Positions 1-64,000 of a DNA stretch of 64,000 nt are shown piece after piece. The number at the start of each line of letters is the position of its first letter. Within the stretch, counting starts at the first letter, position 1. The notes under the pieces were generated by a model that searched no databases, had not been told where the DNA came from, and worked only from the letters and a program-made list of their open reading frames with translations. The stretch is taken from NCBI GenBank assembly GCA_021845665.1, contig JAJZVO010000002.1, positions 1 through 64,000 on the forward strand, read 5' to 3'. The position numbers were made by a program, and so were the translations under genes. The stretch comes from Bacteroidota bacterium. Its GTDB lineage: Bacteria > Bacteroidota > Ignavibacteria > Kryptoniales > JAKASW01.

Positions 1-1
1 A

Positions 2-285
2 GTAGATAAGCAGATACTCCACGTAATCAAGCTCTGGTTGAGCTGTGGATACGTTGAAGATGGACAGCACAAGCAGAGCAAGCGAGGCACACCGCAGGGA
101 GGAGTAATAAGTCCATTACTGGCGAACATCTACCTGAACCCTGTTGAGCAAGCATCCAAGCTACCTGTATGGCACGCTTGGTTTGTTCTACGACTATCGG
201 GTTTGTTCGCTTTCGGTTCCATATACTCGTGTACCAGGAAAGCCGCATGAGGGAAAACCTCACGTACTGTTTGAAGAGGGTTCAA
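2..285 (+). pseudogene. Group II intron remnant (reverse transcriptase fragment plus domain V-like RNA)
   Basis: The frame open from the window edge contains WLSCGYVEDG and GTPQGGVISPLLANIYL, a signature block of group II intron reverse transcriptase/maturases. A few residues later the sequence stops resembling the family, and the frame ends at 248-250. The rest of the RT, the maturase X domain and any endonuclease domain are therefore missing. Immediately downstream, 240-272 resembles catalytic domain V: an AGC triad at 241-243 and a stem TGAGG/CCTCA capped by a GAAAA loop. The basal helix has at least one mismatch, which fits decay. The RT block sits far too close to domain V for an intact intron, so I infer an internal deletion. 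The 5' part lies outside the window. Confidence 0.7.
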
Positions 286-588
286 TAGGTTAACAGGATG
301 ATGACTTGTGCCGATCAATTATTGACAACGGTATGCGGCATGGCGCAAAGCGCTCACTTGAGCGGGACACTCACCCGAGCCGATCAAAAATCACATCGTG
401 TGATGTTCGGCTTCCCGAACGTCCTGTTCGGGAAAAGGAAAGAAACAGCATGGGCTCACAAAGTCTGAACATCACTGCACTATAATAAAGGCGATGAAGT
501 TGAAACGTTGTGCGACTTCAGGTCCACGCAATTCATTTCGCGTGCTTTATAATCTGGAACAAATCAAAACCGAATAAGGGAGATCAAG
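286..588. other. Intergenic region with a possible promoter for the lipoprotein operon
   Basis: No gene is seen here. A perfect -10 hexamer TATAAT lies at 481-486, about 100 nt before the LPP20-like gene, but no good -35 element stands at the usual distance. A 7-bp hairpin CCCGAAC/GTTCGGG lies at 414-432 without a T tract on either strand. Confidence 0.35.
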
Positions 589-1176
589 ATGAGAAAGTGG
601 ATTCTGTTCTTAGTACCCATTCTGGGTGTGGCAATCATCGGCTGCGGTGGGTCACAATCGCTACAGTCGGCCGGAACCGGCAGTATTCCAAAGTGGTACG
701 ACAATGTACCCCATGATCCCGACTATTTATTTGCAGCAAACACGCAGACATCGCAAGACATGCAGCTGGCAGTCGATAAGGCGACCGAGGCAGCACGTGT
801 GGATATCGGGAGGCAGCTTCAGGTGAGAATCGAGGGGCTGCAGAAGAGATTTGCTGAAGAGACCGGTACTGGAAGTAATGCCCAGCTTCTCCAGATGTTC
901 ACTCAGGCTGAGAAGACGGTCGTCTCGACTACCCTGGAGGGGAGCCAGGTGAAGCGACAGAAGATTGTGAGAGACGGCATGCTGTGGCGGGCGTATGTGC
1001 TCGTGCAATACCCGATCGGAACAGCGAACGAGGCCTTGATGCAACAGATAAGGAATAATGATCAGATGTATACTCGCTTCAGGGCTTCCCAGGCGTTCAA
1101 GGAGCTTCAGGACGAGGTAAGCAGGTACGATAAATACAAAAAGGAGCAGGAACAGCAGCAGGCCTCCGGGCACTAA
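589..1176 (+). CDS. LPP20-like lipoprotein
   Basis: 195 residues. The N-terminus is a lipoprotein signal: MRK, a hydrophobic stretch, then IIGC with the lipidated cysteine at residue 19. The mature part opens with PKWYDNVPHDPDYLFA, followed by an alternating helix in which aspartate and alanine lead into AARVDIGRQL. This is the layout of LPP20/LPP-type surface lipoproteins, where P-x-W is followed by repeated A-x-x-A-R motifs. The C-terminus is charged and Gln-rich (KKEQEQQQ), possibly coiled coil. The start has a clear ribosome binding site (AGGGAG). The cyclase gene follows 49 nt downstream on the same strand and the metalloprotease after that, so the three are probably co-transcribed. Family assignment is by pattern only; the molecular function is unknown. 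Confidence 0.7.
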   Translation: MRKWILFLVPILGVAIIGCGGSQSLQSAGTGSIPKWYDNVPHDPDYLFAANTQTSQDMQLAVDKATEAARVDIGRQLQVRIEGLQKRFAEETGTGSNAQLLQMFTQAEKTVVSTTLEGSQVKRQKIVRDGMLWRAYVLVQYPIGTANEALMQQIRNNDQMYTRFRASQAFKELQDEVSRYDKYKKEQEQQQASGH

Positions 1177-1225
1177 TGGTGCCGATCCTTATGAGGGCTC
1201 GCTTTGAATTTGCAAGGGGTTCTCG

Positions 1226-3379
1226 ATGAAGAAGTTGTTTCTCAAGTCGAGTTCCTTTCACCTACTCCTGACGGTTACCGCATCCACTTTAATTGCGGCT
1301 CTCTTTGCAAGATCGCAGTTCGGCACCATGGTGGAAAGGGAGACCCTCGATTGGCGAATGAGAGCGGCGTGGGATGCGAGGCGGCCGGATAGATCCGTGG
1401 TAATTGCAGCAATCGATCAGAAGAGCCTTAATTTCTTTCAGAAGAACGGAGTCGCGTGGCCGTGGCCCAGAGAATTCTACGGGATACTGCTCGATTACCT
1501 TCACAAGGGAGGCGCAAAGGCGGTCGCCTTTGATATCGATTTCTCGCAGAAAGACATGGACAGGCTTAACGTGTCGGGGCGTGCGTCTGACAGTTCCTTT
1601 GCCTCATCAATAACGAAAAATGGCAGCGTCGTGTTGGTTACAGTACTTACCAGCAGCCGCGACTCTTCTGCATCTACCGGTACCGAAATCGATCCCGCTT
1701 TCTTTCTTCCGGCAATCCGTGCAGGCATCTTCGAACCACGTTTCAAATCATGCATTGCTCCAAGGGGTGAATTTCAAAAAGGAGCGAGCGCCATTGGAGT
1801 TGCCAACTTTTTCGTCGATGTGGATGGTGTTGCCCGGAGGATACCTTTATTATTCAGGCTGAATAACGAAATTCTTCCGCAATTATCCCTTGCTGCCTAC
1901 ACCGTGGGAAAAAGGTTAACGAACAGTACCCTGGGAAACTTTATCAGAACGATACCCACCGACCGTGACGGCAGTTACCTGATCAATTGGTACGGCCGCG
2001 GCGGGCCAAATGGTGAGTTTAAGTATTATTCTATTGCTGCCCTTATTGAGTCAGCAGTTCAAATGAAGCAGGGGCTTAGGCCCGAGATTCCACCGACAGT
2101 ATTCAGAGACAAATACATAATCGTAGGAGGTACCGCGGTTGGCTTGATGGATTACGTCTCCACCCCGTTTACCGGGCAGCATCCGTTTCCAGGCGTAGAA
2201 ATCGACGCGACTATACTGAGTAACTTTCTTCAACATTACTACCTCACCGAGATGCCGCCTTTTTTCACACTGATCATTATTATCGCATTGTCCCTGTTGG
2301 CAGCAGGGTCTTTCTACGGGAGCCGAAAGGTGATGGTCTCCACAAGTGTTGTGCTAGCTTCTTGCGGAATATATCTCCTTGCTGCCTTTCTCCTGATGTC
2401 AATCCGCCGATTCTGGCTTCCCATCGTTGCACCTGAGATCGCTGCCCTGACCGCTTTCGCATTTGCCGGAGTAATCAGCTATGTCACCGAAGGGAGGCGG
2501 CGCAGAGAGTTGAGAAAGCTGCTGAACAGATATATCAGCCCCGCGGTCGTTGATGAAATCTCCTTGTACCCCGATACAGCCGACTTCAAGGGGAGAGAAA
2601 TCGAGGCGACCGTTTTCTTTTCAGATATTCGCCAGTTTACTGCCCTATCCGAGCAGCTTCAACCGAGGGAACTCGTCGAAAACCTGAACGAGTATTTCAA
2701 TCTTGCGACCGAGCTCATTCTGAACAACGGTGCGATGCTGGACAAATATATCGGTGATGCTATAATGGCGGTATTCGGCGCTCCATTGCCGAAGGAGGAC
2801 CATGCAGTGAAGGCTTGCCTGACTGCGCTCCAGATTCAGAATGTCCTGCTGGATCATTACTCGCGACGTGGGGACGATAAACCGGTTTTCGAAACCAGAA
2901 TCGGCCTGAATTCAGGAAGAATGGTTATCGGCAATATTGGTTCTGAGAGAAGGATGGATTATACAGTTATTGGCGACAGCGTCAACCTCGCTTCAAGACT
3001 TGAGGTAGTCAATAAGGAATTCGGGACGAGGATAATTATCAGCCAATCGACATATGAGAAAGCCGAGCATGCGATTGAAACAAGAGAGCTGGACCTGGTA
3101 CGAGTCAGAGGGAAAGACATCCCCGTACGGATTTTCGAACTGATCGCGGAGAAAGGGGTTCTTCATCGTGACGTGATCAGCCTCTATGAGATGTTCCACG
3201 AAGGGCTGGAGTACTACAGGCAGAAAGAGTGGAAGCGGGCTGAGGGTCTCTTTCAACGGGTACTGGAGAGGAAACCTGATGACGGGCCATCCAGGATGTA
3301 TGTTGATCGCTGCCGAACGCTTATTGAGACCGGCGTGCCGGATGAATGGGATGGCATTTACAAATCTGATGCAAAATAG
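1226..3379 (+). CDS. CHASE2-domain class III nucleotidyl cyclase (probably adenylate cyclase)
   Basis: 717 residues. One N-terminal membrane helix (about 12-28) leads to an extracytoplasmic CHASE2 sensor (about 35-335). Then come three membrane helices (about 345-420), a short linker and a class III cyclase catalytic domain (about 458-640). The metal-binding aspartates are visible in FFSDIRQF (D467) and DKYIGDAIMAVFG (D511). The lysine of DKYIGD favours ATP over GTP as substrate, by family knowledge. The C-terminus has a TPR-like segment (EYYRQKEWKRAEGLFQRVL). This is the standard architecture of bacterial CHASE2 cyclases. The start follows AGGGG by 6 nt. The substrate and the sensed ligand cannot be read from sequence. 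The metalloprotease gene begins 17 nt downstream. Confidence 0.9.
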   Translation: MKKLFLKSSSFHLLLTVTASTLIAALFARSQFGTMVERETLDWRMRAAWDARRPDRSVVIAAIDQKSLNFFQKNGVAWPWPREFYGILLDYLHKGGAKAVAFDIDFSQKDMDRLNVSGRASDSSFASSITKNGSVVLVTVLTSSRDSSASTGTEIDPAFFLPAIRAGIFEPRFKSCIAPRGEFQKGASAIGVANFFVDVDGVARRIPLLFRLNNEILPQLSLAAYTVGKRLTNSTLGNFIRTIPTDRDGSYLINWYGRGGPNGEFKYYSIAALIESAVQMKQGLRPEIPPTVFRDKYIIVGGTAVGLMDYVSTPFTGQHPFPGVEIDATILSNFLQHYYLTEMPPFFTLIIIIALSLLAAGSFYGSRKVMVSTSVVLASCGIYLLAAFLLMSIRRFWLPIVAPEIAALTAFAFAGVISYVTEGRRRRELRKLLNRYISPAVVDEISLYPDTADFKGREIEATVFFSDIRQFTALSEQLQPRELVENLNEYFNLATELILNNGAMLDKYIGDAIMAVFGAPLPKEDHAVKACLTALQIQNVLLDHYSRRGDDKPVFETRIGLNSGRMVIGNIGSERRMDYTVIGDSVNLASRLEVVNKEFGTRIIISQSTYEKAEHAIETRELDLVRVRGKDIPVRIFELIAEKGVLHRDVISLYEMFHEGLEYYRQKEWKRAEGLFQRVLERKPDDGPSRMYVDRCRTLIETGVPDEWDGIYKSDAK

Positions 3380-3396
3380 ACGTAGACAGGCGTAAG

Positions 3397-4638
3397 ATGA
3401 GAAAACATCTCTTGTTCTTTATCATTATTCTCACAGCCATAGCTGCCAAGTCGCAGACGATGTACGTCAAAAGGAACGACGCTTATGTTCGTCAGGGCCC
3501 CGGTTCATACTATCCCTTCATAGTTGTGCTCCAGTTTGGTGCCAGGATCGAGAAGGTCGGATCGTCAGGTGAATGGTATAAGGTCAAAGTTCCAGGAGGA
3601 AAAGAAGGGTGGATCGCCACGAATTGTCTTTCCGACAGGAGGTCGCAGGCTGCGATGTTTTACAGGATAAGCAGCGCTTGGAGCTCGGCGGGAGCGTCGG
3701 AGACGGCTTTGGCCGCAGCGATTAAAGGGTTTGCCAAGAGCTATGGCAAGGTGAGCACGGGCGACGTCGAGTCAGTGCTTGAATATTCCAACAAAACATT
3801 TAATGCAGGTGAGCTTGCCGCTTTTGCCCAACCTCTCGCTGATGACGGGTCAGAGAACAAGGATAAAATGAACTTGAGCAACCTCAATTTCACGACTCCG
3901 GTATATGATCCGTCGATGGACGAGCAGGCCATCGGAGTTGGGGTCGCCGCAAGGCTCATTTCGCGGGGAATTGTCAAAGACTCCGGTTTGAAAAAGTACG
4001 TCAACATGATCGCCGCGGTTCTTGCCGAGAATTCAGAGGTATATGATTGGGATTTTACTGTCTTTGTGTTGAATGATACGACGCTCGATGGCTTCGCCTG
4101 CCCGGGTGGGTACATCTTCGTTACACTCGGTGCGGTCAAAGCCTGCAAAGACGAGTCGATGCTTGCCGCGATCATCGCTCATGAAATGGGACATGTTATC
4201 GGGAGGAACGGCCTGGAAGAGATGACAAAAAGGGCAGTGGACATAAAGGCCGACAGCGTTTTCTTTGAACTGGATGAGGACACGGGCTGGCATTCGAAGA
4301 CGGACCAGGATCTGGAATCCATGGCACAGGAAAGCTATGACATCGTTGTGCATAGAAGGTTGTTCAGATATGAGAAAGAGGCTGATGAGATGTCTGCCGT
4401 CCTATGCGCCAATGCAGGATATGACCCATGGGGCATTGTACGACTCGACAGGGAAGTGGAGAGGTTAAGCCGGAAGGCCAATCCAAATATTTTCGGTGCT
4501 GATTTTTCCCTTCACAACGATCCCGTCAAAAGATATAAACTCATAAAGGCGTTCGTTGAAAAACAATTTTCAAAGAACAACCCCGGTGCACGAATGAAAA
4601 GCAGATTCGAATCGGAGGTTGCGAAAATAACTCGCTGA
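3397..4638 (+). CDS. Secreted SH3-domain M48 family metalloprotease
   Basis: 413 residues with a cleavable signal peptide (hydrophobic 4-16, AKSQ). A bacterial SH3 domain follows (about 22-78; VRQGPGSYYPFIVVL, then EWYKVKVPGGKEGWI). The peptidase part carries the zinc motif HEMGH at residues 262-266, and the likely third ligand is Glu 328 in YEKEADEMSAVL. M48 peptidases of this kind act in the periplasm on misfolded or cell-envelope proteins; the SH3 domain probably binds peptidoglycan or protein. It lies 17 nt after the cyclase gene in what looks like one operon with it and the LPP20-like gene, suggesting an envelope-sensing role (inference). Both catalytic signatures are intact. Confidence 0.88.
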   Translation: MRKHLLFFIIILTAIAAKSQTMYVKRNDAYVRQGPGSYYPFIVVLQFGARIEKVGSSGEWYKVKVPGGKEGWIATNCLSDRRSQAAMFYRISSAWSSAGASETALAAAIKGFAKSYGKVSTGDVESVLEYSNKTFNAGELAAFAQPLADDGSENKDKMNLSNLNFTTPVYDPSMDEQAIGVGVAARLISRGIVKDSGLKKYVNMIAAVLAENSEVYDWDFTVFVLNDTTLDGFACPGGYIFVTLGAVKACKDESMLAAIIAHEMGHVIGRNGLEEMTKRAVDIKADSVFFELDEDTGWHSKTDQDLESMAQESYDIVVHRRLFRYEKEADEMSAVLCANAGYDPWGIVRLDREVERLSRKANPNIFGADFSLHNDPVKRYKLIKAFVEKQFSKNNPGARMKSRFESEVAKITR

Positions 4639-5101
4639 TGTCTTTCGAATGTAGATTGACAAGGATGAAAATAGTTTAGCTCAAAGGGTCTGGACTGACA
4701 GGGCTCAGGATCCGGAAAGTTTACTGTCATTGGATGGGAATTGCATTTATGTATTATTCACTAAACCACAGTTCCCATGCCTTGATTTTTTTCGGTAAAG
4801 TCTTGAACCTAATGGCAGTCAGACCGTTGCCTACCTGCATTATTCATAAAGACGGTGATGTGTACCATTAAGGCAGCTCCGTTGCTGTTGTTGGTAGTTT
4901 CAGGTTGTCGTGGAGTGCATAGCGTCGACGTTCATAGATTGGTGGCCCCTGTTGGCGGTGCGAGAGTGTCTCCCCCAGTGGGTCCTTCCGAAATTCTTCC
5001 AGGATTTACAGACGGATTACCAATGTTCCAACTTTTGCCGGCACTGTTGGTTTGTCTGACGATTGGATACTAAGTAGACTTCCTGGTTGCTCAGGGGGAA
5101 T
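4639..5101. other. Intergenic region with a possible Ig/FN3-like coding relic
   Basis: No intact gene is seen. Between about 4930 and 5070 short stretches in different frames read APVGGARVSP and then VPTFAGTVGLSDDWI. Together they look like the opening and middle of an Ig/FN3-like repeat of extracellular proteins, broken by frameshifts. A 72-codon frame at 4855-5073 with a hydrophobic start overlaps this, and I do not count it as a gene. Confidence 0.3.
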
Positions 5102-5785
5102 TCAGCAAGCAGGGCACAGGCGCGTGAAGACGGTGTACCAGATGTCCTTGAACGGGTAACTCGATGGAAGCTCTATCCAGATGCGCCTGAATGTGTGACG
5201 GACGCGGGCGGCAGCTTTGAGAATCCGTAGCCGCACCGTCACCATATGTGCTGTGGCTAACTCTGTGCCATGAAGCTTCCGACGAAGTTGAAGAAGGAGA
5301 GTGCATGCAAAGCCATGCAAAAGAAGCCGGAATTGATTTGCGGAAAACCGATGGCAACTGAGGCGATCGGCTTTCATATCGAGTTTCAATTCCTTTATCA
5401 TCTGGTTTTCTACCTCACCTCGCATTGCGTAGAAATCGTAATCGTTCTCGGCTTCGCCCGTCAGACTTGTAACCACGAAACGCTGGTTCTCTCCTTCGAT
5501 GCTAACTTCCGTCTTCATTACTATCCGCCGCTTTTTGTCCCATGAGCTTGCACGGTAATATATCGACTCAAATGTCCTTACTTTTATCTCCGTCTTTTTG
5601 CATTCCTCACGAGCCCGCTCCAAGTTCTTCTCGTTTAACGACTTAAGAGGTGATGTCCCCTGAAACCCTGTCACGTAGTCTAAGTGCTCCGCTTCACAAA
5701 ACTCGTAAAGTTCAGGAATAGCAAATCCCCGGTCGGCACGTACTATTATCCGAGCATTAGGCCACTGAGAGCGCAAACGTTTCAC
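5102..5785 (-). pseudogene. IS1380-type transposase, N-terminally truncated
   Basis: 227 codons remain, beginning with an in-frame GTG just after an upstream stop. The piece contains the DDE-type segment ARIIVRADRGFAIPELYEF, the conserved ENQMIKELKLDMKADRLSC block with the catalytic-type glutamate, and the C-terminal stretch FSANQFRLLLHGFACTLL. These are typical of the IS1380 group of IS4-related transposases. A full transposase of this type is about 430-480 residues, so roughly the N-terminal half is lost. No terminal inverted repeats are evident around the fragment. It is a dead remnant and marks an old insertion between the metalloprotease operon and the reductase gene. Confidence 0.78.
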
Positions 5786-5920
5786 TATACGCGGCTATCG
5801 GCGCGCAATGGCGTATGAATCTCGCATTGCTTATTATACACAAGGCCGGGGTCATTCGGCCGGAGGAGTGTAATAGGGACCGGGCGCGGCGATGAGTTTG
5901 CTCTTAAACTGAATCCATGG

Positions 5921-6436
5921 ATGAGAAAACTGATTCTAAATCTGGCAGTTAGTCTCGACGGTTACATTGAGGGACCGAAGGGGGAATATGACTGGTGTTT
6001 TACGGATCAGGACTATGGGATGACGGGATTCCTGGGCAGGATCGATGCTGTCTTCTTCGGCAGAAAGAGCTACGAGCTTGTTTGCCCGATGGGTCCGAAT
6101 GCCTACCCGAATCTTGCGAGGTATGTTTTCTCGAAAACGCTCAGGAGCGCTGAAGGCGCGGTGGTCATCGGCAGAAATGTCAAGGCGAACGTGGAGACGC
6201 TCAAGCGGAAGAAGGGAAAGAACATCTGGCTCTTCGGCGGGGCGGAGCTGACAAACAGTCTTATTTCGCTGGGTCTAGTCGACGAGGCTCTTCTTTCTGT
6301 ACACCCTGTGGTTCTCGGAGGAGGCAAGCCGCTGTTCAAGGAGTCGGACCAGAGACTCAAACTGAAACTCGTTGGGACGAAATCGTATTCGACCGGGCTG
6401 GTGCAGCTCTCGTACAGATTCAAGAAAAACAAATGA
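5921..6436 (+). CDS. Dihydrofolate reductase family protein (RibD C-terminal domain)
   Basis: 171 residues. The start MRKLILNLAVSLDGYIEGP is the classic opening of the RibD-C/YwjB/YyaP branch of the DHFR superfamily. A FGRKSYE segment, the cofactor loop WLFGGAELTNSL and VVLGGGKPLFKE follow in the usual order. The length is typical. Proteins of this branch bind NADPH, and many have unknown substrates; the sequence does not say whether this one reduces dihydrofolate. The hydrolase gene follows 33 nt downstream on the same strand, so the two may be co-transcribed. Confidence 0.85.
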   Translation: MRKLILNLAVSLDGYIEGPKGEYDWCFTDQDYGMTGFLGRIDAVFFGRKSYELVCPMGPNAYPNLARYVFSKTLRSAEGAVVIGRNVKANVETLKRKKGKNIWLFGGAELTNSLISLGLVDEALLSVHPVVLGGGKPLFKESDQRLKLKLVGTKSYSTGLVQLSYRFKKNK

Positions 6437-6469
6437 GGTCATAACAGGTTGGAAAGGAACGCGATCAAG

Positions 6470-7471
6470 ATGAATGCTACTGCCGTATCGATTAATCGTA
6501 AAGGATTTCAGCGCACGCTCGCCTTCAGTTTCATTCTGATTCTGGTGACGACTTTCGCTGCCGCGAACGCTTCGGCTCAAAGCGACAGGGACACGCAGGG
6601 CGCGTATGCCTGGGTCGACGGTGCGCATCTCTGGTTCCAGATCAGGGGACACGGCGATCCGGTAGTGGTGATTCCCGGCGGGCCGGGCGACTCTCATCTT
6701 TACCTCACTCCATGGTTCGACGAGCTGGCGGAACACCACAAACTGATATACTACGACCCGTTCGGCTGCGGCAAATCGGACAGGGCCTCCAATCCTAGCG
6801 AATATTCATTTGAACGGAACGTGAAGGATCTCGAGGGATTGCGCATCGACCTCGGCATCGAGAAGTGGACGGTGATAGGCCATTCATATGGCGGCATGGT
6901 GGCACAGGCCTATGCAATTAAGTATCCGAATTCGGTGAACAAACTTATCCTCTCGAATACATTTTACGACGGAGAGATGTGGCAGGAGAACGACGATAAC
7001 TCGAATTACGAGATCAAGAACCAGTATCCCGGCATATGGGAGCAGCTGATGGCGCTGCGGAACCAGGGACTGGTCTCGAGCTCGCCCGAATGCATGAAGC
7101 TGTACGACGAAGTCCCGGCGGGACTCCTCTATTATTACAATGCAGCCGATGCGGACAAAGTGCGGAACGACTCGTCGAGCTTCAACCCTCAGGTCTATTA
7201 CCGGATTGTCGGAGCGGACGGGGATTTCCTTATCGGGGGGGACGTTGCCAAGCTCGATTTCCGGACGGAGCTGAAGAATCTTAAGATGCCCGTTCTGATT
7301 CTCGCCGGGAGATTCGACCGGATCGCCGTCCCGAGGTTCGCCGATAAGTTCAAGGAATACTGCCCGCAGGCGAATTTCGTCATGTTCGAGAAGAGCGGAC
7401 ATTTGCCCTTCATTGAGGAGACAGGGAAGTACTTCGATGCGATAGAGGAGTTCATGAAGCAGGGGAAGTAG
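6470..7471 (+). CDS. Secreted alpha/beta hydrolase, proline iminopeptidase-like
   Basis: 333 residues from the ATG at 6470, which has GGAAAGGA about 11 nt upstream; a TTG at 6449 is in frame but lies before this site. A signal peptide (FSFILILVTTFAAANASAQ) precedes the fold. The oxyanion segment PGGPGDSHLYL, the nucleophile elbow GHSYGG, the acid in AGRFDRIA and the histidine in KSGHLPF are all present, giving a complete Ser-Asp-His triad. The GGPG motif and general order match the prolyl aminopeptidase (S33) branch. The substrate is unknown; the signal peptide indicates export. A run of seven G lies near 7236 inside the gene. Confidence 0.85.
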   Translation: MNATAVSINRKGFQRTLAFSFILILVTTFAAANASAQSDRDTQGAYAWVDGAHLWFQIRGHGDPVVVIPGGPGDSHLYLTPWFDELAEHHKLIYYDPFGCGKSDRASNPSEYSFERNVKDLEGLRIDLGIEKWTVIGHSYGGMVAQAYAIKYPNSVNKLILSNTFYDGEMWQENDDNSNYEIKNQYPGIWEQLMALRNQGLVSSSPECMKLYDEVPAGLLYYYNAADADKVRNDSSSFNPQVYYRIVGADGDFLIGGDVAKLDFRTELKNLKMPVLILAGRFDRIAVPRFADKFKEYCPQANFVMFEKSGHLPFIEETGKYFDAIEEFMKQGK

Positions 7472-7488
7472 TAAGGCCCTTGACAGGG

Positions 7489-7593
7489 TACAACGATGTA
7501 TCCGGCGACTGCATCGATGTGCCGCTGAGGTGCAACGATGAAGGCGACAAGTAAAACGATCTACCGGGCAAGTGTATTGCTCTTTCGCTGCCG
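7489..7593 (+). repeat. Four to five degenerate 21-bp tandem units, relic of a heptad-coding repeat
   Basis: Units start at 7489, 7510, 7531, 7552 and more weakly at 7573. They share the core TGCAACGAT or close variants at the same phase. Read on the plus strand they give seven-residue periods such as VQRCIRR and LHRCAAE, interrupted by a stop. The repeat length and the hydrophobic-Q-R/S pattern are the same as in the 14-unit array at 60389-60682. I read this as a decayed copy of the same repeat class; it is not a gene. Confidence 0.5.
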
Positions 7594-7657
7594 TATCATC
7601 TTTCGACCCGTTCTTCCAATAATAACCGAACAATTCCGAAGGATAATTCGACATCGG

Positions 7658-9655
7658 TCAGCCTTTCATGAATTTGGATCCCTCGTCTTCCATTTCATAT
7701 TGTGTAAGGTCAGACTGCAATATCCACCCGGTCATCTGACCGCACGATTTGCAGAACGAATAACTGTCGGAACCGACAACCGGTTCGGGTTTATTCCATG
7801 AAGCGCCGATCTGATGGTCAATCGGTTTGAGGACGAGTATCGTATCATGCTTAAGGGACTTGACGTTCATGATGTGGACCGATATAGGGTTCTCGAAATG
7901 GACCACGAAAGCGTTTACCAGGGAGAAGCCGGCCTGCTTGAGAGCCGTTGTCAGCTTTGCCCAGGCCTCCGGTCGCCAGTGGTGATAGGTAAAGATCAGC
8001 CTGCCGTGCGGGCGTTTCAGGACGCGGTTCGATTCTTTCCATATCTTTCCGATGACCGAAGCGAATTTGTCTTAGTCCGCCGAAGTCTCTGCAACGGCCG
8101 AACCGCGCGCGATGTACTGCCACTCCACTTTGTCGGGAAGGAAACTCTTCAGCCAGCAGCGGAAGAAGTGTGACAAACCGCTGTACTGAACATTGTCGAA
8201 GGCGGGTCTGTGACGACGAAATCAACCGACTCAGCCTGGAGGGGCATACGGCTGGAGTCGTTCTGAGCAACGAAGAACATCCTTTTCTTACCGGCGAATT
8301 CATCAACTGACGACACTTCCGTTCCGATATCCACCTCATCGGGGATGACCACCTTCTTCCAGGTCTTGCCAACCCTGCGGCGCTAAATGGGTTTTCTTGC
8401 CCATTCTCCGGCGGCAGCGATCCGGCTTTCGAAAAGAGTGTTCAGTGTTCCGGAGGTGCTGCGTGAGAAAGTCGGATTGTTCTCCAAGGCGGTGTAGGGC
8501 AACGCATAAGCGTGGTGAGCGAACACATGTCTAATTGCGCCCGGTCTTCTCTTTGCGGCGCCCTTGTAACCACACAGCGCCGAATTGAACTCAAGAGAGG
8601 CTGACATTAGCATTGAGAGCCAGAGTCTGTGCTCGTCGGGGATTGCACGGAAGAGTTCCTGAGAGTGGACAATATAGGCGAGCTGACGGGGGAAGAAGAG
8701 TTCATAGAAATGTTTGTGTCTCCCTGTTCAGCAGGTCGCCGGACTTCGGGCCGTCAGGTATTTGAAAGTCGGCGTCGGTGAAATGCGCATTTCTCTTTAC
8801 CCATCGCGCGGCTGCCGATATATTCATGTTGTCCGCCGGATCAATCTTCTTTAGGAAACCCTTATGTGTTTCGCAGTGGCCCGCTATTACAAGTGGAACG
8901 TATCGTTCCGCAAACGTATTGGAAAGGATATCGGAGGGCTTTCGGTTGACTCCATTCTTGTTAGCTTCATCTTTCTCGACTATGGGCCACGATCGACCGT
9001 CAATGGAAAATTCCAGAGAGGGATAAGTGGTTCTAATGTTCTTCTCGGTGCCGTCCGGTTCTTCCCGCAATGCAAGTGAATCGGCCACGAGTACTTCGCA
9101 ATCCGGCCCTAATTTCCGTTGCCCATAGAGAGTAAACTGGATTTCTGCCGCTCCTCCGCATTCGGGGCAGGCGGTCACGTAATATTTCAACATGCGCTTG
9201 ACGAGCTCGCTTCTGAAGGCGCGAAACACTTTTTCTTTTTCCGAAAGCGGCACATCGGAGAGCGACGCCTTTGCCTGCAGGACAGGGATCGGATCGATAT
9301 CGAAGCCGATGACGTAAGCACCGGGCCTGATTGCCTCGTGAAGGATAGTACCTACGCCCATCATCGGATCGAGAACGGTGACGCCTTCGAGACCGCCGGG
9401 AAAGTAATAATCTCTTCGCGCAGGATCGGGCACCAGCTGTTTCAGTATATGCCAGAACGTTGTCCCTGACCGCCGCGCCCACCGTTTGTGCAAATATGTG
9501 TTCGGTCTGAAGAGATGCTTGTTGAAAGATTCGATGTGTGCAAGAGCGTTGGCCGACTCTTCAGGGAAAGAGGTGTCGATGGCAACCGTGTCGCCAAGCT
9601 GGACCACCGGTTCATCGGCGACGAGGAAATCAAGGCCTATCTGGGTCGGCGTCAC
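7658..9655 (-). pseudogene. Zn-ribbon adenine-specific DNA methylase (COG1743/DUF1156-like), multiply frameshifted
   Basis: The N-terminal part, open from a GTG at 9655 to 8702, has the SAM-binding motif VTVLDPMMGVGTILHEA, then IGFDIDPIPVLQAKASL and a zinc-ribbon half CPECGG. Near 8710 the coding frame shifts and continues as HKHFYELFFPRQL down to a stop at 8383. It resumes as IPDEVDIGTEVSS through the catalytic VDFVVTDPP, shifts again near 8204, meets a stop at 8072-8074, and ends with CKSCGQMTGW and KFMKG at 7658. Laid end to end the pieces resemble one methylase of about 660 residues, longer than any open piece. Several independent lesions make it a pseudogene rather than a sequencing slip. 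No restriction partner is seen beside it. Confidence 0.78.
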
Positions 9656-9965
9656 GTTTAGCCGACTCTTTTCTTTTTGGTGGTGATCATAGGTTTATTG
9701 AAACATATTGAGAAGAAAGAGGAATTACTGAATTGTCTCCGCTAAGCAATAAAAATGACGCCGGACTATTGCATGTAAAATCGTCACATGGCGAAAGACA
9801 CTCTTGGTGACGGGTTTGGTGGCAGGGGAGGCCTCGCAAGCCGTAGTGGAAGGTCGCCTTCTTCCCGTGCGACGGCAAACCTTGACAGAGTTGCGCGACC
9901 TTCAGCCTGAGCCCTACAATATTTCTTCCCCATATCCGTTATAATTACCAGAAGCAAGGACAGAA
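9656..9965. other. Intergenic region upstream of the ECF sigma gene
   Basis: No convincing gene. A weak promoter candidate for the sigma factor gene combines TTGCGC at 9891-9896 with TACAAT at 9915-9920 (18 nt apart). TTGACA at 9882 has no -10 element at a usable distance. Confidence 0.3.
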
Positions 9966-10535
9966 TTGACAGCCGCTACTTCGAAGCAGATAGAAGACAC
10001 TATTGAGAAGGAGAGAAGAAAACTACTCTCCTTCATCAGACGAAATGTGCTTTCGAAGGAAGAGGCGGAAGATATATTCCAGGATGTTCTTTTCCAGTTT
10101 GCGAGCGCCTTCGAGTCGATCGAGTTCATGGACCGCGTGTCGGCGTGGCTGATGCGCGTCGCGAAAAACAGGATAATCGACTCCCGAAGGAAAAAGAGAC
10201 CGCAGGCTTTCAGAGATATCAGGATCAGGGTGCCGGGAGATGAAGAAGGAAATTCGCTCTCAATGGAAGACATGATCCCGGACTTCAGCGGGCTGCCGGA
10301 CGAAGTTTACTGGCAGAAGCAGTTTTGGGACGAGATCGAAGACGCGCTCGACGAACTTCCCCGCGAGCAGCGCGACGTATTCGAGATGACGGAGTTCGAA
10401 GGAATGAGCTTCAAAGAAATTGCAGAGATAAAGCAGGAGCCGCTTAACACGCTCATTTCCAGGAAGCGATATGCGGTGCTGTTCCTGAGAAAGCGTTTGA
10501 AAACTATTTACGAGGAGTTAAAAGAAAATGTGTAG
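9966..10535 (+). CDS. ECF-type RNA polymerase sigma factor
   Basis: 189 residues, starting with TTG (AAGGA 7 nt upstream; no in-frame ATG exists before region 2). Region 2 is visible in EEAEDIFQDVLFQFASAFESI and the -10 recognition helix in RVSAWLMRVAKNRIIDSRRKK. Region 4 is in LPREQRDVFEMTEFEGMSFKEIAEI followed by NTLISRKRYAVLFLRKRL. The length and spacing are those of ECF sigma factors. Its last codons overlap the next gene by 8 nt, so translation is probably coupled. No anti-sigma factor of the usual zinc (HxxxCxxC) type is adjacent; the small membrane protein downstream may serve that role (inference). Confidence 0.92.
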   Translation: MTAATSKQIEDTIEKERRKLLSFIRRNVLSKEEAEDIFQDVLFQFASAFESIEFMDRVSAWLMRVAKNRIIDSRRKKRPQAFRDIRIRVPGDEEGNSLSMEDMIPDFSGLPDEVYWQKQFWDEIEDALDELPREQRDVFEMTEFEGMSFKEIAEIKQEPLNTLISRKRYAVLFLRKRLKTIYEELKENV

Positions 10536-10860
10536 CATGAATAATCATGAGTTCAAGCACAGAAGGAGATGGTGGTTTGTTTTCGGACTGCCGTTCATGC
10601 TGGCTTTCCTGGCGCTCGCCGGGCTGGTCTTCATGCTCCTGTGGAATGCACTTCTTCCCGCGATATTCGGGTTGAAGGCAATCGGATACTGGCAGGCGCT
10701 TGGTCTGCTCGTGTTGGCGAAGATCCTCTTCGGCAGCTTCGGAAGAGGACCACGTACTTACTTTTCGCGCCGCCGGCAGTGGGAGCGCTGGAAGGAATGG
10801 CACAAGGAACACCCGGACTTCCACGAACACGAGCATGGCGAAGATGAAACGGATGCCTGA
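10528..10860 (+). CDS. Small membrane protein with a His-rich tail, coupled to the ECF sigma factor
   Basis: 110 residues, overlapping the sigma gene by 8 nt, with GAGGAG 9 nt before its ATG. A basic N-terminus (KHRRRWW) precedes two hydrophobic segments (about 15-45 and 52-70). A basic stretch (RRRQWERWKEWHKEH) and a metal-binding-like tail HEHEHGEDETD follow. No known domain is recognised. Its coupling to the ECF sigma gene suggests a membrane-bound regulator or sensor, perhaps metal-responsive, but that is inference from position and composition. Confidence 0.75.
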   Translation: MCSMNNHEFKHRRRWWFVFGLPFMLAFLALAGLVFMLLWNALLPAIFGLKAIGYWQALGLLVLAKILFGSFGRGPRTYFSRRRQWERWKEWHKEHPDFHEHEHGEDETDA

Positions 10861-10910
10861 GTGTGAATTTGTTTAGAGCTTAGTATTTCGGATTTTGAAC
10901 ACAGGATGCC

Positions 10911-11188
10911 ATGAGTAATTTCAAATTCTATTGCCGGTTAACTTATCGCCGCACGAAGGACGAGACCAGGATCGACTGGCACCGCGAAGAGCCGCCGCCC
11001 CTTCTCGTCGAGGCGGTGGAAATCGCGGACGAGCGGGGAAACGCCCTGGACATCGGCTGCGGCACGGGAGGAAGCGGAAAGAGATCGAAGAATTCTTCGG
11101 ACCTCAACTGAAGCTGGAGAACTTTCTCCCCGAGACCGGCGGCAAGTCGATCTTTCAATACAGGTTCCGCAGGATGAAAGAGGAATAA
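10911..11188 (+). pseudogene. SAM-dependent methyltransferase with internal deletion and frameshift
   Basis: The first part reads PPPLLVEAVEIADERGNALDIGCGTGG, which is the SAM-binding motif I region of a class I methyltransferase. Right after motif I the frame changes and only a C-terminal end of about 40 residues remains (RKEIEEFFGPQLKLENF, then GGKSIFQYRFRRMKEE). Roughly 100 central residues are missing. It cannot be an active enzyme. The next feature is another relic, so this is a decay zone. Confidence 0.65.
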
Positions 11189-11242
11189 TGGAACGGTGGA
11201 ATACAGGAATTACGGGTGGTTTTGTGAATCGGGTATTACAAT

Positions 11243-11362
11243 CTGAAACGCCTCGGCGAGACATCGGATGTCGCGGAAGCCGCATTGTTCCTTGCATCTG
11301 AAGACTCTTCGTGGATAACCGGAATCGTCCTGGATGTTGCCGGTGGGGCAGTGATGGTGTAG
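11243..11362 (+). pseudogene. C-terminal fragment of a short-chain dehydrogenase/reductase
   Basis: Thirty-nine codons ending in TAG read [20 protein letters not shown], then [18 protein letters not shown]. This is the conserved C-terminal end of classical SDR enzymes (R-x-G-x-x-D-V-A, SSWITG, D-x-G-G). Nothing of the Rossmann core or the YxxxK motif is present upstream. It has no start codon of its own. Confidence 0.75.
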
Positions 11363-11460
11363 AAATGGAAGAATGGGATTTTGGAAAAGTGGAAGAATGG
11401 ATTACTGGATTGGTGGATTAATGGGTAGGGATGGAGGATGTCTGGAAAGATGAAATGAAG
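11363..11460 (+). repeat. Degenerate GGAAGAATGG-type intergenic repeat
   Basis: Imperfect direct repeats of TGGAAGAATGG, GGATTGGTGG and TTTTGGAAAAGTGG fill the gap between the SDR relic and the end of the sigma-54 regulator gene. Related text occurs near 11184, 19083-19137, 48960-49000 and, inverted, at 49044 and 59278. It belongs to a dispersed non-coding repeat class. Confidence 0.5.
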
Positions 11461-11529
11461 GAACTACTTTGCGAACGTTAGCTCCCCGGGATAGAGGAGT
11501 TTGAAATTCCGCGTTTGCAAGGCGTCCCC

Positions 11530-13245
11530 TTAGATTCCCAGCCTCTTCATCTTCCGCCAGAGAGTCGAAGGGTTGATCCCCAGCTCGGCAGCTGCCTTGA
11601 CCCTGCTGCCGTTGTGTTTCTTGAGGACGCCCACGATTACCTCTCTTTCGGCTCCTTTGATCGTTGAAAGGGTCTTTACGCTTTCGGCCTTGACTGGCTT
11701 TCTGATTCTCTCTGGAAGGCATTCGGGAGCGATGACGTCTTGTCCGCTCAGCACGAACGAATGTTCCACCACGTTCTCAAGCTCTCTCACGTTACCCGGC
11801 CAGTTGTACCTCGTAAGGAGGTCATAAGCTTCCGGTGAAAATCGGGCGACCTTTCTTACGAACTTCTCGTTGAAACTTGAGATAAAGTGATTAACCAGGA
11901 GCGGGAAGTCGTCCATCCTTTCCGTGAGAGGAGGAAGATGGATGTTTATGACGTTAATTCTGTAGAAGAGATCCTTCCTGAACCTGCCGGCCTCGATTTC
12001 GTCCGGAAGGATTTTGTTCGTCGCAGCGATGATCCTCGTGTCCATTTTGATCGTTCTGTTACCGCCGACTCGCTCGAACTGACGTGTCTCGATGACACGG
12101 AGAAGCTTCGTTTGCACCGGAAGAGATATGTCTCCAATCTCGTCCAGGAAAAGTGTGCCCCCCTGGGCCATCTCGAATTTGCCGGCCTTCGTTTTCACGG
12201 CGCCGGTAAACGCTCCTCTTTCGTGTCCGAACAGCTCGCTCTCTATCAGCGACTCGGCAAAGGCGCTGCAGTTGAGCGCTACGAACGGACCTTTCGCTCT
12301 TGGACTGTTCAGGTGAATGGCTCTGGCGACCAGCTCCTTGCCCGTGCCGCTTTCGCCCGTGACGAGAACGGTGGTGTCGGTCTGGGAAACGCTATCCAGC
12401 AGCGTGAAGACGCGTTCCATCTCCTTATTCCTGCCGATGATGTTGTCATACCGGTATCTTTCCCTGAGATGCTCGGAAAGGTTTCGCATCTCGGAAACAT
12501 CCATGAAAGTCTCGACGGCCCCGATCCTTTCGTTCTTGTTGTTCCTGAGGATGGAGGAGTTCACGCGTATCGGCACGATGGTCCCGTTCTTTTTGACGAT
12601 TTCGAGCTCGTTCTCGATAGACGGTTTTCCTTTCATTATGGTACGCTCCATGTGGCAGCCGTTCCGGCAAAGCCGGGACTTGAATACTTCCCAGCATTTC
12701 CTGCCGACGGCTTCGTTCTTCCTGAAACCCGTGATTCGTTCGGCCGAATTGTTGAACGACGTCACGGTCCAGTCGTTGTCTATCGTAAATGTCCCCTCTA
12801 TATTGCAGTTGAATATGGCGTCGAGCTTATTGCGCTGATCGACGAGCTCCGATGTCTTCTGCTGCAGTTCCCGGCTGAGCCTAAGCATCTCGTGTGTGTC
12901 ACGGAACACGAACACGACACTTGTAACTTCATCTTCCCGCACGATCGGCGTGATCGAACCGAGAACATTCTTTTCAGAGCCGTTCCTATTTGTAATGTTG
13001 ACTGAGAGATTTGGCAGGGCGATGTTCTTCGCCAATGAGTCTGAGATGTGCGTCGATTCACCCGGACTTCGCCGAAACAGGGTCCTGTAGTCCTTCCCGA
13101 TGATCTGTTCTTCTTTGAACCCGGTAATTCTTGAGGCTGCCTCATTGAACACAATTAGCTTCCCGTCACGACCGATTACAGCTATCCCGTCCGGACGGAC
13201 CATGTTTTCTCGGTTACTGTCGATAATGCTGATGACTTCTTTCAT
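11530..13245 (-). CDS. Sigma-54-dependent transcriptional activator with two PAS domains
   Basis: 571 residues from the ATG at 13245; a TTG 81 nt upstream is in frame but less likely. PAS 1 (about 15-110) and PAS 2 (about 145-260) precede an AAA+ domain (about 275-510). That domain has Walker A GESGTGKE, the sigma-54 contact loop GAFTGA, Walker B GGTLFLDEIGD and the arginine-finger region. A Fis-type helix-turn-helix (KAAAELGINPSTLWRKMKRL) ends the protein. PAS 2 carries KCWEVFKSRLCRNGCHM, three cysteines that could bind a redox cofactor or metal (inference). It is divergent from a NifX/NafY-like gene. The shared gap holds two dyads and a -24/-12-like element, so it probably activates that gene. 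Confidence 0.95.
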   Translation of the reverse strand: MKEVISIIDSNRENMVRPDGIAVIGRDGKLIVFNEAASRITGFKEEQIIGKDYRTLFRRSPGESTHISDSLAKNIALPNLSVNITNRNGSEKNVLGSITPIVREDEVTSVVFVFRDTHEMLRLSRELQQKTSELVDQRNKLDAIFNCNIEGTFTIDNDWTVTSFNNSAERITGFRKNEAVGRKCWEVFKSRLCRNGCHMERTIMKGKPSIENELEIVKKNGTIVPIRVNSSILRNNKNERIGAVETFMDVSEMRNLSEHLRERYRYDNIIGRNKEMERVFTLLDSVSQTDTTVLVTGESGTGKELVARAIHLNSPRAKGPFVALNCSAFAESLIESELFGHERGAFTGAVKTKAGKFEMAQGGTLFLDEIGDISLPVQTKLLRVIETRQFERVGGNRTIKMDTRIIAATNKILPDEIEAGRFRKDLFYRINVINIHLPPLTERMDDFPLLVNHFISSFNEKFVRKVARFSPEAYDLLTRYNWPGNVRELENVVEHSFVLSGQDVIAPECLPERIRKPVKAESVKTLSTIKGAEREVIVGVLKKHNGSRVKAAAELGINPSTLWRKMKRLGI

Positions 13246-13303
13246 CGAAGCATGTCCTGTTGTTTGTTCCTTGTGTGCCCTTTTCCTGAACAGATTAATC
13301 TTA

Positions 13304-13348
13304 TTGCATTCGTGCAACGATTGCAATGCCTGTTGCGGTAGCGCAACA
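13304..13348. promoter_or_regulatory. Paired TTGC-N6-GCAA dyads, probable activator binding sites
   Basis: Two inverted repeats with the same architecture lie at 13304-13317 (TTGCATTCGTGCAA) and 13331-13348 (TGTTGCG-GTAG-CGCAACA, core TTGC-N6-GCAA at 13333-13346). Their centres are 29 bp apart, near three helical turns. They lie about 50-90 bp upstream of the -24/-12-like element and in the 5' region of the activator gene itself. That is where an enhancer-binding protein would be expected to sit and could also autoregulate. Confidence 0.6.
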
Positions 13349-13395
13349 CCAATTGCCGAATATCTCTCAATCCGGAGCAGAAAGAGGGTTGGTCA

Positions 13396-13411
13396 CGGCA
13401 CAGGAATTGGC
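13396..13411 (+). promoter_or_regulatory. Sigma-54 (-24/-12) promoter-like element
   Basis: CGGCACAGGAATTGGC matches the TGGCACG-N4-TTGCA consensus with the invariant GG at 13397-13398 and correct spacing. The -12 GC is replaced by GG. Transcription would start near 13422, about 67 nt before the NifX/NafY-like gene. Given the adjacent sigma-54 activator gene I consider it a good candidate despite the mismatch. Confidence 0.5.
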
Positions 13412-13488
13412 TTTCATCAGGAGACGCCAGGCACATATAACTTTTGCGGCGCTTACACTGGACCAAGTAACATACTGGAGATGAAAGC

Positions 13489-13866
13489 ATGAATCGAAGA
13501 GTGGCCATTGCCGTTGAGGAATCGGGATCGGAAGAAAGAGTTGCCGAACATTTTGGGAGATGCTCGAAGTTCAATATATGCGAGCTCGACGGCGGGAACC
13601 GCGTCGTTAAGCAGGAGTCCTACTTCAACCCGTTGAACGGCGAGCACGGCGGAGCCTGCCAGCTTCCCGCTTATGTGAAACAATTCAACGTCGGCACGGT
13701 CATAGCCGGCGGAATGGGGCGCAAGGCCGTTTCGGGCTTCCATGAGCTCGGGATGGAAGTGATTACTGCTCCGGGTCTCCTTTACAAGGAGGCTGTCGAG
13801 CTCTTCGCGCTCGGGAAACTCAGGGGCTACGAGGAATGCGCGGGTCATGAGCATCATTCGAACTAA
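13489..13866 (+). CDS. NifX/NafY-like dinitrogenase iron-molybdenum cofactor family protein
   Basis: 125 residues. The opening RVAIAVEESGSEERVAEHFGRCSKF, the central VGTVIAGGMGRKAVSGF and the later VITAPGLLYKEAVELFALGKL are the hallmarks of the small NifX/NifB-C/MTH1175 fold (Pfam family for FeMo cofactor biosynthesis). The end is His-rich (ECAGHEHHSN), suggesting metal handling. No nitrogenase gene is in the window. Members outside nitrogen fixation are often Fe-S or metal-cluster carriers. It is the first gene after the sigma-54-like promoter. A second paralogue lies at 19169. Confidence 0.85.
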   Translation: MNRRVAIAVEESGSEERVAEHFGRCSKFNICELDGGNRVVKQESYFNPLNGEHGGACQLPAYVKQFNVGTVIAGGMGRKAVSGFHELGMEVITAPGLLYKEAVELFALGKLRGYEECAGHEHHSN

Positions 13867-13992
13867 GCCGGCCGAAGAACGAAGCCGGAACAGAGGATCC
13901 CGGACGTTTGAGGCCTGCCACGCTGCGCTTCGAATGCCTGATGCGGTTCGGGCATCCACGGCAACAGCAAATGAATTTCGGAATGTAACGTT

Positions 13993-14598
13993 ATGATAAT
14001 GCCAATCTGCCTTTACGGCACCAGGGTCTTCGACGAACCGGTGCATCGAATTACTCAGTTCAACGAAAGGCTTGTCGGGCTGGTACGGAGTATGTTTGAG
14101 ACTCTGGTCAACGGCGACGGCATCGGTCTCGCCGCAAATCAAATCGGACTTCCCGTCTCGCTCTTTGTGATGGATCTGTCCGGGATGTCGGGCCATGAAG
14201 GCAACAAGCCGCTCGCGGTTATCAACCCCGACATTTTGTCATCGAGTGAAGTCAGCGTCACGATGGAAGAGGGGTGTCTGAGCATTCCCGGGATCCGGGA
14301 GGACGTCAGCCGTCCCGAATCTATAATAGTCCGCTTCACCGACGGCAGTTTCCAGGAGGTGCAGATGGAGCTAAGCGGCGTCTCCGCACGTGTGTTCCAG
14401 CACGAGTACGATCACCTTCGTCAGAAATTCTTCATCGAGCGGCTTTCTTCGGTGAAGCGGCAGCTCGTCAGGCCGAAACTGTCGCGAATCAGGAAAGGGG
14501 ATGTCGACACACTCTATCCTGTCATAACCTGGAAAGATGAACGGCAGAAAAAGACCGGGCAAATCCCGGAATTCGAGTCCGGGACTCAAATTAAATGA
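13993..14598 (+). CDS. def: Peptide deformylase
   Basis: 201 residues with all three family motifs in order: GIGLAANQIG (motif 1), EEGCLSIPG (motif 2, zinc-ligand cysteine) and QHEYDHL (motif 3, HExxH). It removes the formyl group from the initiator methionine of new proteins in the cytoplasm. The C-terminal 30 residues (VDTLYPVITWKDERQKKTG...) extend a little past the usual end. It sits between metal-related small genes rather than next to fmt, so it may be a second, condition-specific deformylase (inference; no other copy is visible here). Confidence 0.92.
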   Translation: MIMPICLYGTRVFDEPVHRITQFNERLVGLVRSMFETLVNGDGIGLAANQIGLPVSLFVMDLSGMSGHEGNKPLAVINPDILSSSEVSVTMEEGCLSIPGIREDVSRPESIIVRFTDGSFQEVQMELSGVSARVFQHEYDHLRQKFFIERLSSVKRQLVRPKLSRIRKGDVDTLYPVITWKDERQKKTGQIPEFESGTQIK

Positions 14599-14610
14599 AA
14601 GGGATCGGCA

Positions 14611-14805
14611 ATGAACGGCAAACAAAGCGGCAAAATGGGTGCAGGCGGATTCTGCGTCTGCGTAAGCTGCGGTTACAAGAGACCGCATCAACAAGGCGTT
14701 CCGTGCATGGAAGAGAAGTGTCCAAAATGCGGAAAGGTGATGATGCGGGAAGGGTCGGAACACTATATGCTGGCAATTGACAAGAAAAAGAAACGAGACC
14801 GTTGA
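14611..14805 (+). CDS. Small zinc-ribbon protein
   Basis: 64 residues, starting 13 nt after the deformylase stop. Two CxxC-like halves are seen: CVCVSCGYKRPHQQGVPC and CPKCGKVM, which together can form a rubredoxin-like or zinc-ribbon site. The C-terminus is very basic (DKKKKRDR). I recall similar small proteins in anaerobes, but their function is not known to me. The spacing suggests co-transcription with the deformylase gene. Confidence 0.75.
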   Translation: MNGKQSGKMGAGGFCVCVSCGYKRPHQQGVPCMEEKCPKCGKVMMREGSEHYMLAIDKKKKRDR

Positions 14806-14918
14806 TCCCGGTTCATACGGGAAACTGATGACTTTTCATGGTGTGAATTCGCTGATTGAAATGATCGGACAATTGCCGGCGAAGTGATTTCTCGCAATCA
14901 ATCAAAAGGAGATGCCAC

Positions 14919-15212
14919 ATGGACCACCATCATTCCGGCGGACGCCAACACGGAAGTCCGGAAACAAAATCGAAGATCGCCGACCGGATCTTGGCAGTAA
15001 TGAATTTGTCCGGTTCCGATTTCCTTGCGGCTCAGATGCTTGCGACAACCCTCGGAGTCGAGTTCGACCCCAACACCGACTGGAACGAGGGCGAACAGGT
15101 CTTCAAGATGTCTGAGAAGATCGTACGGACTTTCAACATTACGCAGACGGCTGAGGGAGACAAAACCGGCCTGTGGACGACGGTGATCGCCGCCGCAATC
15201 CTTCTCCCATAA
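14919..15212 (+). CDS. Hypothetical protein with His-rich N-terminus
   Basis: 97 residues with a strong ribosome binding site (AAAAGGAGAT) before the ATG. It begins [12 protein letters not shown], a possible metal-binding tail. The helical middle part ([29 protein letters not shown]) and an end rich in small hydrophobic residues (VIAAAILLP) show no family I recognise. The frame is intact and sits among Cys/His-rich neighbours in the same direction, so it is probably real. Confidence 0.6.
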
Positions 15213-15385
15213 TGAGAATCCCGTGTGTCGACAGCAGAACAGGATTGTGTCCTCATGGATCCGCGAACGGGAAAAATGGATAGGAAGGCGATGGACCTTT
15301 TTCAATGAAGTGGGGAGAGGACGGGAGTTGATGAACTACAGAGGCACTGAATATGCTCACAGCCGCATCACGGAGGTTGGATACC

Positions 15386-16078
15386 ATGCCGGATAACAAG
15401 AATCATTGGTACGACGGCCTCTTCTATGATCTCTTCATAGCCCCAAACCAGGACGAAGCATTCGCGCAGGTGAAGGAGTTGCTTTCCGAGGGGGCGACGA
15501 TCCTGGACATAGGCTGCGGAACCGGAAGGCTCGCGTCTCAGTTGCTCGACAAATGCGGCAAGATAGTCATAATCGATCCGTCGGAGAGAAACATCAGGAT
15601 CGCACGACGTAAGTTTGCCGGCTTGCCATCGGAGAAACTCATGGTGGGAAGGATGGACGCGTTCGAGTTTCTCGCGACAAATGATTTCCATTTCGATTTC
15701 ATAACAATGTCGTACGTCATCCACGAAATACATGAGGACGACAGGGACATTCTCCTTCGCGCCGCATCGGCAGTCGCGGACAGGATTATCCTGGTGGAAT
15801 ATCTCGCCCCGCAACCCAGGAATTTTTGCGGTGTGCTGAACCAGCTTGTCGAGTATGCCGCCGGCCCGGGGCACTACAGAAATTTCAAGTCGTTCATGAG
15901 GAAAGGGGGAATTACCGGTTTGCTGAAAGAGCTCCATCTTAAAATGTTAAATGAATTGAAGACCCGTCCGTGCTCCAGTCATATCGCAGTTGTAGAAGGA
16001 AAGAAGGGACGCGACAAATCGGGGAATGTTTTGCCTTCGAGGTGGGAAACGGGTACGAGATCATCTATAGTGAAGTGA
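15386..16078 (+). CDS. Class I SAM-dependent methyltransferase
   Basis: 230 residues from the ATG at 15386, which has GGAGG about 9 nt upstream; an in-frame ATG at 15353 lacks such a site. Motif I is ATILDIGCGTGRLASQL. The acidic residue after strand 2 is in IVIIDPSERNI, and post-motif elements FDFITMSYVIHEI and RIILVEYLAPQP follow. The substrate is not evident. Remote similarity to small-molecule or quinone methyltransferases is possible. It is convergent with the metal ABC transporter genes, whose last gene ends 27 nt away. Confidence 0.82.
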   Translation: MPDNKNHWYDGLFYDLFIAPNQDEAFAQVKELLSEGATILDIGCGTGRLASQLLDKCGKIVIIDPSERNIRIARRKFAGLPSEKLMVGRMDAFEFLATNDFHFDFITMSYVIHEIHEDDRDILLRAASAVADRIILVEYLAPQPRNFCGVLNQLVEYAAGPGHYRNFKSFMRKGGITGLLKELHLKMLNELKTRPCSSHIAVVEGKKGRDKSGNVLPSRWETGTRSSIVK

Positions 16079-16104
16079 ATGAGGGAAGCACTCGGCAGGT
16101 CGAG

Positions 16105-16875
16105 TCACCAGGCCCTCGAGACAGGTACGGTGGCCAGAAAGATGATCCCGCTGGCAAGGATTACAAGCGGCCCGGCAGGCAGCGCTGTGATCGTTGAGAG
16201 TACGATTCCGAGGGCAGCCGAAGCTATTCCGAACAAGCCTGCCGTTGCACCGAATTGCCCGAGTGTCCTGCTCACGTTTCTTGCCGCCGCCGCAGGGATC
16301 GCTACGAGTGCGGCGGTCATCAACCCGCCGACAAGATCGACTCCAAGGGCCACAATGATGGCGATGGACGAAAGATAAATGAGGTTATATAATTTGACGT
16401 CGATGCCTTCAGTCTTCGCGACATCCTCGTGAATATTAATGAGCAATATCTTCGAATAGCTGCGGTTTATGATCACTACCACAAGAGTTCCGAGCACCAT
16501 TGAGGCGAGGGTATCGTAGATCCCGACTTTGGAAATATCTCCGACGAGGGCGGCTTCTGCCTTGTCAATCGGGAGGAAAAGAAACGCGATGGCTACCCCG
16601 GTTGCGAACACGATCGCCGTCAGCGCTTCCATGGCGAGTTTCGTCCTGATTTCGAGGAGCCAAATCACGATTATGCCGAGAACCACGAAAGGGAATGCGC
16701 CGAGCGAGATGCTGAAGCCGTAAACGATCGCCAGCGCCGCTCCGGGGAGGGCGAGATGTCCAAGCGGACCTGCTATCACCGCCATTTTTCTCGACAACAT
16801 CAGCGTGCCGAGGTATGCCGCTGAACCTGCGATGAAAATGCCGCTGATGAGGCTGAGTGCCAGTTGATATGTCAT
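16105..16875 (-). CDS. ABC-3 family metal (Zn/Mn/Fe) permease
   Basis: 256 residues from the ATG at 16875, preceded by AGGAGG; longer upstream frames overlap the ATPase gene and are rejected. About eight hydrophobic segments are seen. The family features MSRKMAVIAGPLGHLALPGAALA near the N-terminus and GGLMTAALVAIPAAAARN near the C-terminus are typical of ZnuB/MntB/TroC permeases. It forms a transporter with the ATPase encoded 15 nt upstream. No substrate-binding lipoprotein (ZnuA type) is adjacent, so the third component must be elsewhere or is absent. Confidence 0.88.
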   Translation of the reverse strand: MTYQLALSLISGIFIAGSAAYLGTLMLSRKMAVIAGPLGHLALPGAALAIVYGFSISLGAFPFVVLGIIVIWLLEIRTKLAMEALTAIVFATGVAIAFLFLPIDKAEAALVGDISKVGIYDTLASMVLGTLVVVIINRSYSKILLINIHEDVAKTEGIDVKLYNLIYLSSIAIIVALGVDLVGGLMTAALVAIPAAAARNVSRTLGQFGATAGLFGIASAALGIVLSTITALPAGPLVILASGIIFLATVPVSRAW

Positions 16876-16889
16876 TTTAACGGACCTCC

Positions 16890-17579
16890 TCAGTGAGTGT
16901 AAAGCTTTACTTCGGCACCGTAGATATCGCGCAACACGTCCGGCGTAAGGATCTCTTTCGGGATTCCGTAGCAGCGATGACCGAATCTCGACAGGCAAAG
17001 GACATGTGTGGAATGCGCGTACACTATATTGAGATCGTGAGTAACGTTGAAGATCGTCAGGCCTTTTCTCTGCCAGATTTCTTTGATGAGAGAATACACG
17101 GTCTCGCCTCCGGCCACGTCGATTGCCGTGGTAGGCTCATCGAGGAAGAGAATGTTGGGATGCGACGCGAGAACCCATGCGACAAGCATCCTCTGAAATT
17201 CCCCGCCCGAGAGGTGACCGGCTCTTTTGTTTATGATGTCGCCCTCCAGCCCAACAAGCTCAAGGAAGGTTACCCCCTCGGCTGGCTTAAGCTCCTTGAG
17301 TCCGAATATATCCTTAACCGTCAGAGGCATGTCCCGAACTGAGACCTGGTTCAGTCCCTGTGGAAGGTACCCGATCCTCGGCTTTTTGTGCCAGTTCATT
17401 TCGCCGGTATGAGGTATGAGCCCGAGGAGAGATCTCAGCAGAACAGTCTTTCCGGAGCCGTTCGGCCCGAGTACAGTGAGAAACTCACCTTCGGTTACGG
17501 TGAAATTCAGGCCGGACAATACAGGAGTATTGTCCAGCGTTACTCCGAAGTCTTTGACTTCCAGCAAGATATCGTTCAT
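16890..17579 (-). CDS. ABC transporter ATP-binding protein, ZnuC-like
   Basis: 229 residues with Walker A GPNGSGKT, Q-loop region GYLPQGLNQ, signature HLSGGEFQRM, Walker B ILFLDEPTTAIDVAG and the H-loop in VTHDLNIV. The closest recognisable branch is the metal-uptake group (ZnuC/MntB-type). It is upstream of the permease gene in the same direction and convergent to the plus-strand metal/cofactor genes. The substrate could be zinc, manganese or iron; the sequence alone does not decide. Confidence 0.9.
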   Translation of the reverse strand: MNDILLEVKDFGVTLDNTPVLSGLNFTVTEGEFLTVLGPNGSGKTVLLRSLLGLIPHTGEMNWHKKPRIGYLPQGLNQVSVRDMPLTVKDIFGLKELKPAEGVTFLELVGLEGDIINKRAGHLSGGEFQRMLVAWVLASHPNILFLDEPTTAIDVAGGETVYSLIKEIWQRKGLTIFNVTHDLNIVYAHSTHVLCLSRFGHRCYGIPKEILTPDVLRDIYGAEVKLYTH

Positions 17580-18132
17580 TATGTCGCCTCTAATATACCG
17601 ATGTCATTAAATCGGTTACCGGCACGATGTCTTGGTTTTGTCTGTGGCAGAACCGAATCGACCGGATTGGATAAAGAAGGTGATGGAATTGTCTTTTGAA
17701 TATGGTACCGCGGCACGAGGAAAGGGTCGCGTGCGTGATTGAGTGAAATGGCTTATGCACAGCACAACAACCTCAGTGTTATTTGCACGATCGGTCTCCA
17801 GCCTCCTGTACCAAAGTTAACACAACTGTCTTGAAATTCGAGGCGGATCCGCGAAGATCATTCAATTTGGTGATCAAAGAGAAAGCGTGTGTTGCCAGTG
17901 ACAAGGTTCAAATGAATAATCGGCCCGTGATTTCCATATTCGATCCGATGTCATTTCCAGGAGCTGTCGACGGTCTAAGAGAGAAGTTCGGCTGAGTCGT
18001 CTCCAAAGCGGCTGATGCATCCTTTTAACTCAAGGGGCATCAAAAATATGAAATATCGCGGCCCGGTGTCAGGGGAGGCAGGAGGAAACCGGTCCGGAAC
18101 ATTTGAAAACTTAAACCGGAGCGTTTGATATT
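17580..18132. other. Divergent intergenic region between the metal transporter and the double zinc-ribbon gene
   Basis: This 553-bp gap must hold promoters for both directions, but I find no strong TTGACA/TATAAT pair. CGGCACG at 17640 is followed by TTGG one base too far for a -24/-12 element. A 70-codon open frame at 17783-17995 shows no recognisable feature and no ribosome binding site. Confidence 0.4.
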
Positions 18133-19077
18133 ATGATGATGGACAAGCAAGCGATAATGGAACGGGTTGGAAATATGCCGGCTGGCGTCTACTCTTCCTC
18201 AAACAAATACTGGTGCGTGACGTGTAAGCTTCTCTTCGATATGGACAATCCCGTGTGTCCGTACATGTCGAAGATGTGCATCAACACGCCTGTGCCAATC
18301 GAGGTCATGCGTCCAGAGTCGACCGTCAGCATAGAGAAGTTCGGCCTCTTTTATCCAAAGGTTCCACAGAAAATGATGAACTATCTGGCGGGCGAGAAAC
18401 CCGAATTGATCGGCAGGAAATTGGCCGATGAATATATCCGGTTTTTGAATGAGTGGCGGTTCGAGTACAAACACGAGCCGCTTCAGACATTGAAGAGTTT
18501 CATAATAACCGTAAGCGGGAGTGAGACGGCGCAGCGGATTACGCCGGAAGGGATCGTCTTCGTGATTACCGACGTGAGCAAAGTGTGGGACAGAAGGAAA
18601 CTCTTTCCTATACTCGGTTCGGCCATCGCGGTTCTGAAGGACGAACTCGACATCGCACAAAATATCTTCTTCGACGAGATTGATATCATAGGAGAAAATG
18701 AAACAGGAAAGTACTACTGTTCCATGTGCAGGAAATTTTTCGAGTTCTCCTCGCAGAAGGAATCGATAACCTGCCCGCTGATGCCGCAAAAGTGTGTGGC
18801 GGTCCCGCACAGTCTCGACAAGGTCAAATACTCTCTCAAGGATTTGATATCGGTGTATGAACATACTCCCGATATATACAGGAGATTCATGAAAGGCTTC
18901 CCGCTGAGAGAAGGCTGGCAGGAGTACCTGGCGTCGCTGCTGAGAGGCGAATGGAAGTTCGGCGTAATGAAGAAGGGTTTGAATTGCATCGCATCGCAGA
19001 TCGGTCTCATCGATGAAGAAGTGACGTGCCTTTCGGACGAGGGAGGTGGAACGAAACAGATGGCGATGATGGGATGA
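18133..19077 (+). CDS. Protein with two duplicated zinc-ribbon-like motifs, function unknown
   Basis: 314 residues. Two similar cysteine modules are visible: CVTCKLLFDMDNPVCPYMSKMC (about 26-49) and CSMCRKFFEFSSQKESITCPLMPQKC (about 196-221). Each has the form CxxC-aromatic rich-CPxM-x2-3-C. Each is followed by a P-V or V-P block and a helical segment, with FGLFYPKVPQKMMNYLAG after the first and YSLKDLISVYEHTPDIYRRF after the second. I infer an internal duplication. No enzyme motif is recognised. It lies directly upstream of the second NifX/NafY-like gene. A role in metal or redox sensing is plausible but unproven. Confidence 0.72.
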   Translation: MMMDKQAIMERVGNMPAGVYSSSNKYWCVTCKLLFDMDNPVCPYMSKMCINTPVPIEVMRPESTVSIEKFGLFYPKVPQKMMNYLAGEKPELIGRKLADEYIRFLNEWRFEYKHEPLQTLKSFIITVSGSETAQRITPEGIVFVITDVSKVWDRRKLFPILGSAIAVLKDELDIAQNIFFDEIDIIGENETGKYYCSMCRKFFEFSSQKESITCPLMPQKCVAVPHSLDKVKYSLKDLISVYEHTPDIYRRFMKGFPLREGWQEYLASLLRGEWKFGVMKKGLNCIASQIGLIDEEVTCLSDEGGGTKQMAMMG

Positions 19078-19080
19078 ACG

Positions 19081-19137
19081 TGGGAATAATGGAATGCTTT
19101 CCGGATGACACTGTGGGGAATCATGGAATAATCGGTC
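19081..19137 (+). repeat. Copy of the dispersed GGAATAATGGAATG repeat
   Basis: GGGAATAATGGAATG is followed by GGGGAATCATGGAATAATCGG in the gap before the second NifX/NafY-like gene. The same words occur at 11184 and, inverted, at 49044 and 59278. No coding content is seen. Confidence 0.45.
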
Positions 19138-19168
19138 AATCGATGAAAAGTAGAAAAAGAGGAAGCAA

Positions 19169-19522
19169 ATGAAATATTTAGTATCGTCTGAAGGAAATTC
19201 GCTCGAAAGCAGCGTAAGCAGTCATTTCGGCATGGCGCCGTACTTTCTTGTGTATGATGACGAGACGAACTTGCTTGAGGTCAAACAAAACGGGGACGGC
19301 ATAGATCCACATCTTGTGATTCGCGACACCGCAAAAGCCGGCGTAAAGAAAATGATATGCGGTGGAATTGGCCCGCACGCGTATCAGGTCGCAGAGAAAT
19401 TCAAAGTTGAAGTCTGTGTCACGTCCGGCATCCCTGTGTCGCAGGCCGTGAAGCTCGCGTCAGAGGGAAAGCTCCCGGTCACGACCGGTCCGACGATGCA
19501 GCACCATCATGAACATCATTAA
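19169..19522 (+). CDS. NifX/NafY-like protein with polyhistidine tail
   Basis: 117 residues with a good ribosome binding site (AGAGGAAG). Family features: MKYLVSSEGNSLESSVSSHFGMAPYF, then the VKKMICGGIGPHAYQV core and VCVTSGIPVSQAVKLASEGKL. It ends MQHHHEHH, which strongly suggests metal binding. It is a paralogue of the protein at 13489, 5.3 kb away in the same direction, and follows the double zinc-ribbon gene by 91 nt. It probably carries or scavenges a metal cofactor (family inference). Confidence 0.85.
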   Translation: MKYLVSSEGNSLESSVSSHFGMAPYFLVYDDETNLLEVKQNGDGIDPHLVIRDTAKAGVKKMICGGIGPHAYQVAEKFKVEVCVTSGIPVSQAVKLASEGKLPVTTGPTMQHHHEHH

Positions 19523-19630
19523 GTCGTTTTAGTACTCGAAAAAGAAACGGCAACCTCTGGTGAGGCGCCGTAAGGATTGATGGCTGAAATCTAGTCCCCG
19601 GTCGTCGTTTCGATCTTGCTTGGAAGGTGA

Positions 19631-20040
19631 TTGTCCAGAAAGATCGCGGATCAGGTCGGCGCACTGGAGAAGGGCGTACGCGAGATAGACCGCACCAACC
19701 CTGATGTCAGGATAGAGCAAAACGGCAAAGACGAACTGGACATGCTCGCAGGAGCGTTTAACAGAATGGCGTCCGAACTTCAGAAGTCTGAGAACGAACC
19801 TGAGATGAATGTTGCCGGGCTTCGCGAGAACGAATTGCGTTTGCGGCTCGTAGTGCGCGCTTCTCACGAGATGATCTGGGAGGCGGACGAATCCGGGGAC
19901 TCGGAATGGAGCGACACGCTATGATCTTTTCTCGGCTACTCTCGTGAAGAAGTGAAACCGACACTGGACTTCCGGAGGGCGCACATTCGTCAGATTCCCG
20001 AACGCGTAACGGGTTTGGTTCAAACAATTTCTCTCCTTAG
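19631..20040 (+). pseudogene. HAMP-PAS sensor kinase fragment
   Basis: The start reads ALEKGVREIDRTNPDVRIEQ and KDELDMLAGAFNRMASEL, a HAMP linker ending. A PAS opening follows: LRLVVRASHEMIWEADE. At about 19920 the frame breaks (DTL then stop), and in another frame GYSREEVKPTLDF and RAHIRQIPERV continue the PAS domain. Both ends are missing: there is no membrane segment upstream and no kinase domain downstream. It is a dead piece of a two-component or chemosensory protein. Confidence 0.65.
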
Positions 20041-20099
20041 ATTGCCGAAGGAGTACGGAGCTATTGCTGGCTTCTCGATATCATTTAAGGAGGAGAATC

Positions 20100-20516
20100 A
20101 TGAACTGGAAGATAGTTTTGCTCCTTTCATTGTTCGGCGTGGTTGTCGGCTTCGCCGGAGTGTTCGGACTTTCAGGGACCGGCGAAGTAATAGTCTGGCT
20201 GATTGTGTTTCTGATTTACGCCCTCATACTCGGGAGGCGCCTGGAAAGCGACTTCTTCGTGCATGCGCTCCTTGCCGCGATACTCGCGGGACTGTGGGTG
20301 GGAATTATTCATGCGGCCTTCATAAAAACATACGTGGCACACAACGCGCAGCTGCGCGCCGGACGTTCGATGATGCCGAAGACCGCTCATCCGCGACTCA
20401 TTATGGTCATGATAGGTCCGTTCATTGGAGCGGTGACGGGAGTCGTCGCCGGACTTATGGCTGCTGTTGCGGGCAATCTTTTCAAGCGTAAGAAGAAAGC
20501 GGTCCCTCAGGAGTAA
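20100..20516 (+). CDS. Four-helix membrane protein (DUF4199-like)
   Basis: 138 residues from the ATG at 20100, preceded by AAGGAGGAG. There are four membrane segments: about 3-22, 27-44, 53-75 and 100-125. The order VVGFAGVFGLSGTGEVIV, LAAILAGLWVGIIHAAF and LIMVMIGPFIGAVTGVVAGL resembles small DUF4199-type membrane proteins, but the match is by general look only. No catalytic residues are evident. The C-terminus is basic (FKRKKKAVPQE). Confidence 0.6.
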   Translation: MNWKIVLLLSLFGVVVGFAGVFGLSGTGEVIVWLIVFLIYALILGRRLESDFFVHALLAAILAGLWVGIIHAAFIKTYVAHNAQLRAGRSMMPKTAHPRLIMVMIGPFIGAVTGVVAGLMAAVAGNLFKRKKKAVPQE

Positions 20517-20787
20517 GCTGCTCGTTGTTGCAGGCGCGATAGCTTCACGCAACATATCAATTCGTATACTGCAAGGACCGTCCCTTAAATCGCTCGCAGC
20601 GCCATCCGGACAAAGTCCAAAGCGAGAACAGCAATTCTCACTACCATGAAGATGTTCCTCATAAAGTATCATCTCGCGGAGGGAGGCGTCTTTTTTAGCA
20701 CGCTCCGTAATCCGACGGTGGGAAATGCGGGCTTAGGCAAGAAATGTTGGAAACATCGGCACATTCGCATCAGCGGATGGCAGAACC

Positions 20788-21057
20788 GTGACGGTAACAT
20801 TTGAATCTCGAAATGAGAAGGCATCCGGCTTGGTGCACGGGTTCCAGCTGTATGATTTTCGGGGTAGATGTGGAAAACCTGTTGGGACGAGGAAAATGGA
20901 GGTCAACTTTCGTCGTCTCAAGAGAGATGAGTTCCAAGAATTGGCCCTCGATGCCGGTCTTGAGGTGGTTGATCTGTATGGTAACTGTGATTATGCTAAA
21001 TTCAACGACATGGAATCTCTATTCATGATTTGGAGAATGAAACCTATACAGAACTGA
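20788..21057 (+). pseudogene. C-terminal fragment of a SAM-dependent methyltransferase
   Basis: About 90 codons. The end RKMEVNFRRLKRDEFQELAL, then GLEVVDLYGNCDYAKF and FMIWRMKPI, is the usual C-terminal third of class I methyltransferases (R-x-x-x-E-x-x-x-L-x-x-x-G-F-x-v-x-x-x-Y-G-x-x-x). The SAM-binding N-terminal part is absent and I see no upstream continuation. The ATG used is arbitrary. Confidence 0.55.
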
Positions 21058-21073
21058 GAAGGACATTCCTAGT

Positions 21074-21913
21074 ATGAAAGATAAAATCTGCATAGTGACG
21101 GGCGCGAACAGCGGCATCGGAAAGGTAACGGCTCTTGAGCTCGCAAGAATGGGTGCAACAGTCATGATGGTTTGCCGCAGCAAAGAGAAGGGCGAAAAGG
21201 CAGCAGCGGAAATTGCGAGTTCCACCGGCAACAAATCGGTCCATCTTCTGGTGGGAGACATGTCGTCACAGCGCGACATACTCGATGTCGTAAATAAATT
21301 CGAGCAGCAATTCGACTCTTTGCATGTCCTGGTGAACAACGCCGGTGGCCTGGTGCCGGGAAGGGAGCTTTCCGTCGACGGAATTGAAAAAACATTTGCC
21401 ACCAACCACATGGGATACTTCTTACTTACCAACCTTCTCCTTTCTAAGCTTGCGAAGTCGGCACCTTCGAGAATTGTGAACGTTGCATCGGCGGTGCACC
21501 ATTATGCGAAACTCGACTTCGATAACCTTCAGGGCGAGAAGAAGTACAAACAGTTTCAGGCATATTCGCTTTCGAAGCTCGCAAACGTGTTCTTCACGTA
21601 TGAGCTTGCGAGGCGCATGAACGGTAGCGGAGTAACGGTGAACTGTATGGAGCCCGGTGCGGTCTATACGCACTTCTACGGCAATTCAGGGGCGGGGCTG
21701 AAGGTGTTCTCGGCACTCTTCGGCTGGACGATGCGCTCGCCTGAGAAGGGAGCTGAGACGGTAATTTATCTGGCAACTTCTCCGGAAGTTGAAGGCGTTT
21801 CGGGCAAGTACTTCAAAGACAAGAAAGCCGTGCGTTCGTCAGCAGTTTCCAACGATCCGGAATTGTCTGCAAGGTTGTGGAAATCGAGCGAAAGTCTGGT
21901 CAAATCGAAGTAG
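21074..21913 (+). CDS. Short-chain dehydrogenase/reductase, retinol dehydrogenase-like
   Basis: 279 residues. It has the cofactor motif TGANSGIG, VNNAG, a catalytic serine in IVNVASAV and the active-site pair YSLSKLAN, all in place. The EPGAVYTHF segment follows. The arginine in VCRSKEKGEKA indicates NADP(H) preference by family knowledge. The substrate is unknown; the closest general group is retinol dehydrogenase-like SDRs that act on lipophilic alcohols or ketones. The gene is intact, unlike the SDR fragment at 11243. Confidence 0.9.
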   Translation: MKDKICIVTGANSGIGKVTALELARMGATVMMVCRSKEKGEKAAAEIASSTGNKSVHLLVGDMSSQRDILDVVNKFEQQFDSLHVLVNNAGGLVPGRELSVDGIEKTFATNHMGYFLLTNLLLSKLAKSAPSRIVNVASAVHHYAKLDFDNLQGEKKYKQFQAYSLSKLANVFFTYELARRMNGSGVTVNCMEPGAVYTHFYGNSGAGLKVFSALFGWTMRSPEKGAETVIYLATSPEVEGVSGKYFKDKKAVRSSAVSNDPELSARLWKSSESLVKSK

Positions 21914-22014
21914 AATAAATCAATTCGCGACCGGGAGGAAACGAACTTCGCATAGTTGAAACCTGATCCTACCGGGCTGAGTGAAGCTTAGAACAATGTC
22001 AGAGGGCCATTGCA

Positions 22015-22344
22015 ATGAAGCTGGAAAACGTTCCATTTACGGTCACCGATTGGAACAAGGTGAGTTCCGTCGGTGTGCGCGGCGAAACCGGCAGGGCCGT
22101 CTCCAAGGAGCTCGACCAGAGTAACGTCCGGGTCCGGATAGTCGAGTACTCTGCCGATTACCGCTCCGACCACTGGTGTTCCAGGGGACACATAGTCCTC
22201 GTGATTGAAGGCGATTTGACTGTCGAGCTGGCGGATGGGAAGAGATACGAATTGAAGGGGGACATGAGTGTCCAGCTCGGCGATGATGAAACGCCTCATA
22301 AGGTCCATTCAAAAAGCGGTGCGAGAGTGATAATCTTTGATTGA
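22015..22344 (+). CDS. DHCW motif cupin fold protein
   Basis: 109 residues. The cupin core contains SDHWCSRGHIVLVIEGDLTV and GDMSVQLGDDETPHKV, with the Asp-His-Trp-Cys signature that names the family. The small single-domain size fits. Cupins of this type bind a metal through histidines, but the reaction is not known. It stands alone, 101 nt after the SDR gene. Confidence 0.8.
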   Translation: MKLENVPFTVTDWNKVSSVGVRGETGRAVSKELDQSNVRVRIVEYSADYRSDHWCSRGHIVLVIEGDLTVELADGKRYELKGDMSVQLGDDETPHKVHSKSGARVIIFD

Positions 22345-22458
22345 CTCTTCGGTGAGCGGACTGTACATTTTGTCGGACGGAGCCTTCAGAACTGTCCGGC
22401 GGTTCCTCCGCCGCGACAAAGAAATCATTTGCGCCCGCGACTTCGGGAAGGGAATGGC

Positions 22459-22800
22459 GTGTACCGCATCACTTTGATCATAGTTAGTATGGTTCGGACG
22501 CTTTACCTGCGAATCGGATTGGAGACAGTAACGTTGATAGCGGCCTTCTTCTACCTTGGACTTCATAACCCATATGTTCAGACAGCGTTTTCGATATGTC
22601 CCCTCGAAAATCTTGGATTCCGTTACTGCCCGGGATGCGGGCTCGGCAGATCGGTCTCGTTCCTTCTGCACGGCGACGTGGCGAGGTCGCTTGAAACTCA
22701 CATCCTCGGCATACCTGCAACCATCATCCTTCTCTTTCGTACTTTCTTCCTGCTAAACGGTTCATTGAAGGGGAAGCTACTTAACGATTCAATTCACTAA
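22459..22800 (+). CDS. DUF2752 family membrane protein
   Basis: 113 residues from a GTG at 22459 (GAAGGGA just upstream); an ATG at 22489 is the alternative. The signature is ICPLENLGFRYCPGCGLGRS, followed by a GDVARSLETHILGIPA segment. Two membrane helices lie on either side. The CP...CPGCGxGR cysteines and the following G-D-H pattern define DUF2752, a small membrane family of unknown role. The TM2-domain gene starts 14 nt later and is probably co-transcribed; such pairs are common in this group (recollection). Confidence 0.8.
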   Translation: MYRITLIIVSMVRTLYLRIGLETVTLIAAFFYLGLHNPYVQTAFSICPLENLGFRYCPGCGLGRSVSFLLHGDVARSLETHILGIPATIILLFRTFFLLNGSLKGKLLNDSIH

Positions 22801-22814
22801 TCCGAGGTGATGAA

Positions 22815-23177
22815 ATGGCAAACATCTATGAGTTAATGCCGATGCTGCAGGGTGACGAGTTGTCTTATGTCCAGAATATCATAAAGGATTTTAGCGACGA
22901 CCAGGCCAGACTTTTTGCCGGCGTATATAACGCACGGAGGAAAGACCCGCAGCTTATATTACTGCTTGCGGTGATGGGTTTCGTGGGTATCGCCGGGATA
23001 CATCGGTTCGTACTGGGGCAGGTTGGTATGGGGATCCTGTACATTTTGACCTGCGGACTCTGCTTCATCGGAACGATAGTCGATCTTGTGAACTACAAGC
23101 GGCTTGCCTTTGAACATAATGCCATGGTTGCACTTGAAGTAGCGAAGATAGCAAAGAGCTATGATTGGAAGGCATGA
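22815..23177 (+). CDS. TM2 domain protein
   Basis: 120 residues, with GAGGTGATGAA as ribosome binding region. A soluble helical N-terminus (about 1-45) is followed by the TM2 domain: LLLAVMGFVGIAGIHRFVLG, then QVGMGILYILTCGLCFIGTIVDLV. The G-x-x-G-x-H-x-F-Y/V-x-G hairpin between the two membrane helices is intact. TM2 proteins are small inner membrane proteins without an agreed function in bacteria. It is coupled to the DUF2752 gene upstream. Confidence 0.85.
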   Translation: MANIYELMPMLQGDELSYVQNIIKDFSDDQARLFAGVYNARRKDPQLILLLAVMGFVGIAGIHRFVLGQVGMGILYILTCGLCFIGTIVDLVNYKRLAFEHNAMVALEVAKIAKSYDWKA

Positions 23178-23282
23178 GGGAATGATAGGAAAAAACTCGG
23201 TGAGCTGGCGGCGGAACACGCCGGGCAGGATTGTGCCCCCCTGCTCACGGAGTATCAACGAGAACACCGGCAGGTAGATATC

Positions 23283-24518
23283 GTGGAACTAGAACGTGTC
23301 GGGCGGGAGGCCGCTCTTGCAACGCTGAGGCTCACCAGATCACTAATCGAGCGGCACGGGCCACGCATAGCAGGAACGAGACAGTGCCTTAATGCCGCCG
23401 ACCAGGTCGCCGAGATGCTGAGAGTCCATTGCGACAGAGTGGTGCAGGAGCGATTCAAGATGCACCCCGGCTCGTTCCGGAATGTCGGGAAAATCATGGC
23501 TATCTCTTATTTCCTCGCGATGCTTTTCCTGATCGCTGGAGGTATATGGAGCTATCTCTCATTCTTAACTGCATTTTTTGGGCTGGTTTATGGAACGGTG
23601 CTTTATGTTTTCAACGGTAAGATTTTTGACAGATGGTTCGCGCCGGCTGAGGGATGCAATGTCTACGGTGTCATCGAGCCGTCGGGCGAAGTAAGGCACC
23701 AGGTCATTCTGAGCGGCCACCACGACAGCCCTTACGTACTTGGATTTCTTCTTCGCTTTAAAAAGTTCGCGCGACCGAGACTCGCGATAGCCGTCGTTGT
23801 CTACTTGTCGATCCTTGTCATTGCGGCCACGGCAGCTGTAAGGGAAAGCCTCGGTACCGGTGGTCTATTGCCTGTAGGCCTGACGGTCGTCGAAGGAGTT
23901 CTTGGAATTTTCTTCGTAGTACCGCTTTACTTCGTGATTACCCGACTCCAGTCACCAGGCGCAGGTGACAACCTCAACTCTACCTCGACGGCAATTACAG
24001 CAGGGGTTCATTTCAGTCTTCGCAGGAAACGCGGAACGTGCCTCAAGCACACGCGTGTTATTATCCTCAGCACCGACGGCGAGGAAGCGGGAATGCGCGG
24101 CGCCGCCGACTACGTGAAGCGCCACCAGGACGATTTGCTCTCTGTGCCGACATCGGTATTCAACATGGACAGCGTGTATTCATTGAAGGAACTCGCACTC
24201 ATTACACGCGACAGAAACGGAACCTGTGCCCTTTCCGAGGAAATGGCCGAAGAGTGCCGGCAAATCGGTGCTGCACTCGGCCACATTGTTTCCGTTAAGC
24301 CTCTTCTTCCCGGAAGCGGCGGCACTGATGCCTGGACTTTCGCCAGGCTCGGAGTCAAAGCAACTTCGTTTATCGGCATATCGGCTGCAAGTATCGGCGA
24401 CAAGACTGTCTACCATACCCTGCAGGATACTGTGGAGCACATTGAACCGGAAGCGGTGGAGGCGGCTCTCGATATTGCCGTCAATTATGTCATGTACAAA
24501 GACCAGGAAAGCCAATGA
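23283..24518 (+). CDS. Membrane-associated M28 family zinc aminopeptidase
   Basis: 411 residues, GTG start. The dizinc ligands of M28 are all visible: SGHHDSP (His, Asp), GAGDNLNS (bridging Asp), TDGEEAG (catalytic Glu and ligand), FNMDS (Asp) and VYHTLQDT (His). Between the N-terminal helix and the catalytic part two membrane segments occur (about 72-105), and two more lie within the peptidase domain (about 165-220). The catalytic side is therefore tethered to the membrane. Such insertions are unusual in soluble M28 enzymes but known from membrane-bound members. The natural substrate is unknown. Confidence 0.85.
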   Translation: MELERVGREAALATLRLTRSLIERHGPRIAGTRQCLNAADQVAEMLRVHCDRVVQERFKMHPGSFRNVGKIMAISYFLAMLFLIAGGIWSYLSFLTAFFGLVYGTVLYVFNGKIFDRWFAPAEGCNVYGVIEPSGEVRHQVILSGHHDSPYVLGFLLRFKKFARPRLAIAVVVYLSILVIAATAAVRESLGTGGLLPVGLTVVEGVLGIFFVVPLYFVITRLQSPGAGDNLNSTSTAITAGVHFSLRRKRGTCLKHTRVIILSTDGEEAGMRGAADYVKRHQDDLLSVPTSVFNMDSVYSLKELALITRDRNGTCALSEEMAEECRQIGAALGHIVSVKPLLPGSGGTDAWTFARLGVKATSFIGISAASIGDKTVYHTLQDTVEHIEPEAVEAALDIAVNYVMYKDQESQ

Positions 24519-24566
24519 TGCAGCATTTCCGGGCCGGAGGTGGCAGAGAGGAAGGGAGAGTTTTAC

Positions 24567-24986
24567 ATGGAAGAGAATGCGTTCAATGATAAGTCTGTGG
24601 TCCCCGATGGAAGGACTTTGCTTAAAACCCTCGGCGACATGGGCGACGTTTGGCTGGAATTGAGAAGGTATGTCCAGAACAATTACGGTCCTGCCATCGA
24701 AGAATGGAAGTACTACGGTTCCAAATCGGGATGGACAATGAAGCTCCTTTTGCCAAGGAAGAACCTCTTCTTCTTCACGGCGCTTAAGGAGGGATTTCGA
24801 CTGTCGTTCGTCTTCGGTGACCGTGCCGTCGAAGCGATTCTGCGGAGCGATCTCCCGAAGAACATAATCGATGAGGTCGCCAACTCAAAGAAGTACCCGG
24901 AAGGGAGGGGGCTCCGTGTCGAAGTCAAAGACAGGAGGGCAGCGGCGGCAGTCAGAGAACTCATTAGGATCAAAGCTGAGAACTGA
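24567..24986 (+). CDS. DUF3788 family protein
   Basis: 139 residues from the ATG at 24567 (AAGGGAGAG upstream). Family hallmarks: LGDMGDVWLELRRYV, then IEEWKYYGSKSGWTMKLL and the ending PEGRGLRVEVKDRRAAAAV with LIRIKAEN. DUF3788 proteins are small, soluble and distantly related to YdhG/DUF1801-type domains. No enzymatic activity is established. It follows the peptidase gene by 48 nt and may share its transcript. Confidence 0.8.
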   Translation: MEENAFNDKSVVPDGRTLLKTLGDMGDVWLELRRYVQNNYGPAIEEWKYYGSKSGWTMKLLLPRKNLFFFTALKEGFRLSFVFGDRAVEAILRSDLPKNIIDEVANSKKYPEGRGLRVEVKDRRAAAAVRELIRIKAEN

Positions 24987-25122
24987 CGACACCGTCAATC
25001 GAGTTTGCATCACCGATGAAATCATAAGTGAACCATAAAGGCAATATATAGAACCAGAAGCTCGTCAAACACAAATGCTGAGCATTCCTCAAGGGAAAAG
25101 CTCGCAGAACGGAGATGCTGAG

Positions 25123-25488
25123 ATGTTCTGTCCACAATGCAAGACCGAATACAGGCCCGGCTTCCTGCGATGCGCGGACTGCGGTTCAGAGCTGGTAGAT
25201 GCACTTCCTAAAGAGTCTGAAGAAGTCGAGGAAAGGCAGGGGGATAACGCGAAGCTTGTGCCGATACTGGAGACGATGGATCAGTCCGACGTCGTCAGCA
25301 TCCGGATGCTCCTCGACTCCGAAGGTGTGGAATATTTTCTGCAGGGCGATGCCCTTTCGGGGTTCCGGAACGTTGATCCGGTCGTCCTGCTCGTCAGGGA
25401 AGAAGACTCGGCGCGCGTGAGAGAGTTATTGAAGAGGGTCAAGCTGAATTATTCGAGACAGACGTTTAATCCGAAGCAAGGGAGATAA
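25123..25488 (+). CDS. Zinc ribbon plus DUF2007 (signal transducing) domain protein
   Basis: 121 residues from the ATG at 25123 (CGGAG about 9 nt upstream); an in-frame ATG at 25075 is less likely. A zinc ribbon opens the protein: FCPQCKTEYRPGFLRCADCGSEL. After an acidic linker comes a DUF2007-type domain: DQSDVVSIRMLLDSEGVEYFLQG, then VDPVVLLVREEDSARVRELL. The family is annotated as putative signal transducing proteins without a known partner. Confidence 0.78.
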   Translation: MFCPQCKTEYRPGFLRCADCGSELVDALPKESEEVEERQGDNAKLVPILETMDQSDVVSIRMLLDSEGVEYFLQGDALSGFRNVDPVVLLVREEDSARVRELLKRVKLNYSRQTFNPKQGR

Positions 25489-25549
25489 TCTATCCTGTAG
25501 CGGCTTGTTGAGGATGATTTTAAAGCCTGTTGTATTTAAATTTAATCAA

Positions 25550-26518
25550 ATGAAGAAAGTCCGAGCTAAGGTCAAAGAACCGTTGTTTGAATTTGTGAAC
25601 CCCAAGACGGAATACGTAGTTCAGAACGCCGATGCGTTGGAGGCGCTGGATGAGATAGAGGATGACAAGTTCGACCTTATCATAACGTCTCCTCCTTACA
25701 ATGTTGGCAAGGCTTACGAAACGAAGACGTCCATCGAGAAGTACCTCCAAACTCAGGAAGAGATAATTGAACAGCTGGTAAGAGTTCTTTCTACGAAGGG
25801 AAGTCTCTGCTGGCAGGTCGGCAACTATGTGAAGAACGGGGAGATATTTCCGCTAGATATCTTTTACTATCAAATCTTCAAGAAATTTGGATTGAGGCTG
25901 CGTAACCGCATTATCTGGCATTTCGGCCATGGACTTCACGCATCCAAGAGGTTCTCGGGTCGTTATGAGACAATCCTTTGGTTCACGAAGTCTGATAAAT
26001 ATATTTTTAATCTCGACGATATCCGAATCCCATCTAAATATCCGGGAAAGAGACATTTCAAGGGCCCAAACAAGGGAAAACCTTCTGGCAATCCGCTGGG
26101 GAAGAATCCTTCCGACATGTGGGAAGTAATTCGTACAGACTGGGAAAACGAGCTCTGGGACATTCCGAACGTCAAGGCTAATCATCCGGAGAAAACGCAA
26201 CATCAGTGTCAATTTCCCATTGAACTGGTAGAGCGTTGCGTGCTCGCGCTTACCAACAAAGGTAGTTGGGTGCTAGACCCCTTTTCGGGGGTTGGATCAG
26301 CAATTATTGCCGCAATCAAGAACGAGCGGAATGCAGTTGGCATCGAGAAGGAAAAAGAATACTGTGCGATGGCAAAAAAGAGGATCGACGACCTGAAGGA
26401 AGGACGTCTCAGGATGAGGCCAATTGGCAAGCCGATCCACACTCCGTCCCAAAATGACAAAGTAGCTCAGATTCCGAAGGAATGGGAACAACTGCCACTC
26501 ATTGGAAGGGGTAAATGA
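25550..26518 (+). CDS. Type II DNA methyltransferase (beta class, TSPPY)
   Basis: 322 residues from the ATG at 25550; in-frame starts at 25505 and 25514 are possible, and none has a strong ribosome binding site. The catalytic motif IV is LIITSPPYNVG near the N-terminus, and the SAM motif I is WVLDPFSGVGSAIIAA near the C-terminus. This permuted order defines the beta class, which methylates adenine N6 or cytosine N4. The target-recognition part lies between (about 130-225). Its stop overlaps the start of the BglII/BstYI-like endonuclease gene (ATGA), forming a two-gene restriction-modification operon. Confidence 0.93.
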   Translation: MKKVRAKVKEPLFEFVNPKTEYVVQNADALEALDEIEDDKFDLIITSPPYNVGKAYETKTSIEKYLQTQEEIIEQLVRVLSTKGSLCWQVGNYVKNGEIFPLDIFYYQIFKKFGLRLRNRIIWHFGHGLHASKRFSGRYETILWFTKSDKYIFNLDDIRIPSKYPGKRHFKGPNKGKPSGNPLGKNPSDMWEVIRTDWENELWDIPNVKANHPEKTQHQCQFPIELVERCVLALTNKGSWVLDPFSGVGSAIIAAIKNERNAVGIEKEKEYCAMAKKRIDDLKEGRLRMRPIGKPIHTPSQNDKVAQIPKEWEQLPLIGRGK

Positions 26519-27129
26519 GAATTGCTCAGAAATACTCGCACCTGAACGGTGAAGAATACTTGATAGTACACCATAAGCAACTCTATAAGGAGATCAGAGA
26601 GGTAATCTCCAACATCGACGCGGCCACACTCAAGACAAAAATTAGCAAGGAGCTTAGAAAGGTAGGAAGCAACCTCTACAGCCCTGTTGAGTTGAACAAC
26701 GTATTTCTGAGAGAGTTTTCTGCACGTAGTTGGTCGGAGAGCCGTTACAACTATTACATAACTCTCAATCGCGACCTAATGGAAAAGTGTATCTTAATGC
26801 CTGCCAATGAGCAGAAGAAATATCTGATGCAGCAAGGCGAAAAAGATCCGATCTACAGCTATAACCAGACCGACTTTGTAAAAGACAAGATTGCCGTCGA
26901 AGTCCAGTTCGGCAAATACTCTTTTGTGGCTTATGATCTCTTTGTCAAGCACATGCTGTTCTATTCCGGCGGCGTAATAAACCTCGGTATAGAGGTGTTG
27001 CCAACCAAGAAGATGCAGATGCAGATGTCAAGTGGAATCGCCTATTACGAGGGAGAGGTTTATAACGTGATGCGTCAGGGGCGCAACAGCCCACCGGTTC
27101 CGCTCTTGATTCTCGGCATCGAACCTTGA
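26515..27129 (+). CDS. BglII/BstYI-like type II restriction endonuclease
   Basis: 204 residues, ATGA overlap with the methyltransferase gene. The catalytic part reads DFVKDKIAVEVQFGKYSFVAYDLFVKH, whose Glu-x-Gln after an upstream Asp matches the unusual D...ExQ centre of BglII. MQMSSGIAYYEGEVYNV and NSPPVPLLILGIEP follow, as in BglII/BstYI relatives. If specificity follows the family, the target would be AGATCT or RGATCY (inference). AGATCT does occur in the window (for example 17430 and 30735), consistent with protection by methylation rather than site loss. No control (C) protein gene is visible. Confidence 0.85.
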   Translation: MRIAQKYSHLNGEEYLIVHHKQLYKEIREVISNIDAATLKTKISKELRKVGSNLYSPVELNNVFLREFSARSWSESRYNYYITLNRDLMEKCILMPANEQKKYLMQQGEKDPIYSYNQTDFVKDKIAVEVQFGKYSFVAYDLFVKHMLFYSGGVINLGIEVLPTKKMQMQMSSGIAYYEGEVYNVMRQGRNSPPVPLLILGIEP

Positions 27130-27447
27130 GGCAGGTAAGGCTAGCCTCTTCGGGTCTTTCCACCTCCCTGTCTGTTTTCTTCTGGATGTCTTTCCACATA
27201 GCATTTGAATTGGCTGTGTTCGCGCTTGTGGCGGCGAGAGCGTTTCTCATCCGATCCTAAATTGCCGCTTCAACCGGCCCTGAAGAGTGATAAATCCTTG
27301 AAGTGGACATACCGGTTTTCAATCTGCCTGCGGGAGGCTCCACTCCTTAACCGGTGTCTGAGGCGACCGCCTGCCAGGAACAGACTGTCTTTCACCGGTA
27401 CCGTGCAGCGGTCACTCCCATCATAGGCGTGACCATTTACCTCAACC
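27130..27447. other. Intergenic region without a recognisable gene
   Basis: Short frames on both strands (for example 27270-27485 minus) are open but have no ribosome binding site, family feature or consistent start. The stretch separates the restriction-modification operon from the core metabolic genes and could contain relic sequence; I cannot identify it. Confidence 0.4.
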
Positions 27448-27476
27448 TTGATTCTTGGGGGTTCCGAAACTATATT
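27448..27476 (+). promoter_or_regulatory. Sigma-70-type promoter for the efp operon
   Basis: TTGATT at 27448-27453, 17 nt, then TATATT at 27471-27476. Transcription would start near 27483, 35 nt before the efp start codon. Both hexamers are near consensus and the spacing is optimal. Confidence 0.6.
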
Positions 27477-27517
27477 TTTAAGCAAAATTCACAAAACACC
27501 AAGATTTATGGGAGATT

Positions 27518-28078
27518 ATGGCTAGTACCTCAGATTTCAGACCGGGGTTGACGATTCGTTACAATAACGATCTGTGGACAATTGTAGAGTTTCAGCATGT
27601 AAACCCGGGCAATTGGCGCGCGTTCGTTCGGGCGAAGATGAAAAATATTAAAACCGGACAGGTGATTGAGAACAGGTTTCGGGCGGGACAGGACATAGAT
27701 GTTGTCAGGATCGAGCAGCGTACCTACCAATACCTCTACCGGGACGGCGATCTTCTTGTCTTCATGGAAAATGAAACGTACGAGCAGATACAGGTACCTG
27801 AAGAAGTTGTCGGTGAAGGAAGCAAGTTCCTCAAGGAAAACGAGAATGTGCAGATATCCTTCAACGGCTCGGAGATAACCGCCGTTGAAATCCCGATTTT
27901 CGTCAATTTGAAAGTTGTGGAAACGGAGCCGGGCATAAAAGGCGACAGCGTAAATAACGTCATGAAGCCCGCCAAGATGGAAACAGGTGCGACCGTGAAC
28001 GTTCCTCTCTTCGTAAACGAAGGGGAAGTTCTCAAAGTAGATACGCGCACCGGCGCCTACGTGGAGCGCGTAAAGTAG
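27518..28078 (+). CDS. efp: Elongation factor P
   Basis: 186 residues, typical length. KOW/N-terminal domain MASTSDFRPGLTIRYNNDLW, the central OB domain QYLYRDGDLLVFMENETYEQ, and the C-terminal KVDTRTGAYVERV are all present. EF-P relieves ribosomes stalled at polyproline. The tip loop reads HVNPGNWRAFV. At the position of the modified Lys34 of E. coli (KPGKG) there is Asn 32, followed by Trp-Arg, so neither lysine (EpmA type) nor the rhamnosylated arginine at the usual site is present. I recall the related loop TPGNLRAF from Chlorobium. The accB and accC genes follow. Confidence 0.95.
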   Translation: MASTSDFRPGLTIRYNNDLWTIVEFQHVNPGNWRAFVRAKMKNIKTGQVIENRFRAGQDIDVVRIEQRTYQYLYRDGDLLVFMENETYEQIQVPEEVVGEGSKFLKENENVQISFNGSEITAVEIPIFVNLKVVETEPGIKGDSVNNVMKPAKMETGATVNVPLFVNEGEVLKVDTRTGAYVERVK

Positions 28079-28102
28079 TGGAGCCGGCGATCCTTCTATG
28101 AA

Positions 28103-28147
28103 CACGGGCCCGGGGCTCGTGGAGAGAATCCTCACGGTTTTTTCTTT
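28103..28147 (+). terminator. Intrinsic terminator after efp
   Basis: A GC-rich hairpin CACGGGCC/GGCTCGTG (one G-U pair) at 28103-28121 and a second bulged stem CGT-G-GAG/CTC-ACG run directly into a T6 tract at 28138-28143. It would stop or attenuate transcription between efp and accB. Confidence 0.6.
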
Positions 28148-28200
28148 TCATCCTGACTTTTCCCGATAACGGGAGTGGACACCTTAGCATCGGAGACCAA

Positions 28201-28683
28201 ATGGACCTTAACTACATCAAGAAGCTCGTCAAACTAGTGGACGAGAGCGGCGTAGATGAAATAGAGATTGAGGAGGAAGGCTCAAAGATCCGGGTCAGCA
28301 AGGCTCGCCACAATTCCTCGGCGGCTCTAATCCCTCAGTTTCTGCCTCAGCAACCGGTCTACGCTCAACCTGCTCCGGCCCAACCTGTCAATGCGGCGCC
28401 GGAGGCGGCACCTGCCGCCGCACCGAAGGCGGAAGGCTCCAAGTTTCATGAGGTACGTTCGCCGATCGTCGGCACCTTTTACAGCGCTCCTGCACCGAAC
28501 GCCGACCCATACGTGCAGATCGGATCGTCGATTCAACCCGGCACCATTCTCTGCATCATCGAAGCTATGAAGCTGATGAACGAGATAGAATCGGACGTTG
28601 CCGGCAAAGTCGTTCAGATTCTAGTCCAGAACGGTCAGCCAGTTGAATACAATCAGCCTCTATTCCTGGTAGACCCTGCTTGA
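28201..28683 (+). CDS. accB: Acetyl-CoA carboxylase biotin carboxyl carrier protein
   Basis: 160 residues. N-terminal helical part MDLNYIKKLVKLVDESGVDE, then a Pro/Ala-rich linker (about 52-82), then the biotinyl domain with the canonical EAMKLMNEI whose lysine is biotinylated. It carries CO2 from biotin carboxylase to the carboxyltransferase in fatty acid synthesis. The accC gene follows 72 nt downstream; the carboxyltransferase genes are not in this window. All key residues are present. Confidence 0.96.
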   Translation: MDLNYIKKLVKLVDESGVDEIEIEEEGSKIRVSKARHNSSAALIPQFLPQQPVYAQPAPAQPVNAAPEAAPAAAPKAEGSKFHEVRSPIVGTFYSAPAPNADPYVQIGSSIQPGTILCIIEAMKLMNEIESDVAGKVVQILVQNGQPVEYNQPLFLVDPA

Positions 28684-28755
28684 TTAATACTTCTTCAAAA
28701 TTTCGCATTTCGAATTGCGAATTGTAAATTCGAAGTCCGCAATCTGAGGCAACTA

Positions 28756-30096
28756 TTGTTTAACAAGATACTTATAGCAAACAGAGGTGAGATCGCGCTC
28801 CGCGTAATCAGAAGCTGCAAGGAGCTCGGCATCAAGACGGTAGCGGTATACTCTGAAGCCGATCATGATTCTCTACACGTTCGTTTTGCAGATGAAGCTG
28901 TCTGCATAGGTCCGCCTCCCGGACGCGAGAGCTACCTCAATATCCCGAGGATCATTGCCGCGGCGGAGATAACGAACGCAGACGCAATTCATCCGGGCTA
29001 CGGATTTCTCTCGGAAAACGCGAGATTTTCGGAAATTTGCGAGAGTAGCGGCATAAAATTCATCGGGCCAAAGCCCGAGATGATCACCATGATGGGCGAC
29101 AAGGCCTCTGCCAAAGACACGATGCGGAAGGCGGGCGTACCCGTCGTTCCCGGTAGCGATGGAGTCATCGACGATCCGAAGACGGCGAAGGAAGTAGCGG
29201 AATCGGTCGGATACCCGGTTATTATAAAAGCGACAGCCGGGGGTGGCGGAAAAGGGATGAGGCTCGCGTGGAACGCGGATGAATTTGAAAGACAATTCCA
29301 GATGGCGCGTACCGAAGCGGAAGCTGCCTTTGGAAACGGCGGCGTTTACATTGAAAAGTATGTTGAGCAGCCGCGTCATATCGAGTTCCAGGTGCTGGGT
29401 GACCAGCATGGCGAGGTGATTCACCTCGGCGAACGCGAGTGCTCCATCCAACGGCGGCATCAGAAGCTGATCGAGGAATCACCGTCTCCAATCGTAGATC
29501 CGGAACTCCGGGAAAAAATGGGCGCTGCCGCCATCAAGGGCGCGAAGAGCGTCAAGTACGAAGGCGCCGGTACGATTGAATTCCTGGTCGATAAGTATAA
29601 GAATTTCTACTTTATGGAAATGAATACGAGGATCCAGGTAGAGCACCCGGTAACCGAACAGGTAACGGGTTTCGATTTAGTCAAGGAACAGATCTTCGTG
29701 GCTTCGGGTTCAAGAGTCAGCAGGAAGAAGTTGAAACAGACCGGCCACGCGATCGAATGCCGCATAAATGCGGAGGATCCTTTCAAGGATTTTCGACCGA
29801 ATCCCGGTACCATTACCGGTTTTCATGTACCCGGGGGATTTGGCGTCAGGACAGATTCGCATGTGTATGTTGGCTACAAGGTTCCGCCTTATTACGACTC
29901 GCTTCTCGCGAAGCTAATTGCTTTCGCGCCGACCAGGGAAGAGGCGATAGACAAAATGTACAGGGCGTTGGACGAGTTTGTGGTGGAAGGCATAGCCACC
30001 ACGATCCCGTTTCACAAGAAAGTAATGAAGGACGAGCGTTTCAGGAAAGGCGAGTTCGATACTCACTTCCTCGATTCGTTCAACTTCGCGGACTGA
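28756..30096 (+). CDS. accC: Acetyl-CoA carboxylase biotin carboxylase subunit
   Basis: 446 residues from a TTG start at 28756 with GAGG 9 nt upstream; the protein begins [20 protein letters not shown] as in the family, so no longer start is needed. The ATP-grasp glycine loop is [15 protein letters not shown], the catalytic part [15 protein letters not shown], and [11 protein letters not shown] is intact. It carboxylates biotin on AccB using ATP and bicarbonate. The length matches the usual 445-450 residues. Operon with accB. Confidence 0.96.
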
Positions 30097-30107
30097 TTCC
30101 GCAGTCA

Positions 30108-30130
30108 CGGAGCCCACAATCGTGGCTCCG
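30108..30130 (+). other. Stable hairpin downstream of accC
   Basis: CGGAGCC at 30108-30114 pairs with GGCTCCG at 30124-30130, extended by AC/GT with one bulged C and an AATC loop. The T tract after it is poor (GTTGAATT), so it may be a weak terminator, a processing or stability element, or both. It separates accC from the glycine-cleavage genes. Confidence 0.45.
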
Positions 30131-30267
30131 GTTGAATTCACATTACCGAAGGTGCAGGCTGGCGAATCGTTTCATGCACTTAGGAATCACGGATTTCACC
30201 GGAACGTGGGATCTCGCCTTAACAATTCTGTCAGCGATTTAAGTTTTAACTTGTCGAAGGAGAAAAC

Positions 30268-30648
30268 ATGGAATTTCCCAAAGACCTGAAGTACACCAAA
30301 GATCATGAGTGGATCCGTGTCGACGGCGGTACAGGTGTTGTCGGAATCACGGAATACGCGCAGGGCGAACTGGGCGACGTGGTCTTCGTCGAACTTCCCG
30401 CGGTAGGTGCGAAGCTCCAGCAGGGAAAACAATTTGGAACCATCGAGGCGGTGAAAACCGTCTCCGATTTATTTGCTCCCGTCAGCGGAGAAGTGGTTGA
30501 GATCAACGAGACTCTTAAAGACTCACCAGAGGTCGTGAACAAGTACCCGTATTCCGGAGGTTGGATGGTGAAGGTGAAGATTTCGAACGTCGCCGAGTTG
30601 GACGGCCTTCTGGATGCGGCAAAGTACGAGGAGACGGTAGGAAAATAG
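30268..30648 (+). CDS. gcvH: Glycine cleavage system H protein
   Basis: 126 residues. LKYTKDHEWIRVDG at the start, GITEYAQGELGDVVFVELP, and the lipoyl-lysine motif FGTIEAVKTVSDLFAPVSG are textbook features. The lipoylated H protein shuttles the aminomethyl group between the P, T and L proteins of the complex. AAGGAG precedes the ATG. The P-protein subunit 1 gene follows 15 nt later in the same operon. Confidence 0.97.
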   Translation: MEFPKDLKYTKDHEWIRVDGGTGVVGITEYAQGELGDVVFVELPAVGAKLQQGKQFGTIEAVKTVSDLFAPVSGEVVEINETLKDSPEVVNKYPYSGGWMVKVKISNVAELDGLLDAAKYEETVGK

Positions 30649-30663
30649 CAGGAGAATTAGAAA

Positions 30664-32004
30664 GTGGCCTATTACCCGAATACCGACGAAGACCGGCGTG
30701 ACATGCTTGCAGCTGTCGGAGTTACGGATTTTGAAGATCTCATAAAAGATATCCCAAGGGAAATCAGGTTGAAAGGCGATCTGAAAATCCCCCCGGCAAT
30801 GAGTGAATATGAGGTGACAAGACACGTTGCGGCGCTGGCCGGTAAGAACGTGAACACCCAGGACGCGGTCTCCTTCATCGGCGCAGGAGCCTATGACCAT
30901 TTCATCCCGTCGGCAATCGGCGCGCTGCTGGGCAGATCGGAATTCTACACCGCATATACTCCCTACCAGGCGGAAGTAAGCCAGGGGACGCTGCAATCGA
31001 TATACGAGTACCAGACTATGATTTGCCGGTTGACAGGCATGGACGTTTCGAATGCATCGTTGTACGATGCAGGAAGCGGTCTTGCGGAGGCAGCGCTGAT
31101 GGCCGTATCTCATACCGGTAGAAAGAAGATTGTTGCCGCACATCCCATTCACCCGTTTTACATGCGGGTGGTGAAGACTTACGTGCACGGGCAGGGATTC
31201 GAGATTATCGAGATACCCGCTCGCGAAGGCGCCGCCGACATCGATGCGGCAAAGAGAGCGGTCGACGAAAATACCGCGGCACTTCTGGTGCAGCAGCCTT
31301 CGTTCTTCGGGACGCTTAACGACGTCTTTGCGCTTGGAGAGATCGCACATGCGAAGGGAGCGCTCTACGTCGTCGATGCCGCGCCCATCTCTCTTGGACT
31401 CCTCGCCGCTCCGGGAGAATATGGTGCCGATGTCGTCGTCGGCGAGGGTCAGGCACTCGGAATTCCGCAGAGTCTCGGAGGACCGTTCCTCGGTATCTTT
31501 GCTGTCAGGGAAGCGCTTATCCGTCGTCTGCCGGGAAGACTTGCTGGCGTGACTGTGGACGCTGACGGGAAGAAAGGTTACGTATTGACGCTGCAAACCC
31601 GGGAGCAGCAGATAAGGCGCGAGAAGGCAACATCGAACATCTGTACGAACGAGGGTTTGATGATGCTTGCGTCGACCATCTACATGTCGCTCATGGGCAA
31701 GAATGGTATAAGAGAAGTTGCTGAGCAATCCGGTGCGAAGGCGCATTACCTCGCCGAACAGATTGCCAAGGTGCCTGGTTTCGCGGTGAAGTACAAGCAT
31801 CCGTTCTTCAACGAGTTTCTGGTTTCGACTCCGGTCCCGGCCGACCAACTCTTAAAGGCGGGTCTTAAGAGGAAGATTCTCGCTGGCGTCGATCTCGAAG
31901 CGTTGTATCCGTCAGAGAAAGGCCTTCTTGTGGCTGTAACGGAAAAGCGCACGCGCACCGAACTTGACGAATATGTGGATCTGCTGAAGTCGATTTCGCG
32001 GTGA
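30664..32004 (+). CDS. gcvPA: Glycine dehydrogenase (decarboxylating) subunit 1
   Basis: 446 residues from a GTG start (AGGAG upstream). The N-terminal subunit of a split P protein: YYPNTDEDRRDMLAAVGV, YDHFIPSAIGALLGRSEFYT, AYTPYQAEVSQGTLQSIYEY and GPFLGIFAV are all typical of GcvPA. It acts with GcvPB, the PLP-binding subunit, to decarboxylate glycine and load the H protein. GcvPB is not adjacent; the next gene is guaA, so the second subunit must be encoded elsewhere. A GcvT gene is not in the window either. Confidence 0.95.
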   Translation: MAYYPNTDEDRRDMLAAVGVTDFEDLIKDIPREIRLKGDLKIPPAMSEYEVTRHVAALAGKNVNTQDAVSFIGAGAYDHFIPSAIGALLGRSEFYTAYTPYQAEVSQGTLQSIYEYQTMICRLTGMDVSNASLYDAGSGLAEAALMAVSHTGRKKIVAAHPIHPFYMRVVKTYVHGQGFEIIEIPAREGAADIDAAKRAVDENTAALLVQQPSFFGTLNDVFALGEIAHAKGALYVVDAAPISLGLLAAPGEYGADVVVGEGQALGIPQSLGGPFLGIFAVREALIRRLPGRLAGVTVDADGKKGYVLTLQTREQQIRREKATSNICTNEGLMMLASTIYMSLMGKNGIREVAEQSGAKAHYLAEQIAKVPGFAVKYKHPFFNEFLVSTPVPADQLLKAGLKRKILAGVDLEALYPSEKGLLVAVTEKRTRTELDEYVDLLKSISR

Positions 32005-32408
32005 GCATCGACCTCTCTTGACACGCCCTGTTGAGGTCAGGAGTTGTGTGCTTGCGGAAACAGGCGGAATTGGTCAAATTACTTGTGAACTGGAACGGCA
32101 ATGATACGGTTGCACTCATCTTCATCCGGGAGAAACTGATCTCGCTTTGAGATTTCCACGGGACATCTCTGGAAGGGAACTCGCGGAACAGCTTTCGGTT
32201 TTAGAATGCTAGACAAGGAGACAGAGCGGGAGTCGTGTCCGTTCGACATCTGCCGAGATGGGGAAACATCATCCAACAAGTCCAGTTCACGCGGCCATCG
32301 AGTCGGTATTGGACGCCGTTATCCGGGACGTGGCAGAACACTTCAGACTCAGCCATGACGAAGTTTCCGGCAAGTCTTTCCAGGACAAACAACAAGATTG
32401 AAACGTAA
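32005..32408. other. Intergenic region between gcvPA and guaA
   Basis: No long gene, no clear promoter or terminator recognised. It contains the small open frame at 32258-32401 listed separately. Nothing else could be assigned. Confidence 0.35.
32258..32401 (+). CDS. Possible small protein upstream of guaA
   Basis: Forty-seven codons beginning MGKHHPTSPVHAAIESVLDA and ending just before the guaA start. The middle part (IESVLDAVIRDVAEHFRL) reads like an amphipathic helix, and the composition is protein-like. No clear ribosome binding site and no family are recognised, so it may be chance. Confidence 0.25.
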   Translation: MGKHHPTSPVHAAIESVLDAVIRDVAEHFRLSHDEVSGKSFQDKQQD

Positions 32409-33941
32409 ATGGATAAGATTCTAATTCTAGATTTCGGTGCGCAGTACACTCAGCTCATCGCGCGGAGAGTTCGCGAGCTGAATGTATTGAGCCTCGTGGA
32501 GAACTTCGATTTCCCCTACGACAAAATCAAAGAACTGGCGCCTAAAGGGATCATCCTATCGGGCGGCCCATCGAGCGTGTATCAGGCGAACGCCCCGCTT
32601 CCTGACGAGAGAATTTTCGAGGCGGGGATACCCGTCCTCGGCATATGTTACGGTCTGCAGGTCATAGCGCACCAGCTCGGTGGCGAAGTCGACAGGTCGG
32701 CGCACCAGGAGTTCGGCAAGGCAATGCTCATCGTGGACGATTCGAAGGATCTCCTGCGGAACATAGGTGACGTCTCGAAGGTGTGGATGAGCCACGCGGA
32801 CAAAGTCACGAAACTTCCGCCCGGGTTTGTCCCGATCGCTCACACCGATAATTCCCCGGTGGCGGCCTTCAAGTCGGACCAAAGAAAGGTCTTCGGCGTT
32901 CAATTCCATCCCGAAGTGGTTCACACATCCAGGGGAAAGGAAATACTCGGCAACTTCGTCATAGGTGTCTGCGGATGCAAGCCCGACTGGGAGCCGGGAA
33001 ATTTCATAGAAGAAACCACGCGGGAGATAAAGTCGAAAGTCGGAACCGGGAAAGTCATCTGCGCGATGAGCGGCGGTGTCGATTCAGCGGTCGCGGCAGT
33101 TCTGCTTGAAAGGGCGATAGGCAGCCAGCTTCACGCGGTTCACATCGACAACGGGCTGATGCGGAAAGACGAAAGCAGGAACGTCGTCGAGTACTTCAGA
33201 AAGAATTTCGATATGAACCTGCGTCATGTCGATGCTTCGGACACTTTCCTGAAGAAGTTGCGCGGCGTGACCGATCCGGAGAAGAAACGGAAGATAATAG
33301 GCAACACCTTTATCGAGGTGTTCGAAAAGGTGGCGCACGAGATAAGGGATGTAGAGTTTCTGGCACAGGGCACGTTGTACCCTGATGTCATAGAGTCGCA
33401 ATCTCACAAAGGCCCTTCGGCGAAGATCAAGACCCACCATAACGTCGGCGGGCTTCCCGATGTGATGAAGCTGAAGCTCATCGAGCCGTTCAGGCTTCTG
33501 TTCAAAGACGAAGTAAGGCAGGTTGGCCGCGCGCTAGGGATTTCGTCCGACATAATAGACCGCCATCCGTTCCCGGGACCAGGGCTGGCCGTCAGGATAC
33601 TGGGCGACGTCACGCCGGAGAAGCTCGAAATTCTCCGCCAGGCAGATGATATTTTCATCGACGAGATCAGGAAGCATGGAATTTACACCGATATATGGCA
33701 AGCATTCGCGGTTCTTTTGCCGGTGCAGTCTGTGGGCGTCATGGGCGACGAGCGGACATACGAGTACACTATAGCGCTACGCGCCGTCACGAGCGAAGAC
33801 GGGATGACCGCCGACTGGGCGCTGATCCCTTACGAGCTTCTTGCCAAAGTATCGAGCAGGATCATTAACGAGGTGCGCGGGGTGAACAGGGTAGTGTACG
33901 ACATCAGCAGCAAACCTCCCGCGACCATCGAATGGGAGTGA
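32409..33941 (+). CDS. guaA: GMP synthase (glutamine-hydrolysing)
   Basis: 510 residues, normal length. The class I glutaminase domain has the nucleophile motif VLGICYGLQ and the catalytic HPEV. The ATP-pyrophosphatase domain begins with [15 protein letters not shown]. The C-terminal dimerisation domain ends PPATIEWE as in the family. It converts XMP to GMP with glutamine as nitrogen donor in the cytoplasm. A TPR protein gene follows 49 nt later. Confidence 0.97.
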
Positions 33942-33990
33942 AACTTTCCTTTCGAGCCCTTATCTTCCCTTGACCAAATGAAATCAAGAG

Positions 33991-34893
33991 ATGGGATTAA
34001 CAGAACGATCGAGTGAAGCCGTGAAAATTATGATCGACGAGGCGGTCGGCTTTCTCGGAGAAGACAAGCCTCTGCACGCCATGCAGATCCTCAGAAGGAT
34101 CATCTCGAAGGATCCGGATTGTGCCGATGCTTACCTGAAGCTTACCGAGATTTACCTGGGGCTTCACAATTACGATGCAGCCGAGAAGCTGCTGCAGGAT
34201 GCGCTCGATCGGATGCCCGACGATTACAGGCTGGCATACGCGCTGGGGAGTTTCTACTTCAATGTCGGCGAAATGGAGCGCGCGTTTCCTCTTCTCAGGA
34301 AGCTGACGTCGTGGCGTAATCCGAGCGTCCATCTGGCGCTTGCATCGATCTTCCTGGAAAACGATAATTACGACGAGGCTGCGTCCGAAGTGCGGCTGGT
34401 TTTGAAAACGGACGGAAAGTACCCCGATGCTAACGGACTCCTCGGCAGGGTTTACCTGAAGCGGAAAGACTTTCCCAATGCCATAAAATACCTGAAGCGC
34501 GAGCTTGGAATTAACGAGTCGTCTGTCGAATTCCGTCTCGATCTCGCGACCGCGTTTTACATGCTGGGGGACCTTCGCGAGGCGCTCGAAGAATTCACGC
34601 TTCTTATCGATACGGATCCGGATTTCTATCCCGGTTGGTTGATGTGCGGCAAAATCCTTCTCGAGTTGGGCAAGACCGGCGAATCGGAATTTTATCTTAC
34701 CAGGGCGCTCAGCATCAACCCGAGAAGCGCGGAAGTGCTACAGGCGCTTGCAAACCTTTACAGCACGATCGGGGAGGATGAGAAAGCCCGTACCATCTTC
34801 GACGAACTGGCGGAAGCAAATGCTATCGTAGAAGACGACTCCGAAACTCTGGAACGAATATCCAAGATAAACAGGAAGCGGAAAAGACACTGA
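33991..34893 (+). CDS. Tetratricopeptide repeat protein
   Basis: 300 residues made of about seven to eight TPR units. Clear examples are CADAYLKLTEIYLGLHNYDA, YRLAYALGSFYFNVGEMERA, PDANGLLGRVYLKRKDFPNA and FRLDLATAFYMLGDLREALE. There is no signal peptide or membrane helix, so it should be cytoplasmic. The C-terminus is basic (KINRKRKRH). The gene is separated from the next, a TPR/periplasmic-binding protein, by only 2 nt. The two are therefore co-transcribed and may form an assembly pair across compartments (inference). Confidence 0.85.
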   Translation: MGLTERSSEAVKIMIDEAVGFLGEDKPLHAMQILRRIISKDPDCADAYLKLTEIYLGLHNYDAAEKLLQDALDRMPDDYRLAYALGSFYFNVGEMERAFPLLRKLTSWRNPSVHLALASIFLENDNYDEAASEVRLVLKTDGKYPDANGLLGRVYLKRKDFPNAIKYLKRELGINESSVEFRLDLATAFYMLGDLREALEEFTLLIDTDPDFYPGWLMCGKILLELGKTGESEFYLTRALSINPRSAEVLQALANLYSTIGEDEKARTIFDELAEANAIVEDDSETLERISKINRKRKRH

Positions 34894-34895
34894 CG

Positions 34896-36830
34896 ATGAA
34901 GCTTATCGCTGCCCTCCTGGTTCTTTTCGTCGCCTCGACATCATTCTCACAGGCAGTCTTCAATCAGACGGACGAGACCAACTATAACCTCGGCCTGGAA
35001 AGCTTCAGGCAGGGGGACTATTCGACGGCACTTCAGTATTTCAGGGAAGTTATGGACGATTCTCTCAACCAGCGGTCGGCGGAATCGTTCTATTACGGTG
35101 CTCGTTCGCTCTTCAACCTTAGAAAGTACCAGGAGTCTGCCGACGTGATCGACACCTTTCTTGTGAAATTCCCGGGTGACCAGCATAGATATGATATGTT
35201 ATACATTCTCGGGGCCAACTACTACGAGTTGAGCGAATACCTGAAAGCCGCCGACGAATTCGTGATTTCAACAGATTCGTCGGCAAATAGTGTCGTCAGG
35301 GAGCAGGCGGTGGCCAGCCTGCATACACTGGTCGCACACAATCTCACCTTCAGTGAGATCAAGAGCCTTTACAAGACATGTCACAGCAGGCTGTCTGCCG
35401 TCACAGTAGCCGTCGGCTTCGCGCGCCGCGCGTATTTCTCTGATAAACTCGGCAGCGCGGAGACTATTTTAAAGAATTTCTCTCAAACATATTCCCAACC
35501 GGGCGTCGGGAGCGGTGAGGTCAACAGGTGGCTTGAAAGAATATCGGCCGACAGCCTGCTCAACCTTTCACCCATCAAAATAGGCGCGCTTCTTCCACTC
35601 GAGTATGGAAGCGGCGTCGGCGACAGGCTGCTTCTCGGCATCCAGCTTGCACTTGATAATTATAACGCACATGCCTCTACCAAAGTCGGCCTCGTACTGA
35701 AGAACTACTCTGGCGTCATGCCGGACCTCTTTTCGGATATGCTTTCCCTCGGTGCCGATCACAGCGTGAAAGCTGTTGTTGGTCCCGTATACAGCGACGA
35801 AGTAGCCGCCGTGGCGAAACTTGCCGATCAGAAAAAACTTCCGCTGATTTCTCCCACGGCGACCGACGTCGGTCTGACAAAGGGGAATCCTTACGTCTTT
35901 CAGGCGAATCCGAACTTCAAGACCCGGGCATACGCCATGGCGGATTACGCAGTCAACGTTCTTCACGCGAAGCGGATTGCCGTGCTTTCGCCGTCGGGAT
36001 CTTACGGAAGAATAATTTCGCAGTACTTTGTGCAGCGGCTGGACTCGCTCGGCACGCCTCCCGTGGCGGTTGCATACTATGAGAGCGGCGAGACCGATCT
36101 GTCTCAGCCGATAGGCCAGATAAAATCTGCGGCTGCACTTCTCGGCGAGCCTTATGTCGATATCGGGACGCTTAGCCCGCAGCAGCAACAGCGGATTCGG
36201 CCATACATCCCTCCGGCGTATGTAGATTCGCTGGGTGATTCCTACACGAGCATGGATGCCTATGATCTCTTCGGCAACAACCCGACTCGCGTCGCCGATT
36301 CGCTCGGGATTCCGATCGATACTTTGACTTCACTTGGAGAGTTCGACGCGCTTCGATCGCTCGACGCGATATTCATACCTTTGACTTCTTCGAGCGACAT
36401 CGGAATCATCGGGGCCCAGCTCGCGTATTACAACGTGAAGACGCAGATACTTGGAACGGACGACTGGTATGATTTGAACCAGCTTTCCACGAACGACCTA
36501 TATGTGGACGGCGTGATATTTTGCAGCGACACATACTTTCAGGCTAACTCACAGCCGTATATTGCCGCGACCGACTCGCTGTCGCAAATATCGGACGCAG
36601 AGCTTGACAGGGTAGTGTCGTACGGCTACGACATAACCAACGATCTTCTAAGCCAGATAAGCTCCGGGGTCACTTCTAGGACGGGCATCGAAGAAGGACT
36701 CAAGTCGCAGACTTACACCGGACTTCATTCCATGATTTCTTTCGGAGATGGCAATTCAAACCGTTACCTCCACATACTTCAATTTAAAAACGGAAATATA
36801 GTCGATCTTGGTGAAGTGAACAGAAAATAG
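34896..36830 (+). CDS. Exported TPR plus periplasmic-binding (LppC/ligand-receptor-like) protein
   Basis: 644 residues with a signal peptide (MKLIAALLVLFVASTSFSQA). The N-terminal third is TPR-like (TNYNLGLESFRQGDYSTALQ, AESFYYGARSLFNLRKYQES, LYILGANYYELSEYLKAAD). From about 225 a type I periplasmic binding fold follows: IKIGALLPLEYGSGVGDRLL, VVGPVYSDEVAAVAKLAD, LPLISPTATDVGLTKGNPYVF. That architecture, TPR then ligand-receptor fold, is the one of LpoA, the activator of penicillin-binding proteins, though this protein has no lipobox. A role in envelope assembly is a reasonable guess. Start codon is 2 nt after the TPR gene. Confidence 0.82.
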   Translation: MKLIAALLVLFVASTSFSQAVFNQTDETNYNLGLESFRQGDYSTALQYFREVMDDSLNQRSAESFYYGARSLFNLRKYQESADVIDTFLVKFPGDQHRYDMLYILGANYYELSEYLKAADEFVISTDSSANSVVREQAVASLHTLVAHNLTFSEIKSLYKTCHSRLSAVTVAVGFARRAYFSDKLGSAETILKNFSQTYSQPGVGSGEVNRWLERISADSLLNLSPIKIGALLPLEYGSGVGDRLLLGIQLALDNYNAHASTKVGLVLKNYSGVMPDLFSDMLSLGADHSVKAVVGPVYSDEVAAVAKLADQKKLPLISPTATDVGLTKGNPYVFQANPNFKTRAYAMADYAVNVLHAKRIAVLSPSGSYGRIISQYFVQRLDSLGTPPVAVAYYESGETDLSQPIGQIKSAAALLGEPYVDIGTLSPQQQQRIRPYIPPAYVDSLGDSYTSMDAYDLFGNNPTRVADSLGIPIDTLTSLGEFDALRSLDAIFIPLTSSSDIGIIGAQLAYYNVKTQILGTDDWYDLNQLSTNDLYVDGVIFCSDTYFQANSQPYIAATDSLSQISDAELDRVVSYGYDITNDLLSQISSGVTSRTGIEEGLKSQTYTGLHSMISFGDGNSNRYLHILQFKNGNIVDLGEVNRK

Positions 36831-36887
36831 AGGCGGTTCAGAAACCGCTTCGGACGACTGGATATACAACAAATGCAAGGGGCTGCT

Positions 36888-37634
36888 ATGTTTGAGGAAT
36901 CCAAATCGAACGAACCTGAAACGGTGCGAGGGAGCGACCGCACGCGGACTCTGCGCGAGTGGCCTGATAGCGAGAAGCCTCGCGAGAAACTCCTCTCTCA
37001 AGGTTCCACGAAGCTTTCCGACGTTGAACTGTTGGCGATTCTATTGCGAACAGGGACCAGGACTAAATCGAAATCGCGCACTGCAGTAGATGTCGCGCGC
37101 GAATTGATGATGGCGTTCGACAATTCGATGGCTCTTCTCTCCATGAGGGATGCACTCGAACTCTCCGGAGTCGCAGGAATTGGAATTGTGAAGTCAGTTA
37201 CTTTGGCCGCCGCATTCGAGATCGGAAGGCGCCTACAGAATGTTTCAACGGGAACCACGCCGCTCCTGAACAATCCCGAAGCGGTATATAAATTTATCAT
37301 GCGGGACTTCGCAGGTGAGAAAAGGGAAGTGTTCAAAGTGGTCGCACTCAGCACTTCGGGCAGAGTGAAGCGGGTGAAGACGATGACTGAGGGGACGCTG
37401 AGCGCCAGCCTCGTTGACGCAAGGGCGGTCTTCAAGTTCGCGATCCTCGAAGACTCGGCCAGCATCATCGTGGTACACAATCACCCCAGCGGGAAGCTGG
37501 ACCCGAGCAGGGAAGACATCCAGATAACCAAAGACCTCGTCTACTCGGGTGAGTTCCTCGACATTCCCGTGCACGACCACATCATCGTCGGGCCGACGGG
37601 ATATTTGAGCATGAAAAACGCGGGGTATATTTAG
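36888..37634 (+). CDS. radC: RadC-family JAB1/MPN domain protein
   Basis: 248 residues from the ATG at 36888, placed 5 nt after AAGGGG; an ATG at 36873 overlaps that site. The UPF0758 N-terminal helix-hairpin-helix part (REWPDSEKPREKLLSQGSTK, LSDVELLAILLRTGT, LSGVAGIGIVKS) precedes the JAMM metal site (VVHNHPSGKLDPSREDIQIT). The length is normal. The family is conserved near housekeeping genes and mobile elements; its biochemical role is unsettled. Confidence 0.93.
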   Translation: MFEESKSNEPETVRGSDRTRTLREWPDSEKPREKLLSQGSTKLSDVELLAILLRTGTRTKSKSRTAVDVARELMMAFDNSMALLSMRDALELSGVAGIGIVKSVTLAAAFEIGRRLQNVSTGTTPLLNNPEAVYKFIMRDFAGEKREVFKVVALSTSGRVKRVKTMTEGTLSASLVDARAVFKFAILEDSASIIVVHNHPSGKLDPSREDIQITKDLVYSGEFLDIPVHDHIIVGPTGYLSMKNAGYI

Positions 37635-37640
37635 CTCTGT

Positions 37641-37673
37641 AACTGCGACGCACCTTGGAGGTGAGTCGCAGTT
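37641..37673. terminator. Strong bidirectional hairpin between convergent genes
   Basis: AACTGCGAC (37641-37649) pairs perfectly with GTCGCAGTT (37665-37673). After one mismatch CACCT pairs with AGGTG around a TGG-type loop. It lies just past the radC stop and before the end of the convergent sedolisin gene. No T tract follows on either strand, so the termination role is inferred from position and stability. Confidence 0.5.
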
Positions 37674-37762
37674 GGACAATCAGACAGGGCATCGAAAGCT
37701 TGAGGCCTATTTAAGCATCATCCTGTCAGGAACAAAGGCGAGCTTCCGCTCAAGTGTCTGAG

Positions 37763-40700
37763 TCACTTGAGCTCCAGCATCTTCATAACCTTCGAATATC
37801 CGGGTGTCGAGATCCGGTAGAAGTAGACGCCGCTTGCAAACCGAGAGCCGTTGAATGTAACCTGATGATACCCAGCAGACACTTGACCGTCGACGAGGGT
37901 AGCGACCTGTTGACCCAGGATGTCGTATACTCTGATTGTCACGTGTGTGTCCTTCGGCACCTGGTATTTTATGACGGTCGTCGGGTTAAACGGATTGGGA
38001 TAATTCTGTGAAAGGTTGTATGAGTCGGGGATGTCGGCTTTGGGAGCCGCCACTTTCTGGGAACCTGAAGTTGAAACTGTTAACCTGCTTGCGACTGCTT
38101 CCTCAGCACTTTGAAGATCCATAGGCGCTATAAGATTTTGCTGGGCTTTAATACTCGCGAGCAGCGTCTCCGCGCTTTTCATATCGTTGTTGTCGTAAAT
38201 GTCAATCATCATGTTGTTTATCTCGGCTTTCACCTCAAGAGGAGTATTGGGATATCTACTTATGATGCTGTCATTGGCCTGTTCTGCAAGATCTGGGCGA
38301 TTTTCCATCTGATACAGATTGCCAAGAAGCAACTGAGCTATCCCAAGTGTCTGAACAGTTGGGTTCTTAAAACGATTGACTATCGCTGGCAACGTGGTAT
38401 CGTTTGTACAACCGTATAACTCCACGTAACCAGCCCTCATGGTAGGATGACCTTCCACAAAAGACATCAGGTAGTTCTCTGCTCCCGTGAAATCGCCATT
38501 TTCCCTCATTCGAATCCCGGTGAGAAGAGAGTCTTGCCAATTTGGAGTGGTGGTTGAAGTCCTGACCGTGATACTGGGGGCGCTTGCTTTTTCGGTGGCG
38601 TCGGCTATTCTTAGCTGGGCTGCTGCCACTTGTTGAGAAGCGGAAGGAAGAGGATAACCGTTCCATGGATCGACGGGGGATTGCATATTGAACTGCCCAT
38701 AGCAAGCGGAACTCACATAAAAGGAAGGCGAACTCCCCCAATAGTCACCATTTGCATAGAGGCCACTGGCATCACTTGAGTAGAAATAACCAACCGCGGC
38801 ATCATAAAGAGTATTGTTGTGAACACTATTAAGGTCGTATGCGGTACCAGGCGGGTCACCAAAATCGCAATAGCTCTGATCATAGATGTCTAATGCGTAG
38901 TCGCAGTTAGTGACGCGGTTGTTTCGGCCACCGGGATATTGCTCGGCATTGGGTGTGGCACCAAACTCAGCGAGAATGCCGGACCCAAAATAATCGACGT
39001 CATTCTGGTCAAGAACTCCGCTCGAGGCATCATATTCTATACCGATTCCTTGCTCTGAAAGGCTTCCGTTATACACAACATTGTCGTAGCAATTGTTGTT
39101 GGACCCGCCATCAATTGATATTCCGGTGCTATAACTAGTGGTTGCAATGTTATTGTTCTGAGCCAGGAAATTCGAACTATTATACACCTCAACGCCGTCA
39201 CCGGAGCTGTTTGAAATATCGCAGTTTTGGATTGTGACATTGGAAGCATTAGTCACTTCAATATCCGTCGCGTAGTCAACATTGCAGTATTTCATCGTTG
39301 AATTGTCGGCTCCAGCACCGCTAATAACAATGGATCCCCAGCTTCCTGGGCTCGTGCCACCGGTTGAGGTGAATGTAATGGGTTGAGCAGACGTTCCAAC
39401 CGCATTGATGACCCCACTGGCAGTTATCGAGACTCCGCTTGCAATTTCTACTTTGGTTCCTGGCAGAATAATTAGGCTTCCGCCACTAGGTATTGTATAA
39501 TCTGAATTCAAGATAACTGTACTATCCCAGACAGGACCAGAAAGAAAGTTAATTAGATTTTGTCCATTGGGACTGCCCCATCCGGTGCAAAGGTCATAGC
39601 CGGCCCCTGCATTGTATCCAAAGGTAATTCCAGTATTCGAATTAGTATAATCGTTTGTGCCTGACTGTACGTCATGAAAGCAGTTATCGTATGAATTTCC
39701 TTCACCTAGAGAGTAAAGGAGTGGATTGATAAAGCCTAGTCCTTTAGTATACCCGTTGGAAACCGCCTGCTGATTAGCAAGGGCCAAAAAACCCGCCCAT
39801 AGTGGCGTGGCAAAACTGGTACCATTCGATCCAAAAACCTGGCCGTCTCTGGAAACCTCCAAAATACCGAGAGCTACCATGGCTACGTCAGGCCCATTTC
39901 GGTAAGTATGAGATGCGCCGTTGATGCCATCAAGGCCTAGTTGATAAGATGGAATAGCCTCTGCATAGGAGCCATTGGATCCATTTTCTACTCCTCCTCC
40001 CGTACCTCTTGAGTCGTACTGATTATAAGTAGCCTCGGACGAATACGACCCACCAGGTCCATTCGTTGATAATTCTGTCCCTCCGACGATCGTGACGCCT
40101 GTATCAGAAGCGATCCCATTAAATGGTGGCGCTTCCCCACCTTCAGATCCGTTGTACCACGAGAGATTGTCACCGGATCCATTGAAGAAAGTCTGCCCTT
40201 GGATAGCCATTACTGCAAACTGAGTGGTAGTGTAGAAGTTCGCCCAATATAGCCACGATGCGCTGAATTGCTTCACGGAGGAGTTCGCTATCATTGAATT
40301 AAGAATATCATCGGCGTTCACTCCATAGTAGACGATTATTGAGTCAAGTCCGGGCGCCATTGCGTTCGCCATCTCAATATCCACTGAGAATTCATCCACT
40401 GTTACTGGATTAGGAATTTCGTAGTCCAAGGACGGGTTCACATCCACTTCCTCAATGGGAACTTGAGGGAGCCCGGATATAGAGTCATACATTGCAATGT
40501 CTTGTGGGTAGAATCCGCCAGTTAGAGAGTCGGAGGAAGGATGGGGAAGTTGGGCAAATTCAAGTATCCCCACTTTTTGCCCATGTCCGTTAAGCGACAC
40601 GTGTGGGAGATACGCTAGGCGGAGATCATTGCCATTATAATAGCCATCAGTAGATCCAGAATTAACAACGGGATATTTACTTCCCTGTTTGGCACCATCT

Positions 40701-41269
40701 TTCGTGAAAATCGTTTGAGGAGTATAGTAATTGCTAAGACCACTGATAGCCTGAATCGGGAGGGCTAGGCTCACTTTGGGAGCGGTATTGGGAGCGTAAA
40801 AGTTGCGATTGCCTTTCCGGTGCCTGTAAAGAAGCATCTTGACATGAAACGCCTTCTGTATCGCGGCCACCCTCCCTCTTACGTCGACAAGCATGCGATC
40901 AGCATGTAAACCAGTTACCACAAGTCCGTGCGCTTTGGCAAACGTAATGACTTGTTGATAAGCATTCTCTGTCGGACAGAATTGTTGGACCACTTGCTGA
41001 TGCGAAAGGAATTGTCGATACTGAGGACTTTGCGGATTGTAAAGATTTTGCAGTAACTGATGAAATTCCTGTCGATTACGCAAACTAAGGCCGATCACAA
41101 GCCTCATCTGCTCAGTGGAGTCCATCTGGCCAATTGAGGTCCTACCCCAACTTGCAAGCAATGCTGGAATGTGATTGGGGATAGTCTTGAGACTCGCAGT
41201 CTGTGCATAACCATTAGAAGAGAGAAGGACAAACCCAGACAGTATGATGTATTTGAAAAGTTGTTTCAT
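37763..41269 (-). CDS. Secreted sedolisin (S53) protease with beta-helix and type IX sorting domain
   Basis: 1168 residues from the ATG at 41269 (AGAGGAAAAGAGAT upstream). Signal peptide (FKYIILSGFVLLSSNGYAQ), then a pro-kumamolisin activation domain (about 30-180; YNPQSPQYRQFLSHQQVVQQ). The S53 catalytic domain (about 215-590) has Glu and Asp in DEFSVDIEMANAMAP and the serine in GSNGTSFATPLWAGF. A parallel beta-helix (about 600-920) has repeated NCDISNSSGDGVEVYNSSN-type turns. A helical/TPR-like part and a C-terminal sorting domain (LSQNYPNPFNPTTVIKYQV to the end) follow. The protein should be exported, sorted by the type IX system and act on the surface or outside. Next gene upstream is another type IX-sorted protein. 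Confidence 0.88.
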   Translation of the reverse strand: MKQLFKYIILSGFVLLSSNGYAQTASLKTIPNHIPALLASWGRTSIGQMDSTEQMRLVIGLSLRNRQEFHQLLQNLYNPQSPQYRQFLSHQQVVQQFCPTENAYQQVITFAKAHGLVVTGLHADRMLVDVRGRVAAIQKAFHVKMLLYRHRKGNRNFYAPNTAPKVSLALPIQAISGLSNYYTPQTIFTKDGAKQGSKYPVVNSGSTDGYYNGNDLRLAYLPHVSLNGHGQKVGILEFAQLPHPSSDSLTGGFYPQDIAMYDSISGLPQVPIEEVDVNPSLDYEIPNPVTVDEFSVDIEMANAMAPGLDSIIVYYGVNADDILNSMIANSSVKQFSASWLYWANFYTTTQFAVMAIQGQTFFNGSGDNLSWYNGSEGGEAPPFNGIASDTGVTIVGGTELSTNGPGGSYSSEATYNQYDSRGTGGGVENGSNGSYAEAIPSYQLGLDGINGASHTYRNGPDVAMVALGILEVSRDGQVFGSNGTSFATPLWAGFLALANQQAVSNGYTKGLGFINPLLYSLGEGNSYDNCFHDVQSGTNDYTNSNTGITFGYNAGAGYDLCTGWGSPNGQNLINFLSGPVWDSTVILNSDYTIPSGGSLIILPGTKVEIASGVSITASGVINAVGTSAQPITFTSTGGTSPGSWGSIVISGAGADNSTMKYCNVDYATDIEVTNASNVTIQNCDISNSSGDGVEVYNSSNFLAQNNNIATTSYSTGISIDGGSNNNCYDNVVYNGSLSEQGIGIEYDASSGVLDQNDVDYFGSGILAEFGATPNAEQYPGGRNNRVTNCDYALDIYDQSYCDFGDPPGTAYDLNSVHNNTLYDAAVGYFYSSDASGLYANGDYWGSSPSFYVSSACYGQFNMQSPVDPWNGYPLPSASQQVAAAQLRIADATEKASAPSITVRTSTTTPNWQDSLLTGIRMRENGDFTGAENYLMSFVEGHPTMRAGYVELYGCTNDTTLPAIVNRFKNPTVQTLGIAQLLLGNLYQMENRPDLAEQANDSIISRYPNTPLEVKAEINNMMIDIYDNNDMKSAETLLASIKAQQNLIAPMDLQSAEEAVASRLTVSTSGSQKVAAPKADIPDSYNLSQNYPNPFNPTTVIKYQVPKDTHVTIRVYDILGQQVATLVDGQVSAGYHQVTFNGSRFASGVYFYRISTPGYSKVMKMLELK

Positions 41270-41458
41270 ATCTCTTTTCCTCTTGAGTTTGAAGTTCTGA
41301 AACAGTTTCTTAGCCTTCAACAAACAAAGAACGAGGTCCACCTGTCCTTCTGAGGATAAGTGTAGACAAGCCGAGTTTTTGCTTCTCGTTCTAAGGGAGA
41401 TGCTGCAACGTCTCCCGCTTTTTATGGGTATGCCATTATCATGCTTCCTCCTACTAAC

Positions 41459-43561
41459 CTATTTCAGCAGCATTAATTTTTTGGAAATCGAACTTAACCC
41501 GACAGTTAAACGGTATAAATAAACTCCACTTGCCAAATTTGATGCGTCGAAAATGACGCTGTAATTTCCACGTCCCTGGTAAGTGTCCACCAAAGTCTTC
41601 ACTTTTTGCCCAATGATGTTGAAAACAATAAGTGTCACATGTGATCTCTTGGGGACAGAATAGTCGATCGTAGTTGAGGGGTTAAACGGATTGGGATAAT
41701 TTTGACTCAGTTTCAAAGACGACGGGGTCAGAGAGCTTCCAGAAAAATTGACGCCCGTTACCTGAGAAAGGGGGGCGCGCCACAGTCCTCCTTCCTGACC
41801 AATTCCCACAAAAACACTCGAATTATTCAGATAGATTGATGAGATTCCCAAGTAAGGCAGACCCTGGCCAGTATTTTTCCAACTATCACGGTTGACTGTT
41901 GACGAATAGAACATCGATGGATAGAAACCTATGGCCCCCTGGTCCGTTAAACCTGCAAAAACATCCTGGCCTTGGATCGCCACGGCTAATACTTGCGGCG
42001 ACCCGAAGCCAGGGAGGCCGTTTGAATACGATGACCAAGTCTCACCGTAGTCTGTCGAAAGGAACAACCCTCCAGGAGGAGGTGGGACGGTGTCAGAAAC
42101 CGGATACGGCATGACCCATCTTCCGGCAACCACCGTAGAGCCGCTCTCGGCGATAGACGAAACATCTATTAGATCTCCATTGACCTTTGTCCAGCTTTTG
42201 CCACTGTCGCTAGATCTGTAAATCCCGCTATCGCCTACAGCAACAACGTTCGTGCCAGAGGCGGTGAGTTCACCTACCCCCATAGGACTTCCTTCAGCAA
42301 GCGACCAATTTTTCCCAAAATCCGTGGAATAATACAGTTGGGACTTCGCTGCTATAAGGTTGGCTCCGCTTTGCACGAGGGCCTGAGCGTGTAGATCTAA
42401 AGTGTTCCATGTCTTCCCTGAATCCGACGAAGCGTATGTCCCTCCACCAGTCACGACATAAACGGTAGTTCCTATGACAGTTACCGCATTTATTTCGCCG
42501 GGAACTTTCAGGGTAGTATCAGTGAGCCACGTATTCCCATTGTCCGTTGAAGAATAGAGGGAGTCACCATTGAACACAGCATAAACATTTGATCCATCTC
42601 CTGAGACCGAAGTAACATCTGACCCTACAATTCCGTTAGCCGCATATGTCCAATTCTTACCGTTGTCGGTTGAAGCATAAACACCGTTGTTGAAGCTTGT
42701 AGCATACAAGTCCGTGTCTGCTACAGCAAGTGACAATACTTTGTTCAGAGGCAAACCATTACCGACGCTATCCCACGTGACACCTCTGTCGGTGGAAAGC
42801 AACACTCCATTTTGAGTTCCTATATAAGAGTAGGTGCTATCCATGACAATACTCCAAACCAGTCCAGAATACGACGGACCATCCGTACCCGGCCAAATCC
42901 ACGTATTCCCGCCGTCGGTCGATCTGATTATGCCGCCGGCCCATCCTACAAGGATTGTAGAATCATGAGCCGCAATTGAACTTGTCGCATCGTTTATATC
43001 GCCGGTGCCGGTAACCGTCGACCAGCTATTACCTCCATCCGTAGATCTCACGACTCCAGCCAATGTAGAAGCGAATAATTTCGTACCGACCAATGTTAGG
43101 CCAGTTACCGTCGTTTGTCCGTATCCCAATCCATCTTGAATCACAGTCCAGGTTGCTCCATCGTCCGTCGACCGGAACATACCCCCCCCCCCTGCAAAGA
43201 TAACCGAGTCCTTTACCACTAAGTGTTCTATATTTGAAGTTAAGGAAGTATCCGGATCGGTCCATGTTATGCCGTCATCTGTGGATTTGAGTACACCATT
43301 GAAGTATCCCGCAAAAATATCGGACCCTTTCTTTACGAAGCAGTTAGTGAAATCACCGTTTACATTAGTCCAGCTTTGCCCACCATCAGTGGACCGGTAG
43401 GTGCCGGCAAAAGTTCCAGCAAATTCAGTGGTTCCTATGACTGCTACAGACCAGACTTGCCACGGGCTACCAACGTCGAGTTGTGTCCATTGCGCATGGA
43501 GTGTAGACTGTTGAAGGATTGAAAGAAAAAGAATTGCTAATAGCTGTATCCGTCTGCTCAT
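41459..43561 (-). CDS. Type IX-sorted beta-propeller (BNR/YCF48-like) surface protein, possibly phase-variable
   Basis: 700 residues with a signal peptide (LLAILFLSILQQSTLHAQ). About ten repeats of the form RSTDGGxSWT (for example YRSTDGGQSWTNVNGD, LKSTDDGITWTDPDTS) mark Asp-box/BNR or photosystem-assembly-like propeller blades. The end is a sorting domain (LSQNYPNPFNPSTTIDYSV to KKLMLLK). Residues 124-127 are four glycines encoded across an uninterrupted run of eleven G (43182-43192 on the plus strand as C). One-base slippage would close the frame after about 135 residues, so expression may vary between cells. The frame is intact as sequenced. Ligand unknown. Confidence 0.88.
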   Translation of the reverse strand: MSRRIQLLAILFLSILQQSTLHAQWTQLDVGSPWQVWSVAVIGTTEFAGTFAGTYRSTDGGQSWTNVNGDFTNCFVKKGSDIFAGYFNGVLKSTDDGITWTDPDTSLTSNIEHLVVKDSVIFAGGGGMFRSTDDGATWTVIQDGLGYGQTTVTGLTLVGTKLFASTLAGVVRSTDGGNSWSTVTGTGDINDATSSIAAHDSTILVGWAGGIIRSTDGGNTWIWPGTDGPSYSGLVWSIVMDSTYSYIGTQNGVLLSTDRGVTWDSVGNGLPLNKVLSLAVADTDLYATSFNNGVYASTDNGKNWTYAANGIVGSDVTSVSGDGSNVYAVFNGDSLYSSTDNGNTWLTDTTLKVPGEINAVTVIGTTVYVVTGGGTYASSDSGKTWNTLDLHAQALVQSGANLIAAKSQLYYSTDFGKNWSLAEGSPMGVGELTASGTNVVAVGDSGIYRSSDSGKSWTKVNGDLIDVSSIAESGSTVVAGRWVMPYPVSDTVPPPPGGLFLSTDYGETWSSYSNGLPGFGSPQVLAVAIQGQDVFAGLTDQGAIGFYPSMFYSSTVNRDSWKNTGQGLPYLGISSIYLNNSSVFVGIGQEGGLWRAPLSQVTGVNFSGSSLTPSSLKLSQNYPNPFNPSTTIDYSVPKRSHVTLIVFNIIGQKVKTLVDTYQGRGNYSVIFDASNLASGVYLYRLTVGLSSISKKLMLLK
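43182..43192 (-). repeat. Eleven-base homopolymer (poly-G on the coding strand)
   Basis: C11 on the plus strand, G11 in the mRNA sense, inside codons 124-127 of the propeller protein gene. The gene reads through in the present length. Neighbouring blades encode the equivalent turn without such a tract, so the run is not required by the protein sequence. Confidence 0.85.
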
Positions 43562-43850
43562 AGAAGCTCTCTCTTTCTTGGTACTACAATTTCACTACCT
43601 TGCGGGCCGTGACGACTTACCAGAGGGTAAGCCCAACTTGACTGAAATGCATTGGGCTTCCGAACCTGGAACGATAACGTTCAAGCTCGCGCATCATGTC
43701 GTGCCTTTGTCAACTTACAATCGTTGGTACCTCATACTCATCAGCATTTCGAATGGCTCATTTTCTGAAGATCACCGCTCGTCGCTACCAGTCCCTCGCT
43801 GGTAAGGTGGCCATCATACATGGCTACCTACTTCTGTGTTAGACTTCCGA
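43562..43850. other. Leader region of the propeller gene, no other gene seen
   Basis: The stretch between the proposed transcription start (about 43844) and the ATG at 43561 forms a long 5' leader. No hairpin with T tract and no known riboswitch signature is seen. A 75-codon frame on the plus strand has no supporting feature. Confidence 0.35.
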
Positions 43851-43879
43851 AGTTTAGTAACTCACGGAGTAAATGTCAA
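43851..43879 (-). promoter_or_regulatory. Sigma-70-type promoter for the propeller protein gene
   Basis: Reading the minus strand: TTGACA (plus coordinates 43874-43879), 17 nt, then TAAACT (43851-43856). The -35 is perfect and the -10 has four of six matches. The start point would be near 43844, leaving a leader of about 280 nt before the coding region. Confidence 0.5.
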
Positions 43880-43967
43880 GAAAAAAATTCGAGATACGTT
43901 ACCGCGATAACAATGCCTCGTGATGTCAATTAACCTTCGGCAACCATTGTGGTACACATTTTGAGAC

Positions 43968-43994
43968 AAAAAAAGCGGCGTTGTCCGCGCCGCC
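43968..43994 (-). terminator. Intrinsic terminator of the fatty acid hydroxylase gene
   Basis: On the minus strand GCGGCG-N7-CGCCGC (plus 43975-43993) is followed by T7 (plus 43968-43974). It lies about 30 nt past the stop codon of the hydroxylase gene. Confidence 0.85.
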
Positions 43995-44024
43995 TGGAAA
44001 TTCCAAAATTGTCTACGGATATGA

Positions 44025-44693
44025 CTACCGGCGAACCGTTGCGCCTTCCCGTCCTGACACGAGATTCGATCCTTCGGACTTTTGCCTCTTCAAATAGGTG
44101 CCGAACACAAAATCCCACATCGGAGAGCTCACTCCGTAGTTATTGTCGGGATCCATGTAATGGTGACGCATATGGTGCTGCTTAAGGTAGAGGCTTACTT
44201 TCCCATGTAGACTGAAGTGGTGAACCGCGTAATGAGTAAGGTCATAGGCAAGATAACCCGCGATGAAGCCCGCGAAGAACGGAGGAAGATAACGAGCGCC
44301 GAGTATTTTCATGAAACCGAAGTAGAACACGATCGCGAGCGGTATGCTGACTATAGGCGGCATAACGAGTCTCGTCGAGTCGTTCGGATAGTCGTGGTGA
44401 ACGCCATGGAACATGAAATGAATTTTCTTACCCCATCCGCTTTTGGGAATGAAGTGGAACACGAACCTGTGAAGGATGTACTCGGTGAAACTCCAGATGA
44501 GGATGCCGATCATGAAGAGGGCAAAGATGTAATAAAGGCTGAGTCCGAATTCGATCGACCTGTAGAACATCAGTGCGATTACGGGGAGGTAAAGGATAGC
44601 AGGAACAGAAGGATGCACATGCGACAAGAGCTCGAGAAAGTCGTTCTTGAACATCCTTACAGACTCATCGCCGTTCGAAACGTACAGCTTCAT
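44025..44693 (-). CDS. Fatty acid hydroxylase/sterol desaturase superfamily protein
   Basis: 222 residues, four membrane segments. The eight-histidine di-iron pattern is seen: EYILHRFVFH, HFMFHGVHHDYP, THYAVHHF and KQHHMRHHYMDP, in that order, ending YGVSSPMWDFVFGTYL. This is the fatty acid 2-hydroxylase branch, which introduces a 2-hydroxyl group into fatty acids of sphingolipids or other lipids; several Bacteroidota make such lipids. No sphingolipid genes are adjacent. A clear terminator follows. Confidence 0.88.
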   Translation of the reverse strand: MKLYVSNGDESVRMFKNDFLELLSHVHPSVPAILYLPVIALMFYRSIEFGLSLYYIFALFMIGILIWSFTEYILHRFVFHFIPKSGWGKKIHFMFHGVHHDYPNDSTRLVMPPIVSIPLAIVFYFGFMKILGARYLPPFFAGFIAGYLAYDLTHYAVHHFSLHGKVSLYLKQHHMRHHYMDPDNNYGVSSPMWDFVFGTYLKRQKSEGSNLVSGREGATVRR

Positions 44694-44832
44694 GACAAAA
44701 CTCCTTCTTTCATCAGGACGGTTAAACAGTAATCCGAAGGCCGCCTCGTCAAGCTACACAGGTGGCTACCCAATCTTTAACCGAACTAAGTGACAGAAAA
44801 TTCCCGACTATGGGGCGATGTGAGAAAGTAAT

Positions 44833-44860
44833 GTCGGTCCCGGACATCCTCGGGACCGAC
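44833..44860 (-). terminator. Hairpin downstream of the 95-residue hypothetical gene
   Basis: A perfect 10-bp stem GTCGGTCCCG/CGGGACCGAC with an 8-nt loop lies 8 nt past the stop codon at 44868. The following minus-strand sequence ATTACTTTCTC is only moderately T-rich, but position and stability fit a terminator. Confidence 0.65.
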
Positions 44861-44867
44861 GCAGCAA

Positions 44868-45155
44868 CTATTCTTTTTCGGCTTTTGCGTTGTAGACTAT
44901 CTTGCGGATCGTGTCGAATCGCAGGTAAGGGTACTCATCCTGGATTTTCTCGATTGCGTCCCCCACACTCATATAATTCCGCAAGTCCTTGAAGCGGCGT
45001 TTGATCTGGTAGTCTCTCACCGCTTTGTAGTCCAGAAGGCTGTTTTCGCTCAGCTTCTGATACACCTCGTCGCTGAGCAGGTCACTCAGCGGGTTCTCAA
45101 TCTGCTTTTTCTGAACCCTCTTCTTCTCAGAGGGGATACTGCTTAGCTTCTCCAT
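44868..45155 (-). CDS. Hypothetical helical protein
   Basis: 95 residues, no recognised family. The N-terminal third is basic and rich in Lys/Gln (SEKKRVQKKQIENP). The rest is helical, with two-fold mentions of a charged amphipathic pattern (SLLDYKAVRDYQIKRRFKDL, DAIEKIQDEYPYLRFDTIRK). Upstream on the minus strand TAACTTTG (plus about 45285) matches the TAnnTTTG -7 box of Bacteroidota sigma A. Together with the terminator-like hairpin after it, this supports a real, independently transcribed gene. Confidence 0.6.
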   Translation of the reverse strand: MEKLSSIPSEKKRVQKKQIENPLSDLLSDEVYQKLSENSLLDYKAVRDYQIKRRFKDLRNYMSVGDAIEKIQDEYPYLRFDTIRKIVYNAKAEKE

Positions 45156-45427
45156 GTGGTCCTCGCTTTCTAGTGAGACTTCTTTGTTGCATCCAATATC
45201 AAAGTCTCGCTTTCCCCTCCGTTAGTGTTGCTTCTTGATTCTTCATAATTGCGAAATATTACCTCTAAATACAAATATTTGCAAAGTTAGAGACTCCTTC
45301 ACATGGCCAGCCCGGACCATGAGCGTAATCCCGCGAACCGGGATGATCTATTGCACATCGTGCCGACAAGCCTGAAAAGAACCGCTCGTGCCGGGAGCGC
45401 GGATGAGGAGTTTCTCAAAGATCAGTG

Positions 45428-45502
45428 TGGGCGATAGAGGATTTGAACCTCTGACCTTTCGCGTGTGAAGCGAACGCTCTTAACCAGCTGAGCTAATCGC
45501 CC
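45428..45502 (-). tRNA. tRNA-Val (anticodon CAC)
   Basis: Reading the minus strand from 45502: acceptor GGGCGAT, D-arm GCTC-AGCTGGTTAA-GAGC, anticodon stem TTCGC/GCGAA with loop TTCACAC (anticodon CAC), variable loop AGGTC, T-arm AGAGG-TTCAAAT-CCTCT, and acceptor ATCGCCC followed by discriminator A. All arms pair perfectly. The 3' CCA is not encoded. Confidence 0.96.
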
Positions 45503-45805
45503 AGGTGTTTCTTCCTACTCACCTCTAGACTCCAAGCGCGCGAGAATTGACGCCTCAACATTAGGCCGTTCAAGTGCGATATCGACTTGTCTGGACTGAA
45601 CGGACTGAGCCAAGAGCCGAAAGTAGCTCCCAATATCAAAAATTTCCCAAAGAACCTTTGCTTTTGCTTTCTGGTCTTGGTAAATAATCTAACCATTCTG
45701 ACGCTCCCAAGCAAGAATGGCTACTCTTGTCGGGCGATATGACCCTCCAAATGTGCGCTTTTTCACCATTTGCGACAACGGGGTTTAGTTAAATTTCTTT
45801 CACCC
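45503..45805. other. Intergenic region upstream of the tRNA
   Basis: Nothing firmly assignable. A 73-codon minus-strand frame that runs into the tRNA (45493-45714) has no family feature and overlaps the tRNA, so it is not counted. Confidence 0.4.
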
Positions 45806-47629
45806 TCAAATTCCGGCCAATTCAAGCACTTTCACGGCGACCTCGTATTTCTTAAACGGTGGAAGCAAATACGCCCCAGCTACGGCAGGTTTCATTTCCC
45901 TTAAAAGTTCGGCGGAAAGGTCGATCCCGACTTTCGCACCTTCTGACCCAGCCCGGAACATCTTTTCCCTTATCTTCTCCGGAATATCGATGCCGGGTAT
46001 CTCGTGATGAAGAAACTCGGCATGTTTGTGTCCTCTCAAAGGCAGTATCCCGATTACTACCGGCACCTTCAGAGGCTCGATGGCTTTCAGGAACCTGGTA
46101 AACGTGCCGATCTCGTAAATCGGCTGGGTGAAGATTACATCCGCCCCGGATTCTACTTTCCTGGCGAGCTTCTCGATCTCGTAATCGAATCTATCCGCCG
46201 ACGGGTTCGCGGCGCACCCGATTAGAAACGATGTCGATTGTCCAATCGGATTTCCCATTGAATCACGGCCATTGTTCAGTCCCTTCACAATTCTAACGAG
46301 ACCGACAGAATCTATATCGAACACCGACTGAGCCTGAGGAAGATCTCCTATCTTCGCGGGGTCTCCGGTAATGACGAGTATGTTTCGCAGGTCGAGTGTA
46401 TGTGCTCCGAGGAGTTCCGCCTGCAAACCTATCATATTCCTGTCGCGGGTCGTTATGTGAGTCACCGCTTCAATGCCGGTCTCTTTCTGCACAAGGTGAG
46501 AAATTGCGATCGAGCTCATCCTTATACGCGCGCGTGCGCCGTCGGTTATGTTCACGGCGGTGATACCGTTTTCCTTGCAGTACCTTGCACCATCGATGAC
46601 TGAAGAAATATCGAGGCCGCGAGGTATGTCGAGCTCTACCGTCGTCACAAATTCCTTTCCGATTTTTTTCGACAAGTCGGAGCGGCTGGGAGCCGTGGGT
46701 TCGGGAGCTTCTTTTTCGATTGTCGTCCTCTGCCGGATCATCACAGGTTTCGGCTCAATCTTCACACCGCGTACGGCCTCGGCAATTGCTCTGATGTGAG
46801 AGGGTGTCGAGCCGCAGCACGCCCCGACGACGGTCACCCCCGCTTCGACAAGCTGCTTTGCATACGTGGCGAGATACTCGGGCGTGGCGTGGTAAATGGA
46901 CCTGCCGTCCACGAGCGTCGGGATCCCGGCGGCCGGCTGGGCTGAGAGCACCACATCTTCGGAATAGACCGACTTAATGATTCCGTACATCCGTTGAGGG
47001 CCGACCGTGCAGTTCGAGCCGACGACGTCCACACCTTTGGACTTAATGTGCCTGACGACTTCTATGGGAAAGTCGCTGGCGAGAATCGCGCCGTCTTCGG
47101 AGAAGGTTTTTTGAGCAATGATGGGAATTTCAGAAGAGATTTCCTTTGCGGCGTCTATTGCAGCATCGAGTTCGTTCAAATCGAGGAACGTCTCGAGTAT
47201 CAAGAGGTCCACGCCTTCCGCTACCAGGTATCCGATCTGTTCCCTGAAGGCCGCTTTTGCCTGCGTGATTTTTGTTTTTCCCAACGGCTCGAAGAGCTTC
47301 CCGCTCGGTCCGACGGCTCCTGCCACATAGACATCGTCACCGGCTGCCCGTTTTGCGATTCGGACGGCCTCTACGTTTATCTCCATCACCTTGTCGTCGA
47401 GCCTGTAGCTTTCTAAACGCAGCCTGTTGCCCGAGAATGTATTAGTCTCAATTATCTCTGCGCCGGCCTGTATATACTCGCGATGCGCCCGCTCAACTAT
47501 GTCGGGGTTTTTCAGGTTGTGTATCTCAGGAGGCTTCTCGCCATATTCGTAAAGCTCGAGAAGTGTTCCCATCGCTCCATCGCATACGATGACGCCCTCT
47601 TTCAGTCGTTCGCGGAAAGATTTCTTCAT
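45806..47629 (-). CDS. Bifunctional homocysteine S-methyltransferase/methylenetetrahydrofolate reductase
   Basis: 607 residues. The N-terminal half is a cobalamin-independent-type homocysteine methyltransferase: VCDGAMGTLLELYEYG, then zinc-ligand cysteines in VGSNCTVGP and VGACCGSTPSHIRAI. The C-terminal half (about 325-607) is a methylenetetrahydrofolate reductase: VELDIPRGLDISSVIDGA, LVITGDPAKIGD, SGADVIFTQPIYE. This fusion is known from YitJ-type proteins of Firmicutes and others. It reduces methylene-THF and transfers methyl groups to homocysteine or related thiols. No SAM or cobalamin riboswitch signature was recognised upstream. Confidence 0.93.
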   Translation of the reverse strand: MKKSFRERLKEGVIVCDGAMGTLLELYEYGEKPPEIHNLKNPDIVERAHREYIQAGAEIIETNTFSGNRLRLESYRLDDKVMEINVEAVRIAKRAAGDDVYVAGAVGPSGKLFEPLGKTKITQAKAAFREQIGYLVAEGVDLLILETFLDLNELDAAIDAAKEISSEIPIIAQKTFSEDGAILASDFPIEVVRHIKSKGVDVVGSNCTVGPQRMYGIIKSVYSEDVVLSAQPAAGIPTLVDGRSIYHATPEYLATYAKQLVEAGVTVVGACCGSTPSHIRAIAEAVRGVKIEPKPVMIRQRTTIEKEAPEPTAPSRSDLSKKIGKEFVTTVELDIPRGLDISSVIDGARYCKENGITAVNITDGARARIRMSSIAISHLVQKETGIEAVTHITTRDRNMIGLQAELLGAHTLDLRNILVITGDPAKIGDLPQAQSVFDIDSVGLVRIVKGLNNGRDSMGNPIGQSTSFLIGCAANPSADRFDYEIEKLARKVESGADVIFTQPIYEIGTFTRFLKAIEPLKVPVVIGILPLRGHKHAEFLHHEIPGIDIPEKIREKMFRAGSEGAKVGIDLSAELLREMKPAVAGAYLLPPFKKYEVAVKVLELAGI

Positions 47630-47768
47630 ATAAAACTTCTGATTCTTTGAATTCTTTTGAGTTAGAAGTTATCAATTTCCGCATGGATTTCAAAAACGAG
47701 CACGAAGTCAGTACCTTCTTTCCGCACAGGTTGGCGGGATTAAGGGGTTACTTCGGTGTCAGCTTGCC

Positions 47769-48371
47769 TCAAACAAATTTCAGGACTTCTATTACCTCTC
47801 CGTTCCTTTTGCTCTCGACGCTCTCCACGTATGCATGCGGGAACTTGTCGACGGGCGTTCCTGTGGAAGTATCCATCCCGAGGGCTTTCAGCGTCTCGGT
47901 CGCAAAAGGCGGGCTGACTACATTGACTCGTACACTGCGCTTCATCTCCAGCGCTGCTGCGCGGGTGAATCCTTCCAACCCGGCGTTTACCAGGCTGATC
48001 GCCGCGCTGCCCGGCATGGGTTCTTGTGCCAGTACGCCGCTGGTCAGCGTGAATGAACCGTTATCCTTTATGTGTTTCGCGCCGAAACGGACAAGGTTGA
48101 CCTGCCCCATCAATTTATCCTTCAAACTGTACGCGAAGTTCTCATCCGTAAGCTTTTCCAATTCTCCGAATGCCGCTCCGCCGGTGGTACTAACCACCGC
48201 GTCGAATGAGCCTACTTTCTTATACATTTCTTCTATCGACCCCCTGGAAGTTATGTCGACCCGGATGTCTCCGTTCTTATGTCCGACTTTGATCACTTCG
48301 TGTTTTGCTGAAAGTGCCTTCACAACTTCCCGGCCTATCAGCCCGGTTGCGCCGACTACGATGATTCTCAT
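47769..48371 (-). CDS. Short SDR-family oxidoreductase lacking the Tyr-Lys motif
   Basis: 200 residues from the ATG at 48371 (CGGAG about 9 nt upstream). The Rossmann motif is IIVVGATGLIGREVVKALS. The NAG-like region is VVSTTGGAAFGEL. Where classical SDRs have YxxSK, this protein reads SAAISLVNAGLEGFTRAAAL; the catalytic Tyr is Ser/Leu and the Lys is Asn/Gly. That substitution recurs in a branch of short SDRs of unknown function, so it may be a non-catalytic or altered enzyme. It is in the same direction as the methyltransferase fusion gene 139 nt downstream. Confidence 0.85.
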   Translation of the reverse strand: MRIIVVGATGLIGREVVKALSAKHEVIKVGHKNGDIRVDITSRGSIEEMYKKVGSFDAVVSTTGGAAFGELEKLTDENFAYSLKDKLMGQVNLVRFGAKHIKDNGSFTLTSGVLAQEPMPGSAAISLVNAGLEGFTRAAALEMKRSVRVNVVSPPFATETLKALGMDTSTGTPVDKFPHAYVESVESKRNGEVIEVLKFV

Positions 48372-48561
48372 GGATTTCATCTCCGTTTATTGTTTACCTG
48401 ATCACGATGATACTGTTTTTCTTGTTGATAATGAGAATAACAAGCCTTCGGATTGGTGAAGTTCCTGACGGGAGAAACCCCACTCGATATGTGGATGATA
48501 TTGTAGCATCTCTTTTGGTTTATGAATATTATGGTGAAATGAGTTCAAATGCTTAGGGTAA

Positions 48562-48945
48562 AATGAAGCTCATAGTCCTTCGCAGCGGGATTTCGTCCTC
48601 GACTCGCAGTTCGGACGATTTGCACCATTCGGCGTCCTGATGACGGCCTATCCGCGTGAGTTCATCGGCGACAGGTTCGTAATGCTAAGCGTCGAGCAGA
48701 ATTTCGGGAATGTGCCTTTCCTCGCCATCGGTTTGCCGTTCCTATATAGAAGTGGAATGGAAATCCTGGTAAACGCCGCCGCGGGCCAGTCGTGGCTGGA
48801 TGGCGTCTCGACTACGAACGGCTGGTATTACGAGGCGGGAATCGGACTTGGAAAGATATTCGGACTCATCCGCGCCGATCTCACGTACAGGATAAGCAAG
48901 CCGAATGCTTTTTTCTTCACGATCGGGATAAGCAGTATACTCTAG
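48562..48945 (+). pseudogene. C-terminal fragment of an outer-membrane beta-barrel protein
   Basis: In-frame sequence after a stop at 48559-48561 reads DSQFGRFAPFGVLMTAYPRE, RFVMLSVEQNFGNVPFLAI and IRADLTYRISKPNAFFFTIG, ending with a C-terminal beta strand typical of outer membrane proteins. This resembles the end of DUF5686/TonB-linked barrels of Bacteroidota. No N-terminal part is found upstream, so only about 125 residues of a much longer protein remain. Confidence 0.55.
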
Positions 48946-49043
48946 CTCTCAGGATGAAGGGCGGAATTTTGGAATGATGGAAAAGTGGATCGGTGGGATA
49001 GGGCCGATGTTCTCTCGTAGTGCCGCATGATCCGGGAACAGTG

Positions 49044-49066
49044 CATTCCATTATTCCGCTGCTCCC
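49044..49066. repeat. Dispersed 23-bp repeat, copy 1
   Basis: A 23-bp word starting CATTCCATTATTCCGCTGCT is identical to 59278-59300, 10 kb away. Its inverse contains GGAATAATGGAATG, shared with intergenic sites near 11184 and 19083. Here it directly precedes a terminator. Confidence 0.7.
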
Positions 49067-49075
49067 TCCGGAAGC

Positions 49076-49110
49076 TGTGCAGGAGTTGAACTCCTGCACA
49101 GGTCTTTTTT
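49076..49110 (+). terminator. Intrinsic terminator followed by a second hairpin with the same loop
   Basis: TGTGCAGGAG-TTGAA-CTCCTGCACA (49076-49100) is a perfect 10-bp stem followed by GGTC and T6 (49105-49110). Immediately after, CCACAG-TTGAA-CTGTGG (49111-49127) forms another hairpin with the identical TTGAA loop. It would end transcription from the barrel fragment region before the lipoprotein array. Confidence 0.85.
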
Positions 49111-49233
49111 CCACAGTTGAACTGTGGAAGAGCGGAGAGAAGAATGGACTCCGCAATTGAGAATCGACATCGCCCCAGGAACAAGTTCGTGGACGGGAGT
49201 ATTGTACGTGTATGAGAGATTTTGCACCGCACC

Positions 49234-49263
49234 TTGACTTTGCGAGGGGGGGGGGTATATCTT
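49234..49263 (+). promoter_or_regulatory. Promoter candidate with a ten-G spacer upstream of the lipoprotein array
   Basis: TTGACT (49234-49239) and TATATC (49256-49261) are separated by 16 nt that include ten consecutive G (49246-49255). TATCTT two bases further gives an 18-nt alternative. Slippage in the G run would change the -35/-10 spacing, as known for the Neisseria porA promoter. The first lipoprotein gene starts about 215 nt downstream with no other promoter seen. Confidence 0.5.
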
Positions 49264-49480
49264 ATCGTCAAATTCGAGGAAGTTGACATAGCTCGGGAAT
49301 CGGGCGAAGGTTCAGGGAAAGAAAGATCGGCGACGGCGCTCGCTCCTGGAGGGAAAGAGAGGAGAGCGAAAGATGGGAAAGTTGTTGGGAATATCACACG
49401 GAGATTTCATGAGGGATTAGTGTATTAATCCATATCGTAAGAACGATTGTCCGGAAAACAGTCCGGACGGGGAGAACGAG

Positions 49481-50282
49481 ATGACGAAGCAGAAGGTATG
49501 GCGGAATATTCTTCCATTGGCTTTAATGGGGTTGCTCATCACGGGCGGTTTCAGCTGTAATCTTATAGGCCCACATAGTCCGTCGGGCCCAGATACCACT
49601 TCCAGCAACTTTACATTCCAGACATATACATTCGGCGGGAATGCCGGAGGCTGCTTGTTGAATGACGTTTCGATCGTAAACGACACAGATATATGGGCGG
49701 TAGGAGCAATCTATCTCGACTCTGCTGATGGCAACCCGGACCTTTCCCCTTACAATGCAGTACATTGGAATGGAAAGGCGTGGACCCTCTTGAGGATTCC
49801 TTACATATACCAGGGACAACCTTTCTACCATCCTATTAGCGCAGTGTTTGCGCTTAGCCCTGACGATGTTTGGTTCGGAGGCAACGGGATGGAACATTGG
49901 GATGGTCAGAAGTTTTCAGATATTGAAGCTGTTAATGCATTTGGGTTCGGGGAGCTCATGACAAGCATATGGGCCAGCTCCGACAATAACATCTACGTTG
50001 TTGGCAGTGGGGGAACCGCCGCGCATTTTGGCGGTAGTTGGCAGGCCTTGAATACCGGTACGACCACCGATATCAACTTGCATACGCGGCAATGGCACAA
50101 ACGACATAGTCGTAGTGGGAGGATTCGGATTCATCGCTCACTGGAACGGCGCGCACTGGGAAATATATCCCCCGTCAATGGACGTGCTATACACAAAAGT
50201 AGCCATGAAGGGAAACATGATCGTTGCCGTCGGTAACTCCGCGACCAGCGAGCAAGCTGTTATTACGGTAGGTAGCAGATAA
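49481..50282 (+). pseudogene. Putative surface lipoprotein, first of a tandem family, frameshifted
   Basis: The first 200 codons read as an intact member of the family: hydrophobic start, lipobox-like GGFSC, then a SNFTFQTYTFGGNAGGCLL-type mature N-terminus and propeller-like turns (WAVGAIYLDS, VWFGGNGMEHWDGQKF, IYVVGSGGTAAHFGGSW). At about 50090 the frame is lost. One base away it continues as IRGNGTNDIVVVGGFGFIAHW and VAMKGNMIVAVGN to a stop at 50282. Since the downstream frame aligns with the intact relatives, a single indel is the cause: a real mutation or a sequence error. No homopolymer lies at the site. Confidence 0.7.
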
Positions 50283-50307
50283 ATAGCCAAATCAAGAACC
50301 AAAACAG

Positions 50308-50397
50308 GAGAGAAACGAAAACTAAAGAATTACTCAGTTAATTAACGAGGCGGGGTGTCGTGAACGCCTCTTTCGGCAGGCCCAAAGGAATGACTAA
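50308..50397 (+). repeat. Array spacer repeat, copy 1
   Basis: The word CTCAGTTAATTAACGAGGCG, followed by GGGTGTCGTGA and GGCAGGCCCAAAGGAATGAC, recurs with few changes at 51454-51549 and 52612-52701. Each copy lies directly upstream of an array gene and includes the ribosome binding AGGA. It marks the duplication unit. Confidence 0.8.
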
Positions 50398-51453
50398 ATG
50401 GAGAAAGCAGACAGAATGAAAACAGGATTTCTCGTATTGATCTCTACCGTCATAATGACCTTGAGTTCCTGTAACAAGGTAGTAGGTCCGCATTACGCTA
50501 CACAGCCGGGTCCGAGAGACTACACGTGGCAGGTGGACACGATCAACGCCGGAGGCAACATACTCAGTAGCATAGACGGCTCTTCCGACAGCAGCGTCTG
50601 GGCGGTAGGCGAAGCTGGAGACTTTCGGTTTACCATCTGGCACTTCGACGGGAAGAGGTGGGCGACCGACAGCGTGAATCGCCCGCTGAACCCGAATGCA
50701 GTTCGAGCATTTTCGCCGACCGACGTCTGGGCGGTAGGGGAGGACGGACAGATATGGAACTACAATGGGATCAACTGGAGTCAGCAGGCTCGAGTACCTC
50801 TTCCTAATGGCGCGCAAGTCATGTTTCTCAGTGGTATAGATGGAAACTCGCCAACGAACCTTTACACAGACGGAGAGTATTTTGACAATTCAGGTAACGC
50901 ATATCCATTGATGTACCACCTAAATGGAAATACATGGGACAAAGTAACGACCCGGAACCTACCCGATGTGGCCCTCTACAGAATGCGATTCTATGCCCCA
51001 GGTAGGGCACTGGTATGGGCTGAGAAATCGGAGGCGAACGGGTCGCCGCCAGATTCAGAGCAGATTTATTCTTTCAATGGAACCAGTCTTCAGCTCATTT
51101 ACGGTGGCCCAGAAACACTTGACGGCGCCGCAGATTTTGCGCCTATCTCTGGCGGAATTGTTATCCTTGAGGGAAGAACTCTGTTTTTTTCAAGCGGCGG
51201 TAGTCCTCAGAAAATTGCATCTGTCATGGATTCGCCCTTCGGTTGGCAGATTGCCGCCCGAAGTACCGAAGATGTATTCCTTCCAGCAAGTGACGGTATC
51301 GGCGAGTATAACGGCACAGATGTTCAATATCTATATAGGCAGTCCGGGGCAAACATCATAGCTCTTAAGGCATTTCCTAAGAGCCTTTTTGCAATCGGCT
51401 ACAGCTATACAACACATTTGAACTACGTTTATCGCGGCTATCTGCCACAGTAG
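50398..51453 (+). CDS. Putative surface lipoprotein of the tandem family (type A)
   Basis: 351 residues. Lipoprotein signal: basic MEKADRMK, hydrophobic stretch, lipobox LSSC. The mature part has blade-like turns: VWAVGEAGDFRFTIWHFDGK, VWAVGEDGQIWNYNGINW, ALVWAEKSEANG, FAIGYSYTTHLNYVYRGYLP. This suggests a small beta-propeller, but no family is certain. Its first 145 residues are almost identical to the next gene, while the rest diverges. The start is supported by AGGA 8 nt upstream in the conserved spacer. Confidence 0.75.
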   Translation: MEKADRMKTGFLVLISTVIMTLSSCNKVVGPHYATQPGPRDYTWQVDTINAGGNILSSIDGSSDSSVWAVGEAGDFRFTIWHFDGKRWATDSVNRPLNPNAVRAFSPTDVWAVGEDGQIWNYNGINWSQQARVPLPNGAQVMFLSGIDGNSPTNLYTDGEYFDNSGNAYPLMYHLNGNTWDKVTTRNLPDVALYRMRFYAPGRALVWAEKSEANGSPPDSEQIYSFNGTSLQLIYGGPETLDGAADFAPISGGIVILEGRTLFFSSGGSPQKIASVMDSPFGWQIAARSTEDVFLPASDGIGEYNGTDVQYLYRQSGANIIALKAFPKSLFAIGYSYTTHLNYVYRGYLPQ

Positions 51454-51549
51454 AGGAGAAAAGAAGACTAAAGAACTACTCAGTTAATTAACGAGGCGGG
51501 GTGTCGTGAGCACCGCCGCCTCTTGCGGCAGGCCCAAAGGAATGACAAA
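51454..51549 (+). repeat. Array spacer repeat, copy 2
   Basis: Near-identical to 50308-50397 from CTAAAGAACTACTCAGTTAA onward, with a short insertion (GCCGCC) before the GCGGCAGGCCC part. It again ends at the start codon of an array gene. Confidence 0.8.
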
Positions 51550-52611
51550 ATGAAGAAAGACAAGAGAATGAGAATGGGATTTCTTTTAGTGATCTTTGCC
51601 GTCATAATGACCTTGAGTTCCTGTAACAAGGTAGTAGGTCCGCATTACGCTACACAGCCCGGCCCGAGAGACTACACGTGGCAGGTGGACACGATCAACG
51701 CCGGAGGCAACATACTCAGCAGCATCGACGGCTCTTCCGACAGCAGCGTCTGGGCGGTAGGCGAAGCTGGAGACTTTCGGTTTACCATCTGGCACTTCGA
51801 CGGGAAGAAGTGGGCGACCGACAGCGTGAATCGCCCGCTGAACCCGGATGCTGTTCGAGCTTTTTCATTAACTGACGTCTGGGCGGTAGGTGAAGACGGG
51901 CAGATATGGAATTACAATGGGGTTGATTGGAGCCAACAGGCTCGAGTACCTCTTCCTAATGGCGCGCAAGTCATGTTTCTCAGTGGTATAGATGGAAACT
52001 CGCCAACGAACCTTTATGCAGATGGAGAATTCTTTGATAGTCTAGACAACGCTCATCCTTTGATGTACCACTTATCCGGCAGTCAATGGTCACAAGTCAA
52101 CATCCAAGACATTCCGGATTGCGGTTTGTACAAGATGAGCTTCTACGCCTCAAATAGAGCGTTGGTACTCGGATTTAATCATTTGCCGAATGGGTCGGCC
52201 CCTGACTCTGATAAAATATTCTCATTTGGCGGAAGTAATCTTCAAGAGATTTACTCGGGCATAGAGAACCGCACAGGCTGGGCTGACTTTTGCCGGATAG
52301 CGGGCGGCTACATCCTTTTAGAAGGCACTACGCTATCGTTTTATGACGGGGGACAATCTCAATCTCTCCTTATGATTGTGAGCTCTAATAGCGGGGCAGG
52401 TATAGTCGCAAGGAGCACGGACGATGTCGTTCTATCTATGCTTGACGGGATTGCCCAGTACAACGGCAGTGACCTGGAATATTTATATCACTTCGCTGGT
52501 TCGAAACTGTATGTTACGGGGATGAAGATGTTCTCGAAAAGTCTATTTATTCTCGCCCACGATTATTCTAACGGCCTTACTTACGTTTACCGCGGATATC
52601 TGCCACAGTAG
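51550..52611 (+). CDS. Putative surface lipoprotein of the tandem family (type A)
   Basis: 353 residues from the ATG at 51550, the site equivalent to 50398 in copy 1. Lipobox LSSC. Residues about 20-155 match the previous gene nearly letter for letter at DNA level too; the C-terminal half is only related (SLFILAHDYSNGLTYVYRGY against SLFAIGYSYTTHLNYVYRGY). The mosaic pattern of identity followed by divergence suggests recent duplication with selection or gene conversion on the N-terminal part. Function unknown; the predicted location is the outer envelope. Confidence 0.75.
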   Translation: MKKDKRMRMGFLLVIFAVIMTLSSCNKVVGPHYATQPGPRDYTWQVDTINAGGNILSSIDGSSDSSVWAVGEAGDFRFTIWHFDGKKWATDSVNRPLNPDAVRAFSLTDVWAVGEDGQIWNYNGVDWSQQARVPLPNGAQVMFLSGIDGNSPTNLYADGEFFDSLDNAHPLMYHLSGSQWSQVNIQDIPDCGLYKMSFYASNRALVLGFNHLPNGSAPDSDKIFSFGGSNLQEIYSGIENRTGWADFCRIAGGYILLEGTTLSFYDGGQSQSLLMIVSSNSGAGIVARSTDDVVLSMLDGIAQYNGSDLEYLYHFAGSKLYVTGMKMFSKSLFILAHDYSNGLTYVYRGYLPQ

Positions 52612-52701
52612 AGGAGAAAAGAAAACTAAAGAACTACTCAGTTAATTAACGAGGCGGGGTGTCGTGAGCACCTCTTGCGGCAGGCCCAAAGGAATGACTA
52701 A
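52612..52701 (+). repeat. Array spacer repeat, copy 3
   Basis: Almost the same as copies 1 and 2 and ends at the start of the chimeric gene (52702). The gap from 53224 to 53240 before the next gene has no such copy, showing where the type A block ends. Confidence 0.75.
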
Positions 52702-53223
52702 ATGGAGAAAGCAGACAGAATGAAAACAGGATTTCTCATATTGATCTCTACCGTCATAATGACCTTGAGTTCCTGTAACAAGGTAGTAGGTCCGCATTAC
52801 GCCACCCAGCCGGGTCCGAGAGACTACACGTGGCAGGTGGACACGATCAACGCCGGAGGCAACATACTCAGCAGCATAGACGGCTCTTCCGACAGCAGCG
52901 TCTGGTTTGTGCCAGGACACTACTATGTCGTTGGCCAGGGTATTTACGAGAAGACTTCTCTTTCCCAAAGCACATGGCAGGAGGACAGTGTTGATACGGT
53001 CGATTTCTTCTCATGTATCCGCGGCAATTCATGGAACGATTTCTTTGTCGCGGGAGGATACGGACAATTACTTCACTTCAACGGAAAAACATGGAGGTCA
53101 TATCAAAACGTACTCGGATTGCAGCAAGGGGGTATCGCAAGTATAGCAGTCAAAGGAAATTTGATGATAGGAGTCGGGTATCTTGGCTCAAAGGCTGTAG
53201 CATTTGTCGGTAAAAGAAGTTGA
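52702..53223 (+). CDS. Chimeric lipoprotein: type A head fused to type B tail
   Basis: 173 residues. The first 68 residues are the type A signal, lipobox and N-terminus (to SSIDGSSDSSVW). From FVPGHYYVVGQGIYEKTSL onward it is the last third of the type B gene at 53240. Sequences on both sides of the junction (about 52897-52905) share GCGTCTGG with both parents, so the fusion arose by recombination or deletion at a short homology. The frame is intact and the spacing normal, so it may be translated. It lacks the central blades of both parents. Confidence 0.8.
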   Translation: MEKADRMKTGFLILISTVIMTLSSCNKVVGPHYATQPGPRDYTWQVDTINAGGNILSSIDGSSDSSVWFVPGHYYVVGQGIYEKTSLSQSTWQEDSVDTVDFFSCIRGNSWNDFFVAGGYGQLLHFNGKTWRSYQNVLGLQQGGIASIAVKGNLMIGVGYLGSKAVAFVGKRS

Positions 53224-53239
53224 AGAGAGGAGTCAGAAG

Positions 53240-54313
53240 ATGAAATACATCCTGTTGTTGACTGGAATATCAATCATTGCGCTAACATCCATGACATGTC
53301 ATGCGCCGACAGGGCCGTCCAGCAGTAGCGCAGACACCACAAGCAACGATTGGACGTTTACAGAAACGATGCTGGGAGGGGCCTCGAGCAGCGAGTTCCT
53401 TGATGTGTCCATCGTGAGTGATACGCTTGCATATGCAGTCGGTGACATTTATGTGAGCGATTCAACAGGTCACATCAATCCAACTTCTTATGGTGCGGCG
53501 ATATGGAATGGAAGAAGCTGGTCTCTTCGCCGCGTGTACACCCGCAACCAGAGTGGATATCAAGAAAATATAAGACCAATCTTGGGAGTCGTTGCGTATT
53601 CACGGTCGGAAATCTGGTTAAGTGACGGGAATGCATTCGTCTGGAATGGAAACGATTCCGAGCTGACGGCATACTGGATAGGAGGCTATCCGGGAAATCC
53701 GTCACCACTTCTTGGACCCGGTCAATACGTCGCGCGGCTATGGGGAACCTCAGACCAAAATCTGTACGGTGCTGGGAACGGGGGGGGGCTCGCTCGCTAC
53801 GACGGAAGCTCGTGGCGCGCACTTTCCAGTGGTACTACTCTAAACATACAGGACATCTACGGATATGGTGGCACGGTTCTCGCGGTCGCCTCCGATCCCG
53901 GTGAAAGTCTCGACAAAGCGATACTTCAAATCAACGGTACGAATGTTACGCAACTATCCACCGCCGGTATCCAATGGCCGTTAAGCGGCGTCTGGTTTGT
54001 ACCGGGACACTACTATGTTGTTGGCCAGGGTATTTACGAGAAGACTTCTCTTTCCCAAAGCACATGGCAGGAGGACAGTGTTGATACCGTTGATTTTTTT
54101 TCGTGCATTCGCGGCAACGCATGGAACGATTTCTTCGTCGCTGGAGGATATGGACAATTGCTTCATTTCAACGGAAAGAGCTGGCGGTCATACCAGGATG
54201 TGCTCGGATTGCAGCAAGGCGGAATTGCGAGTATAGCGGTCAAGGGAAACCTGATGATAGGGGTCGGATACCTTGGCTCAAAGGCTGTAGCATTTGTGGG
54301 TAAAAGAAATTGA
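53240..54313 (+). CDS. Putative surface lipoprotein of the tandem family (type B), with a G9 tract
   Basis: 357 residues from the ATG at 53240 (GAGAGGAG upstream). Signal and lipobox-like TSMTC, then a Ser/Thr-rich tail region and blade-like turns: FLDVSIVSDTLAYAVGDIYV, LYGAGNGGGLARYDGSSW, ISGVWFVPG-like segments, DFFVAGGYGQLLHFNGKSW. Codons for the glycines in NGGGL form an uninterrupted G9 run. The protein is a divergent member of the same array; about 45% of its features match the next gene by eye. Function unknown. Confidence 0.75.
   Translation: MKYILLLTGISIIALTSMTCHAPTGPSSSSADTTSNDWTFTETMLGGASSSEFLDVSIVSDTLAYAVGDIYVSDSTGHINPTSYGAAIWNGRSWSLRRVYTRNQSGYQENIRPILGVVAYSRSEIWLSDGNAFVWNGNDSELTAYWIGGYPGNPSPLLGPGQYVARLWGTSDQNLYGAGNGGGLARYDGSSWRALSSGTTLNIQDIYGYGGTVLAVASDPGESLDKAILQINGTNVTQLSTAGIQWPLSGVWFVPGHYYVVGQGIYEKTSLSQSTWQEDSVDTVDFFSCIRGNAWNDFFVAGGYGQLLHFNGKSWRSYQDVLGLQQGGIASIAVKGNLMIGVGYLGSKAVAFVGKRN
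53780..53788 (+). repeat. Nine-base poly-G tract inside a lipoprotein gene
   Basis: G9 encodes three glycines in frame. The gene at 54333 lacks the run at the equivalent place (GPLGQL). One-base slippage would truncate the protein in its middle. Confidence 0.8.
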
Positions 54314-54332
54314 AGAGAGGAGAAGGACAAAT

Positions 54333-55373
54333 ATGAAATACTTCTTGATGCTGTTAGGAATATCAATATTAGCCCTTACATCCATGACATGTCACGCACC
54401 TACTGAACCGCCGACGGGAGCAGACACCACGAGCAATGATTGGACGTTTACGGTTAATAAATTGGGTGATGGAAATAGCAGCCAGTTGTTTGATGTGTCT
54501 ATCGTTAATGACACGCTTGCTTATGCTGTGGGAGCTATTTACAGGAAGGATAGTTCTGGTAACTTCGATCCAAATGCTTACAACTTAGCAAAGTGGGACG
54601 GGAGAAACTGGCAATTACTTCATCTTCCGTTTTACATTTTTTGGGGACAACAGTTTAAAGCTTCCGTCCCAACGCAAGCCATTTGGGCTTTTAATGGGTC
54701 TGAAATCTGGATAGCATCGAGCAATTCTCAGATCGCTGTTTGGAATGGGGATTCCGAAACGAGCGTTATGAGCGTTCCGATCGCAGTAAACAAACTGTGG
54801 GCTGCGGGCGAAAACGAAATTTATGCAGCCGGCCCCTTAGGTCAGCTCGCCCTGTACAACGGCAGCACTTGGCAGAAAGTGCAAAGTGGCACAAGCCTGA
54901 ACTTCTATGATATTTACGGTTTAGGTGGTCAGGTCCTCGCCGTCGCCTCAAATCCCTTCTCGAGTTTTGAGAGCGAAATAGTACAGCTCAGCGGCACAAA
55001 TGCCACAACGATATCGGACAACCCGATAACCGGATCTCTGATGGGCGTCTGGTTTGTTCCGGGCCAGCAATATTACGTAGTGGGAAGCGGTGTGTATGAA
55101 AAGAAGACTCTTTCGGACGCCAGCTGGTCGGCTGATGCGGTGGATAGTTCTCAAACATTCATGCAGGGAGTGCGGGGGAATGCCGCGAACGACGTGTTCG
55201 TCGTAGGTTCTTTCGGTCAGATCTGGCATTTCAATGGGAAGACATGGAGGAGTTATTTGAACCAGACTGCGGTGCAGAACGGGGGATATGGAAGCGTCGC
55301 AGTCAAAGGGAACCTCGTGATAGCTGTAGGGCAGGATAACCCTTATGCGGTCGCTGCAATCGGAAGAAGATGA
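54333..55373 (+). CDS. Putative surface lipoprotein of the tandem family (type B)
   Basis: 346 residues from the ATG at 54333, 19 nt after the previous stop (GAGAGGAGAAGGA). Same signal type (MKYFLMLLGISILALTSMTC) and similar repeats: LFDVSIVNDTLAYAVGAIYR, WAAGENEIYAAGPLGQLALY, NFYDIYGLGGQVLAVASNPF, DVFVVGSFGQIWHFNGKTW. The gene is uninterrupted and ends the array. A trypsin-like protease gene begins 104 nt downstream, possibly in the same transcript. Confidence 0.75.
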   Translation: MKYFLMLLGISILALTSMTCHAPTEPPTGADTTSNDWTFTVNKLGDGNSSQLFDVSIVNDTLAYAVGAIYRKDSSGNFDPNAYNLAKWDGRNWQLLHLPFYIFWGQQFKASVPTQAIWAFNGSEIWIASSNSQIAVWNGDSETSVMSVPIAVNKLWAAGENEIYAAGPLGQLALYNGSTWQKVQSGTSLNFYDIYGLGGQVLAVASNPFSSFESEIVQLSGTNATTISDNPITGSLMGVWFVPGQQYYVVGSGVYEKKTLSDASWSADAVDSSQTFMQGVRGNAANDVFVVGSFGQIWHFNGKTWRSYLNQTAVQNGGYGSVAVKGNLVIAVGQDNPYAVAAIGRR

Positions 55374-55476
55374 GAAGAGCTTGAAGCATATCAAACGGCA
55401 GGCAGGAAGTTCAGCGCTTCCGAAGTTCCGCCTGCGAAGTCAAGCTCACAAATACCTAAACGGAAGGAGATTCAAG

Positions 55477-58400
55477 ATGCACGAAGTAACCAAATCGATT
55501 TATCGGGATTCGGTCGTCCAACCGACATCAAGGCCGATCGTGGCCGCACCTCAGAAAGAAGACTCAGGCCCTCGCGTCAGAACTGCTTTGCGAAATGCGG
55601 CGCTCATGGTCCTGCTGGGGGGCATGATTATGGCGTATAGTCAAAGAGCGGAAGCAGGGAATGGGCCAGGCCAGGGTGGCACGGAATCGTACCCACTCAG
55701 TTCCGGTATCTACAATGGCGATCCTGCGATGCACTATCCCACGCTTGCTTACAAAACGAAAGTCCAGATAGCTGGCGCAGACTGGATTCGATTGTACTTC
55801 GAGAATGCCTCGCTCGGATCGAGCAGCTATCTGGTCATTACCTCCCTGAAGGACGGGGACCAGCAGGGGCTGAATTCATCCGGGCTCGCTCAGTGGCACA
55901 ACTCCAGTGCATACTTCAACGGAGACGCCGTTGAAATCGAGCTCTTTGTGGCTCCCAACGATTCACATATTTTCTTCAATCTCGAAAACGTGTCGGTCGG
56001 GACGCCGTTTTCAGCAGCAGACCGAGTGATGAGCTTGTGTGGCACTGACGAACGTCAACCCTCATCAAATCCCGCTGTCGGCAGAATTTGGGACACTACT
56101 TCAACAAATAATTTTGCTACTGCGTGGATATCCGCGACGGGCCATCTTGTTACTGCCGGACACGTTGCCGCCAATTGGGACCCGCCGGACATACCATACG
56201 TCGTAGAATTCGACGTACCACCATCATTGCCCGACGGTTCCGCACAACACCCACCCGCAAGCGACCAGTACAATATCTTCGGGGTAATTAACAATGAAAT
56301 ACAATCGACGGGCACCACTGGGCAGGATTGGGCCGTCTTCGATGTCTACAGTAATTCGGAGACAGGCTTGAAGCCAATACAGGCCCAACACGCATTTTTC
56401 AATGTCGAGCAGAATGACAATGCGCAGCGGCTTACCATAATAGGTTACGGTGAAGGCACGGGCGTAGGAGACAATGCTCAGCAGTCTGAGACCGGGCCCA
56501 ACGACGAATCTACAGGCGAGGTGCTCATGTATCAGGTCGACACCGAACCCGGAAGTTCGGGAAGTCCGGTGATTGACAGCGTAACGGGCAACGTTGTCGG
56601 AATCCATACGAACGACGGCTGCACCAGCGGTGGAGGCGCCAACGCGGGAACGAGCATGTACAATACAGGGTTATGGAATGCCCTTCAACCGGTAACGTAC
56701 AAGGTCATGGTCAGCCAGGTTAACTCGAATAATCAGCAAGTGGGAACGGTCGGTCAATGGAACGGCAGCTCGTTCACGGGGGTTGCTCTTGGCGATTCCA
56801 TAAGCTTCACGACGGGTCAGCCGCAAGTGCTTATGGCCGACCATGGAATCTACACCGGGCAAAAATATAACACCTGGAGTAATTCGAACGTAAATGATCC
56901 GGATGTTACGAATCCACACATGTTCTATATCATGGGCGGCTCGGCCGTGTCTCATTTTCAGAGAACAGTGAATGCTTCCATTCAGTCCCACCTGCTGGAA
57001 ACAAACTCTGTTGGCTTTCCGGTGGACTTTGCCGATCCGTGGCTGATCGACTATAACGATCCAACGTACAAAGTCACGCGCAACGAAGGGATGTCAGCCC
57101 CATTCAAATCGGTTGCTTACAATTCTCAACCACCGTACAACCTTGGTTCTTCGCCATACAATGGGGTCTTTCCGAACCAATTTCCTGAACCAGCTAATCC
57201 ACTCGCGGCCTATTACACAGCGGCAGCACCACTCACCCAAGCTTATGATGGCCACACCTGGGCGTTTACAGGCTGGTCGGCAACTGGTGCGGCTATCTCC
57301 GATGGAGGTCCGATAGCAAATGGCTTTGATTCCGCCGCCGTAGTGTTCGATTCGAACGACGCGGTGGTCACAGCAAATTACAAGGGCTTCCAGCTCTCGA
57401 ACGACCCCTCCGCCTTCTCCGACAACAGCCAGAGGAAACTCATCAGAACTCCCAACGGACCCAATGGTGGAACACTCCACGAGGTCTACACAAGCGCAGG
57501 TCACGTCTGGTACGAATACAGCACCGACAATGGAACGACGTGGCATCTCGGGAAGAACTGGCTTGCAACGGGTCCATATGGCCCTCTCGATGGCACGGCA
57601 GGCGGAAAGGACCCATCGATCGATTACGATCCACAGACTAATAATGTCGTCATCGTCTGGCAGCAAAAATCAAGCAACGGCTATTACACAATACAGTATA
57701 TGACTTTCTGGCCGGATGACTACGTCCAAAATACTTATTCGATCAATTCCTATGGCACCCTTTACACCGACGGCTCCGACGCTTACTCTTCGGTAAACGC
57801 CAATCCGAACATCGCCGTGAATGCGACCGCATCCGGAGGAACCGAATTCTGGGTGCTGAGCCTGGAAAAGTACCACTGGTATATCACCGCCGGTGATACG
57901 GTCTTCGGCGGAATCGACGTCCTTGTATTACGACGGCAATGGGGTGCTGGCCCTTCACCAGGATCCCGTCACTCAATTATCACAGAGCAATACCCCGGAT
58001 AACCATAATCCTTCAATTATTGCAATACCGGGGAGCAACGGGCCCATATACGCCATCTGTTGGCTTCTGGATTTCACCGGAGAAGGGTTGTCGACAACAA
58101 CGAGAGTCTGTTATACAAGCGGCAATAATACATCGCTCAACTACGTCGGCTCCCTCCCGCAATCGTGTTCGCTCAATGTCTCGGACGACAACAGCGTAAG
58201 CTATTTTGTCTGGAGCCAGGGCTCGGCGCCATGGTCGGATTATGTCGTCTCTACCTCCAATCTGGGGAGTGCGATAGCCCTGAACAGCACGGGCGACGGT
58301 ATGCAGCTTGCCAACGGCTCCGGAAAGAGCAACATGTACGAAATATCATACCTCAGCAGCGGCAGTGCACCTTACGCCATAAGTCCCGCCATCGGTCTTG

Positions 58401-59103
58401 GAAGTGTGGGCAGCCTACAAAGCACCGCACCGGATCACCTGTCCGATTCAAGCAGAACGGTTGCGGGTGCACCCGTTCAGGCGTTCGACTCGCGAGGCGT
58501 AGTAATCGGCAATGACTCTGCTTCGCTCCAGTATCTTTTCGGAGACATCACGGTCGATGGCAAGAGCGTGCCTTTTGTGACTATTCCGGACACTTTCAAA
58601 TCGAGGTTCTTGGAACGATAAGGGGATGGAATTTCGGATCAAAAGACCTGAGCAAATTCAAACAGGCAGCATACAATCTTAATACCGGCGGGTATTCGGG
58701 AAACGACCTGAAAATCAGGATTACTGCGTCCACAAATATCGAGGACCCGATTGCAATCCCGGTTAACGACTATTCAACCGAAAACGTTGCGGCATCCGCA
58801 TCGGCCCAAAGCGTGACGATGCAGCAGGCCAACCTTGTCACGACATATTCTCTGTCGCAGAACTATCCTAACCCCTTCAACCCAACTACAGTTATCGACT
58901 ACACGATCCCGAAGGAATCACATGTAATGCTGAAGATATACGACGTGCTCGGACAGGAGGTTGAGACGCTCGTAAATGAAGAGCAGAACGTGGGAAGGTA
59001 CCAGGTTCAGTTCGACGGCTCGCGTCTGGCGAGCGGAGTATACTTCTACCGGCTCGTCGCTGGAAATCATGTCGTCACGAAGAAGATGCTGCTGCTCAAA
59101 TAA
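55477..59103 (+). pseudogene. Trypsin-like serine protease with type IX sorting domain, two frameshifts
   Basis: From the ATG at 55477 (AAGGAG upstream) a signal segment leads into a chymotrypsin-like domain: LVTAGHVAANW (His), GQDWAVFDVYS (Asp), EPGSSGSPVIDS (Ser), all intact. Further domains follow (repeat-rich, with sialidase-like VWYEYSTDNGTTWHL). Near 57915 the frame shifts; it continues as TSLYYDGNGVLALHQDPVTQ to about 58600. It shifts again into EVLGTIRGWNFGSKDLSKFK and finally the sorting domain LSQNYPNPFNPTTVIDYTI to 59103. Laid together it is about 1200 residues. Neither break lies in a homopolymer. It may be a true pseudogene or carry sequence errors. Confidence 0.75.
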
Positions 59104-59277
59104 CCACATTTAAGCGAGAGTCCGCCGCGCTCTTTGGCAGACTGCTACTCAAGTAGCTGCTCTCAGACTAATATGGTTCCCGCCACGGAGTCTTGTGGCG
59201 GGAACCCGAACAATCGGTCCATTAACATCGGCACCAGCCGGAACGCCAACGTTATTACCTTTATTCCACGGTTCCCC

Positions 59278-59300
59278 CATTCCATTATTCCGCTGCTCCC
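59278..59300. repeat. Dispersed 23-bp repeat, copy 2
   Basis: Identical to 49044-49066. Together the two copies bracket the lipoprotein array and the protease gene, both on the same strand, so they are direct repeats 10.2 kb apart. The 290-bp gap around this copy (59104-59393) has no gene that I can support. Confidence 0.65.
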
Positions 59301-59393
59301 CTCCGTTCCTGAAGAGTCCTCACCCTCACGGGTTGAGATTGGGACTCGAGTGGGATAAATTCACGGACGAATGGTAATGCAGACAGCACAGCG

Positions 59394-59810
59394 ATGAAAG
59401 AGCGGTTAGTGAACATAATCAAAAGGTTCATCGAAAAGCGGGCATCGAAGGTCACCGAGAGCGACGTGGGGAAGGTTGTCGACAATTCGGATTCGATCCG
59501 GGACAAATTCGAGCACGCCGGTCCGCTTGGAAGATACATCGGGGATGTCAAGCTGTTGATCTCTCTCGTCAAAGATTACTGGTCGGGCGAATACAGGTCG
59601 ATTCCGTGGTGGGCGATGTCGGCGGTCGTGTTCACGCTTTTGTACGTCGTCAGCCCTGTGGATTTGATTCCGGACTTCATACCGGTGATTGGTTATATGG
59701 ACGATGCAGCCGTACTTTCGGTCTGCCTGGTGTTGGTGGAGCAGGAGCTGGCCGGTTACAAGCAGTGGAAGATTCAGAAGGCGAAAGGTAAACCTGAAGA
59801 AGACGGGTGA
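59394..59810 (+). CDS. DUF1232 (YkvA-like) membrane protein
   Basis: 138 residues. The DUF1232 block is RSIPWWAMSAVVFTLLYVVS, then PVDLIPDFIPVIGYMDDAAV. It is preceded by a charged N-terminus (about 1-45) and a segment LLISLVKDYWSGEYR. The Asp-rich PxDLIPDFIPxxGxxDD motif is intact. The family is a small membrane or membrane-attached protein of unknown function. The C-terminus is basic (KIQKAKGKPEEDG). Confidence 0.88.
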   Translation: MKERLVNIIKRFIEKRASKVTESDVGKVVDNSDSIRDKFEHAGPLGRYIGDVKLLISLVKDYWSGEYRSIPWWAMSAVVFTLLYVVSPVDLIPDFIPVIGYMDDAAVLSVCLVLVEQELAGYKQWKIQKAKGKPEEDG

Positions 59811-60211
59811 GAAGAACAGATCTCACTTGTATCGTGCAGGCAGATTATTTAGTTTCAGGAAGATTCGTGCATGGTGGCACGGTCTGATGTCAGGGATTGG
59901 CAGACCACAACTGAGTAAGGCGGAGCGAAGTCACTGCGCCCGGGAAAGCGGCACCAAAGGGAGGTGCGCACGGGCAGGAACCTGGATAGAAGGCTTCGTC
60001 CGGCGGAATTGAGGTATATGGGAGTACGAGGCTGCACATGCGAGGCAGCCATCAAGTCTGCAGGAATCCTCTATAAATACATCGTGGAACGAGATGGCGA
60101 CAGAAACGTCGTTGTCGCCGAATTCGTGCGCAGTGACAGGGCTGCAATGCATCCTGTGAAATGGGCGTTAAATGCCCGGGATTCGCCGCGCGCGTACTGA
60201 GGGATTTCAGA
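59811..60211. other. Intergenic region upstream of the heptad-repeat gene
   Basis: A 78-codon frame at 59964-60200 has no recognisable feature. One 6-bp hairpin GGCTGC/GCAGCC lies near 60030-60052. I cannot assign a function to this stretch. Confidence 0.35.
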
Positions 60212-60760
60212 ATGGGCGTAATGTTAGTGAAAGCGTTTGCGGACCTGTTGGAAATGCCCGTGATGCGGGACGGAGAAGCTGTCTGCCGCGATACAGGGGT
60301 CAAAGGCGGGATGAGGCTGCCAACCGGGCAAACCATCTCCATGGAACCGGTAAGAGGCATTTCTAATCCGAAGCGGAGCAGGATGCGGACTCTGCAGAGC
60401 GATGAAAATGTGATGCAACGCGGTCTGCAAGCCCTGCAAAGCGACCGGGATGTGATGCAGAGCGGATTTGCAGTGACACAACGCAGCCGGAAAGTGATTC
60501 AGCGCAGATTTACAGTCATGCAGAGCAATTTGAAAGTCCTGCAAAGGGGTCGGAATGTGATACAAAGCAGGGTTGCGGTAATTCAAAGGGTACTTACAGT
60601 GATTCAAAGCGATTGGGAGTGTCAGCTTTGTCAAAGTCATCTCCAACATTGTCAATCGCAGGTCCTGCAAAGCAGAGGGGCAGTCGTGAAAAAGGGGGCG
60701 GCATTTAAAATAGAGTGTTTTTCCGCTCAAGGGGAGCGAATCGGGAAAAAAGAAACATAG
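60212..60760 (+). CDS. Heptad-repeat protein encoded by 21-bp tandem repeats, function unknown
   Basis: 182 residues from the ATG at 60212 (GAGGG about 10 nt upstream); an ATG at 60161 without such a site is also in frame. The centre is a run of seven-residue units with consensus hydrophobic-Gln-(Ser/Arg)-x-x-x-Val: LQSDENV, MQRGLQA, LQSDRDV, MQSGFAV, TQRSRKV, IQRRFTV, MQSNLKV, LQRGRNV and so on. Spacing of hydrophobics every 3.5 residues would suit a helical rod or coiled coil. N- and C-termini show no known domain. The opposite strand is also open here, but its starts are worse. The helical-protein gene follows 22 nt later, so the pair may be co-transcribed. No function can be claimed. Confidence 0.55.
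   Translation: MGVMLVKAFADLLEMPVMRDGEAVCRDTGVKGGMRLPTGQTISMEPVRGISNPKRSRMRTLQSDENVMQRGLQALQSDRDVMQSGFAVTQRSRKVIQRRFTVMQSNLKVLQRGRNVIQSRVAVIQRVLTVIQSDWECQLCQSHLQHCQSQVLQSRGAVVKKGAAFKIECFSAQGERIGKKET
60389..60682 (+). repeat. Fourteen tandem 21-bp units
   Basis: Units begin every 21 bp from 60389. The consensus is roughly GTGATGCAAAGC followed by nine variable bases. Units 12 and 13 are the most diverged. All are an exact multiple of three, so the reading frame is kept throughout. A smaller decayed set of the same type lies at 7489-7593. Confidence 0.9.
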
Positions 60761-60782
60761 TAACTAAAAGAAAGAGGAAAAG

Positions 60783-61490
60783 ATGACAAACCGTCAGGTT
60801 AACAAGCTCGCGATGTACTTTGTCGTTCTTGCGGTCGCGGACAAGTTCGCGGCGGTATTTGGAACGATCCCGGCGGCGGTCAGACTGATCACGAAGTTGA
60901 AGGGGATTGTCGCAGAGATCAAGTCCAGATCGGGCGAAGTGGATCAGGGTACGTCGGGCGAGACGAACGCAAAAGGCAAGGCCGAGGACGAAATGTCCGA
61001 AGCCGTGTCTATCCTCGTGGGAAGTCTCCATGCATTTGCGGTGGATGCTAAGGACGAGGAACTGATGCAGAAATCGGACGTGGTTGACTCAGACATCGAT
61101 CGAAAGCGCGATGCGGAGAAAGGAAAGTACTGCACTTCCCTGGTGGACATTGTGGAGGAGCACAAAGCCGGTCTCGTCGAGTGGGGAGTGACCGACGAAG
61201 GGATCGCCGAAGCGCGGTCGCTGATAAAGGCGTACGAAGATTCCCTCGGGAAGGCCGGCAGCGCGAAGTCCGGTCAGACCGGTGGGAGGCAGTCGATCAC
61301 GGCGCTTTTCAGAAGTGCGGATCTTCTGTTGAATATGCAGTTGGACAAGACGGTGGCGCAGCTGAAGAACGCCGAGCTTTCGCGGGAGTACGATGCGGCA
61401 CGGGTGATAAAAGACGTGGCCGCGACGAGGAAGGGAGGCGGCTCGAGTTCGCCCGATGCGGGCGGAGCCTCCCCGGGACAGGGTGCATAA
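60783..61490 (+). CDS. Hypothetical helical protein downstream of the heptad-repeat gene
   Basis: 235 residues, with AAAGAGGAAAAG before the ATG. No family is recognised. It is predicted almost wholly helical: VNKLAMYFVVLAVADKFAAV, IPAAVRLITKLKGIVAEIKS, SEAVSILVGSLHAFAVDAKD, then a linker and LFRSADLLLNMQLDKTVAQL. The C-terminus is Gly/Ser-rich and disordered-looking (GGGSSSPDAGGASPGQGA). No signal peptide, no membrane helix. The frame, start and codon use look genuine. Confidence 0.7.
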   Translation: MTNRQVNKLAMYFVVLAVADKFAAVFGTIPAAVRLITKLKGIVAEIKSRSGEVDQGTSGETNAKGKAEDEMSEAVSILVGSLHAFAVDAKDEELMQKSDVVDSDIDRKRDAEKGKYCTSLVDIVEEHKAGLVEWGVTDEGIAEARSLIKAYEDSLGKAGSAKSGQTGGRQSITALFRSADLLLNMQLDKTVAQLKNAELSREYDAARVIKDVAATRKGGGSSSPDAGGASPGQGA

Positions 61491-61833
61491 GCGCCGGTCT
61501 CAGGGAAGAGACAGGCGATAAAGAGTCCGATTCGTTCCCCTCTGTGCGGCAGCCTGTCGATCAAGCCCGAAGGGCTGGAGTTATTGTAGATGATAGAACG
61601 AAGAGAGAAACAAACCCTGAAAGGGTTGAATTTTGGCTTTGCCGGGCCAACCCTTGAACCGCCTTGCTATTGGAGGTCGGTTTTGATTATGAGCTTTGAC
61701 CGGATATATTCCATCAAAGAACCGTTTCAGCGTTTGCTGGGAATCATGATTCCATGGGCTGCCAACCGAGTAAGAATGGAGTGTGCTGGCTTGTGACGGG
61801 TTAAAGACTGGGTAGCCTCACAGAAAAGCTGGA
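61491..61833. other. Intergenic region with a structured inverted repeat
   Basis: No supported gene. AAGGGTTG (about 61620-61627) pairs with CAACCCTT (about 61649-61656), enclosing an inner TTGGC/GCCAA stem, so a plus-strand RNA here would fold strongly. A short companion stem AACCCT/AGGGTT overlaps its left arm. It might be the terminator zone of the helical-protein gene, but there is no clear T tract. Confidence 0.4.
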
Positions 61834-61905
61834 ACAAAAACGCCCCTGAAGAACAGGGGCAAGGCCAATAAGCCTACAGAATAATCTTTATTGTAGTAAG
61901 CTTTC
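61834..61905 (-). ncRNA. Candidate tracrRNA of the type II-C CRISPR-Cas system
   Basis: Read on the minus strand from about 61905. An anti-repeat-like segment TCTGAAAGCTTACTACAAT leads into AAAGATTATTCTGTAG. A stem-loop AGGC-TTATTG-GCCT (61875-61862) follows, then the terminator GCCCCTG-TTCTT-CAGGGGC (61860-61842) with GTTTTTG. The CTACAAT...GCCCC...GGGGC layout parallels the Neisseria meningitidis tracrRNA that I recall. Its own promoter lies just upstream and cas9 is divergent, starting 72 nt away. By inference the CRISPR repeat should begin near ATTGTAGTAAGCTTTC or GTTGTAG. No array is inside the window to confirm pairing. Confidence 0.8.
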
Positions 61906-61911
61906 AGACAC

Positions 61912-61940
61912 ATGATAAGGCTCAGCCCTGAATATGTCAA
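61912..61940 (-). promoter_or_regulatory. Promoter of the tracrRNA candidate
   Basis: On the minus strand: perfect TTGACA (plus 61935-61940), exactly 17 nt, then TATCAT (plus 61912-61917; five of six matches to TATAAT). The predicted start is near 61905. It is among the best sigma-70-type promoters in the window. Confidence 0.8.
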
Positions 61941-61976
61941 GGAGAAAGCATGCATGAATTCTTTTTGGAGGAAAAC

Positions 61977-64000
61977 ATGATAACTACACTTGGACTTGAC
62001 CTCGGTACCAATTCAATCGGCTGGGCTTTGATTGAAGACGGAAGGAAAATAATAAGAAGCGGCGTAAGGATTTTTCCCGTCGGAGTTCAGGAAGAAGATC
62101 TCCTGAAGAACGGTAAGGAGGTGTCTAAGAATATTGGACGCCGCATGGCACGGGGTGCGCGTCGAAGGCGCTTCCGCTTCAAACTGCGCCGCAAGCAGCT
62201 GATACAACTGCTCAAAATGAATCAGATGCTTCCGGAGAACGGCGACTTCCTCAGCACAAAAGAGCTTTATGCTTTAAGGGCGAAGGGGCTTGAAAGCAAG
62301 CTGTCACTCGAGGAATTCGGGCGAATCCTGCTCATGCTCAACAAGCGGCGGGGATTCAAGAGCAACCGTAAAAGCGCAGACAATCCTGTAAAGAAGAAAG
62401 AGGAAGGAGTTGTAAAGGAAGGGATACTCAAACTGCAGCGGCAAATTGACGCGGAGCAATGCAGAACCGTAGGCGAGTATTTCTATAAGTTGTTCAAGAG
62501 AGCGGAGGAAGAACCGGATTGGCCTAGCGAAAGCACGCCCATAGAAAGAATTCGGGGTCGCTTCGTTGGGCGTGAAATGTACGAAAGAGAATTCGAATTG
62601 CTCTGGGCTAAACAAAGTAGCTACCATCCGGAAGTTCTGAACGGCGATTTGAAAACTCGGATCGGTGACGAGACCATTTATTACCAAAGACATTTAAAAT
62701 CCCAAAAGGGTCTCGTCGGCAAATGCCGCTTTGAACCGAAGAAACGCTGCGCCGCGAGAAGCTCATTTGAATTTCAGGAATATCGTATATGGCAACAGCT
62801 CTGGATGGTACGCTTTGCGTCAGGCAACCGTAACGGTGAAGAATTAAGCGCAGAAGAAAAACAAAGAGCCCGCTCCGCGTTAATGAGAACAAGAAAGTTG
62901 ACTGAAGCGAAACTGAAAACACTCCTGGGCATACACCGAGATGTCCGTTTGAATGACGTGTTCGATATGAAAGGTAATCGTACCACTGTGGATCTGATCG
63001 AAGCTTTAGGCGAAAAGACCTGCGGCGAGCTTAGCGAAGCACAATTATTTGAATTATGGCACATTCTCTCCTACTGCGACAATACGGACAAACTGAAGGA
63101 CATCGTAAAGAAAAAGATTTCCAACGGATTATTGCCTCAACTAACTGAGGAGCAAGTCGATGCTTACTCCGAGATAAATCTTGAAGAAGGCTTCTGCAAT
63201 CTCTCCAGGAAGGCGCTTAATAAAATACTTCCATTCCTGCGTCAAGGCATGGGATTGGCGGATGCCATTGCAAAAGCCGGATATGACCCCGCCAGGAAGG
63301 TTGTGAAGGGAAGAGATGAGGAGCAAAACAAGATTCCCCCTCTTGGATCGAACGAGCTTCGAAATCCTATAGTTCAACAAATGTTGAGCGAGACTTTTCG
63401 TCTCGTCAATGCCGTGATAAAAGAATACGGTAAACCCGACATGGTACGCATCGAACTAGCACGCGAGCTTAAGAAGCCTAAGGCAAAACGAGAAGAAGCA
63501 AGAACCGGCGCGATACGGAAGCGGGCCCTCAGAGAAGAGTATGCGGAGTTCCTCACCCGGGAACTCGGATACCGCATCGAGCCGAACTCTCCGGAAATAA
63601 GAAAGTACGAGCTCTGGCTGGAGATGGGATGTGAAGACCTGTCGCTGAACGATTTGAAGACCTTCATGAGGAACAACAGAGTCACTGATTCGGTGAAATA
63701 CAAACTCTGGAAGGAGTGTGGTCGAATATCTCCATATTCGGGCAAAGTCATTTCCCTGAGCAGACTCTTCAGTCCCGAGATACAGATCGAACACATTCTA
63801 CCATACAGCCAAACGATGAATAACGAGTTCGGAAACCTATGCTTGTGTGAGGCAGATATCAATAAGCTGAAAGGCAACAGGCTTCCTTACGAGTACTTTG
63901 AGTCGATCGGAAAGCTCGACGAATTCAAAAACAACGTCGCTCAGCTTCAGAATGAAGCAAAGAGAAGACGCTTTCTTGCGAAGGAAATACCGGAAGGTTT
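61977..64000 (+). CDS. cas9: CRISPR-associated endonuclease Cas9 (type II-C), 5' part; gene continues past the window
   Basis: 674 codons are present from the ATG at 61977 (TTGGAGG 7 nt upstream) to the right edge. RuvC-I is GLDLGTNSIGWAL with the catalytic Asp 8. The arginine-rich bridge helix is RRMARGARRRRFRFKLRRKQ (about 58-77). RuvC-II is VRIELARELKK with its Glu. The HNH part reads IQIEHILPYSQTMNNEFGNL with catalytic His 606, then NKLKGNRLPYEYF. The first REC region is short, as in compact type II-C enzymes. It cleaves DNA matched by a crRNA-tracrRNA guide. RuvC-III and the PAM-interacting domain lie beyond the window. Confidence 0.97.
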   Translation, partial: MITTLGLDLGTNSIGWALIEDGRKIIRSGVRIFPVGVQEEDLLKNGKEVSKNIGRRMARGARRRRFRFKLRRKQLIQLLKMNQMLPENGDFLSTKELYALRAKGLESKLSLEEFGRILLMLNKRRGFKSNRKSADNPVKKKEEGVVKEGILKLQRQIDAEQCRTVGEYFYKLFKRAEEEPDWPSESTPIERIRGRFVGREMYEREFELLWAKQSSYHPEVLNGDLKTRIGDETIYYQRHLKSQKGLVGKCRFEPKKRCAARSSFEFQEYRIWQQLWMVRFASGNRNGEELSAEEKQRARSALMRTRKLTEAKLKTLLGIHRDVRLNDVFDMKGNRTTVDLIEALGEKTCGELSEAQLFELWHILSYCDNTDKLKDIVKKKISNGLLPQLTEEQVDAYSEINLEEGFCNLSRKALNKILPFLRQGMGLADAIAKAGYDPARKVVKGRDEEQNKIPPLGSNELRNPIVQQMLSETFRLVNAVIKEYGKPDMVRIELARELKKPKAKREEARTGAIRKRALREEYAEFLTRELGYRIEPNSPEIRKYELWLEMGCEDLSLNDLKTFMRNNRVTDSVKYKLWKECGRISPYSGKVISLSRLFSPEIQIEHILPYSQTMNNEFGNLCLCEADINKLKGNRLPYEYFESIGKLDEFKNNVAQLQNEAKRRRFLAKEIPEG

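Follow-up and report, generated by a model that had tools for sequence, protein, structure and literature searches.

Several type II-C CRISPR-Cas9 systems have been described that resemble the locus reported here. CRISPR1 of Riemerella anatipestifer has the gene order cas9-cas1-cas2, a tracrRNA upstream of cas9, repeats of 47 nt and a 16-nt anti-repeat, TGAAAGCAATTCACAA, and its authors suggested that 16 nt may suffice (PMC5006608). For the Fp2Cas9 system of Flavobacterium psychrophilum, TTG promoters embedded in the repeats and an in-place exchange of cas9 have been proposed, and the transcription and maturation of the tracrRNA were left unresolved (PMC10309648). In Campylobacter jejuni, which has a minimal cas9-cas1-cas2 set, promoters lie in the repeats and the crRNAs are started inside the array and matured together with the tracrRNA, with RNase III processing shown (PMC3656092). 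A catalogue of Cas9 orthologs distinguishes repeat:anti-repeat, nexus and 3' hairpin modules, and its clade X has repeats of 45-50 bp and duplexes described as bulge-free (PMC7606464).

The locus analysed here belongs to an uncultured Bacteroidota bacterium with a genome of 4.64 Mb. It begins in the window, i.e., the whole analysed stretch of 64,000 nucleotides, which covers the initial 64 kb of contig C17 (the contig extends to 141 kb). Gene order, position of the tracrRNA and length of the anti-repeat are those of Riemerella CRISPR1, whereas the repeat has 46 nt and begins with GTTGTAG, and the anti-repeat reads GAAAGCTTACTACAAT and forms a duplex interrupted by a UU/UU internal loop. As in F. 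psychrophilum this is a Bacteroidota II-C locus, although with a different Cas9. As in C. jejuni the cas set is the minimal one, although the complementary stretch here is 16 nt. The same modules as in the catalogue are present, but the duplex, compared by description, differs from the bulge-free ones of clade X in having a 2x2 internal loop. Since the Riemerella layout with its 16-nt anti-repeat and the features of C. jejuni and F. psychrophilum are already published, we regard the locus as a new member and not as a new class. An initial annotation of the window had overstated its novelty, the same architecture being on record for R. anatipestifer (PMC5006608).

A predicted tracrRNA gene divergent from cas9

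The cas9 gene lies on the plus strand at 61977-64000 of the window and continues to contig position 65222, encoding 1081 aa from an ATG behind GGAGG or 1090 aa from an ATG at 61950. This is an ordinary II-C size, and the word "compact" in the initial annotation does not apply. The product matches Pfam HNH_4 and Cas9_a as well as NCBIfam TIGR01865 (593.7 bits, cut-off 100), and it contains the RuvC and HNH motifs of a type II-C Cas9 along with an HHAIDA motif. To the right of the window follow the rest of cas9, cas1 (NMENI type, TIGR03639; cas1_NMENI 248 bits, cut-off 120), cas2, a terminator-like hairpin and the array, and the profile matches assign Cas9, Cas1 and Cas2 to type II. Only cas9, cas1 and cas2 were found between the tracrRNA gene and the array, with neither csn2 (II-A) nor cas4 (II-B) among them; a type II/NMENI cas1-cas2 pair lacking both fits subtype II-C. 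The array had been predicted to lie outside the window, and it was indeed located on the same contig, 2.7-4.9 kb right of the window edge (contig 66707-68881). In it a 46-nt repeat recurs 29 times without change, and the 28 spacers measure 30 nt except for one of 31 nt, a uniformity of repeats and spacers in keeping with a type II-C array. The minus-strand sequence of the repeat is GTTGTAGTTTGCTTTCAGAATGTTCTTTGAGTTATGTTCTTTCGAT.

We estimate a probability of about 95% that the minus strand next to cas9 carries the tracrRNA gene of this type II-C locus, transcribed from its own promoter. In the sequence layout the gene is divergent from cas9, and the minus strand of 61836-61940 reads TTGACA-N17-TATCAT-GTGTCT-GAAAGCTTACTACAATAAAGATTATTCTGTAGGCTTATTGGCCTTGCCCCTGTTCTTCAGGGGCGTTTTT. 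The -35 hexamer TTGACA (61935-61940) matches in 6 of 6 bases and is followed by a 17-nt spacer in a register that is the same in relatives; together with the -10 hexamer TATCAT (61912-61917) it makes up a sigma-70-like promoter that scores 11/12 against the consensus in the promoter scan, and the predicted +1 is 61905. Three promoter-like sites were found in the 500-bp region, compared with 0.4 per shuffle. The whole gene, about 70 nt long, is placed at 61836-61905 (minus strand) by model matches and conservation. It comprises the anti-repeat (61890-61905), which ends in CTACAAT (61896-61890), a nexus stem-loop AGA-UUAU-UCU predicted by the co-fold (61878-61887), a second stem-loop with the stem AGGC/GCCU (61862-61875), and an intrinsic terminator, GCCCCTG-TTCTT-CAGGGGC and then GTTTTT (61836-61860), identified by the terminator scan and the model alignment. 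The terminator stem occupies 61860-61842, next to it stands a single G, and the T5 tract lies at 61840-61836. In the fold, and in the homologues found with the covariance model R1 described below, the RNA has the nexus and the 3' hairpins ending in a terminator that are expected of a tracrRNA. The promoter, the RNA of about 70 nt, the CTACAAT core, the two stem-loops and the GCCCCTG/CAGGGGC terminator with T5 had all been proposed in the initial annotation, and all were located.

The anti-repeat lies outside the array and is complementary to the repeat. There are 30 copies of its core, GAAAGCNNACTACAAY, in the entire 4.64-Mb genome, 29 of them in the repeats and one in the tracrRNA gene, and the reversed control has no occurrence in the whole genome. 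A repeat starting near (G/A)TTGTAGTAAGCTTTC had been predicted from the window; the actual start, GTTGTAGTTTGCTTTC, agrees in 14 of 16 bases, and both misses make up the symmetric UU/UU internal loop. Pairing had been assigned to 61880-61911, and the repeat does pair there, but the segment concerned is 61890-61905, extending at most to 61908. The 16-nt core duplex alone has a predicted energy of -18.7 to -19.4 kcal/mol; with three upstream bases included the value is -23.9 kcal/mol, compared with -15.3 for the best of 5000 shuffles. In the co-fold, 8 bp, a 2x2 loop and 6 bp are followed by the nexus, the second hairpin and the terminator. Upstream sequence beyond nt 16 pairs no better than chance (24-67% of shuffles were as good), and a longer anti-repeat reaching into the promoter, which the first duplex scan had suggested, was ruled out by these shuffles. 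Five genomes have the same bases at repeat nt 1-17, while of the 19 positions 18-36 only 1 is invariant. With the first 17 nt invariant and the rest diverged, the duplex would contain only 14 bp in 16 nt, and in these sequences only the part of the repeat that the tracrRNA could pair with is held constant.

The same gene was found at the same place in five related loci (L003, L004, L005, L028, and L059), whose Cas9s are 56-67% identical to this Cas9, and the mean column identity of the tracrRNA is 94% over these five genomes and the window genome. Among the clade members the second stem is invariant and its loop varies in length; one terminator pair is U-A, G-C or A-U depending on the relative. 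Of 391 genomes of the class, 35 contain a match at E up to 0.01 to the covariance model R1, built from the six tracrRNAs, and the model also matches beside most of the cas9 loci tested; the weakest of these matches lie near the threshold. In wider relatives the nexus arms, read by eye, are AGA/UCU, GGA/UCC, GGC/GCC, GGG/CCC, or GGU/ACC, and this variation supports the hairpin; the second stem is extended to AGGCU/AGCCU or AGGCUUU/AAAGCCU. Few genomes carry this Cas9 clade. Both the clade and this tracrRNA are absent from all 12 other sampled genomes of the same genus, so the system is patchy. The matching repeat, the conservation in six genomes, the covariance model and the cas1/cas2 type together support the type II-C tracrRNA identity that had been proposed from the window.

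Two other identities of the RNA were considered, and both are very improbable. The gene might be a dead copy, with another RNA serving this Cas9, and relic tracrRNAs do adjoin replaced cas9 genes in the genus g11 relatives discussed below. The copy here, however, is the only one in the genome, its promoter, anti-repeat and terminator are intact, it falls in the tracrRNA clade that goes with its own Cas9 clade, and 29 of 29 repeats fit it. A regulatory small RNA such as scaRNA, encoded next to a II-C locus, could likewise be expected to have a promoter and a terminator of its own, and one Rfam small RNA model, JA04 (RF02732), aligns weakly over its full length to 61824-61905; the score of 29.2 bits lies below the gathering score of 81 bits, and the RNA does not belong to that family by this measure. 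But scaRNAs pair with the tracrRNA and carry repeat-like sequence (PMC6199352 and general background), whereas the RNA here complements the repeat and shows the nexus and hairpins that characterise tracrRNAs. As a side observation, JA04 is an Aggregatibacter small RNA model that may itself be a II-C tracrRNA.

The predicted 5' end and the short duplex

Single promoter matches in AT-rich sequence would be weak evidence, and three of five promoters taken singly do not stand out clearly from shuffles, 10-39% of which score equally well; the strength of the prediction lies in the shared register. In five of six clade members exactly 6 nt separate the end of the -10 hexamer from GAAAGC, and in the sixth the distance is 7 nt. 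Given this fixed spacing, transcription should begin at the first anti-repeat base, which means that the tracrRNA is probably born with its mature 5' end, the +1 resting on the promoter consensus. We propose that the first 16 nt of the tracrRNA would pair with nt 1-16 of the pre-crRNA repeat through a 6-bp upper stem, the UU/UU loop and an 8-bp lower stem, and that the nexus, second and terminator hairpins would serve as the handle bound by Cas9. The resulting 14-bp duplex would be short for RNase III. Interrupted duplexes of 14 bp are poor RNase III substrates, so the 3' end of the crRNA may form in another way. Since cas9, the crRNA and possibly host RNases would be needed as well, calling the guide "self-contained" went too far. 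From sequence, the guide pair of this Cas9 clade can now be specified as the tracrRNA (61905-61836) plus repeat nt 1-16 as the crRNA handle, and such a sequence is required for an in vitro test or a PAM screen. It also offers a testable answer to the question left open for Bacteroidota II-C systems, namely where the tracrRNA starts and whether it needs processing (PMC10309648).

The same tracrRNA could alternatively be cut from a longer precursor that starts upstream and is trimmed by RNase III as in C. jejuni, where two tracrRNA forms and RNase III-dependent crRNA ends were reported (PMC3656092). Co-processing is the rule in the characterised type II systems, and anti-repeats of 23-36 nt exist in related lineages examined. 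The chance-level pairing of the upstream sequence with the rest of the repeat (the 24-67% of shuffles given above) and the fixed-register -10 box 6 nt before the anti-repeat argue against a precursor, which we consider unlikely. It is also doubtful that the tracrRNA acts as a switch, in which the anti-repeat of the free RNA folds back on UGUAGGCUU and is released only by the crRNA. Folding of five clade members predicted this fold-back as the minimum-energy or centroid structure, with z of -3.5 to -4.3, a value to which the terminator contributes; its pairs, however, break in L029 and L030, and a swap test with 18 tracrRNAs gave only p=0.04, uncorrected for relatedness. An internal repeat mimic within the tracrRNA, striking in this clade, proved inconsistent in relatives and was rejected. 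A tracrRNA that starts at its mature 5' end is the reading followed below.

Possible exchange of cas9-tracrRNA cassettes

If transcription of the tracrRNA starts at the mature 5' end and its pairing is confined to nt 1-16 of a long repeat, the repeat would have two parts, the 5' one linked to cas9-tracrRNA and the 3' one to cas1-cas2. A two-part repeat would in turn allow cas9-tracrRNA cassettes to be swapped as units, with only the 5' part re-tuned afterwards. We put this forward tentatively for the Bacteroidota II-C systems, at somewhat less than even odds.

One line of support comes from another genome of the same genus, G002 (L042, G002:C18:73001-92000), whose Cas1 and Cas2 are 66% and 90% identical to ours, while the Cas9, of 1428 aa, shares 23% identity with ours and the tracrRNA is a different one. 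Between G002 and contig C17 (65218-67210) the DNA is similar from the cas1 start through the array, and no flanking DNA is shared by the two loci within the stretch compared. The G002 repeat shares 24 of 29 bases with ours at positions 18-46 and differs at 8 positions, including 6-7, where GA replaces AG and fits the tracrRNA of G002. Each repeat prefers its own tracrRNA (-18.7 and -17.4 vs. -11.3 and -12.2 with the other's). The Cas1 tree joins G002 to our genome as its sister (100/100), within the clade of our Cas9 group (97/95). The Cas9 tree puts G002 far away, on a long branch that leaves the exact place unsure. This looks like an exchange of cas9-tracrRNA, and judging from the Cas1 tree it probably took place in G002.

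Replacement in place, no more than a possibility for this pair, is clearer in genus g11. In G085 (L045) and G096 (L035) the Cas1 proteins are 87% identical, and the Cas9 proteins can be aligned only over 263 residues, with 32% identity. At the DNA level the two loci resemble each other only in an 85-bp old tracrRNA (93%) and in the region from cas1 onwards (75%), and between the old tracrRNA and cas1 lie a foreign tracrRNA and a foreign cas9. Both loci have tandem tracrRNA genes upstream of cas9 (L045 6966-7152, L035 2526-2730), of which the outer one is of the resident g11 type, a relic, and the inner one belongs to the foreign cas9; the relic in G085 is without most of its anti-repeat. L003 holds a single array of 64 repeats (5644-10537) in which the 27 repeats next to cas2 fit the local tracrRNA (-18.3), the others being one intermediate repeat, 35 of an older type, GTTGTGATTTGCTTC, that have GA at bases 6-7 as in G002 and fit poorly (-8.7), and a degenerate repeat at the end. 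A second site for the old-type repeat was not found in the L003 genome. Judging from the comparison of relatives, cas9-tracrRNA and cas1-cas2-array seem to evolve as modules that can be exchanged.

Spacers, repeats and other parts of the window

A search of 50,697 phage records with all spacers joined found nothing at E 0.1. Among three spacer-derived patterns compared with IMG/VR, two had no match and one had a single 18-mer match that did not extend over the spacer. As no protospacer was found, no PAM could be derived. The tracrRNA core was not found in IMG/VR either, and there is therefore no sign of a viral copy. Within the array, the spacer AGCAAGTGCTTGCAGCAGAACACGGCATCA is present three times near the cas-distal end (L002 8426-8683). 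Among the four spacers at L002 6753-6782/7742-7771 and 7362-7391/7666-7695, one pair overlaps on opposite strands with a single mismatch (TATCAGACAGCTCAAYGA), and the members of the other pair are almost the same (GAATGTCCCCCCTTATYTGRCCTATCA); the overlapping and near-identical spacers may reflect repeated sampling of related targets.

The hairpin between cas2 and the array (L002 6622-6650) is a strong terminator-like one with 12 bp, called on both strands. Four repeats of 46-47 nt (L002 6707-6752, L003, L006, and L028) contain TTGCTT at nt 9-14 and, after another 17-18 nt or so, a TAnnnT-like hexamer around nt 32-38, both weak matches, which form a possible candidate for a repeat-borne promoter as described for Flavobacterium. 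Elsewhere in the window, the stretch 60161-60760 has open frames on both strands and a degenerate internal repeat (plus strand ...VMQSGFAVTQRSRKVIQRRFTVMQSN...), and is likely a repeat-rich sequence and not a real gene. A tandem family of paralogous lipoprotein-like genes occupies 49481-55373, in which the ORF at 52702-53223 fuses the beginning of one paralogue with the end of a second one.
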